64,000 bases of DNA from the NCBI RefSeq assembly GCF_000024925.1, contig NC_013521.1, forward strand, positions 1,488,001 through 1,552,000, in the 5' to 3' direction. Below are positions 1 through 64,000 of the stretch, in pieces. Made by a program: the position numbers and the translations under genes. Source of the DNA: Sanguibacter keddieii DSM 10542 (GTDB lineage Bacteria > Actinomycetota > Actinomycetes > Actinomycetales > Cellulomonadaceae). Every line of letters starts with the position of its first letter. Position 1 is the stretch's first letter. The notes under the pieces are model-generated. The model was not told the DNA's origin. It did no database searches and was given only the letters and a program-made list of their open reading frames with translations.

Positions 1-435
1 GCGGCCATGGGGTCCTGGCAGGGGAGCCTGCTGGGCTTCCCCAACCCGTTCATCGGGGTCGCGGCCTTCCCCGTGGTGGTCACCTCGGGCGTGGTGCTGC
101 TCGCCGGTGCCCGGCTCCCGGCCTGGTACTGGCGCTCGCTGCTCGGCGGCACGGTCGCGGCCCTCGGGCTCGTCCTGTTCCTCGTGTACACCTCCGTGCA
201 CGAGCTCGAGAAGCTGTGCCCGTACTGCATGGTCGTCTGGTTCGCCGTGATCCCGCTGTTCTGGTACTCGTTCGTGTACGCCGTCCAGGGCCGCATGCTC
301 GGCGTCTCGGACAAGGTCCGCGGCTTCGTGGTCCGCAACAGGTTCCTGCTGCTCCTGGTCCTCTACCTGGCCGTGACCGCCTGGGTGGTCCTCGGGATGG
401 CCCCGGCGATCGCCGACCACCTGCGCTACTCCTGA
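1..435 (+). CDS. Vitamin K epoxide reductase family protein (5' end missing)
   Basis: The reading frame is open to the left edge, so the N-terminus lies outside the window. The visible ~144 residues are strongly hydrophobic, with about four membrane segments. A CPYC pair (Cys codons at 217-219 and 226-228) follows the third predicted segment; this is the family's CxxC redox centre. The start-proximal phrase GFPNPFIGVAAFP is also characteristic of bacterial VKOR homologues. These membrane proteins reoxidise periplasmic DsbA-like thiol oxidases, replacing DsbB in actinobacteria. The gene ends 75 bp before leuS. The assignment to the family is firm; the quinone-linked disulfide-formation role is inferred from the family. 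Confidence 0.85.
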   Translation, partial: AAMGSWQGSLLGFPNPFIGVAAFPVVVTSGVVLLAGARLPAWYWRSLLGGTVAALGLVLFLVYTSVHELEKLCPYCMVVWFAVIPLFWYSFVYAVQGRMLGVSDKVRGFVVRNRFLLLLVLYLAVTAWVVLGMAPAIADHLRYS

Positions 436-497
436 CCAGTGCTGACGGGGTTGGTCCGGTGCTGACGAGGCCGGACCGGCGGGTGGCGGTCGGGCGG

Positions 498-503
498 TAA
501 AGT
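498..503 (+). promoter_or_regulatory. leuS -10 box (TAAAGT), leaderless promoter
   Basis: TAAAGT lies exactly 7 nt before the GTG start of leuS, so transcription should begin at or next to the start codon. No Shine-Dalgarno sequence is present in the short gap, and there is no room for a T-box leader. No clear -35 box is seen. Confidence 0.55.
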
Positions 504-510
504 TGTCCGG

Positions 511-3447
511 GTGACCACTAGCACCCACGACCAGCCCCACCCGTCGAGCCCGACCGGACCGGGAGAGCCCTCGCAGCGCTACACCGCGGCTCTCGCGGGC
601 GAGATCGAGCTCCGGTGGCAGGAGCGCTGGGCGGAGCTCGGCACGTTCCACGCGGCCAACCCCACCGGACCGCTGACCGACGGCAAGGGCCGCAACGCCG
701 ACCCGTCGAGCCCGAGCTTCTTCGTCATGGACATGTTCCCGTTCCCCTCGGGAGCCGGCCTGCACGTGGGGCACCCGCTCGGCTACATCGCGACCGACGT
801 GGTCGGGCGCTTCCGCCGCATGTCCGGCGACAACGTGCTGCACGCCCTGGGCTACGACGCCTTCGGCCTGCCGGCCGAGCAGTACGCCGTGCAGACGGGG
901 CAGCACCCGCGCACCACCACCGAGGCGAACATCGCCAACATGCGCCGCCAGCTGCGCCGCCTCGGCCTCGCGCACGACGACCGCCGCTCCTTCGCGACCA
1001 CGGACTCCGAGTACGTGCGCTGGACGCAGTGGATCTTCCTCAAGATGTTCAACTCCTGGTACGACGTCGACGCCACGCGTCCCGACGGCGGTACCGGTCG
1101 CGCGCGTCCGATCGCCGAGCTCGAGGCCGAGTACGTCGCCGGGACCCGCGCGACCCCGGACGGGCGCGCCTGGAGCGAGCTGTCGGGCGCCGAGCAGCGC
1201 ACCGTGGTCAACGACCAGCGCCTCGCCTACGTCTCGAACGCCCCGGTCAACTGGTGCCCGGGCCTGGGCACTGTGCTGGCCAACGAGGAGGTCACCTCCG
1301 AGGGGCGCTCCGAGCGCGGCAACTTCCCGGTGTTCCAGCGCAACCTGCGCCAGTGGAACATGCGCATCACGGCCTACGCCGACCGCCTGGCCGACGACCT
1401 CGAGGACATCGACTGGCCCGACAAGGTCAAGGCGATGCAGCGCAACTGGATCGGCCGCTCCGAGGGCGCGCACGTCACCTTCGACGTGACCGGCGGGCGC
1501 GAGCCCGTGACGGTCTTCACCACCCGCCCGGACACGCTGTTCGGCGCCACCTTCATGGTCGTCTCGCCCGAGCACCCGCTGCTCGACGAGGTCCCGGCCG
1601 AGTGGCCCGACGGCACCTCCGCCGCGTGGACCGGCGAGCACGCGACCCCGGCCGACGCCGTCGCCGCGTACCGCGCGCTGGCCGCCGCCAAGACGGCCGT
1701 CGAGCGGCAGGCCGACGCGGGCAAGAAGACCGGTGTGTTCACCGGTCACCTCGCCACCAACCCGGCCAACGGCCAGCTGCTGCCGGTCTTCACGGCCGAC
1801 TACGTCCTCATGGGCTACGGCACCGGCGCCATCATGGCGGTCCCCGGCGGCGACGAGCGCGACTTCGCCTTCGCCGAGGCCTTCGGGCTTCCCGTCGTCT
1901 ACACGGTCGCGACGCCCGAGGGCTTCGAGGGCGGTGCGTGGACCGGCGACGGCGCGATCGTCGCCTCGTCCAACGACGAGGTCTCCCTCGACGGGCTCTC
2001 GGTCACGGAGGCCAAGAGCCACATGATCGAGTGGCTCGAGTCGAAGGGCACCGGGTCGGGCACCATCACGTACCGCCTGCGCGACTGGCTGTTCAGCCGG
2101 CAGCGCTACTGGGGCGAGCCCTTCCCGATCGTCTACGGCGACGACGAGCAGCCCATCGCCCTCACCGAGGCGATGCTGCCCGTCGACCTGCCCGACGTCC
2201 CGGACTACTCGCCGCGCACCTACGCGCCCGACGACGCCGACTCCTCGCCCGAGCCGCCGCTGGGCCGCAACGACGACTGGGTCACCGTCACCCTCGACCT
2301 GGGCGACGGCCCGCGCGAGTACCGCCGCGACACCAACACCATGCCCAACTGGGCCGGGTCCTGCTGGTACTACCTGCGCTACCTCGACCCGCACAACGAC
2401 GGCCCGTCGGCGACCGTCCCGGTCGACGCGAGCCTGGACTCCTACTGGATGGGCCCGAACCACAACCCGACCGCCGGTGCCGCCGGGGGAGTCGACCTGT
2501 ACGTGGGCGGCGTCGAGCACGCCGTGCTGCACCTGCTCTACGCGCGCTTCTGGCACAAGGTGCTCTTCGACCTCGGCTTCGTGTCGAGCGTCGAGCCCTT
2601 CCACAAGCTCTTCAACCAGGGCTACGTGCAGGCCTACGCCTTCGTCGACGCCCGCGGCGCGTACGTCCCGGCCGACGAGGTCGAGGAGATCACGGCCGGC
2701 GACGGCTCGAGCATGTACGTGTGGAACGGCGAGTCCGTCACCCGTGAGTACGGGAAGATGGGCAAGTCCCTCAAGAACGTCGTCACTCCCGACGACATGT
2801 ACGAGGCCTACGGCGCCGACACCTTCCGCGTCTACGAGATGTCGATGGGGCCGCTCGACGTGTCCCGCCCGTGGGACACCCGCGCCGTCGTCGGCTCGCA
2901 GCGGTTCCTGCAACGCCTGTGGCGCAACGTCGTCTCCGAGGACACCGGGGAGCTCACCGTCACGGACGAGCCCGCCGACCTCGAGACCCTGCGCCACGTG
3001 CACCGCGCCATCGCCGACGTCCGCGTCGAGATGGAGAACATGCGCGCCAACACGGCGATCGCCAAGCTCATCACCCTCAACAACCACCTGACGACGCTCA
3101 AGTCCGTGCCGCGGGAGGCCGCCGAGGCCATCGTGCTCATGACCGCGCCGGTCGCGCCGCACATCGCCGAAGAGCTCTGGGCACGCCTCGGGCACGACGA
3201 GTCGCTCACCTACGAGCCCTACCCGGTTGCGGACGAGCAGTACCTGGTCCAGGACTCGGTGACGTGCGTGTTCCAGGTGCAGGGCAAGGTGCGTGGGCGT
3301 GCGGACGTCTCCCCGGACACCAGCGAGGCGGACCTCGAGGCGCTCGCCCTCGCCGACCCGGGCGTGCAGCGCGCGCTCGACGGCCGGGACGTCATGAAGG
3401 TCATCGTCCGGGCGCCCAAGCTCGTCAACATCGTCCCGGCGAAGTAA
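511..3447 (+). CDS. leuS: Leucyl-tRNA synthetase
   Basis: Cytoplasmic class I aminoacyl-tRNA synthetase charging tRNA-Leu. The 978-residue protein has the HIGH-type motif HVGH at residues 85-88, inside [12 protein letters not shown], and the KMSKS-type loop as KMGKS at 749-753. A CP1 editing domain lies in between (T-rich editing loop [12 protein letters not shown]) and an anticodon-binding domain follows. The length is at the upper end for bacterial LeuRS, as in other actinobacteria, partly from insertions around residues 185-225. The GTG start is chosen because it sits 7 nt after a TAAAGT box. leuS-degV-comEA-comEC-holA is a recurrent actinobacterial order. Confidence 0.97.
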
Positions 3448-3462
3448 CGGCTGCGAGCAGAC

Positions 3463-4359
3463 ATGGCGGGAGACCGCACGACCGAGGCCGCGTCGGCGAC
3501 TGCTGACGCGGCCTCGGGCCGTGTGGTGGTCGTGACCGACTCGACGGCCTCGCTGCCTGCCGGGCTCGCTGCTGCGCACGGCGTGCTCGCGGTGCCGCTC
3601 GTCGTGGTGGTCGACGGCGTGGCCCACCACGAGGGCGTCGACCTCGGACCCGAGGGCCTCGTGGCCGCGCTGTCGCGCCGGGCCGAGGTCACCACCTCGC
3701 AACCCGCGCCGGAGGCCTTCCTGGACGCGTACCGGGAGGCGGCACGCTCGGGGGCTTCACGGGTCGTGTCGGTGCACCTGTCGGGGGAGCTGTCCGGGAC
3801 CGCGCGGGCCGCGTCGTTGGCTGCCCGCACCAGCCCGGTCCCCGTTGACGTCGTGGACTCCCGGAGCGTCTCGACCGGTCTCGGGCTCGCCGCTCTGGCT
3901 GCTGCTCGCGTGGCGGCGAGCGGCGCTTCGGCGGCCGAGGTCGTCGCGGTCGCAGAGCGGGTGGCGGCGAGCACGACCGCGCTGTTCGTGGTCGACTCCC
4001 TCGACCACCTGCGGCGGGGCGGGAGGCTCAGCGCTGCCGCGGCGGCGCTCGGGACAGCCCTGGGGTTGCGCCCTGTGCTCGGGCTGCGTGACGGTCGGAT
4101 CGAGGTGGTCCAGAAGGTGCGTACCCGTGGGGCGGGCGCCGACAGGCTCGTGGAGGCTGCGGTGGCCGCGCTCGGGACCTGCGCGTCGCCGCGCTTCGCG
4201 GTCCACCACCTCGGCGACGACACCGCCGCCGTCGCGTGCGCGCTCCGCATCGAGGAGGCGACCGGCCGCCAGGTGCTCGTCTCGCCCGTGAGCGCGGTGC
4301 TCGGGGCCCACGTGGGGCCGGGACTGCTCGCGCTGGTGTCGGTGGACGACCCCGAGTAG
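3463..4359 (+). CDS. DegV family fatty-acid-binding protein
   Basis: The 298-residue protein opens, after a variable ~20-residue tail, with VVVVTDSTASLP, the DegV-family signature for the lipid carboxylate site. VSVHLSGELSGTARAA (second fatty-acid-contacting motif) and DSLDHLRRGGRLS follow. Family members (FakB in Firmicutes) hold a fatty acid for phosphorylation by FakA and subsequent use in phospholipid synthesis. No fakA-like kinase lies nearby, so the partner must be elsewhere. The gene starts 15 bp after leuS. The ATG at 3463 has only a weak ribosome site; a GTG at about 3526 just before the conserved core is possible. Confidence 0.88.
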   Translation: MAGDRTTEAASATADAASGRVVVVTDSTASLPAGLAAAHGVLAVPLVVVVDGVAHHEGVDLGPEGLVAALSRRAEVTTSQPAPEAFLDAYREAARSGASRVVSVHLSGELSGTARAASLAARTSPVPVDVVDSRSVSTGLGLAALAAARVAASGASAAEVVAVAERVAASTTALFVVDSLDHLRRGGRLSAAAAALGTALGLRPVLGLRDGRIEVVQKVRTRGAGADRLVEAAVAALGTCASPRFAVHHLGDDTAAVACALRIEEATGRQVLVSPVSAVLGAHVGPGLLALVSVDDPE

Positions 4360-4527
4360 ACCGCCGGTGCCCGTCGAACGGTCGGCGGCTGCAGCTGCGC
4401 GGCAGCAGAGGCTGACCCGCCGCACACCTGTGGCCTCGGCTGAGCTGGCCTCGTCCACAGGTCCGGTGTGACGGGCCAGGATCCACACGACGCTGACGAC
4501 GTGAGGTGCTCAGGGGACCCCTGGACC

Positions 4528-4533
4528 TAGCGT
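4528..4533 (+). promoter_or_regulatory. comEA -10 box (TAGCGT), leaderless promoter
   Basis: TAGCGT followed by 7 nt and the GTG start of comEA, the same geometry as at leuS. It supports a leaderless start and places the promoter of the comEA-comEC pair in the 180-bp gap after degV. That gap shows no other feature. Confidence 0.5.
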
Positions 4534-4540
4534 CCTGCGG

Positions 4541-5446
4541 GTGACCACCGAGATCCCTGGACTCCCGCCGCCGACCGAGCGCTCCGCACCGTTGCGCAGG
4601 CGGGACGCCGAGCCGGTTCGCGAGGCGGCCGGGACGTCGCGCTCCGACCTGTTGCGGTCGGTGTCGACCGCCTACACCGCGGCACACGGGCACCCGGTCG
4701 AGCACGACACCCTCGTCGAGCGCGAGACCGAGCGGCGACGGTGGGCGGTCGGGCTCCGCACGGCGCTCGTCGCGCTCGTGGCGCTGCTGGTCGTCGCCGG
4801 GGTCGTCGTGGTCCGTGACCTGCGCGCGGTCTCGGCGGAGCCGGTGCCGCTGGACGGGCTGGGAGCGGGCCAGCTGCCGGTCGCCGAGCGGTCGGAGGAA
4901 TCCGCTGGGGCAGGTACCCCGGACGTGGCTGACACCACCGGAGAACCATCTGCTCCTGGTGGTCGGTCTGCCGGGGCCGACGACACCGGCCCGACGGTGC
5001 TCGTGCACGTCGTGGGTCGGGTGCACGCGCCAGGGGTCGTGGAGGTCCCCGAGGGCTCGCGCGTCGTCGACGCGATCGACGCAGCGGGTGGCCTCACGCC
5101 CGACGCGGACAGCGCGTCCGTGAACCTCGCCCGGCCGGCGGTCGACGGCGAGCAGGTCTACGTCCCGGCACCGGGGGAGGAGGTGCCGGTCGCGGCAGAG
5201 GCCGCCGCCGGTGCGGCCTCGCAGCACGGTGGTGCCCCTGCGGTGGGCGGGCTGGTCGACCTCAACCGGGCCGGCGCCGACGAGCTCCAGACGCTGCCGG
5301 GTGTCGGCCCGGCGCTCGCGCAGCGGATCCTCGACTGGCGGACCACCCACGGCGCCTTCGGGTCTGTCGACCAGCTCCAGGACGTCTCCGGGATCGGGCC
5401 CGTCGTCATGGAACGGCTGCGCGAGCTCGTCTCGGTCGGCCCGTGA
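4541..5446 (+). CDS. comEA: ComEA-type DNA-binding competence protein
   Basis: Membrane-anchored receptor for incoming double-stranded DNA in natural transformation. A ~68-residue cytoplasmic tail precedes one membrane segment (about residues 69-92). A low-complexity spacer follows, then a SLBB domain (about 150-212) and a C-terminal helix-hairpin-helix region (about 237-301) with VDLNRAGADELQTLPGVGPALAQRI and a second GIGPV hairpin. This TM-SLBB-HhH order is the standard Gram-positive ComEA layout. It overlaps comEC by 4 bp (GTGA), so the two are translationally coupled. The long N-terminal tail is typical of actinobacterial versions. Confidence 0.92.
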   Translation: MTTEIPGLPPPTERSAPLRRRDAEPVREAAGTSRSDLLRSVSTAYTAAHGHPVEHDTLVERETERRRWAVGLRTALVALVALLVVAGVVVVRDLRAVSAEPVPLDGLGAGQLPVAERSEESAGAGTPDVADTTGEPSAPGGRSAGADDTGPTVLVHVVGRVHAPGVVEVPEGSRVVDAIDAAGGLTPDADSASVNLARPAVDGEQVYVPAPGEEVPVAAEAAAGAASQHGGAPAVGGLVDLNRAGADELQTLPGVGPALAQRILDWRTTHGAFGSVDQLQDVSGIGPVVMERLRELVSVGP

Positions 5447-8109
5447 CGGTCCGCGACCTGCGGCTCGTCCCGGCGGTGCTCCTCGGGTACGTGGTTACCT
5501 GGTGGCTCGTGGCTTCCGAGCCTTGGACGGCGCTGGTGGTCGTGGCCGCGACCGTGACGGGTGCGCTGCTGGCCGCGGGGGCTCGTGCTCTCGTCCTGGC
5601 GAGGCGCCCTGAGCTGCTGTCGACGGTAGCGGCCGTCCCGGTCAGCGCTGAGCCCCGGCGGCCAGCGCGCACCGTCCTCTTCGAGCGCTTCGCGCACCTG
5701 CTCGACCAGGTCCTCCGGGACGGGCTCGGCCAGCTCGTCCTGGTCTCTGGCGTCGTGGTGGTGCTCTCGCTCGCGGTCGGGGCGCAGCTGCACGCAGGCC
5801 GGTCCGGTGTGCTCCCGCTGCTCGTCGAGGCAGGGACCACGGGAACCGTGACCGGGACCGTGCTCTCCGAGCCGCGGGCGACGTCCCCAGGCTTTGACGG
5901 CGAGCCGCGCTACGTGCGCACCGTCACCGCGACGACGGTCAGCGGGCGGGTCGACGGTGTCCCCACGACAGGACCGGCGCACGGCGACGTGGTCGTGCTC
6001 GGTGGGCCCGAGCTCCTCTCGCCCGGATACGGCGCGACGGTCGAGGTCGAGGGGCGCCTGCTGCCCGTCGACCCCGGCAGCGCCGCGACGGCGATGCTCG
6101 CGTTGGGTCCGGGGACTACCCGCGCCTCGGCGCTGCGGGTGGTCGCAGCCCCTGGCGTGGTCCTGAGCACCGTCGGCACCATCCGCTCAGCCTTCCTCGA
6201 GGTCGCCGCGACCCTCCCGGAGCAGGCCAGGGGACTCGTGCCGGGCGTGGCCATCGGGGACACGTCGATGATGTCGCCGGGGCTCGACCACGCGATGAAG
6301 ACGACGTCGCTGACGCACGTGACGGCGGTGTCCGGCGCGCACTTCGCGATCATCTTCGCGACGGTCACCGGGCTGTGCGCGCTCCTGCGCCTGCCGCTGC
6401 GGGCCAGGGTCCCGGTCGCCGGGACCTCGATGCTCGGCTTCGTCCTGCTGGTGCACCCTGAGCCGAGCGTGCTGCGCGCGGCCGTCATGTCGTCCGTGAC
6501 GCTCGGCGCGGTCCTGCTGGGGCGACCTGCCCAGTCGCTCACCGCGCTCTGCGTCGCCGTGCTGGTGCTGCTGGCCGTAGACCCCTTCCTCGCCCGGACC
6601 TACGGCTTCGTCCTGTCGGTGCTGGGGACGGCGGGCATCGTGGTCGGGACCCGGCCGATCGCGGCGTGGCTGGGACGGCTGCTGCCGCGGTGGCTCGCGC
6701 TGGCCGTCGCGGTCCCGCTCGCGGCGCAGATGGCCTGCGGGCCGGTGATCATCCTCCTCGACCCCTTCGTGCCGACGTACTCCGTCCCGGCCAACCTGAT
6801 CGCGACCCCGGCGCTGGTGCCGGCCACCGTCCTCGGTGTGGCCGGGGCGCTCGCCGCGCCCTGGTGGCCGCAGGCGTCCAGCGGGCTCTCGCAGGTGGCC
6901 GGGTGGGCGACCTGGTGGATCGCGGAGGTCGCCGAGCGCTTCGCGGCGGCACCGCTGGCCCGCATCCCGTGGGTCGAGGGGGCGCCGGGTGTCGCGCTGC
7001 TCGCCGCCGTGACGGTCCTGGCGATCGTCGTCGTAGGCCGATGGGGCAGCCTCGTCTGGGCCGTGCGGACCGGCGTCTACGTCGTCGGGCTCGGGGCAGC
7101 GCCGAGTAGCCCGCGGAGAAGCCTGTGGGACGTGCTGCTCCGCCGTGACGGCGGTCGAGGGACCCGCCCGGCGCAGGCGGCGGCCCGGCCGCTCGCCCGG
7201 CCCGCCGCGTTCCTCGCGTGCGTGGCGCTGGGGCTCGGCGTGGTCTGGCAGACGCAGCCGCCGTGGCTCGCGGACCTCGTCCGCCCTGGGGGCACGGCGT
7301 GGTCGGACGACTGGCAGGTGGTGATGTGCGACGTCGGGCAGGGTGACGCCCTCGTCGTGCAGACCGGGCCGGGCGCTGCGGTGATGATCGACGTCGGCCC
7401 GGCGGGCGACGCCGCGGCACGGTGCCTGGACGAGCTGGGCGTGACCACCCTCGACCTCCTGGTGCTCACCCACTTCCACCACGACCACGTCGGAGGGCTG
7501 CCCGAGGTGCTCGATGGCCGCGAGGTCCAGCAGGTCTACGTCAGCCCCGTGCGCGACCCCGCCACTCACGCCGCGTCGGTCGCGCGGCAGCTCGACGACG
7601 CCGGCGTGCCCTGGGAGGAAGCCCGTGCGAGCACGCACGCGAACCCCGAGCCGCTGCTCGCCGGGCCCGCACCGGAGGAGGTGCGGTGGGAGGTGCTGGC
7701 ACCCGCCGACGACGTCGCGGCGGGGACGGGCGACCGGGCGGCGAACGACTCGAGCGTCGTGCTCGCGCTGCGCACCCCGGACCTGAGCATCATCGCCCTC
7801 GGCGACCTCGAGACCGCCGGCCAGGCCAGCCTGCTGCGCACTCTCCTCAGAGACGGCACCGGCACGGTCGACGTCGTGAAGATGGCACACCACGGCTCCC
7901 GCACCCAGGACCCGGCGCTCGCCCACCACCTGAGCCCGAGCGTCACGCTGGTCAGCGCCGGAGCCGACAACACCTACGGCCACCCCACGGAGAGCGCCCT
8001 CGACCTCTACGCGTCGACCGGCTCCGCGATCCTGCGGACCGACACCTGCGGCACCGTCGGGCTGGTCGTGCGGGAGGGACAGACGTTGGTTGCTGGTGGC
8101 TGCTCGTGA
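5443..8109 (+). CDS. comEC: ComEC/Rec2 DNA-uptake channel
   Basis: Polytopic membrane protein that passes single-stranded DNA into the cytoplasm. The 888 residues comprise N-terminal hydrophobic segments and a DUF4131-type extracellular OB region. The competence domain (about 200-490) includes HVTAVSGAHFAI. The C-terminal metallo-beta-lactamase-like domain (about 620-885) has the metal site HFHHDHVGG and MAHHGS. All three classical parts are present and intact, so this is not a decayed competence gene. It overlaps comEA by 4 bp and is followed by holA after 12 bp, the conserved arrangement. Competence in many actinobacteria remains unproven experimentally. Confidence 0.94.
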   Translation: MTVRDLRLVPAVLLGYVVTWWLVASEPWTALVVVAATVTGALLAAGARALVLARRPELLSTVAAVPVSAEPRRPARTVLFERFAHLLDQVLRDGLGQLVLVSGVVVVLSLAVGAQLHAGRSGVLPLLVEAGTTGTVTGTVLSEPRATSPGFDGEPRYVRTVTATTVSGRVDGVPTTGPAHGDVVVLGGPELLSPGYGATVEVEGRLLPVDPGSAATAMLALGPGTTRASALRVVAAPGVVLSTVGTIRSAFLEVAATLPEQARGLVPGVAIGDTSMMSPGLDHAMKTTSLTHVTAVSGAHFAIIFATVTGLCALLRLPLRARVPVAGTSMLGFVLLVHPEPSVLRAAVMSSVTLGAVLLGRPAQSLTALCVAVLVLLAVDPFLARTYGFVLSVLGTAGIVVGTRPIAAWLGRLLPRWLALAVAVPLAAQMACGPVIILLDPFVPTYSVPANLIATPALVPATVLGVAGALAAPWWPQASSGLSQVAGWATWWIAEVAERFAAAPLARIPWVEGAPGVALLAAVTVLAIVVVGRWGSLVWAVRTGVYVVGLGAAPSSPRRSLWDVLLRRDGGRGTRPAQAAARPLARPAAFLACVALGLGVVWQTQPPWLADLVRPGGTAWSDDWQVVMCDVGQGDALVVQTGPGAAVMIDVGPAGDAAARCLDELGVTTLDLLVLTHFHHDHVGGLPEVLDGREVQQVYVSPVRDPATHAASVARQLDDAGVPWEEARASTHANPEPLLAGPAPEEVRWEVLAPADDVAAGTGDRAANDSSVVLALRTPDLSIIALGDLETAGQASLLRTLLRDGTGTVDVVKMAHHGSRTQDPALAHHLSPSVTLVSAGADNTYGHPTESALDLYASTGSAILRTDTCGTVGLVVREGQTLVAGGCS

Positions 8110-8121
8110 CACCCTTAGACC

Positions 8122-9126
8122 ATGGCCGCCCCCCGAAGCTCAGCACGTGGCAAGACCCCGGGTCTCTCGTGGGACGAGGCCACCCTCGCACCCGTCGTGC
8201 TCGTCCATGGAGCCGAGGGACTGCTCGTCGATCGGGCGGTCGAGCGGCTCGTGGGGCTGGCCCGCGAGGTCGACCCCGAGACCGAGAAGACAACCGTCCA
8301 GGCGGCGCTCTACCAGTCCGGGATGCTCTCGGTCCTCACCAGCCCGTCGCTGTTCGCCGAGCCGCGCATCGTGGTGGTCGAGAGCGTCGAGGCGACCACC
8401 GACGCGCTCATGACCGACGTCATCGCGTACCTGTCTGCCCCGGCCGACGACGTGTTCCTCGTCCTCGAGCACCGCGGCGGCGTGCGCGGCAAGAAGATGC
8501 TCGACGCCATCCGTGCGAGCGGTGCCCCGGTCGTCACCTGCGACCCCATCAAGAAGGACGCCGAGAAGGTCGCCTTCGCGAGCGCCGAGTTCAAGCGCGG
8601 CGGGCGCCGCGCGAGCGCCGGGGCCGTCCGCGCCCTCGTCGAGGCCGTCGGCAGCGACCTGCGCGAGCTCGCGTCGTCGTGCTCGCAGCTCATGGCCGAC
8701 TCCGACCGCGCGATCGACGAGGCCGCCGTCGCCAAGTACTACGGCGGGCGCGTGGAGGCCACCGGGTTCCGTGTCGCCGACGCCGCCATCGCGGGGGAGG
8801 CCGGCCAGGCCGTCGCGCTCCTCCGCCACGCTCTCGACACCGGGGCGGACCCCGTGCCCGTCGTCGCCGCGCTCGCCATGAAGCTGCGCACCCTCGCCAA
8901 GGTCGCCGGGATGCGCGGCCGCGGCGGCAGCGCCGCCGACCTCGGGCTCGCACCCTGGCAGGTCGACCGTGCCCGCAAGGACCTCGCGAGCTGGACCCCC
9001 GAAGGGCTCGCGACAGCGATCACTGCGACCGCGCAGGCCGACGCCGAGGTCAAGGGCGCAGGACGCGACCCGGTGTTCGCCGTCGAGCGCGCCGTCCTCA
9101 CGGTCGCCCGCAGCGCAGGCCGCTGA
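8122..9126 (+). CDS. holA: DNA polymerase III subunit delta
   Basis: Delta subunit of the clamp loader; it opens the beta sliding clamp. The 334-residue protein begins with the clamp-loader core VVLVHGAEGLLVDRAVERLV, then the region ending FLVLEHRGGVRGKKML. It has the usual helical C-terminal collar domain. The delta subunit lacks a working Walker A motif, as expected. Position directly after comEC is conserved in bacteria. ATG start 12 bp after the comEC stop; no good Shine-Dalgarno is visible, so translation is probably coupled. Confidence 0.92.
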   Translation: MAAPRSSARGKTPGLSWDEATLAPVVLVHGAEGLLVDRAVERLVGLAREVDPETEKTTVQAALYQSGMLSVLTSPSLFAEPRIVVVESVEATTDALMTDVIAYLSAPADDVFLVLEHRGGVRGKKMLDAIRASGAPVVTCDPIKKDAEKVAFASAEFKRGGRRASAGAVRALVEAVGSDLRELASSCSQLMADSDRAIDEAAVAKYYGGRVEATGFRVADAAIAGEAGQAVALLRHALDTGADPVPVVAALAMKLRTLAKVAGMRGRGGSAADLGLAPWQVDRARKDLASWTPEGLATAITATAQADAEVKGAGRDPVFAVERAVLTVARSAGR

Positions 9127-9143
9127 GCAGCAGGCTGGTCCTC

Positions 9144-9207
9144 CGGGGCGACGCCCCGACCGCCACGCTGCGCAGCGGTAGGGCTCGCCCGGTGGACGAG
9201 CCCTGCC
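9144..9207. terminator. Hairpins between convergent holA and murA-like genes
   Basis: Two inverted repeats fill the 90-bp convergent gap. CGGGGC/GCCCCG lies at 9144-9149 and 9153-9158. AGGGCTCG/CGAGCCCT lies at 9180-9187 and 9197-9204, with flanking GG/CC extending the second stem to about 9207. The second is placed to serve both strands. No U-run follows either hairpin, which is common for actinobacterial terminators. Confidence 0.5.
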
Positions 9208-9216
9208 AACCGCGAC

Positions 9217-10746
9217 TCACATGTCGCGGAACACCGTGATCTGCGCGCCGAGCGCCGTGAGGCGGTCGGCGAGGTCTTCGTAGCCGCGGCGGATCATGTA
9301 GACGTTGCGCAGCACCGACGTGCCCTGCGCGGCGAGCATGCCGAGCAGCACCACGACCGCGGGACGCAGCGCCGGCGGGCACATGAGCTCGGCGCCGCGC
9401 CAGCGCGTCGGCCCCTCGACGAGCACACGGTGCGGGTCGAGCAGGCGGACGTTGGCGCCGAGGTTGGTGAGCTCGGTGAGGTAGATGGCCCGGTTGTCGT
9501 AGGTCCAGTCGTGGATCATCGTGCCGCCCTCGGCAGACGCGGCGATCACGGCGAAGAACGGCAGGTTGTCGATGTTCACGCCGGGGAACGGCATCGCGTG
9601 GATCTTGTCGATCGGGGCCTTGAGCTCGCTCACGTGCGTCGTGATGTCGACCAGGCGGGTGCGGCCGTTGGTCGACATGTACTCGGCCGTCATGTCGTAG
9701 CGGAAGCCCATGGTGCGCAGGATCGCCAGCTCGATCTCGACGAACTCGATCGGCACGCGCCGGATGGTGATCGACGACTTCGTGACGATCGCCGCCGCCA
9801 GGAAGGTCATGGCCTCGACCGGGTCCTCCGACGGTGCGTACTCGATGTCGGTGTCGATCACGGGCACGCCGTGGACCACGAGCGTCGTGGTACCGACGCC
9901 CTCGATCTTCACGCCGAGGTCCTCGAGGAAGAAGCAGAGGTCCTGGACCATGTAGTTCGGGCTCGCGTTGCGGATGGTCGTCACGCCGTCGTGGCGGGCC
10001 GCGGCGAGGATCGCGTTCTCGGTCACCGTGTCGCCGCGCTCGACCAGGACGATGGCGCCGTCGGCCTGGCGGTCGCGGTCGACGTCCACGTGGTACTGCT
10101 CCTCGGTGGCGCGGACCTCGACGCCGAAGTGCCGCAGCGCGAGCATGTGCGGCTCGACGGTCCGGGTACCCAGGTCGCAGCCACCGGCGTAGGGGAGGGT
10201 GAAGGTCGGGCGGTCGTGGACCAGCGGGCCGAGGAGCATGAGGATGCTGCGGGTGCGGCGCGCGGCCTCCTGGTCCATCTCGTCGAGGGCGAGCGTCGCG
10301 GGCGGCTGGAGCACGAGGTCGCGGCCGTCCTCGGTCCACTCGGCGCTCACGCCGATGCTGCGCAGCACCTCGAGGATGCGGTCCACCTCGGCGATGCGGG
10401 CCACGCCGCGCAGCGTGGTGCGGCCGCGGTTGAGCAGGGATGCGCAGAGCAGCGCGACCGCGGCGTTCTTGGAGGAGCGGATGTCGACGGCGCCGCTGAG
10501 CTCGCGGCCGCCGTGCACGCGCAGGTGCATGACGTCGCTGCGGCCGAGCGTGAGGAGCTCGGCGTCGAGTGCCTCCGATATGCGTCGGACGGTGTCGAGA
10601 GAGAGGTTCTGGCCGCCCTTCTCGATCCGGTTGACCGCGCTCTGGCTCGTGCCGATCTTGTCGGCCAGGTGCGCCTGGGTCCAGCCGTGGAGCTTGCGTG
10701 CGTCGCGGATGAGGGTGCCGATACGGGCAGCGTCGATCGTCGTCAT
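9217..10746 (-). CDS. XRE-HTH domain fused to UDP-GlcNAc enolpyruvyl transferase (MurA-like)
   Basis: Residues 1-70 form a Cro/C1-type helix-turn-helix (RDARKLHGWTQAHLADKIG, then SQSAVNRIEKG). Residues ~75-509 form an EPSP-synthase-fold enzyme of the MurA family. MurA normally transfers enolpyruvate from PEP to UDP-GlcNAc in the first step of peptidoglycan synthesis. Key residues are kept: the SKNAA lysine, the Cys in GGCDLGTRTVE (Cys190, the fosfomycin target position), an Asp in NIDN that aligns with the catalytic base, and the Arg in PPALRPA. The sequence is clearly diverged from housekeeping MurA, so it may be a second copy or a sensor. ATG at 10746 is favoured over an in-frame GTG 9 nt upstream because TACGGT lies 7 nt before it. 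It is inserted between holA and rpsT, which are often adjacent. Confidence 0.85.
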   Translation of the reverse strand: MTTIDAARIGTLIRDARKLHGWTQAHLADKIGTSQSAVNRIEKGGQNLSLDTVRRISEALDAELLTLGRSDVMHLRVHGGRELSGAVDIRSSKNAAVALLCASLLNRGRTTLRGVARIAEVDRILEVLRSIGVSAEWTEDGRDLVLQPPATLALDEMDQEAARRTRSILMLLGPLVHDRPTFTLPYAGGCDLGTRTVEPHMLALRHFGVEVRATEEQYHVDVDRDRQADGAIVLVERGDTVTENAILAAARHDGVTTIRNASPNYMVQDLCFFLEDLGVKIEGVGTTTLVVHGVPVIDTDIEYAPSEDPVEAMTFLAAAIVTKSSITIRRVPIEFVEIELAILRTMGFRYDMTAEYMSTNGRTRLVDITTHVSELKAPIDKIHAMPFPGVNIDNLPFFAVIAASAEGGTMIHDWTYDNRAIYLTELTNLGANVRLLDPHRVLVEGPTRWRGAELMCPPALRPAVVVLLGMLAAQGTSVLRNVYMIRRGYEDLADRLTALGAQITVFRDM

Positions 10747-10753
10747 GCGAACC

Positions 10754-10759
10754 ACCGTA
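10754..10759 (-). promoter_or_regulatory. -10 box (TACGGT) of the XRE-MurA gene
   Basis: TACGGT on the minus strand lies 7 nt before the ATG at 10746, the leaderless geometry seen elsewhere in this window. Its upstream end overlaps the palindrome at 10758-10775. No recognisable -35 box. Confidence 0.45.
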
Positions 10760-10775
10760 TCTCACACATGAGATA
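10758..10775. promoter_or_regulatory. Operator-like palindrome upstream of XRE-MurA
   Basis: Perfect inverted repeat TATCTCA-CACA-TGAGATA (7-bp arms, 4-bp spacer). It is AT-rich in a GC-rich background and occupies the -10/-35 spacer of the gene that encodes an N-terminal XRE DNA-binding domain. The size and placement fit an autorepressor operator for a Cro/C1-type dimer. Binding is inference. Confidence 0.55.
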
Positions 10776-10902
10776 AAAGTGTGTGCAGTGTGCGGCGGGT
10801 TCCGGAGGAGGCCCGCAGGCCGTCCTCACCTGCGACGACGCTCGGCGCCCTGGTCGCGGCGGTTCGGCGCGCCCTGGCGGCACGGAGGGTCCGGGTACGA
10901 CA

Positions 10903-10935
10903 AAGGCGCCGCCCCGACACGGGAAGCGACGCCTT
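10903..10935 (-). terminator. rpsT terminator
   Basis: Read on the minus strand, AAGGCGTCGC pairs with GCGGCGCCTT (10 bp including one wobble pair). An inner CCCG-TGT-CGGG hairpin lies between the arms and TTTG follows. It sits 43 bp after the rpsT stop codon, the expected place for an intrinsic terminator. The DNA from here to 10757 shows no gene. Confidence 0.7.
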
Positions 10936-10977
10936 GGGCGTGATCTCCGGCACCGAGGTGTCAGAGATCAGTGAGAC

Positions 10978-11238
10978 TCACAGGCCGTTGACGGCCTTTG
11001 CAAGAGCCGACTTGCGGTTCGCGGCCTGGTTGGCGTGGATGACGCCCTTGGACACGGCCTTGTCGAGCTTCTTGGACGTGATGACAAGTGCAGCGACAGC
11101 AGCGTCCTTGTCGCCAGCGTTGACCGCGGTCCGCACACGACGAACGTGCGTGCGGAGCTCGGTCTTGATGGCGTTGTTGCGAAGGCGAGCCTTCTCGTTG
11201 GTGCCGATGCGCTTGATCTGAGACTTGATGTTAGCCAC
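10978..11238 (-). CDS. rpsT: 30S ribosomal protein S20
   Basis: An 86-residue basic protein beginning (M)[20 protein letters not shown] and ending [15 protein letters not shown], both diagnostic of bS20. It binds the 5' and 3' minor domains of 16S rRNA during 30S assembly. The start is a GTG at 11238, so the encoded Val codon is read as Met. Starts farther upstream would add a tail absent from the family. A ~130-nt untranslated leader precedes it if TAGGTT at 11377-11382 is the -10 box. Unusual start codons are known for S20 and reduce its translation, with autoregulation in E. coli. Confidence 0.96.
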
Positions 11239-11376
11239 GTGAGGACTCTCTGGTGATTTCGCCGAAGCGAGTGAACAGGTCGTAGAAGGCGTTTCCAGGA
11301 CCGGGACTGGGGTGGGGAACCCGTGGAGAGGTACTGGAATGGTGCCCGCCGACCCGGGCGGAGCACGCAAAGACCG

Positions 11377-11382
11377 AACCTA
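11377..11382 (-). promoter_or_regulatory. Candidate rpsT -10 box (TAGGTT)
   Basis: TAGGTT on the minus strand about 140 nt upstream of rpsT, in the gap after the pemK-like gene. It would give a long 5' UTR (about 11239-11370) in which S20 autoregulation could act. No -35 box is evident; this is a pattern match only. Confidence 0.35.
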
Positions 11383-11432
11383 CCAGATCGCCCCCGCTCC
11401 CGACAGGGGCCACGGGTGAGCCGTCGCCCACG

Positions 11433-12014
11433 TCAGACGTGCAGACGGCTCACGACGGAGGCGAACAGCTCGCGCGACACGATCGCGCCCTCGCGGCGGA
11501 CCGCCGCGGGGTCGACCCGGACCACGCGGTCGAGCCGCACCTCGCTCGGGCGGCCCTCGTGGTCCCAGGTGCCCGCGCCGATGTCCATCCACCGCCTGCC
11601 GTGCCGGTCCTCGGCGGCGGCGTCGCGCCCGTGGTCCTTGCTCGTGAGCATGAGGCCGAGCAGCCACGGGCCGTCCCGGCCGACCAGCAGGACCGGGCGG
11701 TCCTTGCCGCGCGCGTGGTCCTCCTCGTACGGGACCCAGGTCCAGACGACCTCGCCCGGGTCGGGCTTGCCGTCGAGGTCGGGCGAGTACTCGGCCCGGA
11801 CCGTCCCGGCGAAGTCGCCGGGATAGGTGGCCGGTGGTGCCTCGGGTCGTCGCTGCGTGGTGGTCCCGCGAGCGACGCCAGGGCTCGGGCGGCCCGGCCG
11901 TGTCGTCGGTCCGGCCGTCGTGCGCGGCCCGCGGTCGCTCGTCGCACGGGAGAGCCCGCTCAGCACGGCGCGGGCGACGCGGGCGGCGGTCGTGGTCCAG
12001 GGGGTCTTCGCCAT
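11433..12014 (-). CDS. PemK/MazF-family (type II toxin fold) protein
   Basis: The 193-residue protein has a Pro/Arg/Thr-rich, probably disordered N-terminal region (about 1-65) and a PemK/MazF-type beta-barrel domain (about 68-190). That domain shows VVWTWVPYEEDHARGKDRPVLLV, the family's substrate-loop region, and ends with RVDPAAVRREGAIVSRELF. Family toxins are ssRNA endoribonucleases (MazF, PemK). No antitoxin-like gene lies beside it, so it may be an orphan or a housekeeping actinobacterial member. ATG at 12014 follows TAGCGT by 6 nt, with no separate ribosome site. Nuclease activity is not established by the sequence. Confidence 0.8.
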   Translation of the reverse strand: MAKTPWTTTAARVARAVLSGLSRATSDRGPRTTAGPTTRPGRPSPGVARGTTTQRRPEAPPATYPGDFAGTVRAEYSPDLDGKPDPGEVVWTWVPYEEDHARGKDRPVLLVGRDGPWLLGLMLTSKDHGRDAAAEDRHGRRWMDIGAGTWDHEGRPSEVRLDRVVRVDPAAVRREGAIVSRELFASVVSRLHV

Positions 12015-12020
12015 CCTCGA

Positions 12021-12026
12021 ACGCTA
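12021..12026 (-). promoter_or_regulatory. -10 box (TAGCGT) of the pemK-like gene
   Basis: TAGCGT on the minus strand, 6 nt from the ATG at 12014: leaderless geometry. The 140-bp gap up to 12169 also holds the divergent promoter for the DUF485/symporter pair. Confidence 0.5.
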
Positions 12027-12168
12027 GCCCGGTTGTCAGCCGGCGGCAGATCTGCGCGACGCCCCGGGGGGGTGGTTGCGACTCACCCGCCCCTGAGGCA
12101 GTGTGGCCCGGGTCACACAACTCAGTGTGCGCCGGGCAACGACGCCCGGGGCATCTCCAGGAGGCGCG

Positions 12169-12579
12169 ATGACCGACGCAGCTCAGACCCCCGTCTCACC
12201 CGACGACGGACCACCGACAGGTCCGCCGGGTGGAGGCGGTGGCCGACCGCAGGACCCCTCGACCGACCTCCTCGACTACGAGCAGGTGCAGGACAGCCCC
12301 GAGTTCCAGGCGCTCCGGCGCCGGTTCCGCCGCTTCGTCTTCCCGATGACCGCGTTCTTCCTCGTCTGGTACCTCACCTACGTGCTGCTCGCGGACTACG
12401 CGCACGGCTTCATGAGCACGCAGGTGTGGGGGAACATCAACGTCGGCCTGCTGCTGGGGCTCGGCCAGTTCGTCACGACCTTCGCGATCACCATGATCTA
12501 CGCCCGCTGGGCCAACAAGAAGCAGGACCCCATGGCGGACGAGCTCCGTCAGCGCATCGAGGGACGTGATCTCGTATGA
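12169..12579 (+). CDS. DUF485 domain membrane protein
   Basis: A 136-residue protein with a Pro/Gly-rich cytoplasmic start and then the DUF485 core, [20 protein letters not shown] followed by two membrane segments (about residues 58-80 and 93-115) and a basic end. DUF485 proteins are almost always encoded beside acetate/solute:sodium symporters of the ActP/MctC type and are thought to be an accessory subunit; the role is not proven. The ATG at 12169 has a strong ribosome site (AGGAGG 6 nt upstream). The stop overlaps the symporter start by 4 bp. Confidence 0.92.
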
Positions 12580-14246
12580 CCGGCACCGTCTCCGCCGCAG
12601 GCACGGCCGACCAGGGCTACGTGCTCGCCGCCTCCGAGGACATCGGCAACCCGGTCGTCAACATCGGCATCTTCCTCGCCTTCGTGGCGGTCACCCTCGT
12701 GGTGGTGCTGCGGGCCTCGCGGACCAACAAGACCGCCGAGGACTACTACGCCGGCGGGCGCTCCTTCACCGGTCCGCAGAACGGCACCGCGATCGCGGGG
12801 GACTACCTGTCGGCCGCGAGCTTCCTCGGCATCGTCGGGGCCATCGCGATCAACGGCTACGACGGGTTCCTCTACTCCATCGGGTTCCTCGTCGCGTGGC
12901 TCGTCGCGCTGCTGCTCGTCGCCGAGCTGCTCCGCAACACCGGCAAGTTCACGATGGCCGACGTCCTGTCCTTCCGGCTCAAGCAGCGCCCCGTCCGCAT
13001 GGCCGCAGCCCTGACGACGCTCGCAGTCGTGTTCTTCTACCTGCTCGCCCAGATGGCCGGCGCCGGGGGACTGGTCGCGCTGCTGCTGGGCATCGACAGC
13101 TCCGGCGGACAGGCCGTCGTCATCGCCGTGGTCGGTGCGCTGATGATCCTCTACGTGCTCATCGGCGGGATGAAGGGCACCACCTGGGTGCAGATCATCA
13201 AGGCCATCCTGCTCATCGCCGGCGCCGGGATCATGACCGTGTGGGTGCTCGCCAAGTTCGGCTTCAACCTCTCCGACGTGATCCAGGGCGCCATCGACAC
13301 CTCCGGCATCGCCGGCCTGGCCGAGCCCGGCGCGCAGTACGGCGGCAGCGAGACGAGCAAGCTGAACTTCCTGTCGCTCGCCCTGGCCCTCGTGCTCGGC
13401 ACGGCGGGCCTGCCGCACGTGCTCATGCGCTTCTACACGGTGCCCACCGCCAAGGAGGCCCGCCGGTCCGTGGTCTGGGCCATCTGGCTCATCGGCATCT
13501 TCTACCTCTTCACCCTCGTCCTCGGCTACGGGGCCGGGGCGCTCGTTGGCGCCGACACGATCAACGCCGCACCGGGTGGCGTGAACTCGGCCGCGCCGCT
13601 GCTGGCCTTCGCCCTCGGCGGCGAGATCCTGCTCGGGCTCATCTCCGCGGTGGCCTTCGCGACCATCCTCGCGGTGGTCGCCGGGCTCACCATCACCGCG
13701 GCGGCGAGCTTCGCGCACGACATCTACGCCTCCGTCATCAAGAAGGGCGAGGTGAACCCGGACGGCGAGGTCAAGGTCGCCCGGATGACCGTCGTGGTCA
13801 TCGGGCTGCTGGCGATCGTCGGCGGCATCTTCGCCAACGGCCAGAACGTCGCTTTCCTCGTGGCCCTGGCCTTCGCCGTCGCGGCGAGCGCCAACCTGCC
13901 GACCATCATCTACTCGCTGTTCTGGAAGCGCTTCAACACCCGGGGAGCGCTGTGGAGCATGTACGGCGGCCTCGCGTCGTGCCTCGTGCTCATCACCTTC
14001 TCGCCCGTCGTCTCGGGCAAGACGGACGACGCCGGCAACAGCCTGTCGATGATCCGCGACACCGGCATCGACTTCGCGTGGTTCCCGCTCGAGAACCCCG
14101 GCATCGTCACCATCCCGCTCGGGTTCCTGCTCGGCATCGTCGGCACCCTCACCAGCCGCGAGAAGGGAGACAAGGCCAAGTACGCCGAGATGGAGGTGCG
14201 CTCCCTCACAGGCGCCGGCTCCGAGAAGGCCGCCACCAACCACTAG
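12576..14246 (+). CDS. Cation:acetate (monocarboxylate) symporter, SSS family
   Basis: The 556-residue sodium:solute symporter family member has about 13 membrane segments. It shows [23 protein letters not shown] and [14 protein letters not shown] near the N-terminus (ActP/MctC signatures) and the [25 protein letters not shown] region late. The closest known roles are acetate, propionate or pyruvate uptake driven by Na+ or H+. Its substrate cannot be told from sequence alone, so I give no symbol. It is translationally coupled (ATGA) to the DUF485 gene. Transcription probably ends at the large palindrome 20 bp downstream. Confidence 0.92.
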
Positions 14247-14266
14247 AGCGCGCACCCGCGCCCGTC

Positions 14267-14332
14267 CTCATGCCCGTGGCGCGCCCGCGCACCCCTCCGC
14301 GGAGGGGTGCGCGGGCGCGCCACGGGCATGAG
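14267..14332. terminator. 66-bp perfect, spacerless palindrome (likely terminator)
   Basis: Two 33-bp arms, 14267-14299 and 14300-14332, are exact reverse complements with no intervening base. The left arm begins CTCATGCCCGTGG and the centre is CCTCCGCGGAGG. As RNA it would form a stem of about 31 bp with a 4-nt loop. It lies 20 bp after the symporter stop and before the lepA promoter, so it probably terminates the DUF485-symporter transcript. It is far longer than needed for a terminator. Confidence 0.75.
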
Positions 14333-14404
14333 AGGGGGTGGGGTGTGCGGGGTGGGGCGAGTGAGGGAGGGGTGGGGCGGTGCCACCTCGGTGTGGGGTC
14401 GTGG

Positions 14405-14410
14405 GACAAT
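14405..14410 (+). promoter_or_regulatory. Candidate lepA -10 box (GACAAT)
   Basis: GACAAT ends 6 nt before the GTG start of lepA. It differs from the TANNNT pattern at the first position but keeps the leaderless spacing. A G-rich stretch without genes (14333-14404) separates it from the 66-bp palindrome. Confidence 0.4.
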
Positions 14411-14416
14411 CGACCC

Positions 14417-16300
14417 GTGACTCCCATCCCCTCAGCGGCCAACCTCGCCCGTATCCAGCCCGCGGCCACTGCACCGGAGCTGCTCCGAAACTTCTGCATC
14501 ATCGCGCACATCGACCACGGCAAGTCGACGCTGGCCGACCGCATGCTCCAGATGACCGGTGTCGTCGACCCGCGCGCCATGCGCGCGCAGTACCTCGACC
14601 GCATGGACATCGAGCGCGAGCGCGGCATCACCATCAAGTCGCAGGCGGTCCGCATGCCGTGGGAGGTCGCCGACGAGCACGGCGTGCCCACCGGCTACGC
14701 GCTCAACATGATCGACACCCCGGGCCACGTGGACTTCACCTACGAGGTCTCGCGCTCGCTCGCCGCCTGCGAGGCCGCGGTGCTCCTGGTCGACGCCGCG
14801 CAGGGCATCGAGGCCCAGACGCTCGCCAACCTGTACCTCGCCATGGAGAACGACATGGCGATCATCCCGGCGCTCAACAAGATCGACCTGCCGGCAGCCC
14901 AGCCCGAGAAGTACGCGGAAGAGCTCGCGAACCTCGTCGGCTGCGAGCCCGAGGAGGTCCTCCAGATCTCCGGCAAGACGGGTGTCGGCGTCCCCGCGCT
15001 GCTCGACCGCATCGTGCTCAAGACCCCGGCGCCGGTCGGCGACCCGGACGCCCCGGCCCGCGCGATGATCTTCGACTCCGTGTACGACACCTACCGCGGT
15101 GTCGTCACCTACGTCCGCGTCGTCGACGGCAACCTCGCCCCGCGCGAGCGCGTCATCATGATGTCGACCCGGGCGACCCACGACCTCCTCGAGATCGGCG
15201 TCTCGTCCCCCGAGCCCATCCCGACCAAGGGGCTGGGCGTCGGCGAGGTGGGCTACCTCATCACCGGCGTCAAGGACGTCCGCCAGTCCAAGGTCGGCGA
15301 CACCGTCACCAACGCCGCGAAGCCGGCCGACGACGCCCTCGGCGGCTACTCCGACCCCAAGCCGATGGTGTTCTCCGGCCTGTACCCGGTCGACGGCTCG
15401 GACTACCCGGTGCTGCGCGACGCGCTCGACCGCCTCAAGCTCAACGACGCCGCGCTCATCTACGAGCCCGAGACGTCCGTCGCGCTCGGATTCGGGTTCC
15501 GTGTCGGCTACCTCGGCCTGCTGCACCTCGAGATCGTGCGCGAGCGCCTCGAGCGCGAGTTCAACCTCGACCTCATCTCGACGGCCCCGAACGTCATCTA
15601 CGAGGTGACCATGGACGACAAGTCTGTCGTCACGGTGACCAACCCGAGCGAGTTCCCGGGCGGCAAGATCGGCGAGGTCCGCGAGCCCATCGTCAAGGCC
15701 ACCGTCATCGCGCCGTCGGAGTTCATCGGCGCCGTCATGGAGCTGTGCCAGGGCCGCCGCGGCGAGCTGCAGGGGATGGACTACCTCTCGGCCGACCGTG
15801 TCGAGATGCGCTACATCCTCCCGCTGGCGGAGATCGTCTTCGACTTCTTCGACCAGCTGAAGTCGCGCACCCGCGGGTACGCCTCCCTCGACTACGACGT
15901 GATCGGCGAGCAGGCGGCCGACCTCGTCAAGGTCGACATCCTGCTCCAGGGCGAGCAGGTGGACGCCTTCAGCGCGATCGTGCACAAGGACAACGCGTAC
16001 TCGTACGGGCTGTCGATGGTGGGCAAGCTGAAGAACCTCATCAACCGTCAGCAGTTCGAGGTGCCCATCCAGGCCGCCGTCGGCGCCCGGATCATCGCGC
16101 GCGAGACCATCCGCGCCATCCGCAAGGACGTCCTCGCCAAGTGCTACGGCGGAGACATCTCCCGCAAGCGCAAGCTCCTCGAGAAGCAGAAGGAGGGCAA
16201 GAAGCGCATGAAGACCATCGGGTCCGTCGAGGTCCCGAAGGAAGCCTTCATCGCCGCCCTGACCTCCGAGCAGACGGAGTCCCGAGACAAGAAGAAGTGA
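14417..16300 (+). CDS. lepA: Elongation factor 4 (LepA)
   Basis: Translational GTPase of 627 residues that back-translocates or remodels stalled ribosomes and aids 30S assembly. G1 appears as [10 protein letters not shown]2/switch I as RGITIKSQ, G3 as DTPGH and G4 as NKID. Domains II, III and V follow, and the LepA-specific C-terminus ([45 protein letters not shown]) is diagnostic. GTG at 14417 is chosen because the upstream DNA is non-coding G-rich sequence and a -10-like box lies 6 nt away. hemW follows after 7 bp, a widely conserved pair. Confidence 0.97.
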
Positions 16301-16307
16301 GGCAGTC

Positions 16308-17564
16308 GTGACCCCGGCTCTCCCCGACGGCGACCCGGCTCCCGACGACGGCACGCTGCCCACCTGGGTGGCGTCCGGCGCAGCCGACCGCCGGTTCGGC
16401 GTCTACATGCACGTCCCGTTCTGCACCGTGCGGTGCGGGTACTGCGACTTCAACACGTACACCGCGAGCGAGCTCGGCGGTGGCGCCAGCCAGTCCGCGT
16501 ACGCGACGACGGCCGTCTCCGAGATCGAGATGGCCGGGCGTCTCATGGACGCGGCCGGTCTGCCGCGCCGTGAGGTGTCGACCGTGTTCGTGGGTGGCGG
16601 CACGCCCACCCTGCTGCCCGCCCGCGACCTCGCGACGATGCTGGCGGCCGTCCGCAGCACCTGGGGGCTCGCGGACGACGTCGAGGTGACCACCGAGGCG
16701 AACCCGGACTCGGTGACCCCGGAGTCCCTGGCGGTCCTGGCCGACGCCGGGTTCACCCGTGTCTCCTTCGGTATGCAGTCGGCGGTCCCGAGCGTCCTCG
16801 CGACCCTCGAGCGCACCCACGACCCCCGCCGCATCCCGGACGTGGTGCGCTGGGCGCGGGACGTCGGCCTCGACGTCTCGCTCGACCTCATCTACGGCAC
16901 GCCGGGGGAGACCCTCGACGACTGGCGCACGAGCGTCGAGTCGGCGCTCGCCACGGGCGTCGACCACGTCTCGGCCTACGCGCTCGTGGTCGAGCAGGGC
17001 ACCAAGATGGCCGCCCAGGTGCGTCGCGGTCAGCTCACGCTGCCCAACGAGGACGACCAGGCCGCCAAGTACGAGCTCGCCGACGACCTCCTCACCGAGG
17101 CGGGCCTCGGCTGGTACGAGGTGTCCAACTGGGCGCGCACCGTCGACGGCGTGCAGCGCGCGTGCCGCCACAACCTCGCCTACTGGCGCGGGGACGACTG
17201 GTGGGGCGTGGGCCCCGGGGCGCACTCCTACCTCGGCTCCGACGTGCCCGGCACACGTGGCCTGCGCTGGTGGAACGTCAAGCACCCCGTGCGCTACGCC
17301 AACCGCCTCGCGGAGGGCCTCAGCCCGTCGGCCGGCCAGGAGACCATCGGCGACGACTCGGCCCAGCTCGAGCGCGTCATGCTCGGCGTCCGCCTGCGCG
17401 AGGGCTTCGCGACGGCCGACCTGTCGCCACGAGCACGGAAGGCCGTCGCCCAGCACGTCGCCGACGGCCTCGTCGACGGCCGCGCGGCCATCGCGGGCCG
17501 TGTCGTGCTGACCCGCCGCGGGCGCCTCCTCGCCGACACCGTCGTCAGAGACCTCACCGACTGA
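16308..17564 (+). CDS. hemW: HemW (radical SAM heme chaperone; CPO-III-like)
   Basis: The 418-residue radical SAM protein has the [4Fe-4S] motif CTVRCGYC (CxxxCxxC) inside VPFCTVRCGYCDFNTY, the VFVGGGTPTLL glycine-rich SAM motif and RVSFGMQS. HemW binds heme and is thought to deliver it to target proteins. It is commonly misnamed oxygen-independent coproporphyrinogen III oxidase, but it lacks the extra N-terminal HemN cysteine (CxxxCxxCxC). The C-terminal HemW domain (about 310-418) is present. GTG start just after lepA implies co-transcription. Confidence 0.93.
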   Translation: MTPALPDGDPAPDDGTLPTWVASGAADRRFGVYMHVPFCTVRCGYCDFNTYTASELGGGASQSAYATTAVSEIEMAGRLMDAAGLPRREVSTVFVGGGTPTLLPARDLATMLAAVRSTWGLADDVEVTTEANPDSVTPESLAVLADAGFTRVSFGMQSAVPSVLATLERTHDPRRIPDVVRWARDVGLDVSLDLIYGTPGETLDDWRTSVESALATGVDHVSAYALVVEQGTKMAAQVRRGQLTLPNEDDQAAKYELADDLLTEAGLGWYEVSNWARTVDGVQRACRHNLAYWRGDDWWGVGPGAHSYLGSDVPGTRGLRWWNVKHPVRYANRLAEGLSPSAGQETIGDDSAQLERVMLGVRLREGFATADLSPRARKAVAQHVADGLVDGRAAIAGRVVLTRRGRLLADTVVRDLTD

Positions 17565-17566
17565 CG

Positions 17567-19717
17567 ATGGCTGCCTCGACGCCTCGTGAGCCACGCCCGA
17601 CCCCCGGACCGTCGACCACGGTCCGGCAGCTCGGTCGTGTCCGGATGCCCGACGGGCTCGAACGTCTCGACCGACCGGCGATGCCGGTCGGCACGGTCCG
17701 CAAGCCCGTCGCGCCCCGCACCTCGTCGCGCCCGCCGCGCATCTACGGCCTCGACTCGCTGCGCGCCGTCGCGGTCCTCGCCGTGGTGGTCTACCACTTC
17801 TTGCCGGCCCTGCTGCCGGGCGGGTTCATCGGCGTCGACGTGTTCTTCGTGCTCTCCGGGTTCCTCATCACCACCCTGCTGGTGCGCGAGCGGGTGCAGA
17901 CCGGTCGCGTGTCCCTGCGGCACTTCTGGACCAGACGGGTCCGACGCATCATCCCGGCGATGGTGGCCGTGGTGGTGGTGTGCACCGCCGCGGCCGGCGT
18001 CATCGGCGGCGACGTGCTGGTGGGCATCAAGCTCCAGGTGCTCGGCGCACTGACATTCGCGAGCAACTGGTTCGCGATCGCCCAGGGCACCTCGTACTCC
18101 GCCGACCTCACGCCGCAGCTCTTCGCGAACTTCTGGTCGCTGGCCGTGGAGGAGCAGTTCTACCTCTTCTGGCCACTCGTGCTCCTCGCGGTGTTCTCCG
18201 TCCGACGGTCGCGTGCCACGGGGCTCGTCGTCACGGGCCTGTTCGCGGTCGGGTCCGCCGTGTGGATGGCAGTCGCCGTCGACCCGTCGGGCGACCCGTC
18301 CCGCGTGTACTTCGGCACCGACACCCACCTCTTCGGGCTCATGGCCGGTGCGTTCTTCGCGCTGTGGTTCGCCCCGCGCACCCCGCGGGACACCCCGGTG
18401 GTGCCCGACGACGACCTCTTCGCGGGGGAGTCGCTGCTGCCGGTGCAGAGCCGGTTCGCGCGCTGGTTCCCCCCGTCGCGGCGCCGGTGGTCGCGTCACG
18501 CCCTCGGGCTCGTCAGCGCGCTCGGACTCGTGGTCCTCTCGCTCACGATGTCGATCGACGACTCCTTCACGTACCGCGGCGGGCTGGTCCTGGCGTCGCT
18601 GTTCTCGCTCGGGCTCATCGCCTTCCTCATCCGCAGCCAGCCCCTGGCCCGGCGTGTCGAGGTGTCGCCGCTGCGCTGGGTGGGTGTGCGCTCCTACGGC
18701 ATCTACCTGTGGCACTGGCCGATCGTGGTGATCGTCGCCAGCCTCATGGGTGCCGAGAACCCCGGCCGGTCGAGCTCCTGGTCCGTCGCCCTGGTCGCGA
18801 CGGCCGTCACGGCGCTGGCCGCCTGGGTCTCGTACAAGTATCTCGAGCGGCCGGTGATGATCGCCGGGATCCGTGCGCTCGGTACGCGCGTGACCGGCCG
18901 CGCACGACGCCTGCTCGCCTCGGTGCGCGCCGAGCGCAGCGCCCCGACGCGCTCCTTCCGGGCCCGGGCGCGCCTGGTGGTCGTCTCGGTCGCCGCGCTC
19001 GGCCTGGTTGCCGCCGTGGTCCTGGCCGGTGTCCGCGAGCCGACCACGTCCTCCCTCGAGGCGCAGATCCTCGAGGGCGCCGCCGCGGCGCAGCAGGCCA
19101 ACGAGGCCCAGCCCGCGCCGACCCCGGAGCCGTCGGCCGACCCCTCGGCGGACCCCTCCGCCGACCTGTCGGGCTCGCCCAGCCCCTTGGCAGAGCCGTC
19201 GCCCGAGCCCACGGGGCCGCCGCCCGGCGACCAGGTGACCGTCATCGGCGACTCGGTGAGCCTCATCAGCGTCCCGTCGCTCCAGGCCGCGCTGCCCGGG
19301 GTCTTCGTCGACGCCGAGGTCTCCCGGCAGATGAGCACCGTGCCGGAGATCGCCACGGTCCTGCGCGACGCCGGGGCCCTCCGCGAGTACGTGGTGGTCT
19401 CGCTGGGGACCAACAGCACCGTCACCGAGAAGACCATGGACGACGCCCTCGCGGCCATCGGACCGGACCACCGGGTGGTCCTGGTGACTGGCTCGGCGGA
19501 CCGCAGCTGGATCGGCCCGACGAACGACCAGATGCGCGCCGCGGCCGAGCGTCACCCCGGTGTGGTGGTCGCCGACTGGGAGGCCGCGGTGGCCGCGCAG
19601 CCCGACGTGCTCGGCAAGGACGGCGTCCACCCGGGCGCCGCCGGGCAGGAGCTCTACGCGCGTACCGTCGCCGACGCGCTGGTCCGTGCGGAGGCGCAGG
19701 GCGTGACACAGCCCTAG
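17567..19717 (+). CDS. OafA/YrhL-type acyltransferase with C-terminal SGNH domain
   Basis: The 716-residue protein has three parts. A cytoplasmic tail (1-60) comes first. Next is an acyltransferase-3 membrane domain (about 60-440) with GLDSLRAVAVLAVVVYHF, GGFIGVDVFFVLSGFLI and SLAVEEQFYLFWP. After an extracellular Pro/Ser/Asp linker (about 510-560), an SGNH hydrolase-like domain (about 560-716) carries the nucleophile in VIGDSVSL and the DGVHP catalytic Asp/His. This matches OatA-like enzymes that move acetyl groups across the membrane and place them on cell-wall glycans. The true acceptor is unknown. ATG at 17567 comes 3 bp after hemW. Confidence 0.88.
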   Translation: MAASTPREPRPTPGPSTTVRQLGRVRMPDGLERLDRPAMPVGTVRKPVAPRTSSRPPRIYGLDSLRAVAVLAVVVYHFLPALLPGGFIGVDVFFVLSGFLITTLLVRERVQTGRVSLRHFWTRRVRRIIPAMVAVVVVCTAAAGVIGGDVLVGIKLQVLGALTFASNWFAIAQGTSYSADLTPQLFANFWSLAVEEQFYLFWPLVLLAVFSVRRSRATGLVVTGLFAVGSAVWMAVAVDPSGDPSRVYFGTDTHLFGLMAGAFFALWFAPRTPRDTPVVPDDDLFAGESLLPVQSRFARWFPPSRRRWSRHALGLVSALGLVVLSLTMSIDDSFTYRGGLVLASLFSLGLIAFLIRSQPLARRVEVSPLRWVGVRSYGIYLWHWPIVVIVASLMGAENPGRSSSWSVALVATAVTALAAWVSYKYLERPVMIAGIRALGTRVTGRARRLLASVRAERSAPTRSFRARARLVVVSVAALGLVAAVVLAGVREPTTSSLEAQILEGAAAAQQANEAQPAPTPEPSADPSADPSADLSGSPSPLAEPSPEPTGPPPGDQVTVIGDSVSLISVPSLQAALPGVFVDAEVSRQMSTVPEIATVLRDAGALREYVVVSLGTNSTVTEKTMDDALAAIGPDHRVVLVTGSADRSWIGPTNDQMRAAAERHPGVVVADWEAAVAAQPDVLGKDGVHPGAAGQELYARTVADALVRAEAQGVTQP

Positions 19718-19820
19718 CCTGGGGGTTTGTTCTTCCCTACGCTGTGGGGAGACGTTCCCGCGCCCGGGCCGACCGCACCTGCGGACGAGCACGTGCGGAG
19801 CCGACGACAGAGGAGTCGAG

Positions 19821-20843
19821 ATGAGCGAGAAGACGCCGGACGACGGCACGCAGGACCCGTACGCCCAGGCGGGCTACCCGCCGCCCCCCGCGGGATCGAC
19901 CCCGCCCCCGCCGGCAGGCCCCGGCCAGCCGCCGACCTACGGCCAGCCGCAGCCTCCGGCCTACGGCGAGCAGCCCGGCTACGGCCAGCAGCCGCCGGCC
20001 TACCCGCAGCCGCCCGCCTACGGCCAGCCCGCGCCGGGGCAGCAGCCCCCCGCCTTCGACAAGCAGCCGGGCGACCAGTCCTACGGCGGCGACCAGTACT
20101 CGACCGGTGGCTACCCGCCGCCCGGTGGCGCCTACCCGCCGCCCAGCGCCCCGCCCATCTCCGCCGGTCAGTACGGCGCGGCCGAGTCGCCCGTGCCGGA
20201 CGGCTTCCGCTACGGCTGGCAGAAGTTCACGCAGAACCTCGGGCCGATCCTGCTGGCGCTCGTCGCCTACGCGGCGATCCTCATCGTGGCGAGCATCGTG
20301 TTCTTCTCCGTCCTCGTCGGCACCGGGGCCACCACCGACGGTGACATCGGTGCGGCGGGCGTCGCGGGGCTCGGCTTCGGCTTCGTCGTCTTCACGCTGA
20401 TCATCCTGGTCCTCGCGCTGCTCGCCCAGGCGGGCATCATCCGCGGCGCGCTGGCCATCACGCACGGCCGCCAGGTGACCGTCGGCGACTTCTTCTCCTT
20501 CTCGCGGATCGGCGCCGTGCTCGTCACGGTGCTGCTCGTGGGCCTGGCGTCGACGATCGTCAGCTTCACGGGCGTCGGCCCGATCATCGTGAGCTTCTTC
20601 GGCCAGTTCGCGCTGCTGTTCGTCATCGACAAGGGCCTCGGCCCGATCGAGGCGATCAAGGCGAGCGTCCAGCTCGCGATCCGCAACTTCGCACCCGCGA
20701 TCCTGCTGTTCGTCTTCGTGTACCTCGCGACAGCCGCTGGCGCGATCGTCCTCCTCGTCGGCCTGCTCGTCGCCGTGCCGGTCTCGATGATCGCCACCGC
20801 GTACGTGTACCGCCGGCTCATCGGCGAGCAGCCGGCGGTCTGA
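19821..20843 (+). CDS. Membrane protein with Pro/Gln/Tyr-rich N-terminal tail
   Basis: The 340-residue protein starts with ~125 residues rich in Pro, Gln, Gly and Tyr (repeated PPAYGQP, GYGQQPP units). About six membrane segments follow, from ~140 to the end, with GFRYGWQKFTQNLGPILLAL before the first and DKGLGPIEAIKASVQLAIRNF between later ones. That layout resembles uncharacterised actinobacterial proteins with glycerophosphodiester-phosphodiesterase-type membrane domains or YciC-like folds; I cannot name it further. ATG at 19821 has a good ribosome site (AGAGGAG). The tail composition recalls the two LRV proteins at 33288-37687. Confidence 0.85.
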   Translation: MSEKTPDDGTQDPYAQAGYPPPPAGSTPPPPAGPGQPPTYGQPQPPAYGEQPGYGQQPPAYPQPPAYGQPAPGQQPPAFDKQPGDQSYGGDQYSTGGYPPPGGAYPPPSAPPISAGQYGAAESPVPDGFRYGWQKFTQNLGPILLALVAYAAILIVASIVFFSVLVGTGATTDGDIGAAGVAGLGFGFVVFTLIILVLALLAQAGIIRGALAITHGRQVTVGDFFSFSRIGAVLVTVLLVGLASTIVSFTGVGPIIVSFFGQFALLFVIDKGLGPIEAIKASVQLAIRNFAPAILLFVFVYLATAAGAIVLLVGLLVAVPVSMIATAYVYRRLIGEQPAV

Positions 20844-20886
20844 ACCGACCGAGCGCGCCTGCTCGACGCACGACGCTCGACGCACG

Positions 20887-20924
20887 ACAGAGGCCGTACC
20901 CCGTCGCCGGGGTACGGCCTCTGT
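20887..20924. terminator. Bidirectional terminator
   Basis: A perfect 16-bp inverted repeat, ACAGAGGCCGTACCCC at 20887-20902 and its complement at 20909-20924, with a 6-nt loop. It lies between convergent genes (stop at 20843 and DUF3097 stop at 20980) and can end both transcripts. Confidence 0.85.
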
Positions 20925-20979
20925 GCTGTCGTCAAGAGCGCGGGGCACCTGGCGAGGGCGTGCCCGGTGCGTCCGGCGC

Positions 20980-21840
20980 TCAGTCGGTGACGGTCACGAA
21001 GTCGATGAGCTCCTCGACGCGCCCCAGGAGCGAGGGCTCGAGGTCGGCGTAGCTGCGGACCGTGCCGAGGATCTTCTTCCAGCCGAGCGCGACGTCCGTC
21101 TGGTTCTCGGCCGGCCACCCGAGGCGCTGCAGGATCCCGTACTTCCACTCGGTGCCGCGGTCGATCACGGGCCAAGCGTCGAGGCCGACGCGCTGCGGTC
21201 GCACGGCCTGCCACACGTCGACGTAGGGGTGACCGAGCACCTTGACGTTCCCGCCGGGGAACCGTCGCAGCACCTCGTCGGTGATGCGCTGCTCCTTGCT
21301 CCCAGGCACCAGGTGGTCGACGAGGACCCCGACGCGGCGGCCCTTCGAGGGCTTGAAGTCGACGAGCGCCTCCTCGAGGTTGTCGACGCCCTCGAGGAGC
21401 TCGACGACCACGCCCTCGACCCGGAGGTCGTCGCCCCAGACCTTCTCGACCAGCTCGGCGTCGTGGCGCCCCTCGACCCAGATGCGGCTGCCGCGCGCGA
21501 CGCGGGCCCGGGCGTCGGCGACGACGCGGGACCCGCTCGCGGTGCGCGTCGGGGCGGCGGGCGCGGTCGAGGTGACGGGTGGGGTGAGGGTCACGGGCGC
21601 GCCGTCGACCCAGAATCCCGGACCGAGCGAGAAGGTGCGGGTGCGCCCGGCGCGGTCCTCGAGGACCACGACGTGCATGCCGCCGGACTTCTCGACCCGC
21701 GTCACGGCGCCGACCCACCCGGACATGACCTCCTCGACGACGAGGCCGCGCTCGGCGGCGACCGGTCGCGAGGTCGGGCGGCGCACCGAGGGGTGGGGGC
21801 CGGAGGCGAGGACGTCCTGGGAGTAGCGGTCTGAGCTCAC
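20980..21840 (-). CDS. DUF3097 family protein
   Basis: A 286-residue cytoplasmic protein conserved in actinobacteria. It begins SDRYSQDVLA and has GLVVEEVMSGWVGAVTRVEKSGGMHVV and, later, GVDNLEEALVDFKPSKGRRVGVLVDHLVPGSKE, which reads like a nuclease/Toprim-type segment. Its function is unknown. Its usual place near hemW, hrcA and dnaJ genes is kept here. GTG at 21840 is chosen because TAGCCT ends 6 nt upstream (leaderless). Convergent with the preceding plus-strand gene. Confidence 0.9.
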   Translation of the reverse strand: MSSDRYSQDVLASGPHPSVRRPTSRPVAAERGLVVEEVMSGWVGAVTRVEKSGGMHVVVLEDRAGRTRTFSLGPGFWVDGAPVTLTPPVTSTAPAAPTRTASGSRVVADARARVARGSRIWVEGRHDAELVEKVWGDDLRVEGVVVELLEGVDNLEEALVDFKPSKGRRVGVLVDHLVPGSKEQRITDEVLRRFPGGNVKVLGHPYVDVWQAVRPQRVGLDAWPVIDRGTEWKYGILQRLGWPAENQTDVALGWKKILGTVRSYADLEPSLLGRVEELIDFVTVTD

Positions 21841-21846
21841 CGCAGC

Positions 21847-21852
21847 AGGCTA
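21847..21852 (-). promoter_or_regulatory. -10 box (TAGCCT) of the DUF3097 gene
   Basis: TAGCCT on the minus strand, 6 nt from the GTG at 21840, fits the leaderless pattern. It separates DUF3097 transcription from the DUF779 gene ending at 21914. Confidence 0.5.
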
Positions 21853-21913
21853 GCCGCCGGGCGTGCTCGCCCGGCGGAGCCTCGCCGACCACGAGGCTCC
21901 GCCGGGGATGACG

Positions 21914-22345
21914 TCAGACGAAGGCGTCCGAGGTCTCCATGAGCCGCGACCGGATGATGAAGCGCACGCCCTCGGGGCTCTCGACCGAGAACCCGGACCC
22001 GCGCCCCGGGACCACGTCCACCGTGAGGTGGGTGTGACGCCAGTACGCGAACTGCTCGGTCGACATCCAGAACTCGATGGACTGCGGCTCCACGCCACCC
22101 TCGGTGCCGTCCTCGCCGCCGCTCTCGGAGATGTCGAGGTGCCCGAGCAGCACGTCGGCCGCGGAGGTGAAGAGCTCGCCTGCCGGGTAGCACATGGGGG
22201 AGGACCCGTCGCAGCACCCTCCGGACTGGTGGAACATCAGCGGCCCGTGCTGCTCCCACAGCCGTCGCAGCAGCGCGACGGCGCTGTCCGTCGCGGCGAC
22301 CCGCGACTGCGTCTCGCCCTCGATGACGACGTCGGCCTCGATCAT
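21914..22345 (-). CDS. DUF779 domain protein
   Basis: A 143-residue protein with the cysteine cluster FHQSGGCCDGSSPMCYP and the ending WMSTEQFAYWRHTHLTVDVVPGRGSGFSVESPEGVRFIIRS, diagnostic of DUF779. The Cys/His arrangement suggests metal binding, but no activity is established. It lies 56 bp downstream of the aldehyde dehydrogenase, a very common pairing, so it likely supports that enzyme. The ATG has a strong ribosome site (GAGGAGG). Confidence 0.9.
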   Translation of the reverse strand: MIEADVVIEGETQSRVAATDSAVALLRRLWEQHGPLMFHQSGGCCDGSSPMCYPAGELFTSAADVLLGHLDISESGGEDGTEGGVEPQSIEFWMSTEQFAYWRHTHLTVDVVPGRGSGFSVESPEGVRFIIRSRLMETSDAFV

Positions 22346-22401
22346 GCGGTCCTCCTCGGGTCCTCAGGTGCTCGGCTGCTCAGGTGGTGCGGTACCCGGT
22401 C

Positions 22402-23925
22402 CTAGAAGAACCCGAGGGCCGACTCCGAGTAGCTCACCAGCAGGTTCTTCGTCTGCTGGTAGTGGTCGAGTGCGAGCTTGCTGTTCTCCCGCCCGATCCC
22501 CGAGCTCTTGTACCCGCCGAACGCCGCCCCGGCCGGGTACGCGTGGTAGTTGTTCACCCACACGCGACCCGCCTTGATGTCGCGCCCGGCCCGGTAGGCG
22601 AGGTTCCCGTTGCGCGACCACACGCCTGCCCCGAGGCCGTACAGCGTGTCGTTGGCCTGCGCGATCGCGTCGGCGTAGTCGTCGAAGCTCGTCACCGCGA
22701 CGACCGGACCGAAGATCTCCTCCTGGAAGATCCGCATCGAGTTCTGCCCCTCGAAGATCGTCGGTGCCACGTAGTACCCGTCGGTGAGGTCACCGCCGAG
22801 GTCCACGCGCTCGCCGCCGAGCAGCAGCCGGGCTCCCTCCTGCTTGCCGATGTCGATGTAGCTGAGGATCTTCTCGAGCTGGTCGTTCGAGGCCTGCGCC
22901 CCGACCTGGGTGTCGGTGTCGAGCGGGTTCCCCTGCACGGCCTTCTTGGTGCGGTCGAGCGCGTCGGACAGGAACGAGTCGTAGATGGGCTTCTGGATGA
23001 GCGACCGCGACGGGCAGGTGCAGACCTCGCCCTGGTTGAAGGCGAAGAGCACGAAGCCCTCCTGCGCCTTGTCGTAGTACGCGTCGTTCTTGTCGGCCAC
23101 GTCCTCGAAGAAGATGTTCGGGCTCTTCCCGCCGAGCTCGACGGTCGAGGGGATGAGGTTCGCGCTCGCGTACTGGAGGATGAGGCGGCCCGTGGTCGTC
23201 TCGCCGGTGAAGGCGATCTTGCGGATCCGCGGGCTCGAGGCGAGCGGCTTGCCGGCCTCGAGGCCGAACCCGTTGACTACGTTGAGCACCCCGGGCGGGA
23301 GGATGTCGCCGATGAGCTCGATCAGCACGAGGATCGACACCGGTGTCTGCTCGGCCGGCTTGAGCACGATCGTGTTGCCGCCGGCCAGCGCGGGCGCGAG
23401 CTTCCAGGTGGCCATGAGGATCGGGAAGTTCCAGGGGATGATCTGCCCGACCACACCGAGCGGCTCGGCGTAGTGGTAGGCGACGGTGTCGTTGTCGAGC
23501 TCGGTGAACTCGCCCTCCTGCGCGCGGATCACCGACGCGAAGTACCGGAAGTGGTCGGCGGCGAGGGGTAGGTCGGCGTTGAGGGGTTCACGGACGGGCT
23601 TGCCGTTGTCCCAGGTCTCGGCGACCGCGAGGAGCTCGAGGTTCGCGTCGATGACGTCGGCGATCTTGTTGAGGACGTCGGCGCGCTCGGTGCCGGTGGT
23701 CTTGCCCCACGACGGGGCGGCCTTGTGGGCGGCGTCGAGGGCGGCCTCGATGTCCTCGGCGGTGCCGCGCGCGACCTCCGCGAAGGGCTTGCCGTTGACG
23801 GGGGAGATGTCCTCGAAGTACTGGCCCTTGACGGGGGCGACCCAGCGGCCGCCGATCCAGTGCTCGTAGCGGGACTTGAAGGTGACGAGGGCCTCGGGGG
23901 TGCCGGGGGCTGCGTAGACGGTCAT
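22402..23925 (-). CDS. NAD-dependent aldehyde dehydrogenase (acetaldehyde/aliphatic type)
   Basis: The 507-residue ALDH-superfamily enzyme oxidises aldehydes to acids with NAD(P)+. Catalytic positions are visible: Asn166 in IIPWNFP, Glu263 in ELGGKSPN and Cys302 in NQGEVCTCP, which has a second Cys two residues later. The start, [22 protein letters not shown], and the C-terminal [30 protein letters not shown] are typical of ExaC/AldB/ThcA-like acetaldehyde or chloroacetaldehyde dehydrogenases. A GAAGGAG ribosome site precedes the ATG. The upstream GAF regulator and downstream DUF779 form one functional group with it. The physiological substrate is not determined. Confidence 0.94.
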
Positions 23926-24031
23926 GTGTGCTCCTTCGACGACGCTGTCAGGGAGGTCGCCCGGCGGTGACCGGGCTCGTCGTCGACGCTACGCGCGAGC
24001 AGGTTGCATCGAGTTGCACGGTGCCCCGCGG

Positions 24032-25321
24032 TCAGCCGAGAGCCACCTCGAGGTCCTCGAGGTGCGCCACGACCGCCGCCCGGCGCGGCGAGCGGGCCGG
24101 GAGCAGCCGCAGGCAGGTGGTCCACAGCTCGACGTCGGCGGCCCCCTCGTCGGTGCGCGCGTAGGCCAGGAGGGTGTCGACCCCGGCGTCGGCCAGCAGG
24201 GACTCGCGCAGGCGTCGGCTCACCTCGGTCCGGACGTCGTCGACGCCGGGGGCGCGCGAGCCGGGCAGGACGGGGCCCACGTAGCCGGCGAGCGCGACGC
24301 GGTGCGCCCCGCGGTCGAGGAAGGCGAGCACCTGCGAGGCGTCGAGGTCGAGGTGCCCGCCGAGACGGTAGGGGCGGGAGAGGACGTCCGGCCCGGACTC
24401 GCCGAGCGCTCGGCGCAGCCGCACCATCTCTGCGCGCAGCGTCACGACGGCGTCGTCCCGACCGTAGACCGCGACGGCCAGCTCGTCGGCCCCGAGACCG
24501 CGCGGGTGCCAGGCGAGGAGCGTGAGGATCTCGGCGTGCCGACCGGTCAGGGCCACCGTGCGCCCGGCGGTCTCGAGGAGCGCGTCGGTCCTGCCCAGGA
24601 CGCGCAGCAGGGCGCCTGTCCCCGGAGGCGGGGCTGCGGCCGGAGCAGCCTGCGGCACGGCTCCCGTCAGGGGGCGCGGGGAGAGCCGCCGCACGGTGAA
24701 CCCCGACGGGCGGCGCGCAGGACGCCGCGCCAGCCGGTCCTCGAGGGTCAGCAGGTGCAGCTCGGCCTCGACCGCCAGGGCCGTCGCCTCGACGAGCGCG
24801 AGGGTGGTCGGGGCGACGGCGTCGTCCCCGCCCGTGATGTCGATGACGCCGAGCAGCGCGCCCGTCGCGCGGTCGTGGACCGGCACGGCCGTGCAGCTCC
24901 ACGGGTGCACGATCCTGCTGAAGTGCTCCGCCCGGCGGATCTGCACCGCGCGGTCCAGGACGAGCGCCGTCCCCGGGGCGTTGGTGCCGACGGCGCGCTC
25001 CGACCAGTCCGTCCCGGCCACGAAGCCCATGCTCTCCGCGCGGCGGCGCACGTCGTGGTCGCCGTCGACCCAGAGCAGCCGACCCGCCTGGTCGCCGACG
25101 GCGACCATGAGGCCGGTGTCCGTGGTGTGCCGGACGAGGAGGGTCTCGATCGTCCCGAGGACACGGGTGAGGGGGTGCTCGTCCTGGACGGCACGCAGAC
25201 CGTCGTCGAGCAGCGTCGGCTCGGGGACCGCGTCGGGGTCCAGCCGAGAGGCCGTCGACCGCAGCCAGGAGTCCTGCACGAGCGGCCTCACGCCGCCGGG
25301 CCACGCTGCCGGGGGATGCAC
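24032..25321 (-). CDS. GAF-domain transcriptional regulator of the aldehyde dehydrogenase
   Basis: A 429-residue regulator. The N-terminus (VRPLVQDSWLRS...) and the GAF sensory domain (about 80-215, with DWSERAVGTNAPGTAL and HPWSCTAVPVHD) match AcoR-type regulators. There is no AAA+ sigma54 domain or Fis helix. Instead a winged-helix-like region (about 270-345, TGRHAEILTLLAWHPRGLGADELAVAVYGRD) follows. Such GAF-wHTH proteins usually sit next to aldehyde dehydrogenase genes in actinobacteria and control them. GTG at 25321 is chosen for its GGAGG ribosome site 8 nt upstream and because the family starts here; an open frame continues upstream without homology-like sequence. Confidence 0.85.
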   Translation of the reverse strand: MHPPAAWPGGVRPLVQDSWLRSTASRLDPDAVPEPTLLDDGLRAVQDEHPLTRVLGTIETLLVRHTTDTGLMVAVGDQAGRLLWVDGDHDVRRRAESMGFVAGTDWSERAVGTNAPGTALVLDRAVQIRRAEHFSRIVHPWSCTAVPVHDRATGALLGVIDITGGDDAVAPTTLALVEATALAVEAELHLLTLEDRLARRPARRPSGFTVRRLSPRPLTGAVPQAAPAAAPPPGTGALLRVLGRTDALLETAGRTVALTGRHAEILTLLAWHPRGLGADELAVAVYGRDDAVVTLRAEMVRLRRALGESGPDVLSRPYRLGGHLDLDASQVLAFLDRGAHRVALAGYVGPVLPGSRAPGVDDVRTEVSRRLRESLLADAGVDTLLAYARTDEGAADVELWTTCLRLLPARSPRRAAVVAHLEDLEVALG

Positions 25322-25381
25322 GCGCCGACCTCCGTCCGTCGTCCGCCGCGCTCCGTCGCGCAGCGGTCCAGGTCGTCTCTG

Positions 25382-25410
25382 ACGATACCGGCGGACCGTG
25401 CTGGTGTCAG
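25382..25410 (-). promoter_or_regulatory. Candidate promoter of the GAF regulator
   Basis: On the minus strand, CTGACA (25405-25410), 17 bp, then TATCGT (25382-25387): acceptable -35 and -10 boxes ~60 nt before the GTG start. It lies back to back with the hrcA promoter in the 263-bp divergent gap. Confidence 0.45.
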
Positions 25411-25447
25411 CGCCAGACGCCACGTGCGGTCCGACGGTGCCCTGGCG

Positions 25448-25453
25448 TAGAAT
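25448..25453 (+). promoter_or_regulatory. hrcA -10 box (TAGAAT)
   Basis: TAGAAT directly abuts the CIRCE element, so transcription should start inside CIRCE, the usual arrangement for HrcA repression. No good -35 is seen 16-18 bp upstream. Confidence 0.6.
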
Positions 25454-25479
25454 TAGCACTCCGGCGTGCCGAGTGCTGA
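25453..25479. promoter_or_regulatory. CIRCE element (HrcA operator)
   Basis: TTAGCACTC (25453-25461), 9 nt, then GAGTGCTGA (25471-25479). It matches the CIRCE consensus TTAGCACTC-N9-GAGTGCTAA at 17 of 18 arm positions. It sits 106 bp before hrcA, on the expected transcription start, and marks heat-induced autoregulation of hrcA-dnaJ. Confidence 0.95.
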
Positions 25480-25584
25480 TCGAGCCCTTGCCGCCGGCCG
25501 TGAGGTGCCGCGAGGTGTCACGAGCACGACGGGCACCACCATGAGGACGAGGCACGACGAAGCACGACGAGCAAGGAGAGGTCT

Positions 25585-26610
25585 GTGGCGGCGAGCGACG
25601 AGCGACGGCTGGACGTCCTGCGCGCCATCGTCGAGGACTACGTCCACACCCGCGAGCCCGTCGGGTCCAAGGTCCTCGCCGAGCGGCACAGCCTCGGCGT
25701 CTCGCCCGCGACCATCCGCAACGACATGGCGGTCCTCGAGGAGGGCGGCTTCATCGCCCAGCCGCACACCTCGGCCGGACGCGTGCCCACCGACAAGGGC
25801 TACCGGATGTTCGTCGACCGCCTCGCCGGGGTCAAGGCCCTCAGCGCCGCCGAGAAGAACGCGATCGAGACCTTCCTCAACGGCGCGGTCGACCTCGACG
25901 ACGTCGTCACCCGCGCCGGCCGGCTGCTCGCCCAGCTCACCGGGCAGGTCGCCGTCGTCCAGTACCCCTCGCTGCGCCGCTCCGGCCTGCGGCACCTCGA
26001 GCTCGTCGTCCTCGGCGAGCGACGCCTCCTCGTCGTCATCATCACCGACACCGGACGCGTCGAGCAGCGCACCCTCGAGCTCGACGCGACCCCCGACGAG
26101 CTCGTCCTCGTCGCGCTGCGCGCCCGGCTCAACGCCGCGGCCGCCGGCCGACGCCTGCCCGAGCTCCGGACAGCCCTCGACGCGCTCGCGGACACCTTCG
26201 CCCCGGAGGACCAGCCGCTCGTCGCGCGGGTCGCCGAGGTCGTCACCGACACGCTCTCCCAGGAGGGCGAGGAGCGCATCGTGCTCGCCGGGACCGCGAA
26301 CCTCGCGCACGCGAGCATGCGCTTCGAGCACGCGCTGCGCCCGGTCCTCGAGGCGCTCGAGGAGCAGGTCGTGCTGCTCAACCTCCTCACGGAGATGGGC
26401 GACCACTCGTCGGGCGTCAACGTGCGGATCGGCCACGAGACGCAGCTCTCCGGCCTGTTCGAGACCTCGGTGGTCACCACGGGCTACGGCTCGGACGGCG
26501 ACGCCGTGGCGACCATCGGCTCGATCGGCCCCACCCGCATGGACTACCCCGCGACCATCGCCTCGGTCCGCGCGGTGGCCCGCTACCTGTCACGGATCCT
26601 CGGTGCCTGA
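25585..26610 (+). CDS. hrcA: Heat-inducible transcriptional repressor HrcA
   Basis: A 341-residue repressor of class I heat-shock genes that binds CIRCE and is folded by GroEL. The N-terminal winged helix has [22 protein letters not shown] and [21 protein letters not shown]. The GAF-like middle follows, and the end carries [25 protein letters not shown]. The GTG start has an AAGGAGAG ribosome site. It heads an apparent operon with dnaJ and lies 106 bp after a near-perfect CIRCE. Confidence 0.97.
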
Positions 26611-26790
26611 GGCCCGCGCGGCGCACGGCACCGGCTCCGCCGGGCGCCCTGCAGGGCACCGGGTGCCTGACGTGACGCACGCGATGAAACACATTCCCCC
26701 GTCCAGACGTTGCAGAGTTCAGAGCGAGCACCGCGGTGCCGCGACGGACCGCCGAAGCAGCCCCCACCGACGAACGGCAGAGATCAACCA

Positions 26791-27909
26791 GTGAGCGACT
26801 ACTACGAGGTGCTCGGTGTCGACCGCGACGCCAGCCAGGACCAGATCAAGAAGGCGTACCGCAAGCTGGCGCGCGAGCTGCACCCCGACGTCGCGGGCCC
26901 GGACGCCGAGGACAGGTTCAAGGACGTCGGTCGCGCCTACGAGGTGCTCTCGAACCCCGAGAAGCGCCGCTCGTACGACATGGGCAACGACCCGTCGGCG
27001 CCCGGCGGCGGCATGAACGGTGGCGGCGGCTTCGGCTTCCAGGACATCTTCGAGACGTTCTTCGGCGGCGGGCAGCAGCAGCGGGGCCCGATCCCGCGCT
27101 CGCGCCGCGGCCAGGACGCCCTGGTGCGCCTCGACATCGACCTCTCGGAGGCTGCCTTCGGTGCGCGCCGCGACGTCCAGGTCGACACCGCGGTCATCTG
27201 CGGCACCTGCTCCGGCTCGTGCTGCCGACCCGGCACCTCGCCGCGCACCTGCGACGTCTGCAACGGCCGTGGGACCGTCCAGCGGGTCGCCCGCTCGTTC
27301 CTCGGGCAGGTCATGACGACGGCGCCGTGCGCCGCCTGCCAGGGCTTCGGCACCACGATCCCCGAGCCCTGCGCCGAGTGCTCCGGCGAGGGCCGCGTCC
27401 GCAGCCGCCGCACCGTGGCCGTCGAGGTCCCGGCCGGCGTCGAGACCGGCAACCGCATCAAGCTCACCTCGCAGGGCGAGGTCGGCCCGGCCGGCGGCCC
27501 CGCCGGCGACCTGTACCTCGAGATCCGCGAGCGCAAGCACGAGACCTTCCTGCGTCGCGGCGACGACCTGCACTGCACCCTCGAGGTCCCCATGACGGCG
27601 GCGGCCCTCGGCACGGTCATCGAGCTCGAGACGCTCGACGGCCCCGAGTCGGTCGACCTGCGCCCGGGCACGCAGCCGGACCAGGTCATCACGCTGAAGA
27701 ACCTCGGTGTGGGCCACCTCCACGGCAGCGGGCGCGGCGACATCAACGTGCACGTCGAGGTCCAGGTGCCCACCTCGCTGTCCGAGGAGCAGGCGGAGCT
27801 CCTCCGCCAGCTCTCGGTGCTGCGCGGCGAGGAGCGTCCCGAGGGGCGCGTCGCCGCAGCCCACCCGGGTGTCTTCAGCCGGCTGCGTGAGAAGCTCTCA
27901 GGACGCTGA
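26791..27909 (+). CDS. dnaJ: Chaperone protein DnaJ
   Basis: A 372-residue type I Hsp40 co-chaperone that stimulates DnaK. It has the J domain (1-67, with HPD in ARELHPDV), a Gly/Phe-rich stretch (about 70-90), four zinc-centre repeats (about 137-205) and two C-terminal beta domains. The zinc repeats read [24 protein letters not shown] and CAECSGEG. The first departs from CxxCxGxG: its last Gly is Cys144, followed by another Cys. GTG at 26791 is set by the J-domain start SDYYEVLGV. It lacks grpE/dnaK neighbours, as usual for the HrcA-linked copy. The rsmE start overlaps its stop by 1 bp. Confidence 0.96.
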
Positions 27910-28682
27910 TGAGTGCGCCGGTCTTCCTGGCCGAGTCCGGGAACCTGGGTGGGCTGACCCAGGGTGACACCTACGTCCTCGACGGTCTCGAGGGACGCCA
28001 CGCGGGCGTGGTCCAGCGGCGCGGCGTGGGCGAGCGCATCGACGTGGTCGACGGCGCGGGCCTGCGGCTGACCTGCCGGGTCACGGCCGTCCAGGCCGCC
28101 GAGGTGACCCTCGAGGTCGTCGAGTCGGTCCAGGAGAGCACCGACGGCGTGTCCGTGGTGCTCGTGCAGGCCCTCGCCAAGGGGGACCGGGACGAGCTCG
28201 CGATCGAGGCGGCCACCGAGGCCGGCGTCGACGCCGTGCTCCCGTGGCAGGCCGAGCGCTCGGTCGTGGTGTGGCGCGGCGACCGTGCCGCGAAGTCGCG
28301 GGCCCGCTGGGTCGCGACGGTGCGCGCGGCCACCAAGCAGGCCCGGCGGGCGAGCCTGCCCGGTGTCGGCGAGGTCGTCGACGCCAAGGGGCTCGCGGCA
28401 CGGACCGCGCAGGTCGTCGCGTCGGGCGGCGTCGTGGTGGTCCTCCACGAGGAGGCGACCCTGCCCATCGCCCAGGTGCCCCTGCCGGCACGTACCGGTG
28501 ACGCGGTCGCCGAGGTCCTCGTGGTCGTCGGCCCCGAGGGCGGCATCAGCGACCGGGAGTGCACGCTGCTCACCGAGGCCGGGGCGACGCTCGCCCGGCT
28601 CGGGCCGCACGTGCTGCGTACCTCGACCGCCGGTCCGATCGCCGTCGCGCTGCTGTCCGAGCGCCTGGGCCGGTGGGCGTGA
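27909..28682 (+). CDS. rsmE: 16S rRNA (uracil1498-N3)-methyltransferase
   Basis: A 257-residue SPOUT-class methyltransferase modifying U1498 of 16S rRNA. An N-terminal PUA-like region precedes the trefoil-knot domain, with the SAM-binding VVGPEGGISDRE and the C-terminal LGPHVLRTSTAGPIAVALLSERLG. Both motifs are family signatures. ATG overlaps the last base of the dnaJ stop, giving tight coupling; dnaJ-rsmE adjacency is conserved in Gram-positives. Confidence 0.95.
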   Translation: MSAPVFLAESGNLGGLTQGDTYVLDGLEGRHAGVVQRRGVGERIDVVDGAGLRLTCRVTAVQAAEVTLEVVESVQESTDGVSVVLVQALAKGDRDELAIEAATEAGVDAVLPWQAERSVVVWRGDRAAKSRARWVATVRAATKQARRASLPGVGEVVDAKGLAARTAQVVASGGVVVVLHEEATLPIAQVPLPARTGDAVAEVLVVVGPEGGISDRECTLLTEAGATLARLGPHVLRTSTAGPIAVALLSERLGRWA

Positions 28683-28749
28683 GGGGGCGAGCCGACGGCC
28701 GTCCCGCCAGCGGTGCCGGATTCCGCCTGACGATGTCGTGCTCAGCGGA

Positions 28750-28755
28750 TAGCCT
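28750..28755 (+). promoter_or_regulatory. -10 box (TAGCCT) of the HIT gene
   Basis: TAGCCT lies 6 nt before the ATG of the HIT gene (28762), indicating an internal leaderless promoter within the rsmE-HIT gap. Confidence 0.5.
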
Positions 28756-28761
28756 CGAGGT

Positions 28762-29118
28762 ATGACCACGAGCGCACCCGAGCCCGACTGCCTGTTCTGC
28801 TCGATCGTCGAGGGGAAGATCCCCGCGGAGATCGTGGCGCGCAGCGAGAACGTCGTGGCCTTCGCAGACATCAACCCGCAGGCACCCGTGCACGTGCTGG
28901 TCGTGCCGACCGAGCACCACGGGGAGGTCGCTCAGCTGGCTGCCGCCCGGCCCGAGGTGCTCGCCGAGCTCGTCGCGCTCGCCGAGCAGGTCGCGGGGGA
29001 GCAGGCCGACGGCCAGTTCCGCCTCGTCTTCAACTCCGGCCCACAGGCCGGGCAGTCCGTCTTCCACGTGCACGGTCACGTGCTCGGCGGCACCAGCCTC
29101 GGCGGCCGGTTCGCCTGA
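28762..29118 (+). CDS. HIT family nucleotide hydrolase
   Basis: A 118-residue histidine-triad protein: CLFCSIVEGKIPAEIV at the start (possible zinc pair), a VFADINPQAPVHVLV-like strand region, and the active-site triad HVHGHVLGG near the end. HINT-type members cleave purine nucleoside phosphoramidates or acyl-adenylates. The length is full for the family. Substrate unknown. It sits between rsmE and phoH as in many actinobacteria. Confidence 0.93.
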   Translation: MTTSAPEPDCLFCSIVEGKIPAEIVARSENVVAFADINPQAPVHVLVVPTEHHGEVAQLAAARPEVLAELVALAEQVAGEQADGQFRLVFNSGPQAGQSVFHVHGHVLGGTSLGGRFA

Positions 29119-29238
29119 CCGCCCCGCCCGCCCGGCCGCCCTGCCCGGCGCCGAGCAGTCCTACACTTGACCACCGCACGACCGCTCCACCAGACGTACG
29201 ACCACCCATCTGACCCGAAGGACCGAGAACACCGCCCT

Positions 29239-30300
29239 ATGACAGCTGCAGAGAGCACTGGTGGCACCCTCCCCACCGACGTCGAGCACCGCATCGTCGT
29301 CCCGGCGGACGTGTCCATCGCCAGCCTGCTGGGCCCGGTCGACTCCGTGCTGCGCGCCCTCGAGGCGGGCTTCACCACGGTCGACGTCCGGGTCCGCGAG
29401 GACGAGATCGTGCTGCGCGGCCCGGTCGGGGACGTCGCGCTCGCTGCGCGGCTCGTCGACGAGCTCGTCGAGGTGGCCCAGTCGGGCGCGCCCCTGTCGG
29501 CTGACGTCGTCACCCGGTCCATCGCGATGCTCACCGCCTCGAGCATCACCCGACCGGCCGAGGTGTTCTCCCTCGACATCCTGTCGAGCCGGGGCAAGAG
29601 CATCCGCCCCAAGACGGCCGGCCAGAAGCACTACGTCGACGCGATCGACGCGAGCACCGTGACCTTCGGCATCGGACCGGCGGGCACCGGCAAGACGTAC
29701 CTCGCGATGGCCAAGGCCGTCCAGGCGCTCCAGGCCCGGCAGGTGCACCGCATCGTGCTGACCCGCCCGGCGGTCGAGGCCGGCGAACGGCTCGGGTTCC
29801 TGCCCGGGTCGCTGTCGGACAAGATCGACCCGTACCTGCGCCCGCTGTACGACGCGCTGCACGACATGATCGACCCGCAGTCGATCCCCAAGCTCATCGA
29901 GGCGGGCACGATCGAGGTCGCCCCGCTGGCCTACATGCGCGGGCGCACGCTCAACGACGCGTTCATCATCCTCGACGAGGCCCAGAACACCTCGGTCGAG
30001 CAGATGAAGATGTTCCTCACACGTCTGGGCTTCCAGTCGAAGATGGTCATCACCGGCGACGTCACGCAGGTGGACCTGCCGGGCGGCACGCAGTCCGGGC
30101 TGCGCGTCATCGAGGACGTCCTCACGGGCGTCGACGACATCGAGTTCTGCCGCCTGTCCTCGACGGACGTGGTCCGGCACCGTCTCGTCGGTGACATCAT
30201 CGAGGCCTACTCCCGGTGGGACGTGTCCACGGCCCGCCACACCACCCGTCAGGACCCCCGGTCGAGCGACCGGACCACCGAGAAAGGCCACCGCAGGTGA
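29239..30300 (+). CDS. PhoH family ATPase
   Basis: A 353-residue P-loop ATPase of the PhoH/PhoL type. The N-terminal KH-like region ends near SITRPAEVFSLDIL. Walker A follows as GPAGTGKT, then RLGFLPG and Walker B FIILDEAQN, and the end is FCRLSSTDVVRHRLV. PhoH proteins are linked to RNA metabolism and work beside YbeY; the precise role is unsettled. ATG at 29239 is preferred: an in-frame TTG at 29167 overlaps a TACACT box (29162-29167) that could be the promoter. The stop overlaps ybeY by 4 bp. Confidence 0.92.
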   Translation: MTAAESTGGTLPTDVEHRIVVPADVSIASLLGPVDSVLRALEAGFTTVDVRVREDEIVLRGPVGDVALAARLVDELVEVAQSGAPLSADVVTRSIAMLTASSITRPAEVFSLDILSSRGKSIRPKTAGQKHYVDAIDASTVTFGIGPAGTGKTYLAMAKAVQALQARQVHRIVLTRPAVEAGERLGFLPGSLSDKIDPYLRPLYDALHDMIDPQSIPKLIEAGTIEVAPLAYMRGRTLNDAFIILDEAQNTSVEQMKMFLTRLGFQSKMVITGDVTQVDLPGGTQSGLRVIEDVLTGVDDIEFCRLSSTDVVRHRLVGDIIEAYSRWDVSTARHTTRQDPRSSDRTTEKGHRR

Positions 30301-30758
30301 GCATCGAAGTCAACAACGAGTCCGGCTACGAGGTCGACGAGGCCGAGTTCGCCGCCCTCGGACGGTTCGTCCTCGACGAGATGCACGTGCACTCGCAGAC
30401 CGAGCTGTCGATCCTCTTCGTCGGCACCGAGGTCATGAGCGAGCTGCACGTCCAGTGGATGGACGAGCCCGGCCCCACCGACGTCCTCTCCTTCCCCATG
30501 GACGAGCTCCGCCCGGGGCGCGAGGGCGAGGTCACCCCCGCGGGGCTGCTCGGCGACGTCGTCGTCTGCCCCGAGGTCGCCGCGATCCAGGCCCAGGGGG
30601 CCGGTCACTCGACCGTCGAGGAGATGCTCCTGCTCACCACGCACGGCATCCTGCACCTGCTCGGCTACGACCACGCCGAGCCCGAGGAGGAGAAGGAGAT
30701 GTTCGGCCTGCAGCGCCGCCTCCTGCTCACGTTCCTCGCGGGGCGTCCTACCGGATGA
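30297..30758 (+). CDS. ybeY: Endoribonuclease/rRNA maturation factor YbeY
   Basis: A 153-residue metalloprotein acting in 16S rRNA 3' maturation and ribosome quality control. The zinc motif HGILHLLGYDH (HxxxHxxxxxH) is intact, and the GPTDVLSFPMDEL core is diagnostic. GTG overlaps the phoH stop (GTGA) and the stop overlaps the next start (ATGA), so phoH-ybeY-corC-era read as one coupled operon. Confidence 0.96.
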   Translation: MSIEVNNESGYEVDEAEFAALGRFVLDEMHVHSQTELSILFVGTEVMSELHVQWMDEPGPTDVLSFPMDELRPGREGEVTPAGLLGDVVVCPEVAAIQAQGAGHSTVEEMLLLTTHGILHLLGYDHAEPEEEKEMFGLQRRLLLTFLAGRPTG

Positions 30759-32101
30759 ACATCCTCGACGACGCACCGGTCGGCCTGCTCGTCGTGCTGG
30801 CCGTCGTCGGGATCCTCCTCGCCGCGCTGCTGAGCGCGGGCGAGGCGGCGGTCACCCGGATCAGCCGCTCGGCCGTCGCGGAGATCGTCGACAACCGCCG
30901 GGACCTCGCGTACCGGGTCCAGCGTCTCGTCGCAGAGCCGGCCCAGACCGCGGCCTCGGCCGCGTTCCTGCGGGTGTTCGCCGAGATGCTCGCCACGGCG
31001 TGCATCACCGTGTGCTTCGCGGCCTTCGTCGACGAGTGGTGGCTGGTGCTGGTCCTCGCGGTGGTGGTGAGCGCGCTCGTCGCGCTCGTGCTGGTGCGCA
31101 TCAGCCCGCGGACCCTCGGCCGCCACCGCCCCGCGCAGACCCTCGTGCGGCTCTCGGCGCTGCTGTCTGTCGCCCTCACCGTCGCCGGACGCGTCACCTC
31201 GCTCACCAGCTCGGCCCGCACCAACGCCGAGGCGGAGGACGAGCACGAGCTGCGCGACATGGTCGACCGGGTCAACGACTCCGACGTCATCGAGGACGAC
31301 GAGCGCATGATGCTGCGCTCGGTGTTCGGGCTGAGGTCCACCACGACCCGCGAGGTCATGGTCCCGCGCACCGACATGGTGACGGTCGCCGCCTACACCC
31401 CGCTGCCCAAGGCGCTCAACCTCTTCCTGCGGTCCGGCTTCTCGCGCGTGCCCGTCGTCGGCGACTCCGTCGACGAGCTGCTCGGCGTCGTCTACTTCAA
31501 GGACGTCGTGCGCGTGCTCAACGACGCCGAGGACGGCGCGTCGCGCACGGTCGGCAAGGTCATGCGGCAGGCGACCTTCGTCCCCGAGTCCAAGCCCGTC
31601 GACGACCTGCTCCGCGAGCTGCAGGGCGCGTCGTCGCACATCGCGCTGGTGGTCGACGAGTACGGCGGCATCGCCGGGCTCGTGACCATCGAGGACGCGA
31701 TCGAGGAGATCGTCGGCGAGCTCACCGACGAGCACGACGCCGCCGCGCCCGAGGTCGAGGAGACCCAGCCGGGGACCTACCGGGTCCCGTCCCGCATGCC
31801 CGTCGACGAGCTCGGTGAGCTGTTCGACCTCGAGATCGACGACGACGACGTCGACACCGCCGGAGGGCTCCTCGCCAAGGCCCTCGGCAAGGTGCCGCTG
31901 ACCGGCGCGACGGCCGACGTGCACGGGGTCCACCTCGTCGCCGAGCGCGTCGACGGCCGACGGCGCCAGCTCGCCACCCTTCTCGTCTCCCGGAGCGAGG
32001 CCGGAGACCCGGTCACCACCCAGGAACGACGAGTGACCGACGACCACCGTGCGCGCGACGACCGCCGCACGAACCGCACCCAGCAGGAGACCGAATCATG
32101 A
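30755..32101 (+). CDS. CorC/HlyC family membrane protein with CBS domains
   Basis: The 448-residue protein has an N-terminal DUF21/CNNM-like membrane domain (3-4 segments, residues 1-150). A CBS pair (about 205-330) includes [13 protein letters not shown] and [23 protein letters not shown] transporter-associated C-terminal domain (about 345-425) with [13 protein letters not shown] follows. Homologues (often called hemolysins) are implicated in Mg2+/Co2+ export; hemolysis is not supported. A polar, charged tail of ~25 residues ends the protein. It is coupled to ybeY and era by ATGA overlaps at both ends. Confidence 0.92.
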
Positions 32102-33042
32102 GCCGCACCCCCACCGACGCGCCCGAGGGCGCCGTGCACCGGTCAGGCTTCGCCTGCTTCGTCGGCCGCCCCAACGCGGGCAAGTCGACGCTGACCAACG
32201 CGCTCGTCGGGCAGAAGGTCGCGATCACCTCGGACCGTCCGCAGACCACGCGCCACACCATCCGTGGCATCGTCAACCGACCCGACGCGCAGCTGATCCT
32301 CGTCGACACCCCGGGTCTGCACCGCCCCAGGACGCTCCTCGGCGAGCGGCTCAACGACCTGGTGCGCGACACGCTGTCCGAGGTCGACGTCATCGCGTTC
32401 TGCCTGCCGGCCGACCAGAAGGTCGGCCCGGGTGACCGCTACATCGCGAACCAGCTCGCCGAGCTCAACCGCGGCCGCCGCGGGACCCCGGTCATCGCCG
32501 TGGTGACCAAGGCCGACCTCGTCACCCACGAGCAGCTCGCCCTGCACCTGCTGTCGGTGGACCAGCTGGGGGAGTGGGCGGACATCGTCCCCGTGTCCGC
32601 CAAGGGCGGCTACCAGGTGGGCACCCTCGCCGACGTGCTCGTCAAGCACCTCCCGGAGGGCGGCGAGCTCTACCCGGACGGTGAGCTCACCGACGAGCCC
32701 GAGGCCGTCATGGTCGCCGAGCTGGTCCGCGAGGCCGCCCTCGAGGGCGTCCGCGACGAGCTCCCGCACTCCCTCGCGGTCGTGGTCGACGAGATCCTGC
32801 CGCGCGAGGGCTCCAACGGCTCCAACCCGCTGCTCGACGTGCGGGTGAACATCTTCGTCGAGCGGGACAGCCAGAAGGCCATCATCATCGGCCGCGGAGG
32901 CTCGCGCCTGCGGCACATCGGCACCGAGTCCCGTCGCGGTATCGAGGCGCTGCTGGGGAACCGGGTGTACCTCGACCTGCACGTCAAGGTCGCCAAGGAC
33001 TGGCAGCGCGACCCCAAGCAGATGCGCCGACTGGGCTTCTGA
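32098..33042 (+). CDS. era: GTPase Era
   Basis: A 314-residue essential GTPase that binds the 3' end of 16S rRNA during 30S maturation. G1 is GRPNAGKST, switch RPQTTRHTIRGI, G3 DTPGLH and G4 TKAD. The KH domain at the C-terminus has IIIGRGGSRLRHIG. It is the last gene of the phoH-ybeY-corC-era run and is followed by a hairpin 2 bp after its stop. Confidence 0.97.
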   Translation: MSRTPTDAPEGAVHRSGFACFVGRPNAGKSTLTNALVGQKVAITSDRPQTTRHTIRGIVNRPDAQLILVDTPGLHRPRTLLGERLNDLVRDTLSEVDVIAFCLPADQKVGPGDRYIANQLAELNRGRRGTPVIAVVTKADLVTHEQLALHLLSVDQLGEWADIVPVSAKGGYQVGTLADVLVKHLPEGGELYPDGELTDEPEAVMVAELVREAALEGVRDELPHSLAVVVDEILPREGSNGSNPLLDVRVNIFVERDSQKAIIIGRGGSRLRHIGTESRRGIEALLGNRVYLDLHVKVAKDWQRDPKQMRRLGF

Positions 33043-33043
33043 C

Positions 33044-33071
33044 CTCCCCGCCCGCGGACGGGCATGGGGAG
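33044..33071 (+). terminator. era terminator
   Basis: CTCCCCGCCCG and CGGGC..GGGGAG pair (two-base bulge AT) around a 4-nt loop directly after the era stop, followed by TTCT. It closes the hrcA-to-era block. The remaining gap to 33287 has no gene or further structure that I can see. Confidence 0.7.
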
Positions 33072-33287
33072 TTCTACCGGGGGTCAGACGGTGCACCGCG
33101 CCACGATGTGGTCCATGCTCTTCGGTGAGACGTGTCGCGCAAGGACATCCGTGCCGGTCACGAGCGCGTCAGCCAGGGACGCCGCCCGCTTTCTCTCGGG
33201 AGCGGTCGGCGGCTGGTCGTGCCACCGTGAGGCAGGCGCGCCGGACACCGGGCACGCGCACGCCACGGCAACGACGAAAGGGAGAAC

Positions 33288-35657
33288 ATGAGCCACGAAG
33301 GCCAGGCGCCAACGCCCGGCGGGTACCCGCAGCAGGGGCCGCCGCCGCAGAACCCCTCGGACCCGGCGCCCCAGCCGGGCCAGCACGTGCCGCAGCAGGG
33401 TCAGCCCGGCGAGCACGGTCAGTACGCCCCGCAGCAGGGTCAGCCTGGCCAGTACGCTCCCCAGCAGCACCAGGGACAGCCTGGCCAGCCCGGCCAGTAC
33501 GCACCGCAGCAGGGCCAGTACCAGGGCCAGCCCGCTCAGCAGGGCCAGTACGCTCCCCAGCAGGGCCAGTACCCGGGTCAGCCTGGCCAGCAGGGTCCGC
33601 AGGGCCAGCCCGGGCAGTACGCGCCGCAGGGCCAGCACGGCCAGCAGGGCGGCTACGCGCCCCAGGCGCCGTCCGCCCCGCGTCCCAACCCCTTCAAGGG
33701 CATCCCCGTCGCCGACTTCGTCCGTGACGGCGTCGCGGCGCTGCTCCTGCTCGTCTCGCTCGCCCTCTGGGTGACCGGCGGCGAGAAGATCGGCGACAGC
33801 TTCCACTTCGTCGTCATCATCGTCACCGTCGTCTCGGTGCTGTCCCTCGCGCTGCCGTACCTGGCACGTGGCGGTGTCTTCCCGGCCACGTGGACGGTGC
33901 ACCAGACGCGCCTGGCCCGCCAGGTCGCGAACGCGCCCTACGCCCTCGCGGTCGTGGTCTACGTCGTCCTCGACATCTTCAAGGTCGGCGACGTCTACGG
34001 CGTCGGCACGGCCTTCGCGCTCGGTCTCGCCGGTGCCGTCCTCGCGGCGCAGCCGCGCGAGACGGAGATGGGCCCCGAGAACCTCGACCTCGCCGCGCCC
34101 AAGACGTGGCGCGCGGTCACCCTCGGCCTCGCCGGCCTCGCGGCCGTGACCATGCTCATCTCGCTCGTGATGTTCCTCGTAAACGCCGGCGACTACAACG
34201 GCGCCATGTTCGTGGTGTCCGGCATCGTCGCCTGGCTGTTCCTCGTCGGGTTCGTCGGGTGGGCCGTCTACGGCGTGCTCGTCGAGCGCTCCCCGTCGTG
34301 GCGCCTGCTCCTCGTGGGCCTCGGCATCTCGCTCGTCGTGATCTTCCTCTTCGGCTCGGGCGACTCCAGCTCGTTCCTGCAGGTGCAGTCGGTGCACGCG
34401 CTGTTCTTCGTGGCGCCGCCCACCATCCTGTCGTTCCAGGCCGGTCTCGGCGCGATCTTCCTGCCGGCGATCGCCGCCGCGGTCTCCTCGCCCGCCTTCC
34501 GCCGCACGCTACGCACCGAAGAGCCCAGCACCACGTGGGTCCGCGTGGCGGTGCACGCGCTCGACTACCTCGCGATCGTCGCCGTCTCGGCGTCCGTCCT
34601 GTCTGCGCTGTGGATCGGGATCCCGGGTCGTGACCAGGTGGACGTGGGCCTCGGTGGCCTCATCACGTCGATCATCCTCGGCCTCGTGGTCGCGGGTGGA
34701 GCGGTGTACGCACGCCTCACGCTCGCGTCGCGCCCCGCCAACGGCCGCAACCTGGCCCTCGGTGCGGCAGGCCTGGCCTTCGTGATCGGCATCGTGCTCC
34801 TCGTCATCGCGCCGAAGCTCTCCAACGGCTTCAGCGAGCACAAGCTCGTCGCCGAGGGACACCTGCTCCTCGCCTTCGCGCTCCCGGCGATCGTGGCCTT
34901 CGCGCTCACGGTGCCCAAGGAGATCCGGACGTACTTCGCCGAGAACCGTCCGGCACCCCGCGCCGCCGGCCAGGCTGCCTACCAGTGGAGCCAGCCGCAG
35001 GGCGGGCAGCCTCAGCATGGCCAGTACGGTGCCCAGCAGCAGGGTCAGTACGGCGCGCCCCAGGGTCAGTACGGCGCTCCGGCGCAGGGTCAGTACGGAG
35101 CCCCGCAGCAGCAGGGTCAGTACGGAGCCCCCGCCCAGGGGCAGTACGGCGCACCCCAGCAGGGCCAGTACGGCGCACCGACCGGTGCGTACGGGACCCC
35201 GACGGACCAGGGCTCGCCCGAGGGCGGCTACGGCTCGGCCCCCGTGGCCCAGCAGCCCGCTGCTGACCAGCAGTGGCAGGCGCCGAGCGCGTCGGCTGCC
35301 CCGGACAGCGAGATCGACCAGGACACCCACCTCGCGGGCTACGCCCCGGGTGTCTCGGCCGCGTCGGTGAGCGAGCAGCACGAGGCTCCGCAGCAGCCGT
35401 CGTCCTCCGAGGGCTCGCAGCCGGTGGCGCAGTCGGCCCCGGCTCCCGTGGCCCCGGCCGCGTCGCACGGCTACACGGCCGAGCAGGCCCTCGACCCGTC
35501 GACCACGGGTCTGGTCCTGTCGCAGATCGTCCAGGAGGCGCCCGAGCTGCGTCCCCAGGTCGCTGCCAACCCGACCACGTACCCGGCGCTCCTCGACTGG
35601 CTCGGCCAGCTCGGTGAGCCTGCGGTCGACGAGGCGCTCCGCAACCGCCAGGCCTGA
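33288..35657 (+). CDS. Polytopic membrane protein with Gln/Pro-rich termini and C-terminal LRV domain
   Basis: A 789-residue protein. Residues 1-135 are a Gln/Pro/Gly/Tyr-rich tail with repeated GQYAP units. About 11-12 membrane segments follow (about 145-550). A second repeat tail has GQYGAP units (about 575-640). A polar stretch comes next, and finally a leucine-rich-repeat-variant (LRV)-like domain (about 728-787) with VAANPTTYPALLDWLGQLGEPAVDEAL. Both tails should be cytoplasmic. The same LRV domain heads the next protein, so the two probably work together. Function unknown; such LRV proteins recur in Cellulomonadaceae-like genomes (recollection). ATG at 33288 follows a GGGAGA ribosome site. 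Confidence 0.85.
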   Translation: MSHEGQAPTPGGYPQQGPPPQNPSDPAPQPGQHVPQQGQPGEHGQYAPQQGQPGQYAPQQHQGQPGQPGQYAPQQGQYQGQPAQQGQYAPQQGQYPGQPGQQGPQGQPGQYAPQGQHGQQGGYAPQAPSAPRPNPFKGIPVADFVRDGVAALLLLVSLALWVTGGEKIGDSFHFVVIIVTVVSVLSLALPYLARGGVFPATWTVHQTRLARQVANAPYALAVVVYVVLDIFKVGDVYGVGTAFALGLAGAVLAAQPRETEMGPENLDLAAPKTWRAVTLGLAGLAAVTMLISLVMFLVNAGDYNGAMFVVSGIVAWLFLVGFVGWAVYGVLVERSPSWRLLLVGLGISLVVIFLFGSGDSSSFLQVQSVHALFFVAPPTILSFQAGLGAIFLPAIAAAVSSPAFRRTLRTEEPSTTWVRVAVHALDYLAIVAVSASVLSALWIGIPGRDQVDVGLGGLITSIILGLVVAGGAVYARLTLASRPANGRNLALGAAGLAFVIGIVLLVIAPKLSNGFSEHKLVAEGHLLLAFALPAIVAFALTVPKEIRTYFAENRPAPRAAGQAAYQWSQPQGGQPQHGQYGAQQQGQYGAPQGQYGAPAQGQYGAPQQQGQYGAPAQGQYGAPQQGQYGAPTGAYGTPTDQGSPEGGYGSAPVAQQPAADQQWQAPSASAAPDSEIDQDTHLAGYAPGVSAASVSEQHEAPQQPSSSEGSQPVAQSAPAPVAPAASHGYTAEQALDPSTTGLVLSQIVQEAPELRPQVAANPTTYPALLDWLGQLGEPAVDEALRNRQA
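33418..33645 (+). repeat. In-frame GQYAP-encoding repeats
   Basis: Direct repeats of 24-60 bp encoding GQPGQYAPQQ-like units (Tyr codons recur about residues 46, 56, 71, 88 and 111). Codon use varies between copies, so this is a coding low-complexity repeat rather than a recent tandem expansion. Confidence 0.75.
35025..35190 (+). repeat. In-frame GQYGAP-encoding repeats
   Basis: Seven or so copies of a unit near CAGTACGGcGC encoding GQYGAPQQ/GQYGAPAQ. They are closer in sequence to each other than the N-terminal set, so length variation among strains is likely here. Confidence 0.75.
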
Positions 35658-35671
35658 CGGCCTCAGGTGAC

Positions 35672-35712
35672 CCGAAGAGCCCAGACGCCCCCGCGGCGGC
35701 TGGGCTCTTCGG
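35672..35712 (+). terminator. Terminator after the first LRV gene
   Basis: CCGAAGAGCCCAG (35672-35684) pairs perfectly with its complement at 35700-35712 around a 15-nt loop, 14 bp after the stop. The two LRV genes can therefore be separate transcripts despite their shared domain. Confidence 0.8.
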
Positions 35713-35776
35713 CTCCCAGGCCGGCAGAGCCGGCCCATCGTCCCCCCGGCGCACCTCTCACCAGAACAGGTTGACC

Positions 35777-37687
35777 ATGACCAGCCCGAGCGAGTTCACC
35801 GCGTCTCACGCGGCCGACCCATCGACCCCTCCCGCGACCCTCGCCGAGATCGCGACCCACCGTCCTGACCTGCGCGCGGCGGTGGCCGCGAACCCCGTGG
35901 CGTACCCCGAGCTGCTCGACTGGCTCCGCGCGCAGGGCGACCCCGCGGTCGCAGCGGCCATCGACGCCCGCTCGGCCGCCCCGCAGCGTCCCCTCGCCCC
36001 GCCGGTGCCGCCCGCTCCGCCGGTCCCGCCGGCTCCCGAGGGGGCCCAGCCAGCCCTGACCCAGCAGGTGCCGCAGCCCGCCCAGCCCGACCAGACCCAG
36101 CAGCTCTGGCAGGGCCAGCCCCAGCAGCAGGCCCAGCAGGGCTACGGCACCCAGCCGACCCAGGCATACGTCCAGCAGGGCTACGGGCAGCCGGCCTGGG
36201 GACCGCAGGCCGGTCAGACGCCTCAGGGCCAGGACGCCTACGGCCAGCAGGGCTTCGCCCAGCAGCCGGGCGCCCCGGTGGGCTACGGCCAGCCCGCTCA
36301 GCAGCAGGGCGCGTGGGCGGCGCAGCCTGCTGCCGGCACCGGCACCAAGAAGTCCCGCAAGGGCCTGTGGATCGGCGTCGGCGCAGGCGTCCTCGTCCTC
36401 CTCGGCGCAGGCGCCTTCGCGGCGAACCACTTCTGGTTCTCCAAGGTCGGCGGGGCGTCCACGCCCGAGGCCGCGGCGACCCAGATGATCGAGGGCGTGG
36501 CCTCCAAGGACCTCGTCGCGGTCTACGGCGTGACCTCGCCGGCCGAGATCTCCCAGCTCACCACGGCCGCCGACCTCTTCGACGCCCGCATGCCCGACGG
36601 CGACGAGGTCAGCGATCTCACCGACGCCTACGAGCAGTACCTCGACGCGCTCGACCTCACGCTGGACGACCTCCAGGTCAGCAGCGAGGAGATCGGCGAC
36701 GGGCTCGCCAAGGTGAGCATCACGAGCGGCTCTCTCACGGTCGACGCCGACGCCGACAGGCTCGTCGAGGCGACGGTCGGGTTCTTCGACGAGATCGAGG
36801 GGTCGTCGCTGTGGACCACTCTGCAGGACCAGGGTGCGACGATGCCGACCGAGAGCGAGATCCGCGAGGCCATCGAGGAGGGCGTCGCCGAGTCCTTCCC
36901 CGCGACGGTCACCGCGGACGACCTCACCCTCGACCCGAGCGACCTCGGCGGCGACCTGGGCCTCGACCTCGGGGACGACCCCATCTCCCCGTTCCTCGTG
37001 GTGGTCGAGGAGGGCGGCGACTGGTACGTCAGCCCCTACCTCACGCTCACCGAGTACTCGACGCTCGCGGCAGGCGTCGAGCGCGGCGCGATGCCGGGCG
37101 CCGACCTGGCCGGGGCGTACGACACCCCGGAGGCCGCTGGCGAGGGGCTCGTCCTGGGCATCAAGGACTACCTCGAGACCGGGACCACCGCGGAGCTCGC
37201 CAAGGCGCTCCCGCTGGCCGACCGCCGTGCGTTCTCGCTCTACGGCGACCTCAGCAGCATCGACGACGAGACCTTCCGGGACTTCCAGGAGCAACTGCGC
37301 GACGTGGACGTCGACGCGTCCTTCAGCGTCCGCGACGAGAAGGACGGCGTCGCGTGGCTCCGGCTCGAGTCCCTCGAGGTCTCGGGCACGATCGAGGGCA
37401 CGGACTTCTCGGTCACCCTCGACGCCGAGTGCATCCAGGCAGAGGCGGACGGCGAGTCCGTCGAGGGCTGCGCCGACCAGGTGCCGTTGCTCGGGGAGCT
37501 GGGCATCACCGACCTGTCCCTCGTCGCGATCGAGGAGGACGGGTCTTGGTACATGAGCAGCGCGGCCACCTGGGGCGACTCGTCAGGCCTGATCCTGTCG
37601 AACGTCCTGCGGCTCAAGGACGAGGGGAAGCTCGACGACCCCGAGTGGCTCGAGGACAGCCTCGGCGACCTGGCCGACATGTTCTGA
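35777..37687 (+). CDS. Single-pass membrane protein with N-terminal LRV domain
   Basis: A 636-residue protein with an LRV-like domain at residues ~8-66 (VAANPVAYPELLDWLRAQGDPAVAAAI). A Pro/Gln/Gly-rich linker (about 68-190), one membrane helix (about 197-220, after KKSRKG) and an acidic extracytoplasmic region (221-636) follow. The outer part has two similar-looking halves rich in Asp/Glu and ends LEDSLGDLADMF. The Lys/Arg before the helix places the LRV end inside the cell. The outer domain is unrecognised; it has the look of substrate-free DUF4878/lipoprotein-like folds. ATG at 35777 is used (an in-frame TTG lies 6 nt earlier). Confidence 0.85.
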   Translation: MTSPSEFTASHAADPSTPPATLAEIATHRPDLRAAVAANPVAYPELLDWLRAQGDPAVAAAIDARSAAPQRPLAPPVPPAPPVPPAPEGAQPALTQQVPQPAQPDQTQQLWQGQPQQQAQQGYGTQPTQAYVQQGYGQPAWGPQAGQTPQGQDAYGQQGFAQQPGAPVGYGQPAQQQGAWAAQPAAGTGTKKSRKGLWIGVGAGVLVLLGAGAFAANHFWFSKVGGASTPEAAATQMIEGVASKDLVAVYGVTSPAEISQLTTAADLFDARMPDGDEVSDLTDAYEQYLDALDLTLDDLQVSSEEIGDGLAKVSITSGSLTVDADADRLVEATVGFFDEIEGSSLWTTLQDQGATMPTESEIREAIEEGVAESFPATVTADDLTLDPSDLGGDLGLDLGDDPISPFLVVVEEGGDWYVSPYLTLTEYSTLAAGVERGAMPGADLAGAYDTPEAAGEGLVLGIKDYLETGTTAELAKALPLADRRAFSLYGDLSSIDDETFRDFQEQLRDVDVDASFSVRDEKDGVAWLRLESLEVSGTIEGTDFSVTLDAECIQAEADGESVEGCADQVPLLGELGITDLSLVAIEEDGSWYMSSAATWGDSSGLILSNVLRLKDEGKLDDPEWLEDSLGDLADMF

Positions 37688-37695
37688 CGCACGCC

Positions 37696-37736
37696 CGACC
37701 GAGCCCGCCCCGCCACCCGCGGGGCGGGCTCGGTCG
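37696..37736 (+). terminator. Terminator after the second LRV gene
   Basis: A perfect 17-bp stem, CGACCGAGCCCGCCCCG at 37696-37712 with its complement at 37720-37736, and a 7-nt loop, 8 bp after the stop codon. Confidence 0.88.
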
Positions 37737-37845
37737 TCTCCGGCACATGACGGGCACAGGACAGGCGCAGGACCGGCAGAGGACCGGCAGAGGGCAGCCG
37801 GCGACGGCTCTGGTGAGACGCCCTGGCGCTCGACGCCTCGAGGGG

Positions 37846-37851
37846 TAGAGT
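37846..37851 (+). promoter_or_regulatory. -10 box (TAGAGT) of the leu leader
   Basis: TAGAGT ends 7 nt before the GTG of the leader peptide. The mRNA would begin at or beside that GTG, so leader translation would be leaderless. The -35 region is not recognisable. Confidence 0.6.
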
Positions 37852-37858
37852 GGTCGAC

Positions 37859-37896
37859 GTGAATGGCGTCCAGCGGGTTCTCCTCCTCCTTCTGTG

Positions 37897-37915
<19 letters not shown>
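37859..37915 (+). CDS. leuA leader peptide
   Basis: An 18-residue frame, MNGVQRVLLLLLCRDEAS, with five consecutive leucine codons (CTC CTC CTC CTT CTG) 84 bp upstream of leuA. This is the classic composition of a leucine attenuation leader: when charged tRNA-Leu is scarce the ribosome stalls in the Leu run and changes downstream RNA folding. Leader-peptide control of leuA is known in actinobacteria. The stop TAG lies inside the loop of the following hairpin. The start GTG follows TAGAGT by 7 nt; an overlapping ATG at 37863 is in another frame and encodes no Leu run. Confidence 0.85.
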
Positions 37916-39796
<1,881 letters not shown>

Positions 39797-39803
39797 CCTG
39801 ACG

Positions 39804-39837
39804 CCTCGGGGACCGACCAGCTGGTCGGTCCCCGAGG
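39804..39837. terminator. 34-bp perfect spacerless palindrome after leuA
   Basis: Arms CCTCGGGGACCGACCAG (39804-39820) and its exact complement (39821-39837) meet without a spacer, 7 bp after the leuA stop. As RNA it forms a 15-bp stem with a 4-nt loop; a terminator is the simplest reading. Confidence 0.8.
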
Positions 39838-39891
39838 TGCACGTCCTGTGACGACCCGCGCCGGCTGCCCCCGCTGTCGGTGCGATGAGAG

Positions 39892-40737
39892 ATGATGGTG
39901 AGCGTGGTCCTCTACCGAGACGAAGCGCTCGTGCTGCGCACCCACAAGCTGGGCGAGGCGGACCGGATCATCACGTTCCTCACGCGCGAGCACGGCAAGG
40001 TGCGCGCCGTCGCCAAGGGCGTGCGGCGTACGTCGTCGCGCTTCGGCGCGCGCCTCGAGCCCTTCATGTTCGTCGACGTCCAGCTGCACGTCGGGCGCAA
40101 CCTCGACATCGTCACCCAGGCCGAGATGGTCCAGCCGTACGCGCGTGCGATCTTCTCGGACTACACGCTCTACACGGCAGGGGCGGTGATGCTCGAGACG
40201 GCGGACCGTCTCGTCGAGGCCGAGCGCGAGCCGAGCGTCCAGCAGTTCTGGCTGCTCGCCGGGGCGCTGCGGGCCCTCGCCGACCACGCGCACGCGCCCG
40301 GCCTGGTGCTCGACTCCTACCTGCTGCGGGCCCTCGCGGTCGCCGGCTGGGCGCCGACCTTCGCGGACTGCGCGCGCTGCGGCGAGCCCGGCCCGCACCG
40401 GGCCTTCTCCGTCGCGCAGGGTGGCACCGTCTGCCCGCGCTGTCGCCCCCCGGGCTCGACGGCTCCCGCACCCGAGACGGTCGACCTGCTCGCAGCCCTG
40501 CTGAGCGGCGACTGGGCGGTGGCCGACGTCACCGACGAGCGCTGCCGCCGCGAGGCCAACGGCATCGTCGCCGCCTACTCCCAGTACCACCTCGAGCGTG
40601 CGCTGCGCTCGCTGAGGATGGTCGACCGCACCGTGCCGGCGGAGCCGGCTGCCACCGCCGACCTGCCGGCACCGGCCGACGCCGACCAGCCCACCGTGAC
40701 CGAAGGAGCTCTCCATGGCTCGCACCCCCAAGCCTGA
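39892..40737 (+). CDS. recO: DNA repair protein RecO
   Basis: A 281-residue recombination mediator that loads RecA with RecF/RecR. It has an N-terminal OB fold ([39 protein letters not shown]) and a helical middle. The zinc-finger region CARC...CPRC (about residues 160-185) is intact. The C-terminal ~35 residues are Ala/Pro-rich. Starts at ATG 39892, ATG 39895 or GTG 39898 are all possible. Its end overlaps uppS by 23 bp; recO-uppS adjacency is conserved in actinobacteria. Confidence 0.94.
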
Positions 40738-41554
40738 GCCCGTGCGGCGTGCCGCCCCGATCCTCCCGCCGTCGCACCCCTCGGGGGAGACGGCGCCGGC
40801 GATCCCGCGCGAGTTCGTCCCGCAGCACGTCGCCGTGGTCATGGACGGCAACGGCCGGTGGGCCAACGCCCGCGGGCTGCCGCGGACCGCGGGCCACGAG
40901 GCGGGGGAGGCCGCGCTCCTCGACGTCGTGGCGGGCGCGATCGACATCGGTGTCCAGCACGTCTCCGCATACGCGTTCTCGACCGAGAACTGGAAGCGGT
41001 CACCGGAGGAGGTGCGCTTCCTCATGGGCTTCAACCGCGACGTGCTCCGTCGCCAGCGGGACACCCTGAACTCCTGGGGCGTGCGGGTCCGCTGGGCCGG
41101 GCGCCGTCCCCGGCTCTGGCGCTCGGTGATCTCCGAGCTCGAGGTGGCCGAGGAGCTCACCCGCGAGAACACGGTGTGCACCCTCACCATGTGCGTCAAC
41201 TACGGCGGTCGCGCCGAGATCGCCGACGCCGCGCAGGCCATCGGCCGCGAGGTCGCCGCAGGCAGGCTCGACCCGTCCAAGATCACCGAGAAGACCGTCG
41301 CCCGGTACCTCGACGAGCCGGACCTGCCCGACGTCGACCTCTTCCTGCGGTCCTCGGGGGAGCAGCGCATCTCGAACTTCATGATCTGGCAGTCGGCCTA
41401 CGCCGAGCTGGTCTTCATGAACCAGCTCTGGCCCGACGTCGACCGCCGCACGCTGTGGCGGGCCGTCGAGGAGTACGCGCGTCGCGACCGCCGCTACGGC
41501 GGCGCGGTCGACGTGCCGTCGACCGCGCCGGCCGCCGGTGACCAGCCGGGCTGA
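40715..41554 (+). CDS. uppS: Isoprenyl (undecaprenyl/decaprenyl) diphosphate synthase
   Basis: A 279-residue cis-prenyltransferase making the C50/C55 lipid carrier for cell-wall synthesis. The catalytic MDGNGRWA, the [17 protein letters not shown] segment and the C-terminal [27 protein letters not shown] are diagnostic. ATG at 40715 has a strong GAAGGAG ribosome site inside the end of recO. It is convergent with helR, 37 bp away, with no clear hairpin between. Confidence 0.96.
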
Positions 41555-41591
41555 GTGCGCCCGTCCGAGCGAGCACGGCTGCGCGGCGCCC

Positions 41592-43886
41592 TCAGTGCGT
41601 GAGCACCACGAGCCGCTCGGTGGCCCGCGTCATCGCGACGTACCGGTCGACCGCTCCCTCGACCCCGGACCCGAGGGCCTCCGGGTCGACGAGCACGACG
41701 AGGTCGAACTCGAGCCCCTTGGTGAGCTCGGGTGCGAGGGACCGCACGCGCGAGGTCCCGACGAACCCTGGGTCTCCGACGACGCAGGCCGTGCCGTCCG
41801 GGTGCTCGGCCAGCCACTCCTCGAGCACGGTCTCGAGCTCGTCGACAGACCCGTGCCGGACCTCGTGCCCCGACGTGGTGCGGACCGAGACCGGCACGTT
41901 CGCGTCCGGGATCGCCGCCCGGACGACGACCTCCGCCTCCGCCATGATCGCCGCGGGGGTGCGGTAGTTGTAGGTGAGCGGCGAGACCGTGACACCGGTG
42001 AGACCCACCCTGTCGAGCCGTTCCTGCCAGGTCTCCGTGAACCCGCCGCGAGCCTGGGCACGGTCTCCGACGACGGTGAGGCTGCGCGAGGGGCAGCGGC
42101 GCAGCACCATCTGCCACGCGGCATCGGTGAGCTCCTGCGCCTCGTCGACCACCACGTGCGCGAAGGGACCGACGAGGTGGTCGTGCGCGACGTCGTCGGG
42201 GTCGAAGGCACCGGCCAGGGCCTCGGCGAGGTCGCTGCTGCGGAGCATCACCACCTCGCTCTCGCGGTCGTCGTCGGCGGCGACGAGGTCGTCGATCACC
42301 TGCGAGCGGTACTCGAGCTCGGACGAGACGGTCGCCTCGTGGCGTGCGCGTCGGCGGGAGGCATCAGGGTCGCCGAGGCGGTGACGGGCCGCGTCGAGGA
42401 GCGGCAGGTCGGCGTCGGTCCAGGCGCTCTCGGCCGGACGTCGGAGCGCGGCGCGGTCCTCCGGGCTCGTCCACGGCGCGCAGTGCCGCAGGTACGCGGG
42501 GACCGCCCACAGGTCGGCGACGAGCTCCGCGGCGTCGAGGAGGGGCCACGCACGGTCGACCGCGGCGGTCAGACCGGCGTCGCGGCGCACCGCCGCGCGG
42601 AGGACGTCCGGCGAGACGTCGCCGCCCTCGTCGCCGCCGTACGCCCCGTCGTCCGCGAGCCCTGCACCGTCCTCCACCTCCGCACCGTCCTCGTACCTGT
42701 CGTCGCCCTGCTCGGCGAGCCGGTCCACGAGGATCGAGACGATCTCGTCCCGGATACCGTCGCGCGCCTCGTTGTGGGGGGTGCCGGGGTCGGGTGACCC
42801 TAAGGCCCGGGCCCAGTCGGCCGGGCTGAGCCAGAGGTCGGCCCAGGGCGTCTCGACGAGGAGCCCGTCGGCGGGAGGCTGCTCGTAGAAGCGCACCGCG
42901 GCCTCGACGGCCTCGACCATCGCCAGGTTCCCCTTGAGCCGCGCGACCGCGGGGTCGCGCTCGGGGACGGCCGCAGCCCCCTCGGGGACGAGGTCGGCGA
43001 GCGTGCAGGTCTGCACGCCGTCCTCGCCGAGGTCGGGCAGGACGTCGGCGACGTAGTCGAGGTAGGGCTGGTGCGGGCCCACGAACAGGACCCCGCCGCG
43101 GCGGTGGCCCAGGAGCGGGTCGGTGTAGAGCAGGTAGGCGCAGCGGTGCAGCGCGACCACCGTCTTCCCGGTCCCGGGACCGCCGTCGACCACGAGCGTC
43201 CCGCGCGACCCGGCGCGGATGATCGCGTCCTGGTCGCCCTGGATGGTGCCCAGGACGTCGCGCATGCGGTCGGTGCGGCTGCCGCCGAGGCTCGCGACGA
43301 AGGCCGACCGTGCGTCGGGGAGCGCGTCGCCGACACCACCGTCGCCCTCCCTGCCACCGTCGTCGTCCCCGTGGTCCTCTCGGTTGCTGGCGAGCGCGGC
43401 AGGGGTGAGCGGCTCGTCCCAGTAGTCGCGCACCCGGCCGAGGTGCCAGCGGTACCGGCGGCGGCTGGCCAGGCCCATCGGGTGCGCCGGGGTCGCGGCG
43501 AAGAAGGCCTCGGCGGCGGGGGAGCGCCAGTCGACGAGCAGCGGCTCGCCCGCTGCGTCGGTGAGGCCCTGCCGCCCGACGTAGACGTGCTCGGCGGTCG
43601 CGTCGTCGGCGACGGTCCGTCCGAGGCAGAGGTCCGGCCCGTGCCGGCGCAGACCACGCAGCCGGGCGACGAGGCGGTGGATCTCCGCGTCACGCTCCAC
43701 GGCGGTCTGGCCGTGTCCCGCGGGGGAGCGTCGCACGGTGGCGAGGCGTGCGGTGAGGTCGGTGACGGTCTGCTCGAGCGAGCCGCTCAGCTCGGTGAAC
43801 AGCTGCTCGTCGCGCTCGACGAGCGCGGGGTCGGCCTTCGCCGCCAGGTGCTCTGGCAGGTCGAAGACGCTGGTGGTGTGCTGCAC
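41592..43886 (-). CDS. helR: HelR-type RNA polymerase recycling ATPase (HelD family)
   Basis: The 764-residue SF1 helicase-like protein matches actinobacterial HelR from its start (SVFDLPEHLAAKADPAL..., RLRGLRRHGPDLCLGR, GLASRRRYRW). It has Walker A as GGPGTGKT (235-242), the DEAQELTD Walker B, and a UvrD-type C-terminal half (PLTYNYRTPAAIM). HelD/HelR proteins dislodge stalled or drug-bound RNA polymerase; HelR confers rifamycin tolerance in Streptomyces. Two acidic Gly/Asp inserts (about 170-187 and 395-430) are unusual. GTG has a GAGGAG ribosome site. An inverted repeat resembling the rifamycin-associated element lies 58 bp upstream. Called helR by resemblance. Confidence 0.88.
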   Translation of the reverse strand: MQHTTSVFDLPEHLAAKADPALVERDEQLFTELSGSLEQTVTDLTARLATVRRSPAGHGQTAVERDAEIHRLVARLRGLRRHGPDLCLGRTVADDATAEHVYVGRQGLTDAAGEPLLVDWRSPAAEAFFAATPAHPMGLASRRRYRWHLGRVRDYWDEPLTPAALASNREDHGDDDGGREGDGGVGDALPDARSAFVASLGGSRTDRMRDVLGTIQGDQDAIIRAGSRGTLVVDGGPGTGKTVVALHRCAYLLYTDPLLGHRRGGVLFVGPHQPYLDYVADVLPDLGEDGVQTCTLADLVPEGAAAVPERDPAVARLKGNLAMVEAVEAAVRFYEQPPADGLLVETPWADLWLSPADWARALGSPDPGTPHNEARDGIRDEIVSILVDRLAEQGDDRYEDGAEVEDGAGLADDGAYGGDEGGDVSPDVLRAAVRRDAGLTAAVDRAWPLLDAAELVADLWAVPAYLRHCAPWTSPEDRAALRRPAESAWTDADLPLLDAARHRLGDPDASRRRARHEATVSSELEYRSQVIDDLVAADDDRESEVVMLRSSDLAEALAGAFDPDDVAHDHLVGPFAHVVVDEAQELTDAAWQMVLRRCPSRSLTVVGDRAQARGGFTETWQERLDRVGLTGVTVSPLTYNYRTPAAIMAEAEVVVRAAIPDANVPVSVRTTSGHEVRHGSVDELETVLEEWLAEHPDGTACVVGDPGFVGTSRVRSLAPELTKGLEFDLVVLVDPEALGSGVEGAVDRYVAMTRATERLVVLTH

Positions 43887-43944
43887 GGTGCCGCTCCTCT
43901 GCCCGAGGTGTCGAGGGTCTCGGGCGACGATCCTCCACCGCAGA

Positions 43945-43966
43945 GGGGGCCTTGCGGCAAGCCCCC
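43945..43966. promoter_or_regulatory. Rifamycin-associated-element-like inverted repeat upstream of helR
   Basis: GGGGGC and GCCCCC flank a CTTGCGGCAA core, giving a 22-bp near-palindrome. It closely resembles, from memory, the ~19-bp rifamycin-associated element found before helR and rifamycin-inactivating genes. It lies 58 bp upstream of the helR start and between the histidine-kinase stop and helR, where a promoter is expected. Confidence 0.75.
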
Positions 43967-43973
43967 TGCTCCG

Positions 43974-45815
43974 CTATAAGTTGAGAGTGGAAGGACGCGG
44001 TGCGTCCGGCTCTTCCCCGGTCGTGCTGCCGGGGAACGTGGCGGTGAAGACCGTCCCCACACCCGGCTCGCTGGCAGCGGTCAGCGTCCCGCCGTGGAGC
44101 TCGACGAGCGTGCGGCTGATGGCCAGGCCCAGCCCCGAGCCTCCGGACCCCTTGGTCCGAGAGCGGTCTGCGCGCCAGAAGCGGTCGAACAGTCGCGAGA
44201 GGTCGTCGGCCGTCATCCCGATGCCGTCGTCGGCGACCTCGAGCACGACGGTCGTGCCGTCCAGCGCCGCCCGCAGGTCGATACGAGACCCTTCAGAGTG
44301 CTGGACCGCGTTGGCGACGAGGTTCTCGACGACCTGTCGCACGCGCCCGGGGTCCACCTCGGCGACCAGGGGCCCGGGTGCGTCGACCCGGACGTCGAGG
44401 GAGCGGGTGGCGGCTCTCTCGCCTGAGGCACGGCGTGCCTCGTGGAGCAGCGCGGCCACGTCCGTCGGCTCCCGGTGCACCTGGAGGTGACCGGAGTCCG
44501 CACGGCTCAGCGTCTGCAGGTCGGCGGTGATCTGCTGCAGGTGCATGGTCTCGCCGTGGAGCAGGTCGACGAGGTGCGCGTCGGTCGGGACCACGCCCTC
44601 CTGGGCACCCTCGAGCCAGCCGCGCAGCGTGGTCAGCGGGGTGCGGAGCTCGTGCGAGACGTCGGCGACCATCTGCTGCTGCTGCTCGCGGGTCCGGGCG
44701 AGCTCGGCCGCCATGGTGTTGAAGGCCCGGGCGAGGTCCGACACCTCGTCGCCGCCGCGCACCGGCACGACCACGGAGAGGTCACCGGCCGCGAGCTCGC
44801 GTGCCGCGCGCGTCACGGAGCGGACCCGGCGGACCGCCGGCACCCCCACGAGGCCCGCGGTGGCGAGCACGAGCGTCACGACCACCGCTGAGACGAGGGC
44901 GATGCGCGCCTGAGACCCGGGGCTGAGGTCGAGGGCGTTGCGCTGGTCCCCGCGCTCGTCCGTGAGGTACACCTCGACGGAGGGTGCGACCGACCCGGCC
45001 GAGGCCGTCGTGAAGGCGGCCGCGACGCACCTCAGCTCCTCTCCGGGAGCGGGCCGGCGGACCGGCTCGCCGCCGGTCTGGAGGCCCAGCACGATGCCGG
45101 CCGGGTCGGCTCGGACGGGGCGGAGCACCACACGGTCCACCGGCGGCAGCCCCGCGGTGATCAGGCAGGGGTTGGTCAGCTCGGTGATCTGGTCGAGGGC
45201 ACGCTGCTCAGGGCCGATCGGCTGCGCCAGCGCTGGTGCGCCGCAGCCGTCCGGCTGTGACGCGACGTCGAGCACGGCTCGGCCGGTGGGCCAGAACGCG
45301 ATCGAGGTCTCCAGGGTCAGCCCCAGGCACCCGACGACCGCCGACACCCTGCGCAGGCTCTCTGCGCGCTGCTCGTCGTCGAGCGTGAGCGCACCGCTGA
45401 GATGGTCGGGCAGAGGGGCGAGGTCCTCGCTCCCGGTCCCTGGGGAGTCGTCGGGTGCCAGGACCTGGTCGACGAGCTCCTGCCACGGGTCGACCTCCGT
45501 GCGGGCGTGGTCGGGGTAGGGGAACCCTGGGCGGGTGTCGACCACGGTGCGTCCTTGCTCGACGACCGCGATGCGGCGCCCGTGCTCGCGCGCGAGCCTG
45601 TGGACGACGGGACCGACGTCGTCCCAGGTCGCGTGCGACCCGCCCCAGTCGAGCAGCTCGTCGACGATCGCGACGTCCGCCTCGAGGTTGGTGCCTGCCT
45701 GCTCGATGCTGTAGCTGGGCTGGGTGGTGCGGGTGAGCCAGACGGTCCCGAGGACCGCGACGAGTGCGACCGCGACGACGGACAGGAGCAGCCGCGCGAC
45801 GAGGCTACGTCGCAT
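43974..45815 (-). CDS. Sensor histidine kinase
   Basis: A 613-residue membrane kinase with TM1 (about 7-28), a large extracytoplasmic sensor (about 30-310), TM2 (about 311-335), HAMP (with GDLSVVVPVRGGDEVSDLARAFN), HisKA (phospho-His in VSHELRTPLTTLRG) and HATPase (NLVANAVQH, DDGIGM, GGSGLGLAIS). The sensor has several Cys (VVGCLG, DGCGAP, NPCLI, LRCVA) that could form disulfides. It overlaps the response regulator by 11 bp. Its ligand is unknown; the divergent export cassette and the downstream helR suggest an antibiotic or envelope signal. Confidence 0.93.
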   Translation of the reverse strand: MRRSLVARLLLSVVAVALVAVLGTVWLTRTTQPSYSIEQAGTNLEADVAIVDELLDWGGSHATWDDVGPVVHRLAREHGRRIAVVEQGRTVVDTRPGFPYPDHARTEVDPWQELVDQVLAPDDSPGTGSEDLAPLPDHLSGALTLDDEQRAESLRRVSAVVGCLGLTLETSIAFWPTGRAVLDVASQPDGCGAPALAQPIGPEQRALDQITELTNPCLITAGLPPVDRVVLRPVRADPAGIVLGLQTGGEPVRRPAPGEELRCVAAAFTTASAGSVAPSVEVYLTDERGDQRNALDLSPGSQARIALVSAVVVTLVLATAGLVGVPAVRRVRSVTRAARELAAGDLSVVVPVRGGDEVSDLARAFNTMAAELARTREQQQQMVADVSHELRTPLTTLRGWLEGAQEGVVPTDAHLVDLLHGETMHLQQITADLQTLSRADSGHLQVHREPTDVAALLHEARRASGERAATRSLDVRVDAPGPLVAEVDPGRVRQVVENLVANAVQHSEGSRIDLRAALDGTTVVLEVADDGIGMTADDLSRLFDRFWRADRSRTKGSGGSGLGLAISRTLVELHGGTLTAASEPGVGTVFTATFPGSTTGEEPDAPRPSTLNL

Positions 45816-46512
45816 CGGTCCCGGGCTCTGTCGCGGTCGGGGCGACGAGCTTGTAGCCCACCCCGTAGACGGTGCGCAGGAGCTCGGGACCGTCGAACAC
45901 CGCGTCGACCTTGGACCGCAGGTTCTTCATGTGGGTGTCGATGGTGCGCTCGGTCGTGTACTCGTCGGAGCCGTGCAGGTGCCGCAGGAGCTGCGGTCGG
46001 CTGAGCACCAGCCCGGCGTGCTCCGCCAGGAGGGTCAAGAGCTGCATCTCGGCACGGGTGAGGTCGATCGGGGTGCCGCCGACGGACGCCTCGTGCCGCC
46101 GGGGGTCCACCACGAGCGGGCCGACCGTGACGGGTCCGTCGTCGACGGTGCGGCTGCGCCGGAGCAGGGCCCGGGCCCTGGCCACCATCTCGCGGGGGGA
46201 GTAGGGCTTCGAGAGGTAGTCGTCGGCGCCGAGCTCGAGCCCCACGAGCAGGTCGTCCTCCTCGGAGCGGGCGGTGAGCATGAGGATGGGTGTCTCGTCG
46301 CCCGCGGCGCGCAGTGCACGGCACACCGCGAAGCCGTCCATCTCCGGCAGCATGACGTCGAGGACCAGCAGGTCGACCGCCGAGCCGCGGACTGCCTCGA
46401 GGGCGGAGCGACCGTCGCCGACGACCGTCGCCTGGTAGCCCTCACGGGTCAGGTACCGTCGCGCGAGCTCGGCCTGGAGCTCGTCGTCCTCTGCGATCAG
46501 GATCGTCGTCAC
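45805..46512 (-). CDS. OmpR/PhoB-family response regulator
   Basis: A 235-residue two-domain regulator. The receiver (1-120) has the acidic pocket AEDDE, phospho-Asp in LLVLDVMLPEMDG and KPYSPREM. The winged-helix effector (about 135-230) has LTRAEMQLLTLLAEHAGLVLSRPQLLRHL and RTIDTHMKNLRSKVD. GTG at 46512 follows TAGGAT by 6 nt. It is the first gene of the RR-HK unit and probably controls the divergent lipoprotein/ABC genes; no direct-repeat operator was securely identified. Confidence 0.95.
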   Translation of the reverse strand: MTTILIAEDDELQAELARRYLTREGYQATVVGDGRSALEAVRGSAVDLLVLDVMLPEMDGFAVCRALRAAGDETPILMLTARSEEDDLLVGLELGADDYLSKPYSPREMVARARALLRRSRTVDDGPVTVGPLVVDPRRHEASVGGTPIDLTRAEMQLLTLLAEHAGLVLSRPQLLRHLHGSDEYTTERTIDTHMKNLRSKVDAVFDGPELLRTVYGVGYKLVAPTATEPGTDAT

Positions 46513-46518
46513 GCCGCC

Positions 46519-46524
46519 ATCCTA
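46519..46524 (-). promoter_or_regulatory. -10 box (TAGGAT) of the response regulator gene
   Basis: TAGGAT on the minus strand, 6 nt from the GTG start at 46512: leaderless promoter of the RR-HK operon. Confidence 0.5.
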
Positions 46525-46610
46525 GGGGCGCGAGGACGCGGGGAGAGCGCGTGGGTGGGTGGCTCACGAGGACCTCAAGGGCACCGGACAGGTTCCTCAC
46601 AATCGCTGGC

Positions 46611-46616
46611 TAGCGT
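46611..46616 (+). promoter_or_regulatory. -10 box (TAGCGT) of the lipoprotein/ABC operon
   Basis: TAGCGT 42 nt before the lipoprotein ATG, in the 146-bp divergent gap. This start has a normal leader with a GGAG ribosome site. Confidence 0.45.
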
Positions 46617-46658
46617 CTCGTCGCGCACCTCCCAGCACCCCTGAACCCTGGAGCGACC

Positions 46659-47336
46659 ATGCACCTCCACCACCGCACCGCCCAGGCGAGGGCAGCCGCC
46701 CCGCTGCTCGCCCTCGTCGTCGCCCTCAGCGCCTGCTCGGGCGCCCAGAGCGCCCCGCCCGAGACCGGCTCGGGCGAGATCGCGAGCATCCCGACCACCG
46801 AGGCGCCCGCCGCGCCCGGGCCTGCCGACCCGACGCAGGGCGGGCCGCCCGCCGACGCCGCCGACGCTGCTGGCGACGACCTGTTCGCCACCTACGGCGA
46901 GCCGGTGCGGCTGCGGCTCGACATGACCGAGGAGGAGGAGATCGAGGCGCAGGCCGGGTACGACCGCTGCACCATGGACCACTCGGGCATCCCCGCGGGC
47001 GCGGGGTCCGACGCCGGGGGCACCGAGGGAGGTACCGGTCCGGCCTCGCCCGAGCAGGCTGCGGCCGACAGGGAGGCGACCGAGCACTGCGCCTCGCTCC
47101 TCCCGCTCGCGCCGTGGGAGTACGACCCTCAGAACCCGGACGCGCTGAACTTCGTGCAGGCGGTCGTCGACTGCCTGCACGACCGCGGGGTCACCTACGT
47201 CGAGGTCGTCCAGGACGACGGGAGGATCGGTGTCGCGCTCGGTGGTCCGTCGAACGACTCGCGGTCGATCAGCCTCGGCATGGAGCTCCACGACCAGTGC
47301 GAGACGAGCGTCGTCGACGCTGGTTCGTGGCAGTGA
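46659..47336 (+). CDS. Putative lipoprotein of the export cassette
   Basis: A 225-residue secreted protein with a signal peptide ending in the lipobox LSAC (mature Cys about residue 28). A Pro/Thr/Ala linker and a small domain with four further Cys (YDRC, TEHC, VVDC, DQC) follow, consistent with disulfides. No family recognised. It is the first gene of a four-gene unit and overlaps the adaptor gene by 4 bp (GTGA). The divergent kinase also has a Cys-containing sensor, so the lipoprotein may feed the sensor or the transporter; this is inference. Confidence 0.82.
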   Translation: MHLHHRTAQARAAAPLLALVVALSACSGAQSAPPETGSGEIASIPTTEAPAAPGPADPTQGGPPADAADAAGDDLFATYGEPVRLRLDMTEEEEIEAQAGYDRCTMDHSGIPAGAGSDAGGTEGGTGPASPEQAAADREATEHCASLLPLAPWEYDPQNPDALNFVQAVVDCLHDRGVTYVEVVQDDGRIGVALGGPSNDSRSISLGMELHDQCETSVVDAGSWQ

Positions 47337-48661
47337 GAGGGCCACGTGCTGGCCGGCGCACGACGGTGGTCGCCGGTGTCGTCGCGGCCTCGCTCGTCGG
47401 GGTAGGTGTCCTGGTGACGACCGCCTGGCCGAGCGGGACCCCTGACGGGGGAGCGAGCCCGTCCGCGGTCGGTCGACCGGTACGGGAGACGGTCGAGGTC
47501 GCTCGTGAGGACCTCGTCGTCACCCAGGAGGCCCAGGGGATGGTGGAGTTCTCCGGCTCCCGCGAGATCACGGCCTCCCGGGCGGGCACCATCACCTGGC
47601 TGCCCGACGTGGGCACCGTGCTGACCCGCGGGGACACCGTGCTCCGGACGGACGACCAGCCGGTCGTGCTGTTCCTGGGGGAGACCCCGCTCTACCGGAC
47701 CCTGGACGGCTCCGGGCTGCGCGGGCCCGACGTGGACGTGGTCGCGCAGAACCTCGTGGCACTCGGGCACCTCGCCGCCTTCCCGCCCGGCGACGTCACC
47801 GGACCGCGGTTCGCGGCAGCCGTCAGCCGGTGGCGCACGGCGAACGGCCTCCGGCCCGTCGAGCTCGTCCCGCCGGACGGTCCGGGGACGCCGGACCCGC
47901 AGAGCGGTCAGGGCGCGGGACGTGCGGCAGCGGGTGCCGGTGCCTCGGCCGAGGCACCGGCCGACGCACCTGACGGTGAAGGGGCCGAGGTCCCGGTCTC
48001 GCCTGACGACGACCCGCAGGCGCCTCAGGCGTCACCCGACGGGGTACCAGACGAGCCGCCGGCACCGGCGGACGGCAGCGCCCCTCCGGCACCGGCCGCC
48101 GAGACCCCACCCGCGCCGATCACGAGCGTCACCTCGATCCAGACCGGCGAGGCCGTCGTGCTCCCCGAGGACGTGCGGGTCTCGGCGGTCCTCTCGCAGC
48201 TCGGCGACCCCGCCGAGGGGGCTGCGGTGCTGCGCGTCACGAGCACCCGGAAGGTCGTCCGGCTCTCGGCAGACCAGGTCCCCGAGGCCGCCGTCCAGCA
48301 GGGCGGCGAGGTGACCGTCGTGCTGCCCGGCGGCGCCGAGGTCCCCGGGACCGTCGCGGAGGTGGGCACGAGCGGTGAGGCCGGCGACGCCTCGGCCACC
48401 GTGGTCGTCGAGGTCGCCGACCAGGAGGCGTTGTCCGGGGTGGACGGGGGGCCGGTCACGGTGCGCATCGTCACCGCGCGCCGCGACCAGGTGCTCGCCG
48501 TGCCGCCGGCCGCGCTGCTCGCGCTGCGCGAGGGCGGTCACGCGCTCCAGCTCGAGGACGGCACCCTCGTGCCGGTCGAGACCGGCATGTTCACCGACGC
48601 GCGGGTCGAGGTCTCGGGTGATGCCGTGCACGAGGGACTCAGGGTGGTGACCGCCTCGTGA
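47333..48661 (+). CDS. Membrane-fusion/adaptor-type protein with peptidoglycan-binding-like insert
   Basis: A 442-residue protein with an N-terminal membrane anchor (about 10-30) and a beta-barrel/lipoyl-type start (VEVAREDLVVTQEAQGMVEFSGSREI). A peptidoglycan-binding-1-like insert (GPDVDVVAQNLVALGHL...AVSRWRTANGL, about 125-170) precedes a long Pro/Ala/Asp-rich linker (about 180-260). The C-terminal HlyD/MacA-like beta domain includes GVDGGPVTVRIVTARRDQVLAVPPAALLAL. Such adaptors pair with MacB-like ABC transporters in actinobacteria. GTG at 47333 is set by the GTGA overlap with the lipoprotein gene. Confidence 0.85.
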   Translation: MRGPRAGRRTTVVAGVVAASLVGVGVLVTTAWPSGTPDGGASPSAVGRPVRETVEVAREDLVVTQEAQGMVEFSGSREITASRAGTITWLPDVGTVLTRGDTVLRTDDQPVVLFLGETPLYRTLDGSGLRGPDVDVVAQNLVALGHLAAFPPGDVTGPRFAAAVSRWRTANGLRPVELVPPDGPGTPDPQSGQGAGRAAAGAGASAEAPADAPDGEGAEVPVSPDDDPQAPQASPDGVPDEPPAPADGSAPPAPAAETPPAPITSVTSIQTGEAVVLPEDVRVSAVLSQLGDPAEGAAVLRVTSTRKVVRLSADQVPEAAVQQGGEVTVVLPGGAEVPGTVAEVGTSGEAGDASATVVVEVADQEALSGVDGGPVTVRIVTARRDQVLAVPPAALLALREGGHALQLEDGTLVPVETGMFTDARVEVSGDAVHEGLRVVTAS

Positions 48662-49374
48662 GCATCCTCGAGCTCGAGGACGTGACCAAGACCTTCGGCC
48701 CCGACGTGGTGGCGCTCGACTCGGTGTCGCTCCGGGTAGAGCGCGGCGAGCTCTTCACGATCGTCGGGCGGTCCGGCTCGGGCAAGTCCACCCTGATGAA
48801 CGTCATGGGCACGCTCGACACACCGACCTCCGGCACCGTCCGCGTCGACGGCCAGGACACCAGCGGGCTGACAGACCGGGAGACCACCGAGCTGCGGGCG
48901 CGGTCGATCGGCTTCGTGTTCCAGAGCTTCCACCTCGACGACGGCCAGACCGCCACCGGCAACGTCATGACGGGACTGCTCTACGCGGGCGTGCCACGAC
49001 GTCAGCGCCGAGCGCTCGCGACCGAGGCGCTCGAGCGTGTCGGGCTCGCTCACCGGGTCGGGCACCGTCCGCCCCAGCTCTCGGGCGGTGAGCGGCAACG
49101 GGTCGCGATCGCGCGGGCCATCGTCAAGGAGCCCGCGATCGTCCTCGCCGACGAGCCCACCGGTGCCCTCGACAGCCGTAACGGCGACCTCGTCATGGCC
49201 GTGCTCGAGCGACTCAGCGCGGAGGGCACCACGATCGCCGTGATCACCCACGACCTCACGGTCGCCGCACGGTCGGCGCGGCGGGTCGAGCTGCACGACG
49301 GCGTGGTCGTCGACGACGGTGCGCCTGCCGACGCCGGTGCACGCGTCCAGCACGCCACCGGAGGTGGACGATGA
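48658..49374 (+). CDS. ABC transporter ATP-binding protein (MacB/LolD type)
   Basis: A 238-residue ATPase: Walker A GRSGSGKST, Q-loop VFQSF, signature LSGGERQR, Walker B IVLADEPTGALD and the H-loop ITHD. The sequence is that of type VII (MacB/LolD/FtsE) ABC systems, which act from the inner membrane on extracytoplasmic substrates. It is coupled at both ends by 4-bp overlaps to the adaptor and permease. Confidence 0.94.
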   Translation: MSILELEDVTKTFGPDVVALDSVSLRVERGELFTIVGRSGSGKSTLMNVMGTLDTPTSGTVRVDGQDTSGLTDRETTELRARSIGFVFQSFHLDDGQTATGNVMTGLLYAGVPRRQRRALATEALERVGLAHRVGHRPPQLSGGERQRVAIARAIVKEPAIVLADEPTGALDSRNGDLVMAVLERLSAEGTTIAVITHDLTVAARSARRVELHDGVVVDDGAPADAGARVQHATGGGR

Positions 49375-50549
49375 GCCGCACGGGACTGTCGCTGGTCGAC
49401 ACCCTTGTGGTCGGGACCGTCGGGCTCCGCGCGCGGCGCCTGAGGTCCGTGCTGGCTGCCCTGGGCATCTCGATCGGCATCGCCACGGTCGTCCTCGTCA
49501 CGAGCATCCCGGCCTCGTCGCAGGCGGACCTCGACCGTCGTCTGTCGGCGCTCGGGGCAGACCTCCTGCGGGTCGACCCCGTCCAGACCGGGGGAGAGGT
49601 CCGCACGCTGCCGCGCGAGAGCCAGGCCATGCTCGAGCGGGTCGGACCGGTCACCGGGGCGGCGGTGGTCGCCAACACGCACGCCTCGGTCCGCAGCAGC
49701 GCGCTGCGCCCGCAGGGTGACGGAGCCATCACGGCGCTCGCCGTGAGCGGGACTCTCGACGAGATGCTGCGGCTGAGGGTCGCCGACGGGCGCACGCTCA
49801 CCGGGGACGTCGAGCCGACCGTCGTGCTCGGGTCTGACGCAGCCGAGCGCCTGGGCCTCGACCGTCTGCCGTCGGACCCGGTGACGATCGACGTCGGCGG
49901 GGTCGCGTTCACCGTGGTCGGCGTCCTCGCGCCGAGCCCGCTGGCGGTCGACCTCCAGTCGGCCGTCCTCATGGACTGGGCGGACGCCGAGACCTGGCTC
50001 GACCCGGACGTCCGCCCGACCGTCGCCTACGTCACGGCGCCTGACGAGGTCATCGGTGAGCTCCGTCCCGTCCTGGCCTCGACGCTCTCTGCCGAGTCGC
50101 CGGGGCGGGTGCTCGTCAGCCGTCCGTCAGACGTCGTCGCGGCGAGGCAGGCGACCGGCGCGACCTTCGAAGGCATGTTCGTCGGGCTTGCGGCTGTCGC
50201 CCTGCTGGTCGGCGGCGTCGGGATCGCGAACACGCTCTTCGCCTCCGTGCTGGAGCGCCGCCGCGAGATCGGGCTGCGTCGGGCGCTCGGTGCTCAGCGC
50301 TCGGCGATCCGTACGCAGTTCATGACCGAGGCGCTCTGCCTGTGCCTGGCCGGCGGTGCGCTCGGCAGCGCTGGCGGGGCGTTCGCGACGGTGCTCTGGG
50401 CGACGTCGCGCGGGTGGCCGGTCGTGGTCCCGCTGGACGTCGTCTGCGCCGGGGTCGCCGCCGCGCTGGTCACGGGAGCCCTCGCGGGGATAGCCCCCTC
50501 GGTCCGGGCCGCGCGGCTCCCACCCACCCTCGCGCTCTCGGCCGAGTAG
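49371..50549 (+). CDS. ABC transporter permease (FtsX/MacB type)
   Basis: A 392-residue permease with one N-terminal membrane helix (about 20-45, in LRARRLRSVLAALGISIGIATVVLV). A MacB-like periplasmic domain (about 50-260) and three C-terminal helices (about 265-385) with ERRREIGLRRALGAQRSAIRTQFMTEALCL, the FtsX-domain signature, follow. With the adaptor and ATPase it makes a complete MacAB-like exporter, probably for peptides or antibiotics. ATG overlaps the ATPase stop. Confidence 0.93.
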   Translation: MSRTGLSLVDTLVVGTVGLRARRLRSVLAALGISIGIATVVLVTSIPASSQADLDRRLSALGADLLRVDPVQTGGEVRTLPRESQAMLERVGPVTGAAVVANTHASVRSSALRPQGDGAITALAVSGTLDEMLRLRVADGRTLTGDVEPTVVLGSDAAERLGLDRLPSDPVTIDVGGVAFTVVGVLAPSPLAVDLQSAVLMDWADAETWLDPDVRPTVAYVTAPDEVIGELRPVLASTLSAESPGRVLVSRPSDVVAARQATGATFEGMFVGLAAVALLVGGVGIANTLFASVLERRREIGLRRALGAQRSAIRTQFMTEALCLCLAGGALGSAGGAFATVLWATSRGWPVVVPLDVVCAGVAAALVTGALAGIAPSVRAARLPPTLALSAE

Positions 50550-50568
50550 GGCCGGGCGAGGTCTCGGG

Positions 50569-51093
50569 TCACGAGCCTGCGGTCCGGGCCGCCGTCGACC
50601 TCCGGCGTGCGCGGGCCACGTGCAGCACCCCGAGCACGGTGAGCAGGAGGAGGACGACGAGAGCCACGGCACCCCACGGGGACCCGGTCGCCGCGGAGAT
50701 CGCCGCGGTCCACGCGGCCCAGCCGATGGTCGCGTAGATGGTCGCGTGGATGAGGCAGCCCACCACGAGGGCTGGCAGGTACCGTGTGAGGAAGGGCATC
50801 CGGGTCAGGCCCGCCGCACCGTTGACCACAGTCTTGGTGCCCACGGCGCAGAAGCTCAGCGGGACGGCCAGGACACCCCAGCGGTTGACGGTCGCGACAC
50901 CACGCTGTGCGGCGGGGGTCGTCGACCAGGCCTGGGCCTGGGCGAGGAGCCGGTTCCTCGGCGTGGTGCGCTCGAGCGTCTGGGTCGCGACCACGCGGGC
51001 TACCCAGTACGTCGCCTGGGTCCGTACGAAGGCGACGGCGAAGAAGAACGCGAAGATGGCGACGAAAGGCGCGCTCTCGAGCTGCTCGGGCAC
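50569..51093 (-). CDS. DedA/VTT-domain small membrane protein
   Basis: A 174-residue protein with about four membrane segments and the VTT/SNARE-associated core VVNGAAGLTRMPFLTRYLPALVVGCLIHATIYATIGW. DedA relatives flip undecaprenyl phosphate or phospholipids, but this short form is not assigned. GTG at 51093 has a GAGGAGG ribosome site. It lies 20 bp after zur as the last gene of the zinc operon, so it may be co-regulated by zinc. Confidence 0.78.
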   Translation of the reverse strand: MPEQLESAPFVAIFAFFFAVAFVRTQATYWVARVVATQTLERTTPRNRLLAQAQAWSTTPAAQRGVATVNRWGVLAVPLSFCAVGTKTVVNGAAGLTRMPFLTRYLPALVVGCLIHATIYATIGWAAWTAAISAATGSPWGAVALVVLLLLTVLGVLHVARARRRSTAARTAGS

Positions 51094-51113
51094 TCGTCCT
51101 CCTCGCCGACGCC

Positions 51114-51524
51114 TCAGGAGGGGGGCGCGGCGTCGGCGCGTGCGGCGGCGCAGTCCGCGCAGGTGCCGAACAGCTCGATGGTGTGCTCGATCTCGGTGAA
51201 GCCGTGGGTGGAGCCCACGAGCGTCGCCCAGGCCTCGACCGTGGGGCCGTCGATCTCGACGGTGGCCCCGCAGCTGCGGCAGACGAGGTGGTGGTGGTGC
51301 TCGGACCGCTCGCACCGGCGGTAGAGGCTCTCGCCGTCCGCGGTGCGCAGCACGTCGACCTGCTTGGCGTCGGCGAGCCCCTGGAGGGTCCGGTACACGG
51401 TCGCGAGGCCTGTGCTGTCGCCGCGGGCACGCAGGATCTCGTGGAGCTGCTGCGCGCTGCGGAAGTCTTCGACGGACTCGAGCAGCTCCGCGATCGCGGT
51501 GCGCTGCCGGGTCATGCGCTGCAT
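51114..51524 (-). CDS. zur: Fur-family regulator, probably Zur
   Basis: A 136-residue Fur-family repressor. The winged helix has TRQRTAIAELLESVEDFRSAQQLH and TGLATVYRTLQGLADAKQVDVL. Metal sites are HHHHLVCRSCG and CADC at the end. Zinc specificity is inferred from its place within a znu operon. ATG at 51524 has a GGGAG ribosome site inside znuB, with which it overlaps by 13 bp. It should close the feedback loop through the box at 54221-54235. Confidence 0.92.
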   Translation of the reverse strand: MQRMTRQRTAIAELLESVEDFRSAQQLHEILRARGDSTGLATVYRTLQGLADAKQVDVLRTADGESLYRRCERSEHHHHLVCRSCGATVEIDGPTVEAWATLVGSTHGFTEIEHTIELFGTCADCAAARADAAPPS

Positions 51525-52444
51525 CTGGGGGCTCCCTGGTCGAGTGTGACGTCGTCCATCATATCGGGGTGCGGGTCGCGGGCGACCGTCCGCCGTCGCA
51601 CCACGAGCGGGCGCAGCGCGGCGACCACGGCGTAGAGAGCGATCGCGAGGACGACGATGGTCGCGCCCGGTGACTGCGGCTGCCAGTAGGTGATCGAGAG
51701 GCCGACGACGCACACGGCGACGCCGATCGCGACGGCCACGACCATGGTGCGTCGGAACGACGTGGTGACGAGCTGGGCGACGGCGACGGGGATGATCATC
51801 AGCGCGCTGACGAGCAGCAGCCCCACCACGCGCATGGAGACGGTCACGGTGAGCGCCGCGATGACGGCGATCGCGATGTTGAGGCCGCGGACCGGCAGGC
51901 CGGAGGCCCGCGCGAAGTCCTCGTCGTGGGACACGCTGAACAGCGCCGAGCTCAGCCCCACCCCGACCAGCAGGATGACCGCGCCGAGCCCGACCGTGAG
52001 GTAGAGGTCGGTCATGGTGACCGTCGAGATGGACCCGAAGAGGTACGACATGAGGTTGGCGTTGGTGCCGCCGGCGAACCCGATGATGAGCACACCGCCG
52101 GCGATGCCGCCGTAGAACATCAGGGCGAGCGCGACGTCGCCGCTCGTCCGGCCACGCTCGCGCACCAGCTCGATCGCCACGGAGCCCAGGACGGCGGCGA
52201 CCACGGCGCCGGGGATGGCGAGGGCGTCGTTCTGGACCAGGCCCATGGTCGACCCGACGAGCCACCCGACCGCGACTCCGGTGAGCGCGATGTGCCCGAT
52301 GCCGTCGCCGAGCAGGGAGAGCTTGCGCTGGACGAGGTAGGTGCCCATGACGGGGGCGGTGAGCCCGACGATCACGGCGGCCGCGAGGGACCGCTGCATG
52401 AAGGGGTCGGACAGCATGCCGCTGATCTCGGAGAAGAAGGTCAT
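51512..52444 (-). CDS. znuB: Zinc ABC transporter permease
   Basis: A 310-residue ABC-3 family permease with about eight or nine membrane segments. It has FMQRSLAAAVIVGLTAPVMGTYLVQRKLSLLGDGIGHIALTGV near the start and LNIAIAVIAALTVTVSMRVVGLLLVSALMIIPVA, both family signatures. Start ATG overlaps the znuC stop by 4 bp. The Asp/His-rich end (RDPHPDMMDD) could touch metal. Confidence 0.94.
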   Translation of the reverse strand: MTFFSEISGMLSDPFMQRSLAAAVIVGLTAPVMGTYLVQRKLSLLGDGIGHIALTGVAVGWLVGSTMGLVQNDALAIPGAVVAAVLGSVAIELVRERGRTSGDVALALMFYGGIAGGVLIIGFAGGTNANLMSYLFGSISTVTMTDLYLTVGLGAVILLVGVGLSSALFSVSHDEDFARASGLPVRGLNIAIAVIAALTVTVSMRVVGLLLVSALMIIPVAVAQLVTTSFRRTMVVAVAIGVAVCVVGLSITYWQPQSPGATIVVLAIALYAVVAALRPLVVRRRTVARDPHPDMMDDVTLDQGAPRCSA

Positions 52445-53271
52445 GAGGGGAATCCTGTGTCCTGGATGAGCGGCGAGCCGGGCTCTTCGTCGTGGTGCGG
52501 GTGCACGTGGTCGTGGCCCGGGGCGCCGTGGTCGCCGGCTGGGGCGAGGGGCGCGCCGTCGTGCACCTTGGTGCCGTGCTGCAGGACCACGGTACGGGTG
52601 ATGAGGGGCGCGAAGCTGCCGAGCTCGTGGAGCACCACGAGGATGGTGGTGCCCTGCTCGACGAGTGCTGTCAAGGTTGCGGCGAAGGCCTCCTGGCTCG
52701 GGTGGTCCACCCCGGCGACGGGCTCGTCGAGGACGAGCAGGTCGGGCTTGCGGGCGAGGGCGCGGGCGATGAGGACGCGCTGCTGCTGGCCGCCCGAGAG
52801 CTCGCCGACGGCGCGGTCGGCGCGGTCGGCCAGCCCGACGCGTCCGAGCGCCTCGAGGGCGTCGGCGCGCGCGGACCGCGGCAGGCGGATGCGGCGGCCG
52901 TAGAGCAGGCCGGACGCGACGACCTCGAGCGCGGTCGACGGCACCCCGGTCGAGGCGCTGACGCGCTGCGGCACGTAGCCGATGCGCTGCCAGGGCACGG
53001 AGCGCCCGAGCGGCGTGCCGTGGATCGCGACCGTGCCGTGGGTGGTCGGCAGGATCCCGACGAGGGACCGGACGAGCGTCGACTTGCCGGACCCGTTGGC
53101 GCCGAGGAGGGCGACGACCTCGCCCGAGCGGACCGTCAGGTCGATGCCGCGCAGGATGTGGCTGCCGTCGATGGACACGTGCACGCCGTGCGCCTCGATG
53201 GCCGGCGCTGCCGTGCTGCCCGGTTGGTCTGAGGCGCCGGGCGAGGGTGCCGACGTGAGGGTCTGGCTCAT
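52441..53271 (-). CDS. znuC: Zinc ABC transporter ATP-binding protein
   Basis: A 276-residue ATPase: Walker A GANGSGKST, signature LSGGQQQR, Walker B LLVLDEPVAGVD. The C-terminal tail is His-rich (PGHDHVHPHHDEE), a feature of ZnuC and a possible zinc sensor or store. A Pro/Ala/Ser-rich stretch of ~25 residues precedes the fold. Overlaps znuA and znuB by 4 bp each. Confidence 0.94.
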   Translation of the reverse strand: MSQTLTSAPSPGASDQPGSTAAPAIEAHGVHVSIDGSHILRGIDLTVRSGEVVALLGANGSGKSTLVRSLVGILPTTHGTVAIHGTPLGRSVPWQRIGYVPQRVSASTGVPSTALEVVASGLLYGRRIRLPRSARADALEALGRVGLADRADRAVGELSGGQQQRVLIARALARKPDLLVLDEPVAGVDHPSQEAFAATLTALVEQGTTILVVLHELGSFAPLITRTVVLQHGTKVHDGAPLAPAGDHGAPGHDHVHPHHDEEPGSPLIQDTGFPS

Positions 53272-54221
53272 GCGCAGCCCAGACCGGACTGGAGTGCCTC
53301 GAGGTTGCTCAGCATGACTGAACGGTAGTCCCCGTCGGGGTCGGTGAGGCTCTCGAGCGGGTCGAGGACGGCGCTCGTGATGCCGAGGTCGGCGGCCAGG
53401 GTCTCGGTGACCTTGGGGCTGACGAGCGTCTCGAAGTAGATGGTAGTCACGCCGCGGTCCTTGATGATCGCGGAGACCTCCTTGATGCGGGCCGGCGAGG
53501 GCTCGCCCTCGGGGTCGATCCCGGAGATGCCGACCTGCTCGAGCCCATACCGCTCGGCGAGGTACCCGAAGGCCTCGTGCGAGGTGACCAGGAGCTGCGA
53601 GTCGCACTGGGCGAGGCCGTCGGCGAAGGTCGTGTCGAGCTCGGTGAGCGAGGCCACGAGGTCGTCGCCGCGCTGGGCGTAGGTGTCGGCGTTGTCCGGG
53701 TCGATCGCGGAGAGCTCGGCGACGACGTCCTCGCTGACGTCTGCCAGGCGCTCGGGGTCGAGCCAGAAGTGGGGGTCGAGCGCCCCGTGGTCGTGGCCGT
53801 CGTCGGTCGAGTGCTCCTCGCCGTGCTCGTCCTCGGACTCGCCCTGGAGCTCGTGCGCCTCGAGGTGGGCCGACGTGGCCGCGTCGACCACGTGGGCGGG
53901 CTCGCGCTGGGCGATCGCGTCGTCGACGGCCGGCTGGAAGTCGGAGAGGTAGACGACGAGGTCGGCGTCGCCGACGCTGCGCGCGGCTGCGGGGGAGAGC
54001 TCGAGGTCGTGCGGCTCGGCACCCGAGGGGGTGAGGGAGGTGACGTCGACGAGGTCGCCGCCGATCTCCTGGGTGATGAACTGCAGGGGGTAGAACGAGG
54101 CGAGGACCTGGAGGCGGCCGTCGTCCGGGGTGTCCGCGCTGCTGCAGCCCGTGAGGGCGAGGGCGGCGCCGAGGGCGCTGACCGCGAGGGCTGCTGGGAC
54201 ACGGGACCGGGGGATGTTCAT
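53268..54221 (-). CDS. znuA: Zinc-binding lipoprotein of the ABC transporter
   Basis: A 317-residue cluster A-I solute-binding protein. The signal peptide has lipobox LTGC (about Cys26). A metal site includes GAEPHDLELSP and ATSHEAFGYLAERYGL, and a His/Asp-rich loop (HGEEHSTDDGHDHG, about 135-150) marks zinc rather than manganese binding. ATG at 54221 is chosen because a GAGAAT -10 box ends 7 nt upstream; alternatives at 54227, 54230 and 54236 would lie within or upstream of the expected transcription start. First gene of znuA-znuC-znuB-zur. Confidence 0.94.
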   Translation of the reverse strand: MNIPRSRVPAALAVSALGAALALTGCSSADTPDDGRLQVLASFYPLQFITQEIGGDLVDVTSLTPSGAEPHDLELSPAAARSVGDADLVVYLSDFQPAVDDAIAQREPAHVVDAATSAHLEAHELQGESEDEHGEEHSTDDGHDHGALDPHFWLDPERLADVSEDVVAELSAIDPDNADTYAQRGDDLVASLTELDTTFADGLAQCDSQLLVTSHEAFGYLAERYGLEQVGISGIDPEGEPSPARIKEVSAIIKDRGVTTIYFETLVSPKVTETLAADLGITSAVLDPLESLTDPDGDYRSVMLSNLEALQSGLGCA

Positions 54222-54235
54222 GAGCATCATTCTCA
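54221..54235. promoter_or_regulatory. Zur box
   Basis: TGAGCATCATTCTCA (on the minus strand TGAGAATGATGCTCA) fits the actinobacterial Zur consensus TGaaAATGATtttCA. It covers the znuA -10 box and start codon, so a bound repressor would block transcription outright. Confidence 0.85.
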
Positions 54236-54258
54236 ATTGTGCGGAGGAGGGGTGTCAA
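54229..54258 (-). promoter_or_regulatory. znuA promoter
   Basis: TTGACA (54253-54258), 18 bp, then GAGAAT (54229-54234), 7 nt before ATG 54221. The -35 box is perfect and lies in the non-coding strip 18 nt past the end of the -10; the stop codon of the upstream unknown gene (54233-54235) falls inside the promoter. Confidence 0.75.
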
Positions 54259-55234
54259 ACGTCTGCGGTGTCTCGTCGGTCACCAGGTCCCACAGGACCT
54301 CGTCGTCCCGGCGGCGCCACCGGCGCGCCGCACCGGCGGGCTCGAGCACGTCGGTGAGCCACACCGTCTCGCCAGGCGCCCAGCCGGCGAGCACGGTGCA
54401 GGCACCGGCGACGGGGGTGCCCTCCACCGGGACGGCAGTCCCCGCCGTCGTCAGGTAGCCCCTCACGGTGAGGTGCACGGCGTCGTAGTCCTCCGCGACG
54501 GCCGACCAGTCGGGGGCCGCCCAAGCGCCGTCGACGCCTGTCGTCTCCCACCACGTCCGTCGCCGCGACCGCGTGACGTCACGAGGGAACCTCGAGACGA
54601 GCGCCGCGAGGTCACCGGGGCCGTCGATCTCGAAGACCCGCGGTGCGCGCGTGGCCCACAACGGCCATGACAGAGCATCGGACCAGCCGTAGCTGTCCTC
54701 TGGGTAGAAGAGTCCCGCCGGGGCGAGCGACGGCACCGTCGGTGTCGTGCGGACCAGGTCCGCCCCGAGAGGCTGGGTCCACCACTCACCGCCCGCCGCA
54801 TGCTCGAGCCCGCGGTCCGAGCCCACGTGCTGCTCCTCCTCGAGGTCCCGGTCCGTACGCCAGCGCTCCAGGCGCTCTCGTGCACCGACCAACGCACTCC
54901 GGCCGGCGGGTGCGGTCTCGTCGAGCATCTCGACCTCGTGCAGGTCGTCCAGGTCGAGAGGGGCGGTCCACCACCCGGTCGCGCTCGCCGACGCCAGCAC
55001 CTCGGCCACGGGGCGGAGCCGGTCACGACTCCCCGGGAGGGCGAGCTCCTGGTCCAGCTCGTCCTGTGACTGCCAGTACCGCGCCGCGTCGACGGACTCG
55101 GTGAGTGCGAGCGAGATGTCCTCGGGTGACATGTCGTCTGCGACCTCGGCGCACAGCCGTCGCCCGCGCGGACCGGCCAGCAGGTCGTCGGCGCTCAGCG
55201 GGCGGAGGGCGTGCGGCGTGGCGCTCGCGGTCAT
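54233..55234 (-). CDS. Hypothetical protein, Trp/acidic-rich
   Basis: A 333-residue soluble protein with no recognised family. It is acidic early (ADDMSPEDISLALTESVDAARYWQSQDELDQELALPG) and Trp-rich (ATGWWTAPLDLDDLHEVEML, GGEWWTQPLGADL, RRTWWETTGVDGAWAAPDWSAVAEDYDAVHLTVRGYLTTAG). The two WWT repeats are spaced ~90 residues apart. It ends ...DEVLWDLVTDETPQTFDTPPPHN. No signal peptide or membrane segment. ATG overlaps the aminotransferase stop by 4 bp, so the two are coupled. Its last codons overlap the znuA promoter and Zur box. Confidence 0.8.
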   Translation of the reverse strand: MTASATPHALRPLSADDLLAGPRGRRLCAEVADDMSPEDISLALTESVDAARYWQSQDELDQELALPGSRDRLRPVAEVLASASATGWWTAPLDLDDLHEVEMLDETAPAGRSALVGARERLERWRTDRDLEEEQHVGSDRGLEHAAGGEWWTQPLGADLVRTTPTVPSLAPAGLFYPEDSYGWSDALSWPLWATRAPRVFEIDGPGDLAALVSRFPRDVTRSRRRTWWETTGVDGAWAAPDWSAVAEDYDAVHLTVRGYLTTAGTAVPVEGTPVAGACTVLAGWAPGETVWLTDVLEPAGAARRWRRRDDEVLWDLVTDETPQTFDTPPPHN

Positions 55235-56472
55235 CTCGTCGGCCGCCCTGCCGCCGCCAGCTGCTGCGTGGCGTGCTCGATGCTCGCCTCGGTCTTGACG
55301 AAGGTGAAGCGGATGCTCGACCGGAGCAGCGCCGCGGTCTCCGATCCGGCCTGGCAGAACGCGCTGACCGGGACGCCGACCACCCCGGCCAGGTCCGGGA
55401 GGCGTCGGGCGAGCTCGGCGCCGTCCTCGTAGCCGAGGGGCGCGCCGTCGGCCACCACGAAGTACGTGCCCTGCGGCACGACGACGTCGAAGCCCGCGGC
55501 GACGAGCCCTTCGCACAGCAGGTCACGGCGGTGGGCCAGCGAGTCGCGGAGGGCTCTGACGGCCTCGTCGCCTCGCGGGTCGGTGAGGGCCAGGGCCACG
55601 GCGGGCTGGAACGGGGCCCCGTTGACGTAGGTGAGGTACTGCTTGACGGTCCGGATCGCGGTGACGAGGTCGGCGCGGGCGTGCAGCCAGCCGATCTTCC
55701 AGCCGGTGAGGGAGAAGGTCTTGCCGGCCGACGAGATGGTCACCGTCCGGTCGGCCATGCCGGACAGCGTGGCGACCGGGACGTGCTCGACGTCGTCGAA
55801 GGTCAGGTGCTCGTACACCTCGTCGGTCACGACGATCACGTCGTGCTGCTGTGCCACCGCCGCGATCTCCCCGAGCTCGGCCCGGGTGAGCACGGTCCCG
55901 GTCGGGTTGTGCGGGGTGTTGACCAGGATGATGCGCGTCTGCGGACCGACGGTGGTCCGCAGGGCGTCGACGTCGAGCGCGAAGCGCGCGCTGCCCGCGG
56001 TCCGTCGCAGCGGCACCGTCCGGTGCACGGCCCCGGCGAGTGCGATCGCGGCGGCGTGCGAGTCGTAGAAGGGCTCGAGGGTGACCACCTCGTCGCCCGG
56101 CTCGCAGAGCGCGAGCAGCGTCGCGGTGATCGCCTCGGTCGCGCCGGCGGTGACGAGCACCTCGGAGGCGGGGTCGACCGAGAGCCCGTAGCAGCGCTCC
56201 TGGTGCTGGGCGACGGCGCGCAGCAGCTCGGGCGTGCCCGGCCCGGGCGGGTACTGGTTGTGGCCCTCCCGGATCGCCGCGACGGCCGCCTCGCGGACGA
56301 ACTCCGGGCCGTCCTCCTCCGGGAACCCCTGACCGAGGTTGATGGCGCCGGTGGTCGCGGCGAGCGCGGACATCTCGGCGAAGATCGTCGGCGCGACCGT
56401 GCCGTCGGACCCGAGCAGACCTGCGGCCCGTGCGGTGCGGTGCCAGGCGCCAGCCGGTCGTGGTGTGGTCAT
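55231..56472 (-). CDS. Class I/II PLP-dependent aminotransferase
   Basis: A 413-residue aminotransferase with TNA motifs: GQGFPEEDGPEFV near the start, YPPGPGTPELL, NTPHNPTG, TDEVYEHL and the PLP lysine in SSAGKTFSLTGWKIGW. It resembles N-succinyldiaminopimelate aminotransferase (DapC)-like and kynurenine-oxoglutarate-type enzymes common in actinobacteria; the substrate cannot be fixed. ATG at 56472 has a CTGGAG ribosome site; the preceding open sequence is intergenic. It is divergent from glyS. Confidence 0.92.
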   Translation of the reverse strand: MTTPRPAGAWHRTARAAGLLGSDGTVAPTIFAEMSALAATTGAINLGQGFPEEDGPEFVREAAVAAIREGHNQYPPGPGTPELLRAVAQHQERCYGLSVDPASEVLVTAGATEAITATLLALCEPGDEVVTLEPFYDSHAAAIALAGAVHRTVPLRRTAGSARFALDVDALRTTVGPQTRIILVNTPHNPTGTVLTRAELGEIAAVAQQHDVIVVTDEVYEHLTFDDVEHVPVATLSGMADRTVTISSAGKTFSLTGWKIGWLHARADLVTAIRTVKQYLTYVNGAPFQPAVALALTDPRGDEAVRALRDSLAHRRDLLCEGLVAAGFDVVVPQGTYFVVADGAPLGYEDGAELARRLPDLAGVVGVPVSAFCQAGSETAALLRSSIRFTFVKTEASIEHATQQLAAAGRPTR

Positions 56473-56515
56473 GGTGCTCCAGTCGCAGGTCTCGGGCGGG
56501 TGGTCCTCTCGGGCC

Positions 56516-56521
56516 AGGCTA
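56516..56521 (-). promoter_or_regulatory. Candidate -10 box (TAGCCT) of the aminotransferase
   Basis: TAGCCT on the minus strand about 44 nt before the ATG. The glyS promoter lies some 60 bp away in the opposite direction. Confidence 0.4.
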
Positions 56522-56579
56522 GCGACGTGCGTCACGGTCGTGGGTGCGCGTCCGGCGCGGCACGCGTGCCGGCCCCTAG

Positions 56580-56585
56580 TAGCCT
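56580..56585 (+). promoter_or_regulatory. Candidate glyS -10 box (TAGCCT)
   Basis: TAGCCT about 80 nt before glyS, giving an untranslated leader of ~75 nt. No T-box or other riboswitch fold is apparent in the leader. Confidence 0.4.
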
Positions 56586-56666
56586 GGGACCTCGACGCGC
56601 GACGTGCGTCGACCCCCTGAGCCCCACGAGCCACGTGCGGGCCCCGATGTTCTTGGAGTGATCACT

Positions 56667-58055
56667 GTGGCCCAAGCGCCCTCTCGTCTCGACGCCGCCA
56701 TCTCCCTCGCGAAGCGCCGTGGCTTCGTCTTCCAGTCCGGCGAGATCTACGGAGGTTCGCGCTCGGCGTGGGACTACGGGCCCCTCGGTGTCGAGCTCAA
56801 GGAGAACATCAAGCGCCAGTGGTGGCGCACCATGGTCACGAGCCGCGACGACGTCGTGGGCCTCGACTCCGCGGTCATCCTGCCGCGCAAGATCTGGGAG
56901 GCCTCCGGCCACGTCGGCGTCTTCACCGACCCGCTGACCGAGTGCCTCTCGTGCCACAAGCGGTTCCGCGAGGACCAGATGCTCGAGGAGTTCGAGGAGA
57001 AGAAGGGCCGCGTCCCCGAGAACGGCCTCGCCGACATCGCCTGCCCCAACTGCGGGACCCGCGGCCAGTGGACCGAGCCCCGCGACTTCAACATGATGCT
57101 CAAGACGTACCTCGGCCCCGTCGAGGACGAGTCCGGGCTGCACTACCTGCGCCCCGAGACCGCGCAGGGCATCTTCGTGAACTTCGCCAACGTCGTCGGC
57201 GCCAGCCGCAAGAAGCCGCCGTTCGGCATCGGCCAGATCGGCAAGTCCTTCCGCAACGAGATCACGCCGGGGAACTTCATCTTCCGCACGCGTGAGTTCG
57301 AGCAGATGGAGATGGAGTTCTTCGTCGAGCCCGGCACGGACGCCGAGTGGCACCAGTACTGGATCGACCTGCGCACCGCCTGGTACGTGGACCTCGGCAT
57401 CAGCCGTGACAACCTGCGCCTGTTCGAGCACCCGCAGGAGAAGCTGTCGCACTACTCGACCCGCACCGTCGACATCGAGTACCGCTTCGGGTTCACCGGC
57501 TCCGAGTGGGGCGAGCTCGAGGGCATCGCGAACCGCACGGACTTCGACCTCAAGACGCACTCGGAGCACTCCGGCAAGGACCTCAGCTACTTCGACCAGG
57601 GCAAGAACGAGCGCTGGGTCCCGTACGTCATCGAGCCCGCGGCCGGTCTGACGCGCTCGCTCATGGCGTTCCTCGCCGAGGCGTACACCGAGGACGAGGC
57701 CCCGAACGCGAAGGGCGGCGTCGACACCCGCACCGTGCTCAAGCTCGACCCGCGCCTGTCGCCGGTCAAGGCCGCGGTCCTGCCGCTGTCCCGCAACGAG
57801 CAGCTCTCGCCCAAGGCGCGCGACCTCGCGACCGAGCTCCGCAAGCACTGGAACGTCGACTTCGACGACGCCGGTGCGATCGGCCGCCGCTACCGCCGCC
57901 AGGACGAGATCGGCACGCCGTTCTGCATCACCGTCGACTTCGACACCCTCGACGACCAGGCCGTGACGATCCGCCACCGCGACGACATGTCGCAGGAGCG
58001 CGTCGCCCTCGACCAGGTCACCGCGTACCTCGGCGCCCGTCTCCTCGGAGCCTGA
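56667..58055 (+). CDS. glyS: Glycyl-tRNA synthetase (dimeric type)
   Basis: A 462-residue class II alpha2 synthetase charging tRNA-Gly. It has the start [25 protein letters not shown], then [19 protein letters not shown]. Motif 2 is [33 protein letters not shown] and motif 3 [18 protein letters not shown]...CPNCGTRG is a zinc insert. The length is right for the actinobacterial form. GTG at 56667 is chosen for GGAG 8 nt upstream; GTG at 56658 is an alternative. Confidence 0.97.
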
Positions 58056-58104
58056 CGCCCCCGGGGCGGCGCGCACCACGCGTCGCCGTCCCGGCCTGCA
58101 CGTC

Positions 58105-58148
58105 CGACGCCCGCGTCCCGACCCTCACGGGTCTAGGCGCGGGCGTCG
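58105..58148 (+). terminator. glyS terminator
   Basis: CGACGCCCGCG (58105-58115) pairs with CGCGGGCGTCG (58138-58148); an inner ACCC/GGGT stem lies between. It is 50 bp after the glyS stop. Confidence 0.75.
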
Positions 58149-58211
58149 TCGCGCCAGGGTGTGCTCGCTGCTGGCCGTGCCGTCCGCGAGCCGCCGTGTG
58201 ACCATCGTCCG

Positions 58212-58745
58212 GTGCGCACCGACGACCGTCCCGACGACCGACCTCTCGCCGTACGGGCCGTCGCCACGGTGCAGCGGTCACGGTGGCCGGGTCGTCGGGG
58301 CCGCCCGGTCCGGGTGTGCCGCTACGACGCGCTCCATCACGACGGTCGCGTCGAGACCGACGTCCGGGTCACCGTCATGTACCGAAGGTCCCCGGCCGAC
58401 TTCGAGGTCGTGTCGCGGACGGTGCACGACCACTGCCCGGAGGTCGGCACGGGGGCATGGGTCGGTGCTGCCGGAGACCTGGTCGACGGACCTGGCCCGG
58501 TCGACCACCCGGGCCGGGTCCGCTACGGCCGTCGGGTGCCGTGGCCACCGCTGGACCGGCGGCGCGACCCTCGACGCGCGCTGCTGTGGCGTGCCGGGCT
58601 GGGGGCGGTCGCGGCGGTCACCGGGATCCTGCTCCTCGTCGGGACCGGCGGCGCCGGACCGCTCGCGGCCCTCGGTGTGCTGTCCGCCGTGTGCGGCGGC
58701 GCCGCACTCGCGACGACCCTGCCGGGCGGCTCACGGCGGCGGTGA
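58212..58745 (+). CDS. Putative small membrane protein
   Basis: An open frame of ~177 residues. The first half is polar and Arg-rich (YDALHHDGRVETDVRVTVMYRRSPADFEVVSRTVHDHC) and may be a soluble domain. The second half has two hydrophobic segments (ALLWRAGLGAVAAVTGILLLVGT and AALGVLSAVCGGAALATTL) and ends RRR. No family recognised. The GTG start is a guess: upstream GTG codons are also in frame. It fills a 739-bp gap that otherwise holds only the glyS terminator, and hydrophobic segments of this type are not expected by chance, so I favour a real gene. Confidence 0.5.
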   Translation: MRTDDRPDDRPLAVRAVATVQRSRWPGRRGRPVRVCRYDALHHDGRVETDVRVTVMYRRSPADFEVVSRTVHDHCPEVGTGAWVGAAGDLVDGPGPVDHPGRVRYGRRVPWPPLDRRRDPRRALLWRAGLGAVAAVTGILLLVGTGGAGPLAALGVLSAVCGGAALATTLPGGSRRR

Positions 58746-58794
58746 CTGCCGGGATGCCCGAGCGGTCCGTCAGGGTCGAGGCGCTCGCCCCACC

Positions 58795-59340
58795 CTAGAG
58801 CGGGGTTCGACGGGCGAGGAGCTCGGCGATGGTCGCGCGGACCTCTGGTGACAGGGGCTGGTCGGACAGGGCCTCGTGCATCCAGAGGCCGTCGGCGGCG
58901 AGCCGTGCCACGAGCCGCCAGACGGCCTCCGGGTCCTCCTGGGTGACCGCGGCGGGGTCGACGGGCGGTGCCCAGCGGTTCATCACGGACGTCCACGGAG
59001 ACATGTGCTCCGGTGTGCTCACGGCCTCGAGGAGGAGCTGGAGCTCTGCGCGGGTCGCGGACTCCGTGCAGACACGGACGTAGGCGCTGAGGCGTTCGTC
59101 GACGGTGGCCTCGTCCGCGGACTTCCCCGCGGTGCGGGCCATCAGTGCGTCCCAGGCGTCGGCCTCGTGCTCGTGCAGCGCGGTGAGCAGCTCCTCCCGT
59201 GAGGGGAAGTGGTACATGATCCCTCCGCGCGTGAGGCCGGCCTCGGCCGCCACGGAGTCGAAGGTCACTGCTGTGACACCTGCTCGCTGGATGACGCGGG
59301 TCGCCGCGTCGAGGATCATCGTTCGCTTGCTGGTTCGCAC
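58795..59340 (-). CDS. TetR family repressor
   Basis: A 181-residue regulator with an N-terminal TetR helix-turn-helix (about 5-50: MILDAATRVIQRAGVTAVTFDSVAAEAGLTRGGIMYHF) and a ligand-binding helical C-terminus. GTG has a GAGGACACC-type ribosome site. It lies 15 bp after the MFS exporter in the same direction; the 30-bp palindrome at 60889-60918 over the exporter promoter is the likely operator, giving autoregulation of both genes. Confidence 0.94.
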   Translation of the reverse strand: MRTSKRTMILDAATRVIQRAGVTAVTFDSVAAEAGLTRGGIMYHFPSREELLTALHEHEADAWDALMARTAGKSADEATVDERLSAYVRVCTESATRAELQLLLEAVSTPEHMSPWTSVMNRWAPPVDPAAVTQEDPEAVWRLVARLAADGLWMHEALSDQPLSPEVRATIAELLARRTPL

Positions 59341-59355
59341 AGGTGTCCTCGCAGG

Positions 59356-60885
59356 TCAGTGGTCGGAGTCGTAGGACGAGGAGGCGCTCCCCGGACCGTA
59401 GCGCCAGAGCAGCGCGGTGGTCAGGGCCGCCCCGGTCGCCAGGACTGCCGCCACGACGACCATGACGACGGAGTACCCGTGGTCGAACGCCGTGAAGGCC
59501 GCCTCTAGGATGCCAGGGTCCGAGGCGCTCGTGGACAGCGCCCCGGAGAGGGAGTCTCCGGCCTCGGCCAGCGCTCCGGGCGGCAGGGTGATGGTGCTGG
59601 TGTAGATCGCGGTGAGCAGCGAACCGAGGATCGCGACCGCGGTGAGGCTGCCGAACTCGTAGGAGACCTCTTCGAGCGACGAGGCCATGCCGGCGCGGCG
59701 CGGCGGCACGTTGCCGACGATCGCGGTCGAGGCGACGGACATCGCCGCGCCGAGCCCCATGCCGGTCAGCGCGAGACCGGCGATCATCCAGCCCAGGCCC
59801 GACTGGAAGCTGGTGACGGTCACGACCACCCCGACGGTGCTGACGGTCAGCCCGCCGCCGATGAGGGTCCTGAGCCCGACCACGTGCAAGAACGCACCGC
59901 CGAGCAGCCCGGTGGGCAGGGCGCCGACCGCCACGGCCGCGACCAGCGCGCCGGCCTCGAGCGGGCTGAGGCCTTCGACCAGCTGGTAGCGCTGGCTGGT
60001 GACGAGCTGGATGCCGCCCACGGCGAACATCGCAAACGCTGCCGCGAGGACACCGGCGGCGAAGGCGCGGTTCCGGAAGATCGAGAAGTCGAGCAGGGGG
60101 TGGTCCAGGCGTGACTGGCGACGGGTGAAGGTGATCGCTCCGAGTGCTGCGGCCACGAGGGCTGCCGCGACCACGGGCCACGACGGACCGGGCTTGGTGA
60201 CCTCCTTGAGGGCGAAGACGAGCCCGACCATCGCGACCATCACCTGGACGGAAGACAGCAGGTCCCACGTCTTCGAGGGGTCGGGGTCGTTGTGCGGGGC
60301 GACCTTGAGCACGACGAGCAACGCGATGACCGCGACGGGGACGTTGACGAGGAACACCGAGCCCCACCAGAAGTGCTCGAGGAGGGCTCCTCCGACGATC
60401 GGTCCCAGGGCGCTGCCGATCAGCGCGACGGATCCCCATACGGCGATGGCGACGTTGCGCTCGCGCTCGATCGTGAACGCGATGCGGATCAGCGCGAGCG
60501 TGGCCGGCATCATCGACGCCGCACCGACCGCCAGCACGGCGCGTGCGGCGATGAGGACCTCGGGGGCGGGTGCGAATGCCGCGACCAGGGAGGCCGCCGC
60601 GAAGATGACCAGCCCGACGAGGAACATGCGCTGGTGCCCGACACGGTCGCCGAGGGTCCCTGCTCCGAGCAGCAGGCCTGCCATGACGAGGGGGTAGGCG
60701 TTGATGATCCACAGGCCCTGCGACGGCGACGCGCCGATCTCCTCGGTGAGGGTGGGCAGCGCGGTGTAGAGGATCGAGTTGTCGAGGGTGATGAGCAGCA
60801 GTCCTGCGCTCACGGTCACGAGGAGCAGCCATCGCTGCCGAGGGCTCGTGGGCGATACCACGGCGGGGGTACGGGTCGAGTTCAC
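59356..60885 (-). CDS. MFS multidrug exporter, DHA2 (14-TM) family
   Basis: A 509-residue exporter with about 14 membrane segments. It begins WLLLVTVSAGLLLITLDNSILYTALPTL, then GAGTLGDRVGHQRMFLVGLVIFAAASLVAAFAP (motif A) and ARAVLAVGAASMMPATLALI (motif B/C region). These are the signatures of proton-driven drug exporters such as QacA, EmrB and LfrA. GTG at 60885 is chosen because TACAGT ends 6 nt upstream. Forms an operon with the TetR gene. The exported compounds are unknown. Confidence 0.93.
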   Translation of the reverse strand: MNSTRTPAVVSPTSPRQRWLLLVTVSAGLLLITLDNSILYTALPTLTEEIGASPSQGLWIINAYPLVMAGLLLGAGTLGDRVGHQRMFLVGLVIFAAASLVAAFAPAPEVLIAARAVLAVGAASMMPATLALIRIAFTIERERNVAIAVWGSVALIGSALGPIVGGALLEHFWWGSVFLVNVPVAVIALLVVLKVAPHNDPDPSKTWDLLSSVQVMVAMVGLVFALKEVTKPGPSWPVVAAALVAAALGAITFTRRQSRLDHPLLDFSIFRNRAFAAGVLAAAFAMFAVGGIQLVTSQRYQLVEGLSPLEAGALVAAVAVGALPTGLLGGAFLHVVGLRTLIGGGLTVSTVGVVVTVTSFQSGLGWMIAGLALTGMGLGAAMSVASTAIVGNVPPRRAGMASSLEEVSYEFGSLTAVAILGSLLTAIYTSTITLPPGALAEAGDSLSGALSTSASDPGILEAAFTAFDHGYSVVMVVVAAVLATGAALTTALLWRYGPGSASSSYDSDH

Positions 60886-60888
60886 GAC

Positions 60889-60918
60889 GTAACTGTACCA
60901 TCTAGAATGTATAGTTAC
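60889..60918. promoter_or_regulatory. TetR-type operator over the MFS promoter
   Basis: A 30-bp imperfect palindrome: arms GTAACTGTACCATCT and AGAATGTATAGTTAC match at 12 of 15 positions. It is AT-rich against the background and covers the exporter's -10 box and the expected -35 region. Confidence 0.75.
60892..60897 (-). promoter_or_regulatory. -10 box (TACAGT) of the MFS exporter
   Basis: TACAGT on the minus strand, 6 nt from GTG 60885, embedded in the palindromic operator: leaderless and repressible. Confidence 0.55.
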
Positions 60919-61024
60919 GGGAACGTGGCTCACCCTCAGACCCGATCGCCACCGCGACCGCTCGAGGTCTGCGAGGGGATCCCCAGACGCGACACCCGGT
61001 CGACGGGTCCGGCATAGACCTGCG

Positions 61025-61870
61025 TCAGTGCTCCGCCCAGAGCCACCGCAGCGCGTCGGGGAGGAGGACGCCGCCGTGGTTCGGGCTGTGGCCACCGTCG
61101 CCTGTCACCAGCCTGAGGTCGTAGCCGGCGCGGGCGAGCGCTGCTGCGGTCTCGAGGTTCTCTGCGAACCAGTTGTGGTCCGCCGCGTCCCAGTTCAGGT
61201 CCCTGTGCGCGGCGTGGAGGAGCACACGCAGCGGCTTGCGCGGCTCGCTGGCGACGAGCGCGGGGTACGGGTTGCCGCCGGGCATCTGGGCGAAGCTGGC
61301 GTTGAACGCGATCACCCGTCCGATGCCGTCCGGCCGCGTCCACGCCGCAGTCAGCGCGGCGTCACCGCCGCTGCTGCCGCCGCAGATCCCGCGCATCATC
61401 GGGTCGTCCGCGACCGCGTAGCGGGCCTCGACCAGGGGCAGGACCTCGTCGAGGAGGAACGTCGCGTAGCGGTCGTCGAAGGCGTCGTACTCGGCGTTGC
61501 GGTGCTTGGTGGGGACTCCGTCGACGTCGAGGACCCCGGGGTCGACGAACACGCCGATCGTCTGCGGGAGGTCTCCTGTGGCTGCGAGGTTGTCGAGGAC
61601 CGTCCCTCCCCGCACGTCTCCCTCGGGGTCCAGGTACCACCAGCCGTCGTTGAAGAACATCACCGCGCTGTCCTGGTGCGGCGAGTGGCCGGCTGGCCGG
61701 TGCACCCAGACCGTGCGCGACGTCCCGGGGAACGTGTCGCTGTCGTCGATCGAGAGCCGCTCGACAGACCCTGGTTCGACCCCGTCTCTGGGCCGAGAGT
61801 CGGGGCCGTACTCGTAGGTGACGTCGACCTGGGAGACCGGGAGCGAGGCGAACGGGATCGTGGTGGCCAT
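61025..61870 (-). CDS. Enterochelin-esterase-like alpha/beta hydrolase
   Basis: A 281-residue hydrolase of the esterase-D/Fes type. The nucleophile Ser lies in GICGGSSGGDAALTAA (GxSxG). An FFNDGWWYLDPEGDV strand follows SAVM, and the end carries the catalytic His in GDGGHSPNHGGV. No signal peptide, so it is probably cytoplasmic. Members cleave ferric-siderophore esters or act as general esterases; no siderophore gene lies nearby, so the substrate is open. ATG at 61870 follows TAGTGT by 6 nt. Confidence 0.87.
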   Translation of the reverse strand: MATTIPFASLPVSQVDVTYEYGPDSRPRDGVEPGSVERLSIDDSDTFPGTSRTVWVHRPAGHSPHQDSAVMFFNDGWWYLDPEGDVRGGTVLDNLAATGDLPQTIGVFVDPGVLDVDGVPTKHRNAEYDAFDDRYATFLLDEVLPLVEARYAVADDPMMRGICGGSSGGDAALTAAWTRPDGIGRVIAFNASFAQMPGGNPYPALVASEPRKPLRVLLHAAHRDLNWDAADHNWFAENLETAAALARAGYDLRLVTGDGGHSPNHGGVLLPDALRWLWAEH

Positions 61871-61876
61871 CGGTCG

Positions 61877-61882
61877 ACACTA
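61877..61882 (-). promoter_or_regulatory. -10 box (TAGTGT) of the esterase
   Basis: TAGTGT, 6 nt from ATG 61870 on the minus strand. It is back to back, 24 bp away, with the -10 of the SUKH-like gene, so the two polymerases would compete for the same stretch. Confidence 0.5.
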
Positions 61883-61906
61883 TCGAGCCCTCGGCGACGG
61901 GCTGGC

Positions 61907-61912
61907 TACGAT
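61907..61912 (+). promoter_or_regulatory. -10 box (TACGAT) of the SUKH-like gene
   Basis: TACGAT, 6 nt before ATG 61919 on the plus strand, again a leaderless layout. Confidence 0.5.
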
Positions 61913-61918
61913 GTCGCC

Positions 61919-62452
61919 ATGGGTCTTCACCTCGACGCGACCACCGCCCTGTCGACCGCGGGGTGGGTGCGCGAAGGACCGACCCGGGCTGCCTCCGCCC
62001 CGGTGCCGGACCCGCTGGTCGGAGCCTCCGACCAGCTGGTCTCCTGGGTGAGGTCGTTCTCCCTGCTCGCCAGCCCCGACGACCAGGTGTGGTTCCTCTC
62101 GGCGGACAGCTATGCCGGTGGGGTCAGCGACGAGGCGTTCCCGTGGGACGCGTTCCGGCACGAGAGCCTGGCGGCTGCTCCCGGCGAGGCTGAGCGCTCC
62201 GCCGTCGACGCCTTCTGGTCCTCCCACATCCCGATCCTGCTGTCGGTGCGCGACGGGTACGAGTACCTGGCCGTCGCACCGGACGGCAGGGTCGTCCGTG
62301 GAGGAGAGCCGGAGTACGAGGAGGTGACGGTCGTCGCCGCCGGTCTCGACGCACTGCTCCGGTGCGTCGCCACCGGGACCAGCACAGGAGACCTCCTCAC
62401 CGACGCCCTGCTCGGTACGGTGGGCGCCGCCCGGCCGGACGACGACCGTTAG
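61919..62452 (+). CDS. SUKH (SMI1/KNR4-like) domain protein
   Basis: A 177-residue acidic soluble protein whose late half has the SUKH pattern: SHIPILLSVRDGYEYLAVAPDGRVVRGGEPEYEEVTVVAAGLDALL. The earlier stretch is less conserved. Many bacterial SUKH proteins are immunity proteins against contact-dependent or polymorphic toxins, others are regulatory scaffolds. No toxin gene is adjacent. Assignment rests on the DGYEYLAVAPDGRV pattern and is moderate. Confidence 0.68.
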   Translation: MGLHLDATTALSTAGWVREGPTRAASAPVPDPLVGASDQLVSWVRSFSLLASPDDQVWFLSADSYAGGVSDEAFPWDAFRHESLAAAPGEAERSAVDAFWSSHIPILLSVRDGYEYLAVAPDGRVVRGGEPEYEEVTVVAAGLDALLRCVATGTSTGDLLTDALLGTVGAARPDDDR

Positions 62453-62490
62453 CCCCCACGGGGAGCCGCGGTCTGGGGTCAGCGGCCGGT

Positions 62491-63192
62491 TCAGCTCTCG
62501 TCTGTGCTGACGTCCACCACGAGGCGTGTGGGCTCGGTGAGCGTGAACACGCGGAACGGGGCCTGGGCGTCCAGCCCGACGAAGGTGCTGCTCCAGCCCT
62601 CGAAGATGCCTGTGGCGAACACGTCCTGGACTACCTCGGCCTGGCTGGCGTCGTAGTGGCCTTCTGCCATCTGGCTCAGGTCGAGCTCGCCCTCGGTCAG
62701 GGGGAGGCTCACCCCGCTCACGCTGACCCGGACGATGGCGTCTCCGGCGAGGTCGACCTCACCGACCACCTCGTCAGAGACGACCTCCTCGACGTACTCC
62801 GCGCGCCAGCCGGGAGTGCCGGTGCCCTCGAAGTCGATCACCACCCGGTCGAAACCGTCGTGGTGTGCCACCCGGGCGCCGGTGGAGAACAGGGGGCCCT
62901 CGTCGCCGGGCGACACGGGGTGCTCAGGACTCTCCTGCGCCTCCGTGCTGAACTCGGCACCTGCGGGCTCCTCTGCCTCGTCCGCCGGTGCGTCCTCCGG
63001 CTCCTCGGCGGTCGGCAACGGTTCGGGCTCTTCCGTCGCGGCGGGCGTCGTCTCCGTCGGCTGCGGTGCCGTGGTGGTCGGTGCCGTATCGGTCGGCTGC
63101 GTCGCCGTCGGCTCAGGGTCGGTCCCGGAGGAGCTGCACGCCCCGAGGGCGAGAGCTGCAGCGACGACGGCGGGCAGAACGGTCCTGCGCAT
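62491..63192 (-). CDS. AMIN-like domain lipoprotein
   Basis: A 233-residue secreted protein with a lipobox LGAC (mature Cys about 19). A long Thr/Pro/Glu linker (about 25-90) and a C-terminal beta domain (about 98-233) with ARVAHHDGFDRVVIDFEGTGTPGWRAEYV and TEPTRLVVDV follow, the pattern annotated as AMIN-like in actinobacteria. AMIN domains target proteins to the cell wall; the role of this one is unknown. An AAAGGT ribosome site precedes the ATG, and TAGGTT at 63223-63228 is a candidate -10. Confidence 0.85.
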   Translation of the reverse strand: MRRTVLPAVVAAALALGACSSSGTDPEPTATQPTDTAPTTTAPQPTETTPAATEEPEPLPTAEEPEDAPADEAEEPAGAEFSTEAQESPEHPVSPGDEGPLFSTGARVAHHDGFDRVVIDFEGTGTPGWRAEYVEEVVSDEVVGEVDLAGDAIVRVSVSGVSLPLTEGELDLSQMAEGHYDASQAEVVQDVFATGIFEGWSSTFVGLDAQAPFRVFTLTEPTRLVVDVSTDES

Positions 63193-63269
63193 GTGAGGTG
63201 ACCTTTCAGAGCGGAGTGCTCGAACCTATCCACACGCGCCCGGCTCCGCACCCTCAGCGCACCAGCGGC

Positions 63270-63764
63270 TTACCGGACCATGCGGGCGTCGGTGATCGAC
63301 GGGGCCTGCGGGTCGACCTGCTCGGTGCCGTCGAAGACGAAGCCGTTGCGTGCGTAGAACGCGGTAGCCCGAGGGTTCTGCTTCGCCACCCAGAGCATCG
63401 CCGGACCGGCCCCGATCGCCTGGTCGAGCAGTGCCTGGGCTGCGCCACTCCCGTGGTGCGACTCCGCGAGGTAGATCGCGTAGAGCTGACGCTGTCGCGG
63501 GAGCGCTTCGTCTCCGTCGCCGATACCCGGTCCAGCCCAGGCGAAGCCGACGAGCGTCCCGTCAGCCTCGGCGACCCGCACGGTGACGTCGTCGCGGGGG
63601 TGGGACAGGACGTGCTCCCACATCCGGTGACGACCCTCGACGTACTCCGTCGAGAAGTAGTCGTGCGGCAAGAGGTGGGTGTACGCCTCGCGCCAGGTGC
63701 TGACGTGGAGCTCGGCGAGGTGGGGTGCGTCCTGAGCCGTCGGCTCGCGGATGGTGAAGTCCAT
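63270..63764 (-). CDS. GNAT family N-acetyltransferase
   Basis: A 164-residue acetyltransferase. IREPTAQDAPHLAELHVSTWREAYTHLLP starts the fold. The acetyl-CoA loop region LYAIYLAESHHGSGAAQALLDQAI has Q/R-x-x-G-x-A pattern (HHGSGAA). LWVAKQNPRATAFYARNGFVFDG completes motif B. Substrate unknown. ATG at 63764 has a CATGAT box 6 nt upstream and no ribosome site. Confidence 0.9.
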   Translation of the reverse strand: MDFTIREPTAQDAPHLAELHVSTWREAYTHLLPHDYFSTEYVEGRHRMWEHVLSHPRDDVTVRVAEADGTLVGFAWAGPGIGDGDEALPRQRQLYAIYLAESHHGSGAAQALLDQAIGAGPAMLWVAKQNPRATAFYARNGFVFDGTEQVDPQAPSITDARMVR

Positions 63765-63834
63765 CCGGTCATCATGACAGGGCGAGCGCCCCTGCTGGCC
63801 CGTGCCCTCGACCACCGGCTCATGCAGACGACGA

Positions 63835-63878
63835 CGAGCCTGGACCAGCGCACACGTCGGTGCGTCGGTCCAGGCTCG
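63835..63878 (-). terminator. Terminator of the glutamine synthetase gene
   Basis: CGAGCCTGGACC (63835-63846) pairs with its complement at 63867-63878; an inner GCAC/GTGC stem lies in the loop. It is 57 bp past the stop of the right-edge gene and ahead of the GNAT gene, so it ends the former's transcript. Confidence 0.75.
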
Positions 63879-63935
63879 CATCTCTCGGTCCGGTCTCCGG
63901 GCGGGCGTCGTCAGCCTGCTCGGGGGACTGGTGCC

Positions 63936-64000
63936 CTACTTGATGAAGAGCATCTCGCGGTACTTCGGCAGCGGCCAGACGGCGTCGTCGACCTGGGCCT
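63936..64000 (-). CDS. Glutamine synthetase type III, C-terminal end (partial)
   Basis: Only 20 codons and the TAG stop are in the window. The residues end VDDAVWPLPKYREMLFIK, the conserved C-terminus of GlnN/type III glutamine synthetases, which make glutamine from glutamate and ammonia. The gene continues to the right. The identity is based on this short but distinctive motif. Confidence 0.72.
   Translation of the reverse strand, partial: AQVDDAVWPLPKYREMLFIK

What the first reader, a model, noticed from the sequence alone, without database searches (positions are those of the whole stretch)
43886..43976. helR preceded by a rifamycin-associated-element-like operator
The sequence shows a 22-bp near-palindrome (GGGGGC + CTTGCGGCAA + GCCCCC) 58 bp before a gene that matches HelR along its length. 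In other actinobacteria HelR frees RNA polymerase from rifamycin, and the 19-bp element marks rifamycin-inducible genes. Together they predict drug-inducible RNA-polymerase rescue here. The element also lies 8 bp from the stop of a histidine kinase gene, so helR may have both read-through and its own induced transcription, linking it to the two-component system.
Basis: partly seen in the sequence, partly recalled or inferred. Interest (0 to 1): 0.8.

Follow-up and report, generated by a model that had tools for sequence, protein, structure and literature searches.

The report
Rifamycin switch before helR gene
A bacterium carries the known rifamycin-response DNA signal in front of a gene whose product frees RNA polymerase from the drug, and comparison with relatives suggests that the signal is the shared core of two back-to-back promoters, which makes its unknown mechanism directly testable.

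Summary
Window 43945-43966 holds an exact match to the rifamycin-associated element (RAE), 58 bp before a gene over NCBI's HelR cut-off (1089.7 bits; cut-off 750). It is the genome's only RAE within 3 mismatches. Induction by rifamycin is likely but untested. The link to the histidine kinase is not a general feature: its ortholog is in 2 of 6 Sanguibacter genomes.

New here: in 114 exact RAEs before helR, rox, rgt, arr and rph, plus 32 helR loci oriented from protein hits, the RAE lies between two -10 boxes at mirror-image distances: sense xAnnnT in 146 of 146, antisense TAnnnT in 141 of 146, each 19 bp from a TTGCNG in the palindrome. From the predicted antisense start, 46 of 113 modules begin with an intrinsic terminator (shuffles: mean 3.8). 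So the RAE reads as the overlapping -35 core of a divergent promoter pair: a strong-class antisense promoter, often terminated within about 35 nt, and a weak-class sense promoter for resistance. The papers seen describe two sense promoters and an unknown factor. What senses the drug stays open; competition for one polymerase pool alone cannot give induction. The antisense promoter is predicted, not observed.

The parts
41592..43886 (-). helR, RNA polymerase recycling motor ATPase, GTG start
   Evidence: NF041254 1089.7 bits, cut-off 750; aligned over 56-762 with solved M. smegmatis HelD, E 6.6e-93
43945..43966 (-). rifamycin-associated element (RAE) with its flanking G and C
   Evidence: 0 mismatches on the helR strand, only site in the genome at up to 3 mismatches
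43955..43960 (-). predicted -35 of the sense promoter, TTGCCG
   Evidence: position read; TTG kept in 32 of 32 protein-found helR loci
43930..43935 (-). predicted -10 of the sense promoter, GAGGAT, 19-bp spacer; start predicted near 43923
   Evidence: xAnnnT at this offset in 146 of 146 modules
43952..43957 (+). predicted -35 of the antisense promoter, TTGCGG
   Evidence: position read; CAA (its complement) kept in 32 of 32
43977..43982 (+). predicted -10 of the antisense promoter, TAAGTT, 19-bp spacer; start predicted at 43989
   Evidence: TAnnnT at the mirrored offset in 141 of 146 modules
43989..44033 (+). predicted first 45 nt of the antisense RNA; two hairpins, no T-tract, not more stable than shuffles
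   Evidence: -20.2 kcal/mol, z -0.58; fails the terminator test
43974..45815 (-). histidine kinase gene; its last codons and stop lie in the antisense -10 block; not part of the conserved unit
   Evidence: HisKA, HATPase_c, HAMP; last codons AAC TTA TAG, its only TTA; ortholog in 2 of 6 genomes
45805..46512 (-). response regulator gene of the kinase; not part of the conserved unit
   Evidence: Response_reg and Trans_reg_C

Best explanation
The locus is a rifamycin-response unit: a RAE in front of helR, whose product frees RNA polymerase from rifamycin (function known in relatives, inferred here). Supported by comparison: the RAE is the centre of a mirror-symmetric divergent promoter pair. Its two TTGCNG halves serve as overlapping -35 elements; 19 bp to one side lies a weak-class sense -10 (usually CAnnnT, here GAGGAT) facing helR, 19 bp to the other side a strong-class antisense -10 (TAnnnT, here TAAGTT) whose RNA is often terminated at once. 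Polymerase cannot sit on both. Inferred: without drug, polymerase mostly engages the antisense promoter and the sense promoter stays low; rifamycin stress shifts use to the sense promoter, most likely through an unidentified dimeric regulator that reads the whole 19-bp palindrome, including the GGG and CCC arms that -35 elements do not explain. The adjoining kinase is not part of this unit. I put the anatomy at about 0.75 and the regulator step at about 0.5.
For: HelR over the cut-off; exact single RAE. Sense box 146 of 146, antisense box 141 of 146 at the exact mirrored place, 3 of the 5 misses one base off; one module per genus label: 40 and 38 of 40. The six best-conserved flanking columns are -10 positions. 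Predicted antisense start G in 38 of 40 labels, preceded by T in 30. Terminator from that start in 46 of 113, shuffles mean 3.8, maximum 7 in 30 runs. A skeleton without the arms retrieves RAEs: 28 of 30 fetched loci. In 3 of 5 Microbacterium loci a divergent gene begins 24-62 nt after the predicted antisense start. In M. smegmatis, TAnnnT promoters have more abundant transcripts than VAnnnT ones (PMC6448022, passages).
Against: No transcript was observed. PMC10719064 (section 9) reports two sense starts at M. smegmatis helD, one about 20 bp upstream of the RAE. AnnnT reads the same on both strands (PMC10268837, passages), so the upstream box could also fire toward the gene, and a possible sense start (A at -5, 86 of 116) exists. 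The terminator is a majority feature only in Streptomyces (33 of 50; others 13 of 63), is in 9 of 32 family helR loci and is missing in the window. Its start is not sharp: reading 3 bases off still gives 43 or 35. A terminator would also stop antisense RNA begun further right. A regulator is only inferred, and two modules (L291, L292) have a TAnnnT sense box.
Confidence: 0.6

Rival explanations
1. Published reading: two sense promoters, the RAE overlapping the -35 of the downstream one, and an unknown rifamycin-responsive factor at the palindrome. The conserved upstream block is then the -10 of a sense promoter or part of the operator.
For: PMC10719064 section 9 and PMC12802891 passages. A(-17) and T(-13) can be read as a sense CAAnnT box with a possible start at -5.
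Against: A(-12) in 111 of 116 fits T-12 of the antisense box, while the sense reading has C at -12 in 100 of 116; no conserved -35 lies 17-19 bp upstream of the sense reading (columns -40 to -35 at most 0.16 bits). The terminator faces away from the gene.
Confidence: 0.25
2. Convergent alarm as in B. subtilis: a sense start left of the RAE and an antisense start right of it collide in the RAE, and rifamycin relieves the collision.
For: Both AnnnT boxes could be read this way; the B. subtilis system is shown for helD and pps (PMC12802891, abstract and sections 48 and 49). A terminator further left would also end such an antisense RNA.
Against: The outward -35 positions are not conserved, whereas TTG and CAA in the RAE are kept in 32 of 32; the downstream box read antisense has G at -12 mostly (C at 36 in 79 of 116).
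Confidence: 0.08
3. Regulator-free orientation switch: the two promoters compete for polymerase and rifamycin alone tips the balance.
For: Mutually exclusive geometry; E. coli bidirectional promoters can interfere when one direction is strongly activated (PMC12825309, abstract and passages).
Against: For exclusive promoters on one polymerase pool the drug cannot raise sense output; 200,000 random parameter sets stay below 1. It would need a drug-refractory holoenzyme for the sense promoter. The arms would stay unexplained.
Confidence: 0.1
4. The histidine kinase and response regulator control helR by read-through or binding, linking it to their own signal.
For: Same strand, 7 bp between the kinase stop and the palindrome; no terminator-like site in 43600-44300.
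Against: Kinase ortholog in 2 of 6 Sanguibacter genomes; L008, the third Sanguibacter locus with HelR, has RAE and helR but no kinase match.
Confidence: 0.05

Closest known systems
RAE-controlled helR of Streptomyces venezuelae and Mycobacterium abscessus (PMC10719064, sections 8 and 9; PMC8655204, passages)
   Same: HelR-group gene with a RAE shortly upstream; sense -35 overlapping the RAE.
   Different: Here a divergent antisense promoter is proposed; those papers describe two sense promoters and an unknown factor. Induction was not measured here.
Convergent dual-promoter rifampicin alarm of Bacillus subtilis helD and pps (PMC12802891, abstract, sections 37, 48, 49 and passages)
   Same: A helD-type gene behind a weak sense promoter paired with a stronger antisense one; 19-bp spacers are noted for its antisense promoters.
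   Different: Those promoters face each other and do not overlap; here they face apart and share their -35 region, so collision cannot be the mechanism.
E. coli-type bidirectional promoters (PMC12825309, abstract and passages; PMC10268837, passages)
   Same: A symmetric sequence lets polymerase bind in two exclusive orientations.
   Different: There the -10 is shared and starts lie 7-25 bp apart; here the -35 is shared and predicted starts lie about 66 bp apart.
MerR-type promoters with 19-bp spacers (soxS, PMC12825309, passages)
   Same: Suboptimal 19-bp spacing.
   Different: There the operator sits between -35 and -10; here the palindrome is centred on the -35 elements.

Membership tests
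HelR (class II HelD, NF041254) | Score over NCBI's cut-off across the model | tested here: met
   1089.7 bits, cut-off 750, model 1-706 of 706
HelR (class II HelD, NF041254) | Acidic tip of the primary-channel loop (Glu-Asp in M. abscessus and M. smegmatis) | tested here: inconclusive
   Window has DDDRESEVVM; Streptomyces relatives DDDGEGAVTM; mycobacterial type DDEDH. Acidic, but not the same pair.
HelR (class II HelD, NF041254) | Releases rifamycin from polymerase; loss raises susceptibility | not testable with these tools
   needs a removal strain and biochemistry
Rifamycin-associated element | 19-bp palindrome GGGNCTTGCNGCAAGNCCC | tested here: met
   all 16 fixed letters
Rifamycin-associated element | Lies before a rifamycin-resistance gene, overlapping the -35 of its promoter | tested here: met
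   before helR; predicted -35 and -10 at 19 bp; the promoter is predicted, not mapped
Rifamycin-associated element | Required for induction by rifamycin | not testable with these tools
   no expression data for this strain
Convergent dual-promoter rifampicin alarm | Two promoters facing each other upstream of the gene | tested here: not met
   conserved boxes with usable -35 elements face apart; prediction from sequence only
E. coli-type bidirectional promoter | Shared -10, starts 7-25 bp apart | tested here: not met
   predicted starts about 43989 and 43923, shared -35 region

The most novel reading that the evidence does not exclude
The rifamycin switch of actinobacteria is a polymerase-orientation switch. 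The RAE is not merely an operator but the shared -35 core of a divergent promoter pair. The antisense promoter, often a dead end terminated within about 35 nt, holds polymerase away from a deliberately weak sense promoter, and the drug, through a second ingredient (a RAE-binding regulator or a drug-refractory holoenzyme), flips the orientation toward the resistance gene.
Probability: 0.35. Interest if true: 0.85.

Novelty: new variant of a known kind. Interest (0 to 1): 0.6.

Why it matters
The papers read here call the RAE mechanism and its regulator unresolved (PMC12802891, PMC10719064). The reading given here says where to look: an antisense start about 24 bp upstream of RAEs and a short terminated RNA in many Streptomyces, both of which existing start-site and small-RNA data could confirm or exclude. 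It would also explain why the element is a palindrome and why the deletion of half of it, which took away the sense -35, could not decide between activator and core promoter. For the window it means probable inducible target protection resting on a single RAE. The locus alone is a new member of a known kind; the divergent-promoter reading is what would make it a new variant.

Tried and rejected
Kinase-helR link as a conserved feature: rejected. TATAGC just upstream of the RAE as a sense -10: rejected in favour of the antisense TAnnnT, because A(-17), T(-13) and A(-12) are the columns that stay. A regulator-free competition sensor: rejected by algebra and simulation (one pool, steady state, no other factor). 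The RAE as an RNA hairpin switch: it folds well (-15.4 kcal/mol, z -2.0), but neither predicted transcript contains it, so not pursued. Phage carriage: 3 viral contigs hold a 19-mer match, and no reading of them has both flanking boxes, so taken as chance. Divergent pairs of resistance genes: two modules that read both ways were fetched (L291, L292); the Rgt match lies on one side only and none of the five reference proteins matched on the other. No search for the regulator itself was made.

Rows dropped or turned: of 119 exact RAEs, 3 lacked flanks for and 5 for (box counts); one more module lacked length. L150 and L152 were turned to face their gene. Of five antisense misses, L143, L027 and L030 have TAnnnT one base off; L165 and L173 do not. 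The two sets (114 and 32) may share species. The 32 helR loci are the 30 loci returned, which are the best scorers, plus L002 and L009. The 79 of 150 genomes include chance hits at 2 mismatches. Of 7 further HelR loci, 5 have a RAE within 400 bp and 2 (L205, L208) further up. Of 13 arr loci looked at, 2 have a RAE; of 12 other HelD-like loci, none reached 12 of 16 letters within 400 bp. The Rgt representative is below its NCBIfam cut-off (518.7 of 800). My notes and the label count the template at 15 letters; it has 16.

Literature: searches (listings). Seen in parts: PMC12802891 (abstract, sections 37, 48, 49, passages), PMC10719064 (sections 8, 9, passages), PMC12825309 (abstract, passages), and passages of PMC8655204, PMC7882622, PMC10194278, PMC3035225, PMC6448022, PMC11464796, PMC10268837; a word search in PMC13246000 gave nothing. 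No paper was read whole, and no bioRxiv text is held, so absence from print is claimed only for these searches.
Full report
WHAT IS THERE. The window lies in a single-contig genome of 4,253,413 bases. That length equals the published chromosome of Sanguibacter keddieii ST-74 (PMC3035225, passages), and a contig of G003 in the same genus has the length of a named S. inulinus contig, so the organism is almost surely S. keddieii. ORF 41592-43886(-) is HelR: 1089.7 bits to NF041254 against a cut-off of 750; it aligns over 56-762 with solved M. smegmatis HelD. The genome has two further HelD-like genes below the cut-off. The palindrome at 43945-43966 is a RAE with no mismatch on the helR strand, the only one at up to 3 mismatches in the genome. 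The 58-bp gap to helR holds; the gap to the kinase stop is 7 bp.

HOW COMMON. HelR over the cut-off occurs in 3 of 6 Sanguibacter genomes, 63 of 150 genomes of the family sample and 8 of 198 of the phylum sample. RAE-like sites at up to 2 mismatches occur in 79 of 150 family genomes (chance hits included). All 32 helR loci that I oriented have a RAE with at least 14 of 16 letters before the gene. By similarity to one protein of each class, the downstream genes are helR 55, rox 22, rgt 15, arr 9 and rph 7, with 11 cut off or unclear. The class proteins for helR, rox, arr and rph pass their NCBIfam cut-offs; the rgt one hits its family below the cut-off.

THE NEW ANATOMY. Number the 20-mer 0-19 in the sense direction, centre 9. 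In 116 modules with full flanks the six best-conserved flanking columns are A at -17 (115), T at -13 (115), A at -12 (111), A at 31 (116), A at 33 (111) and T at 35 (116). A31 and T35 are A-11 and T-7 of a sense -10 whose -35 is TTGCNG at 5-10, 19 bp away. T-13, A-12 and A-17 are A-11, T-12 and T-7 of an antisense -10 whose -35 is the other TTGCNG, also 19 bp away. On both sides A-11 and T-7 lie 22 and 26 bp from the centre. Turned to their genes, 114 modules give sense xAnnnT 114 and antisense TAnnnT 111; the 32 helR loci give 32 and 30. One module per genus label gives 40 and 38 of 40. The first letter of the sense box is C in 130, G in 10 and A in 6 of 146, never T, though two other modules, L291 and L292, do have T there. 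In M. smegmatis TAnnnT promoters have more abundant transcripts than VAnnnT ones (PMC6448022, passages), which puts the antisense promoter in the strong class and the sense one in the weak class.

A SECOND SIGN OF ANTISENSE INITIATION. The predicted antisense start is G in 38 of 40 genus labels, after T in 30. Read from there (hairpin start +1 to +4), 46 of 113 modules have a hairpin and T-tract, an intrinsic terminator (shuffled mean 3.8, maximum 7 in 30 runs; 0 when the sense strand is read from +42). The place is not sharp: shifts of 3 bases give 43 and 35, of 5 bases 33 and 20, of 10 or more at most 5. With the start free, 54 of 113 have one; its 5' end is at the predicted start in 20 and 1-4 bases before it in 21. 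Two examples fold at z -3.8 and -3.5. Terminators occur in 33 of 50 Streptomyces modules and 13 of 63 others, and in 9 of 32 family helR loci. The window has none, and its antisense RNA folds no better than shuffles (z -0.58). In 3 of 5 Microbacterium loci a divergent gene starts 24-62 nt after the predicted start; in the two tested it is an NADPH-dependent FMN reductase.

INDEPENDENT RETRIEVAL. A skeleton of 11 fixed letters without the GGG and CCC arms was searched in 296 genomes of the class: 161 have a match, against about 0.02-0.04 expected in a high-GC genome and about 2 in a small low-GC one; small genomes of one family (f81) do give hits with no RAE, as do their controls. Of 30 loci fetched, 28 are RAEs with at least 14 of 16 letters, and 27 have HelR (23), Rph (2), Rox (1) or Rgt (1) in the flank. 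So boxes and arms travel together. Three viral 19-mer matches, taken as chance, do not have both boxes.

MECHANISM. Overlapping -35 elements let polymerase use only one promoter at a time. Competition of this kind is known at E. coli promoters that share a -10, when one direction is strongly activated (PMC12825309, abstract and passages). But for exclusive promoters on one pool, poisoning a fraction r of polymerase changes sense output by (1-r)(1+X)/(1+(1-r)X+rY), which is never above 1; 200,000 random parameter sets agree. Induction needs something more. The arms are nearly invariant in the 32 helR loci (29-32 per letter) and not explained by -35 elements, so I favour a dimeric regulator acting on the promoter pair; that step is inferred. 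The published deletion of half the RAE also removed the sense -35, as the review says (PMC10719064, section 9), so it does not decide. The same review gives a sense start about 20 bp upstream of the RAE in M. smegmatis; my predicted start is 24 bp upstream on the other strand. Since AnnnT reads alike on both strands, both could be true.

THE KINASE. Its ortholog is in the window genome and in G003 (86% identity), 2 of 6 genomes; the next matches are at 38% or less. Its last codons are AAC TTA TAG, its only TTA: the antisense -10 block supplies the end of the gene. The pair faces an operon with ABC and MacB/FtsX-like proteins. I see no reason to tie it to rifamycin.

VERDICT. As a locus this is a new member of a known kind. 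The divergent-promoter reading of the RAE, if borne out, is a new variant and makes an open question testable, in part with data that may already exist.

Noticed in passing
L205 (G277) and L293 (G389): RAE, rgt and helR stand in a row on one strand, so one RAE may drive two resistance genes.
   Followed up: partly
L102, L119, L167 (Microbacterium): A divergent gene starts 24-62 nt after the predicted antisense start; NADPH-dependent FMN reductase in the two tested.
   Followed up: partly
L162 (Arthrobacter) 1-1250: An intact-looking RAE module stands before what looks like a decayed monooxygenase remnant; by eye, no family hit was run.
   Followed up: no
L270 (G498): A RAE with both boxes but no match to the five known resistance proteins in its flank; the downstream gene is unidentified.
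   Followed up: no
plasmid collection: 38 plasmid records match the RAE module query, 29 of them Streptomyces by name.
   Followed up: no
window 46559-50549: ABC ATPase and MacB/FtsX-like permease genes face the response regulator and kinase genes; a likely target of that pair.
   Followed up: no
G000:C1:2554977-2557136 and 2675221-2677017: Two further HelD-like genes below the HelR cut-off; the genome's only RAE-like site is the one before helR.
   Followed up: no
L150 and L152: The asymmetric 20-mer lies on the other strand relative to the gene, yet the two boxes still face the usual way, so the boxes rather than the outer letters set direction.
   Followed up: yes
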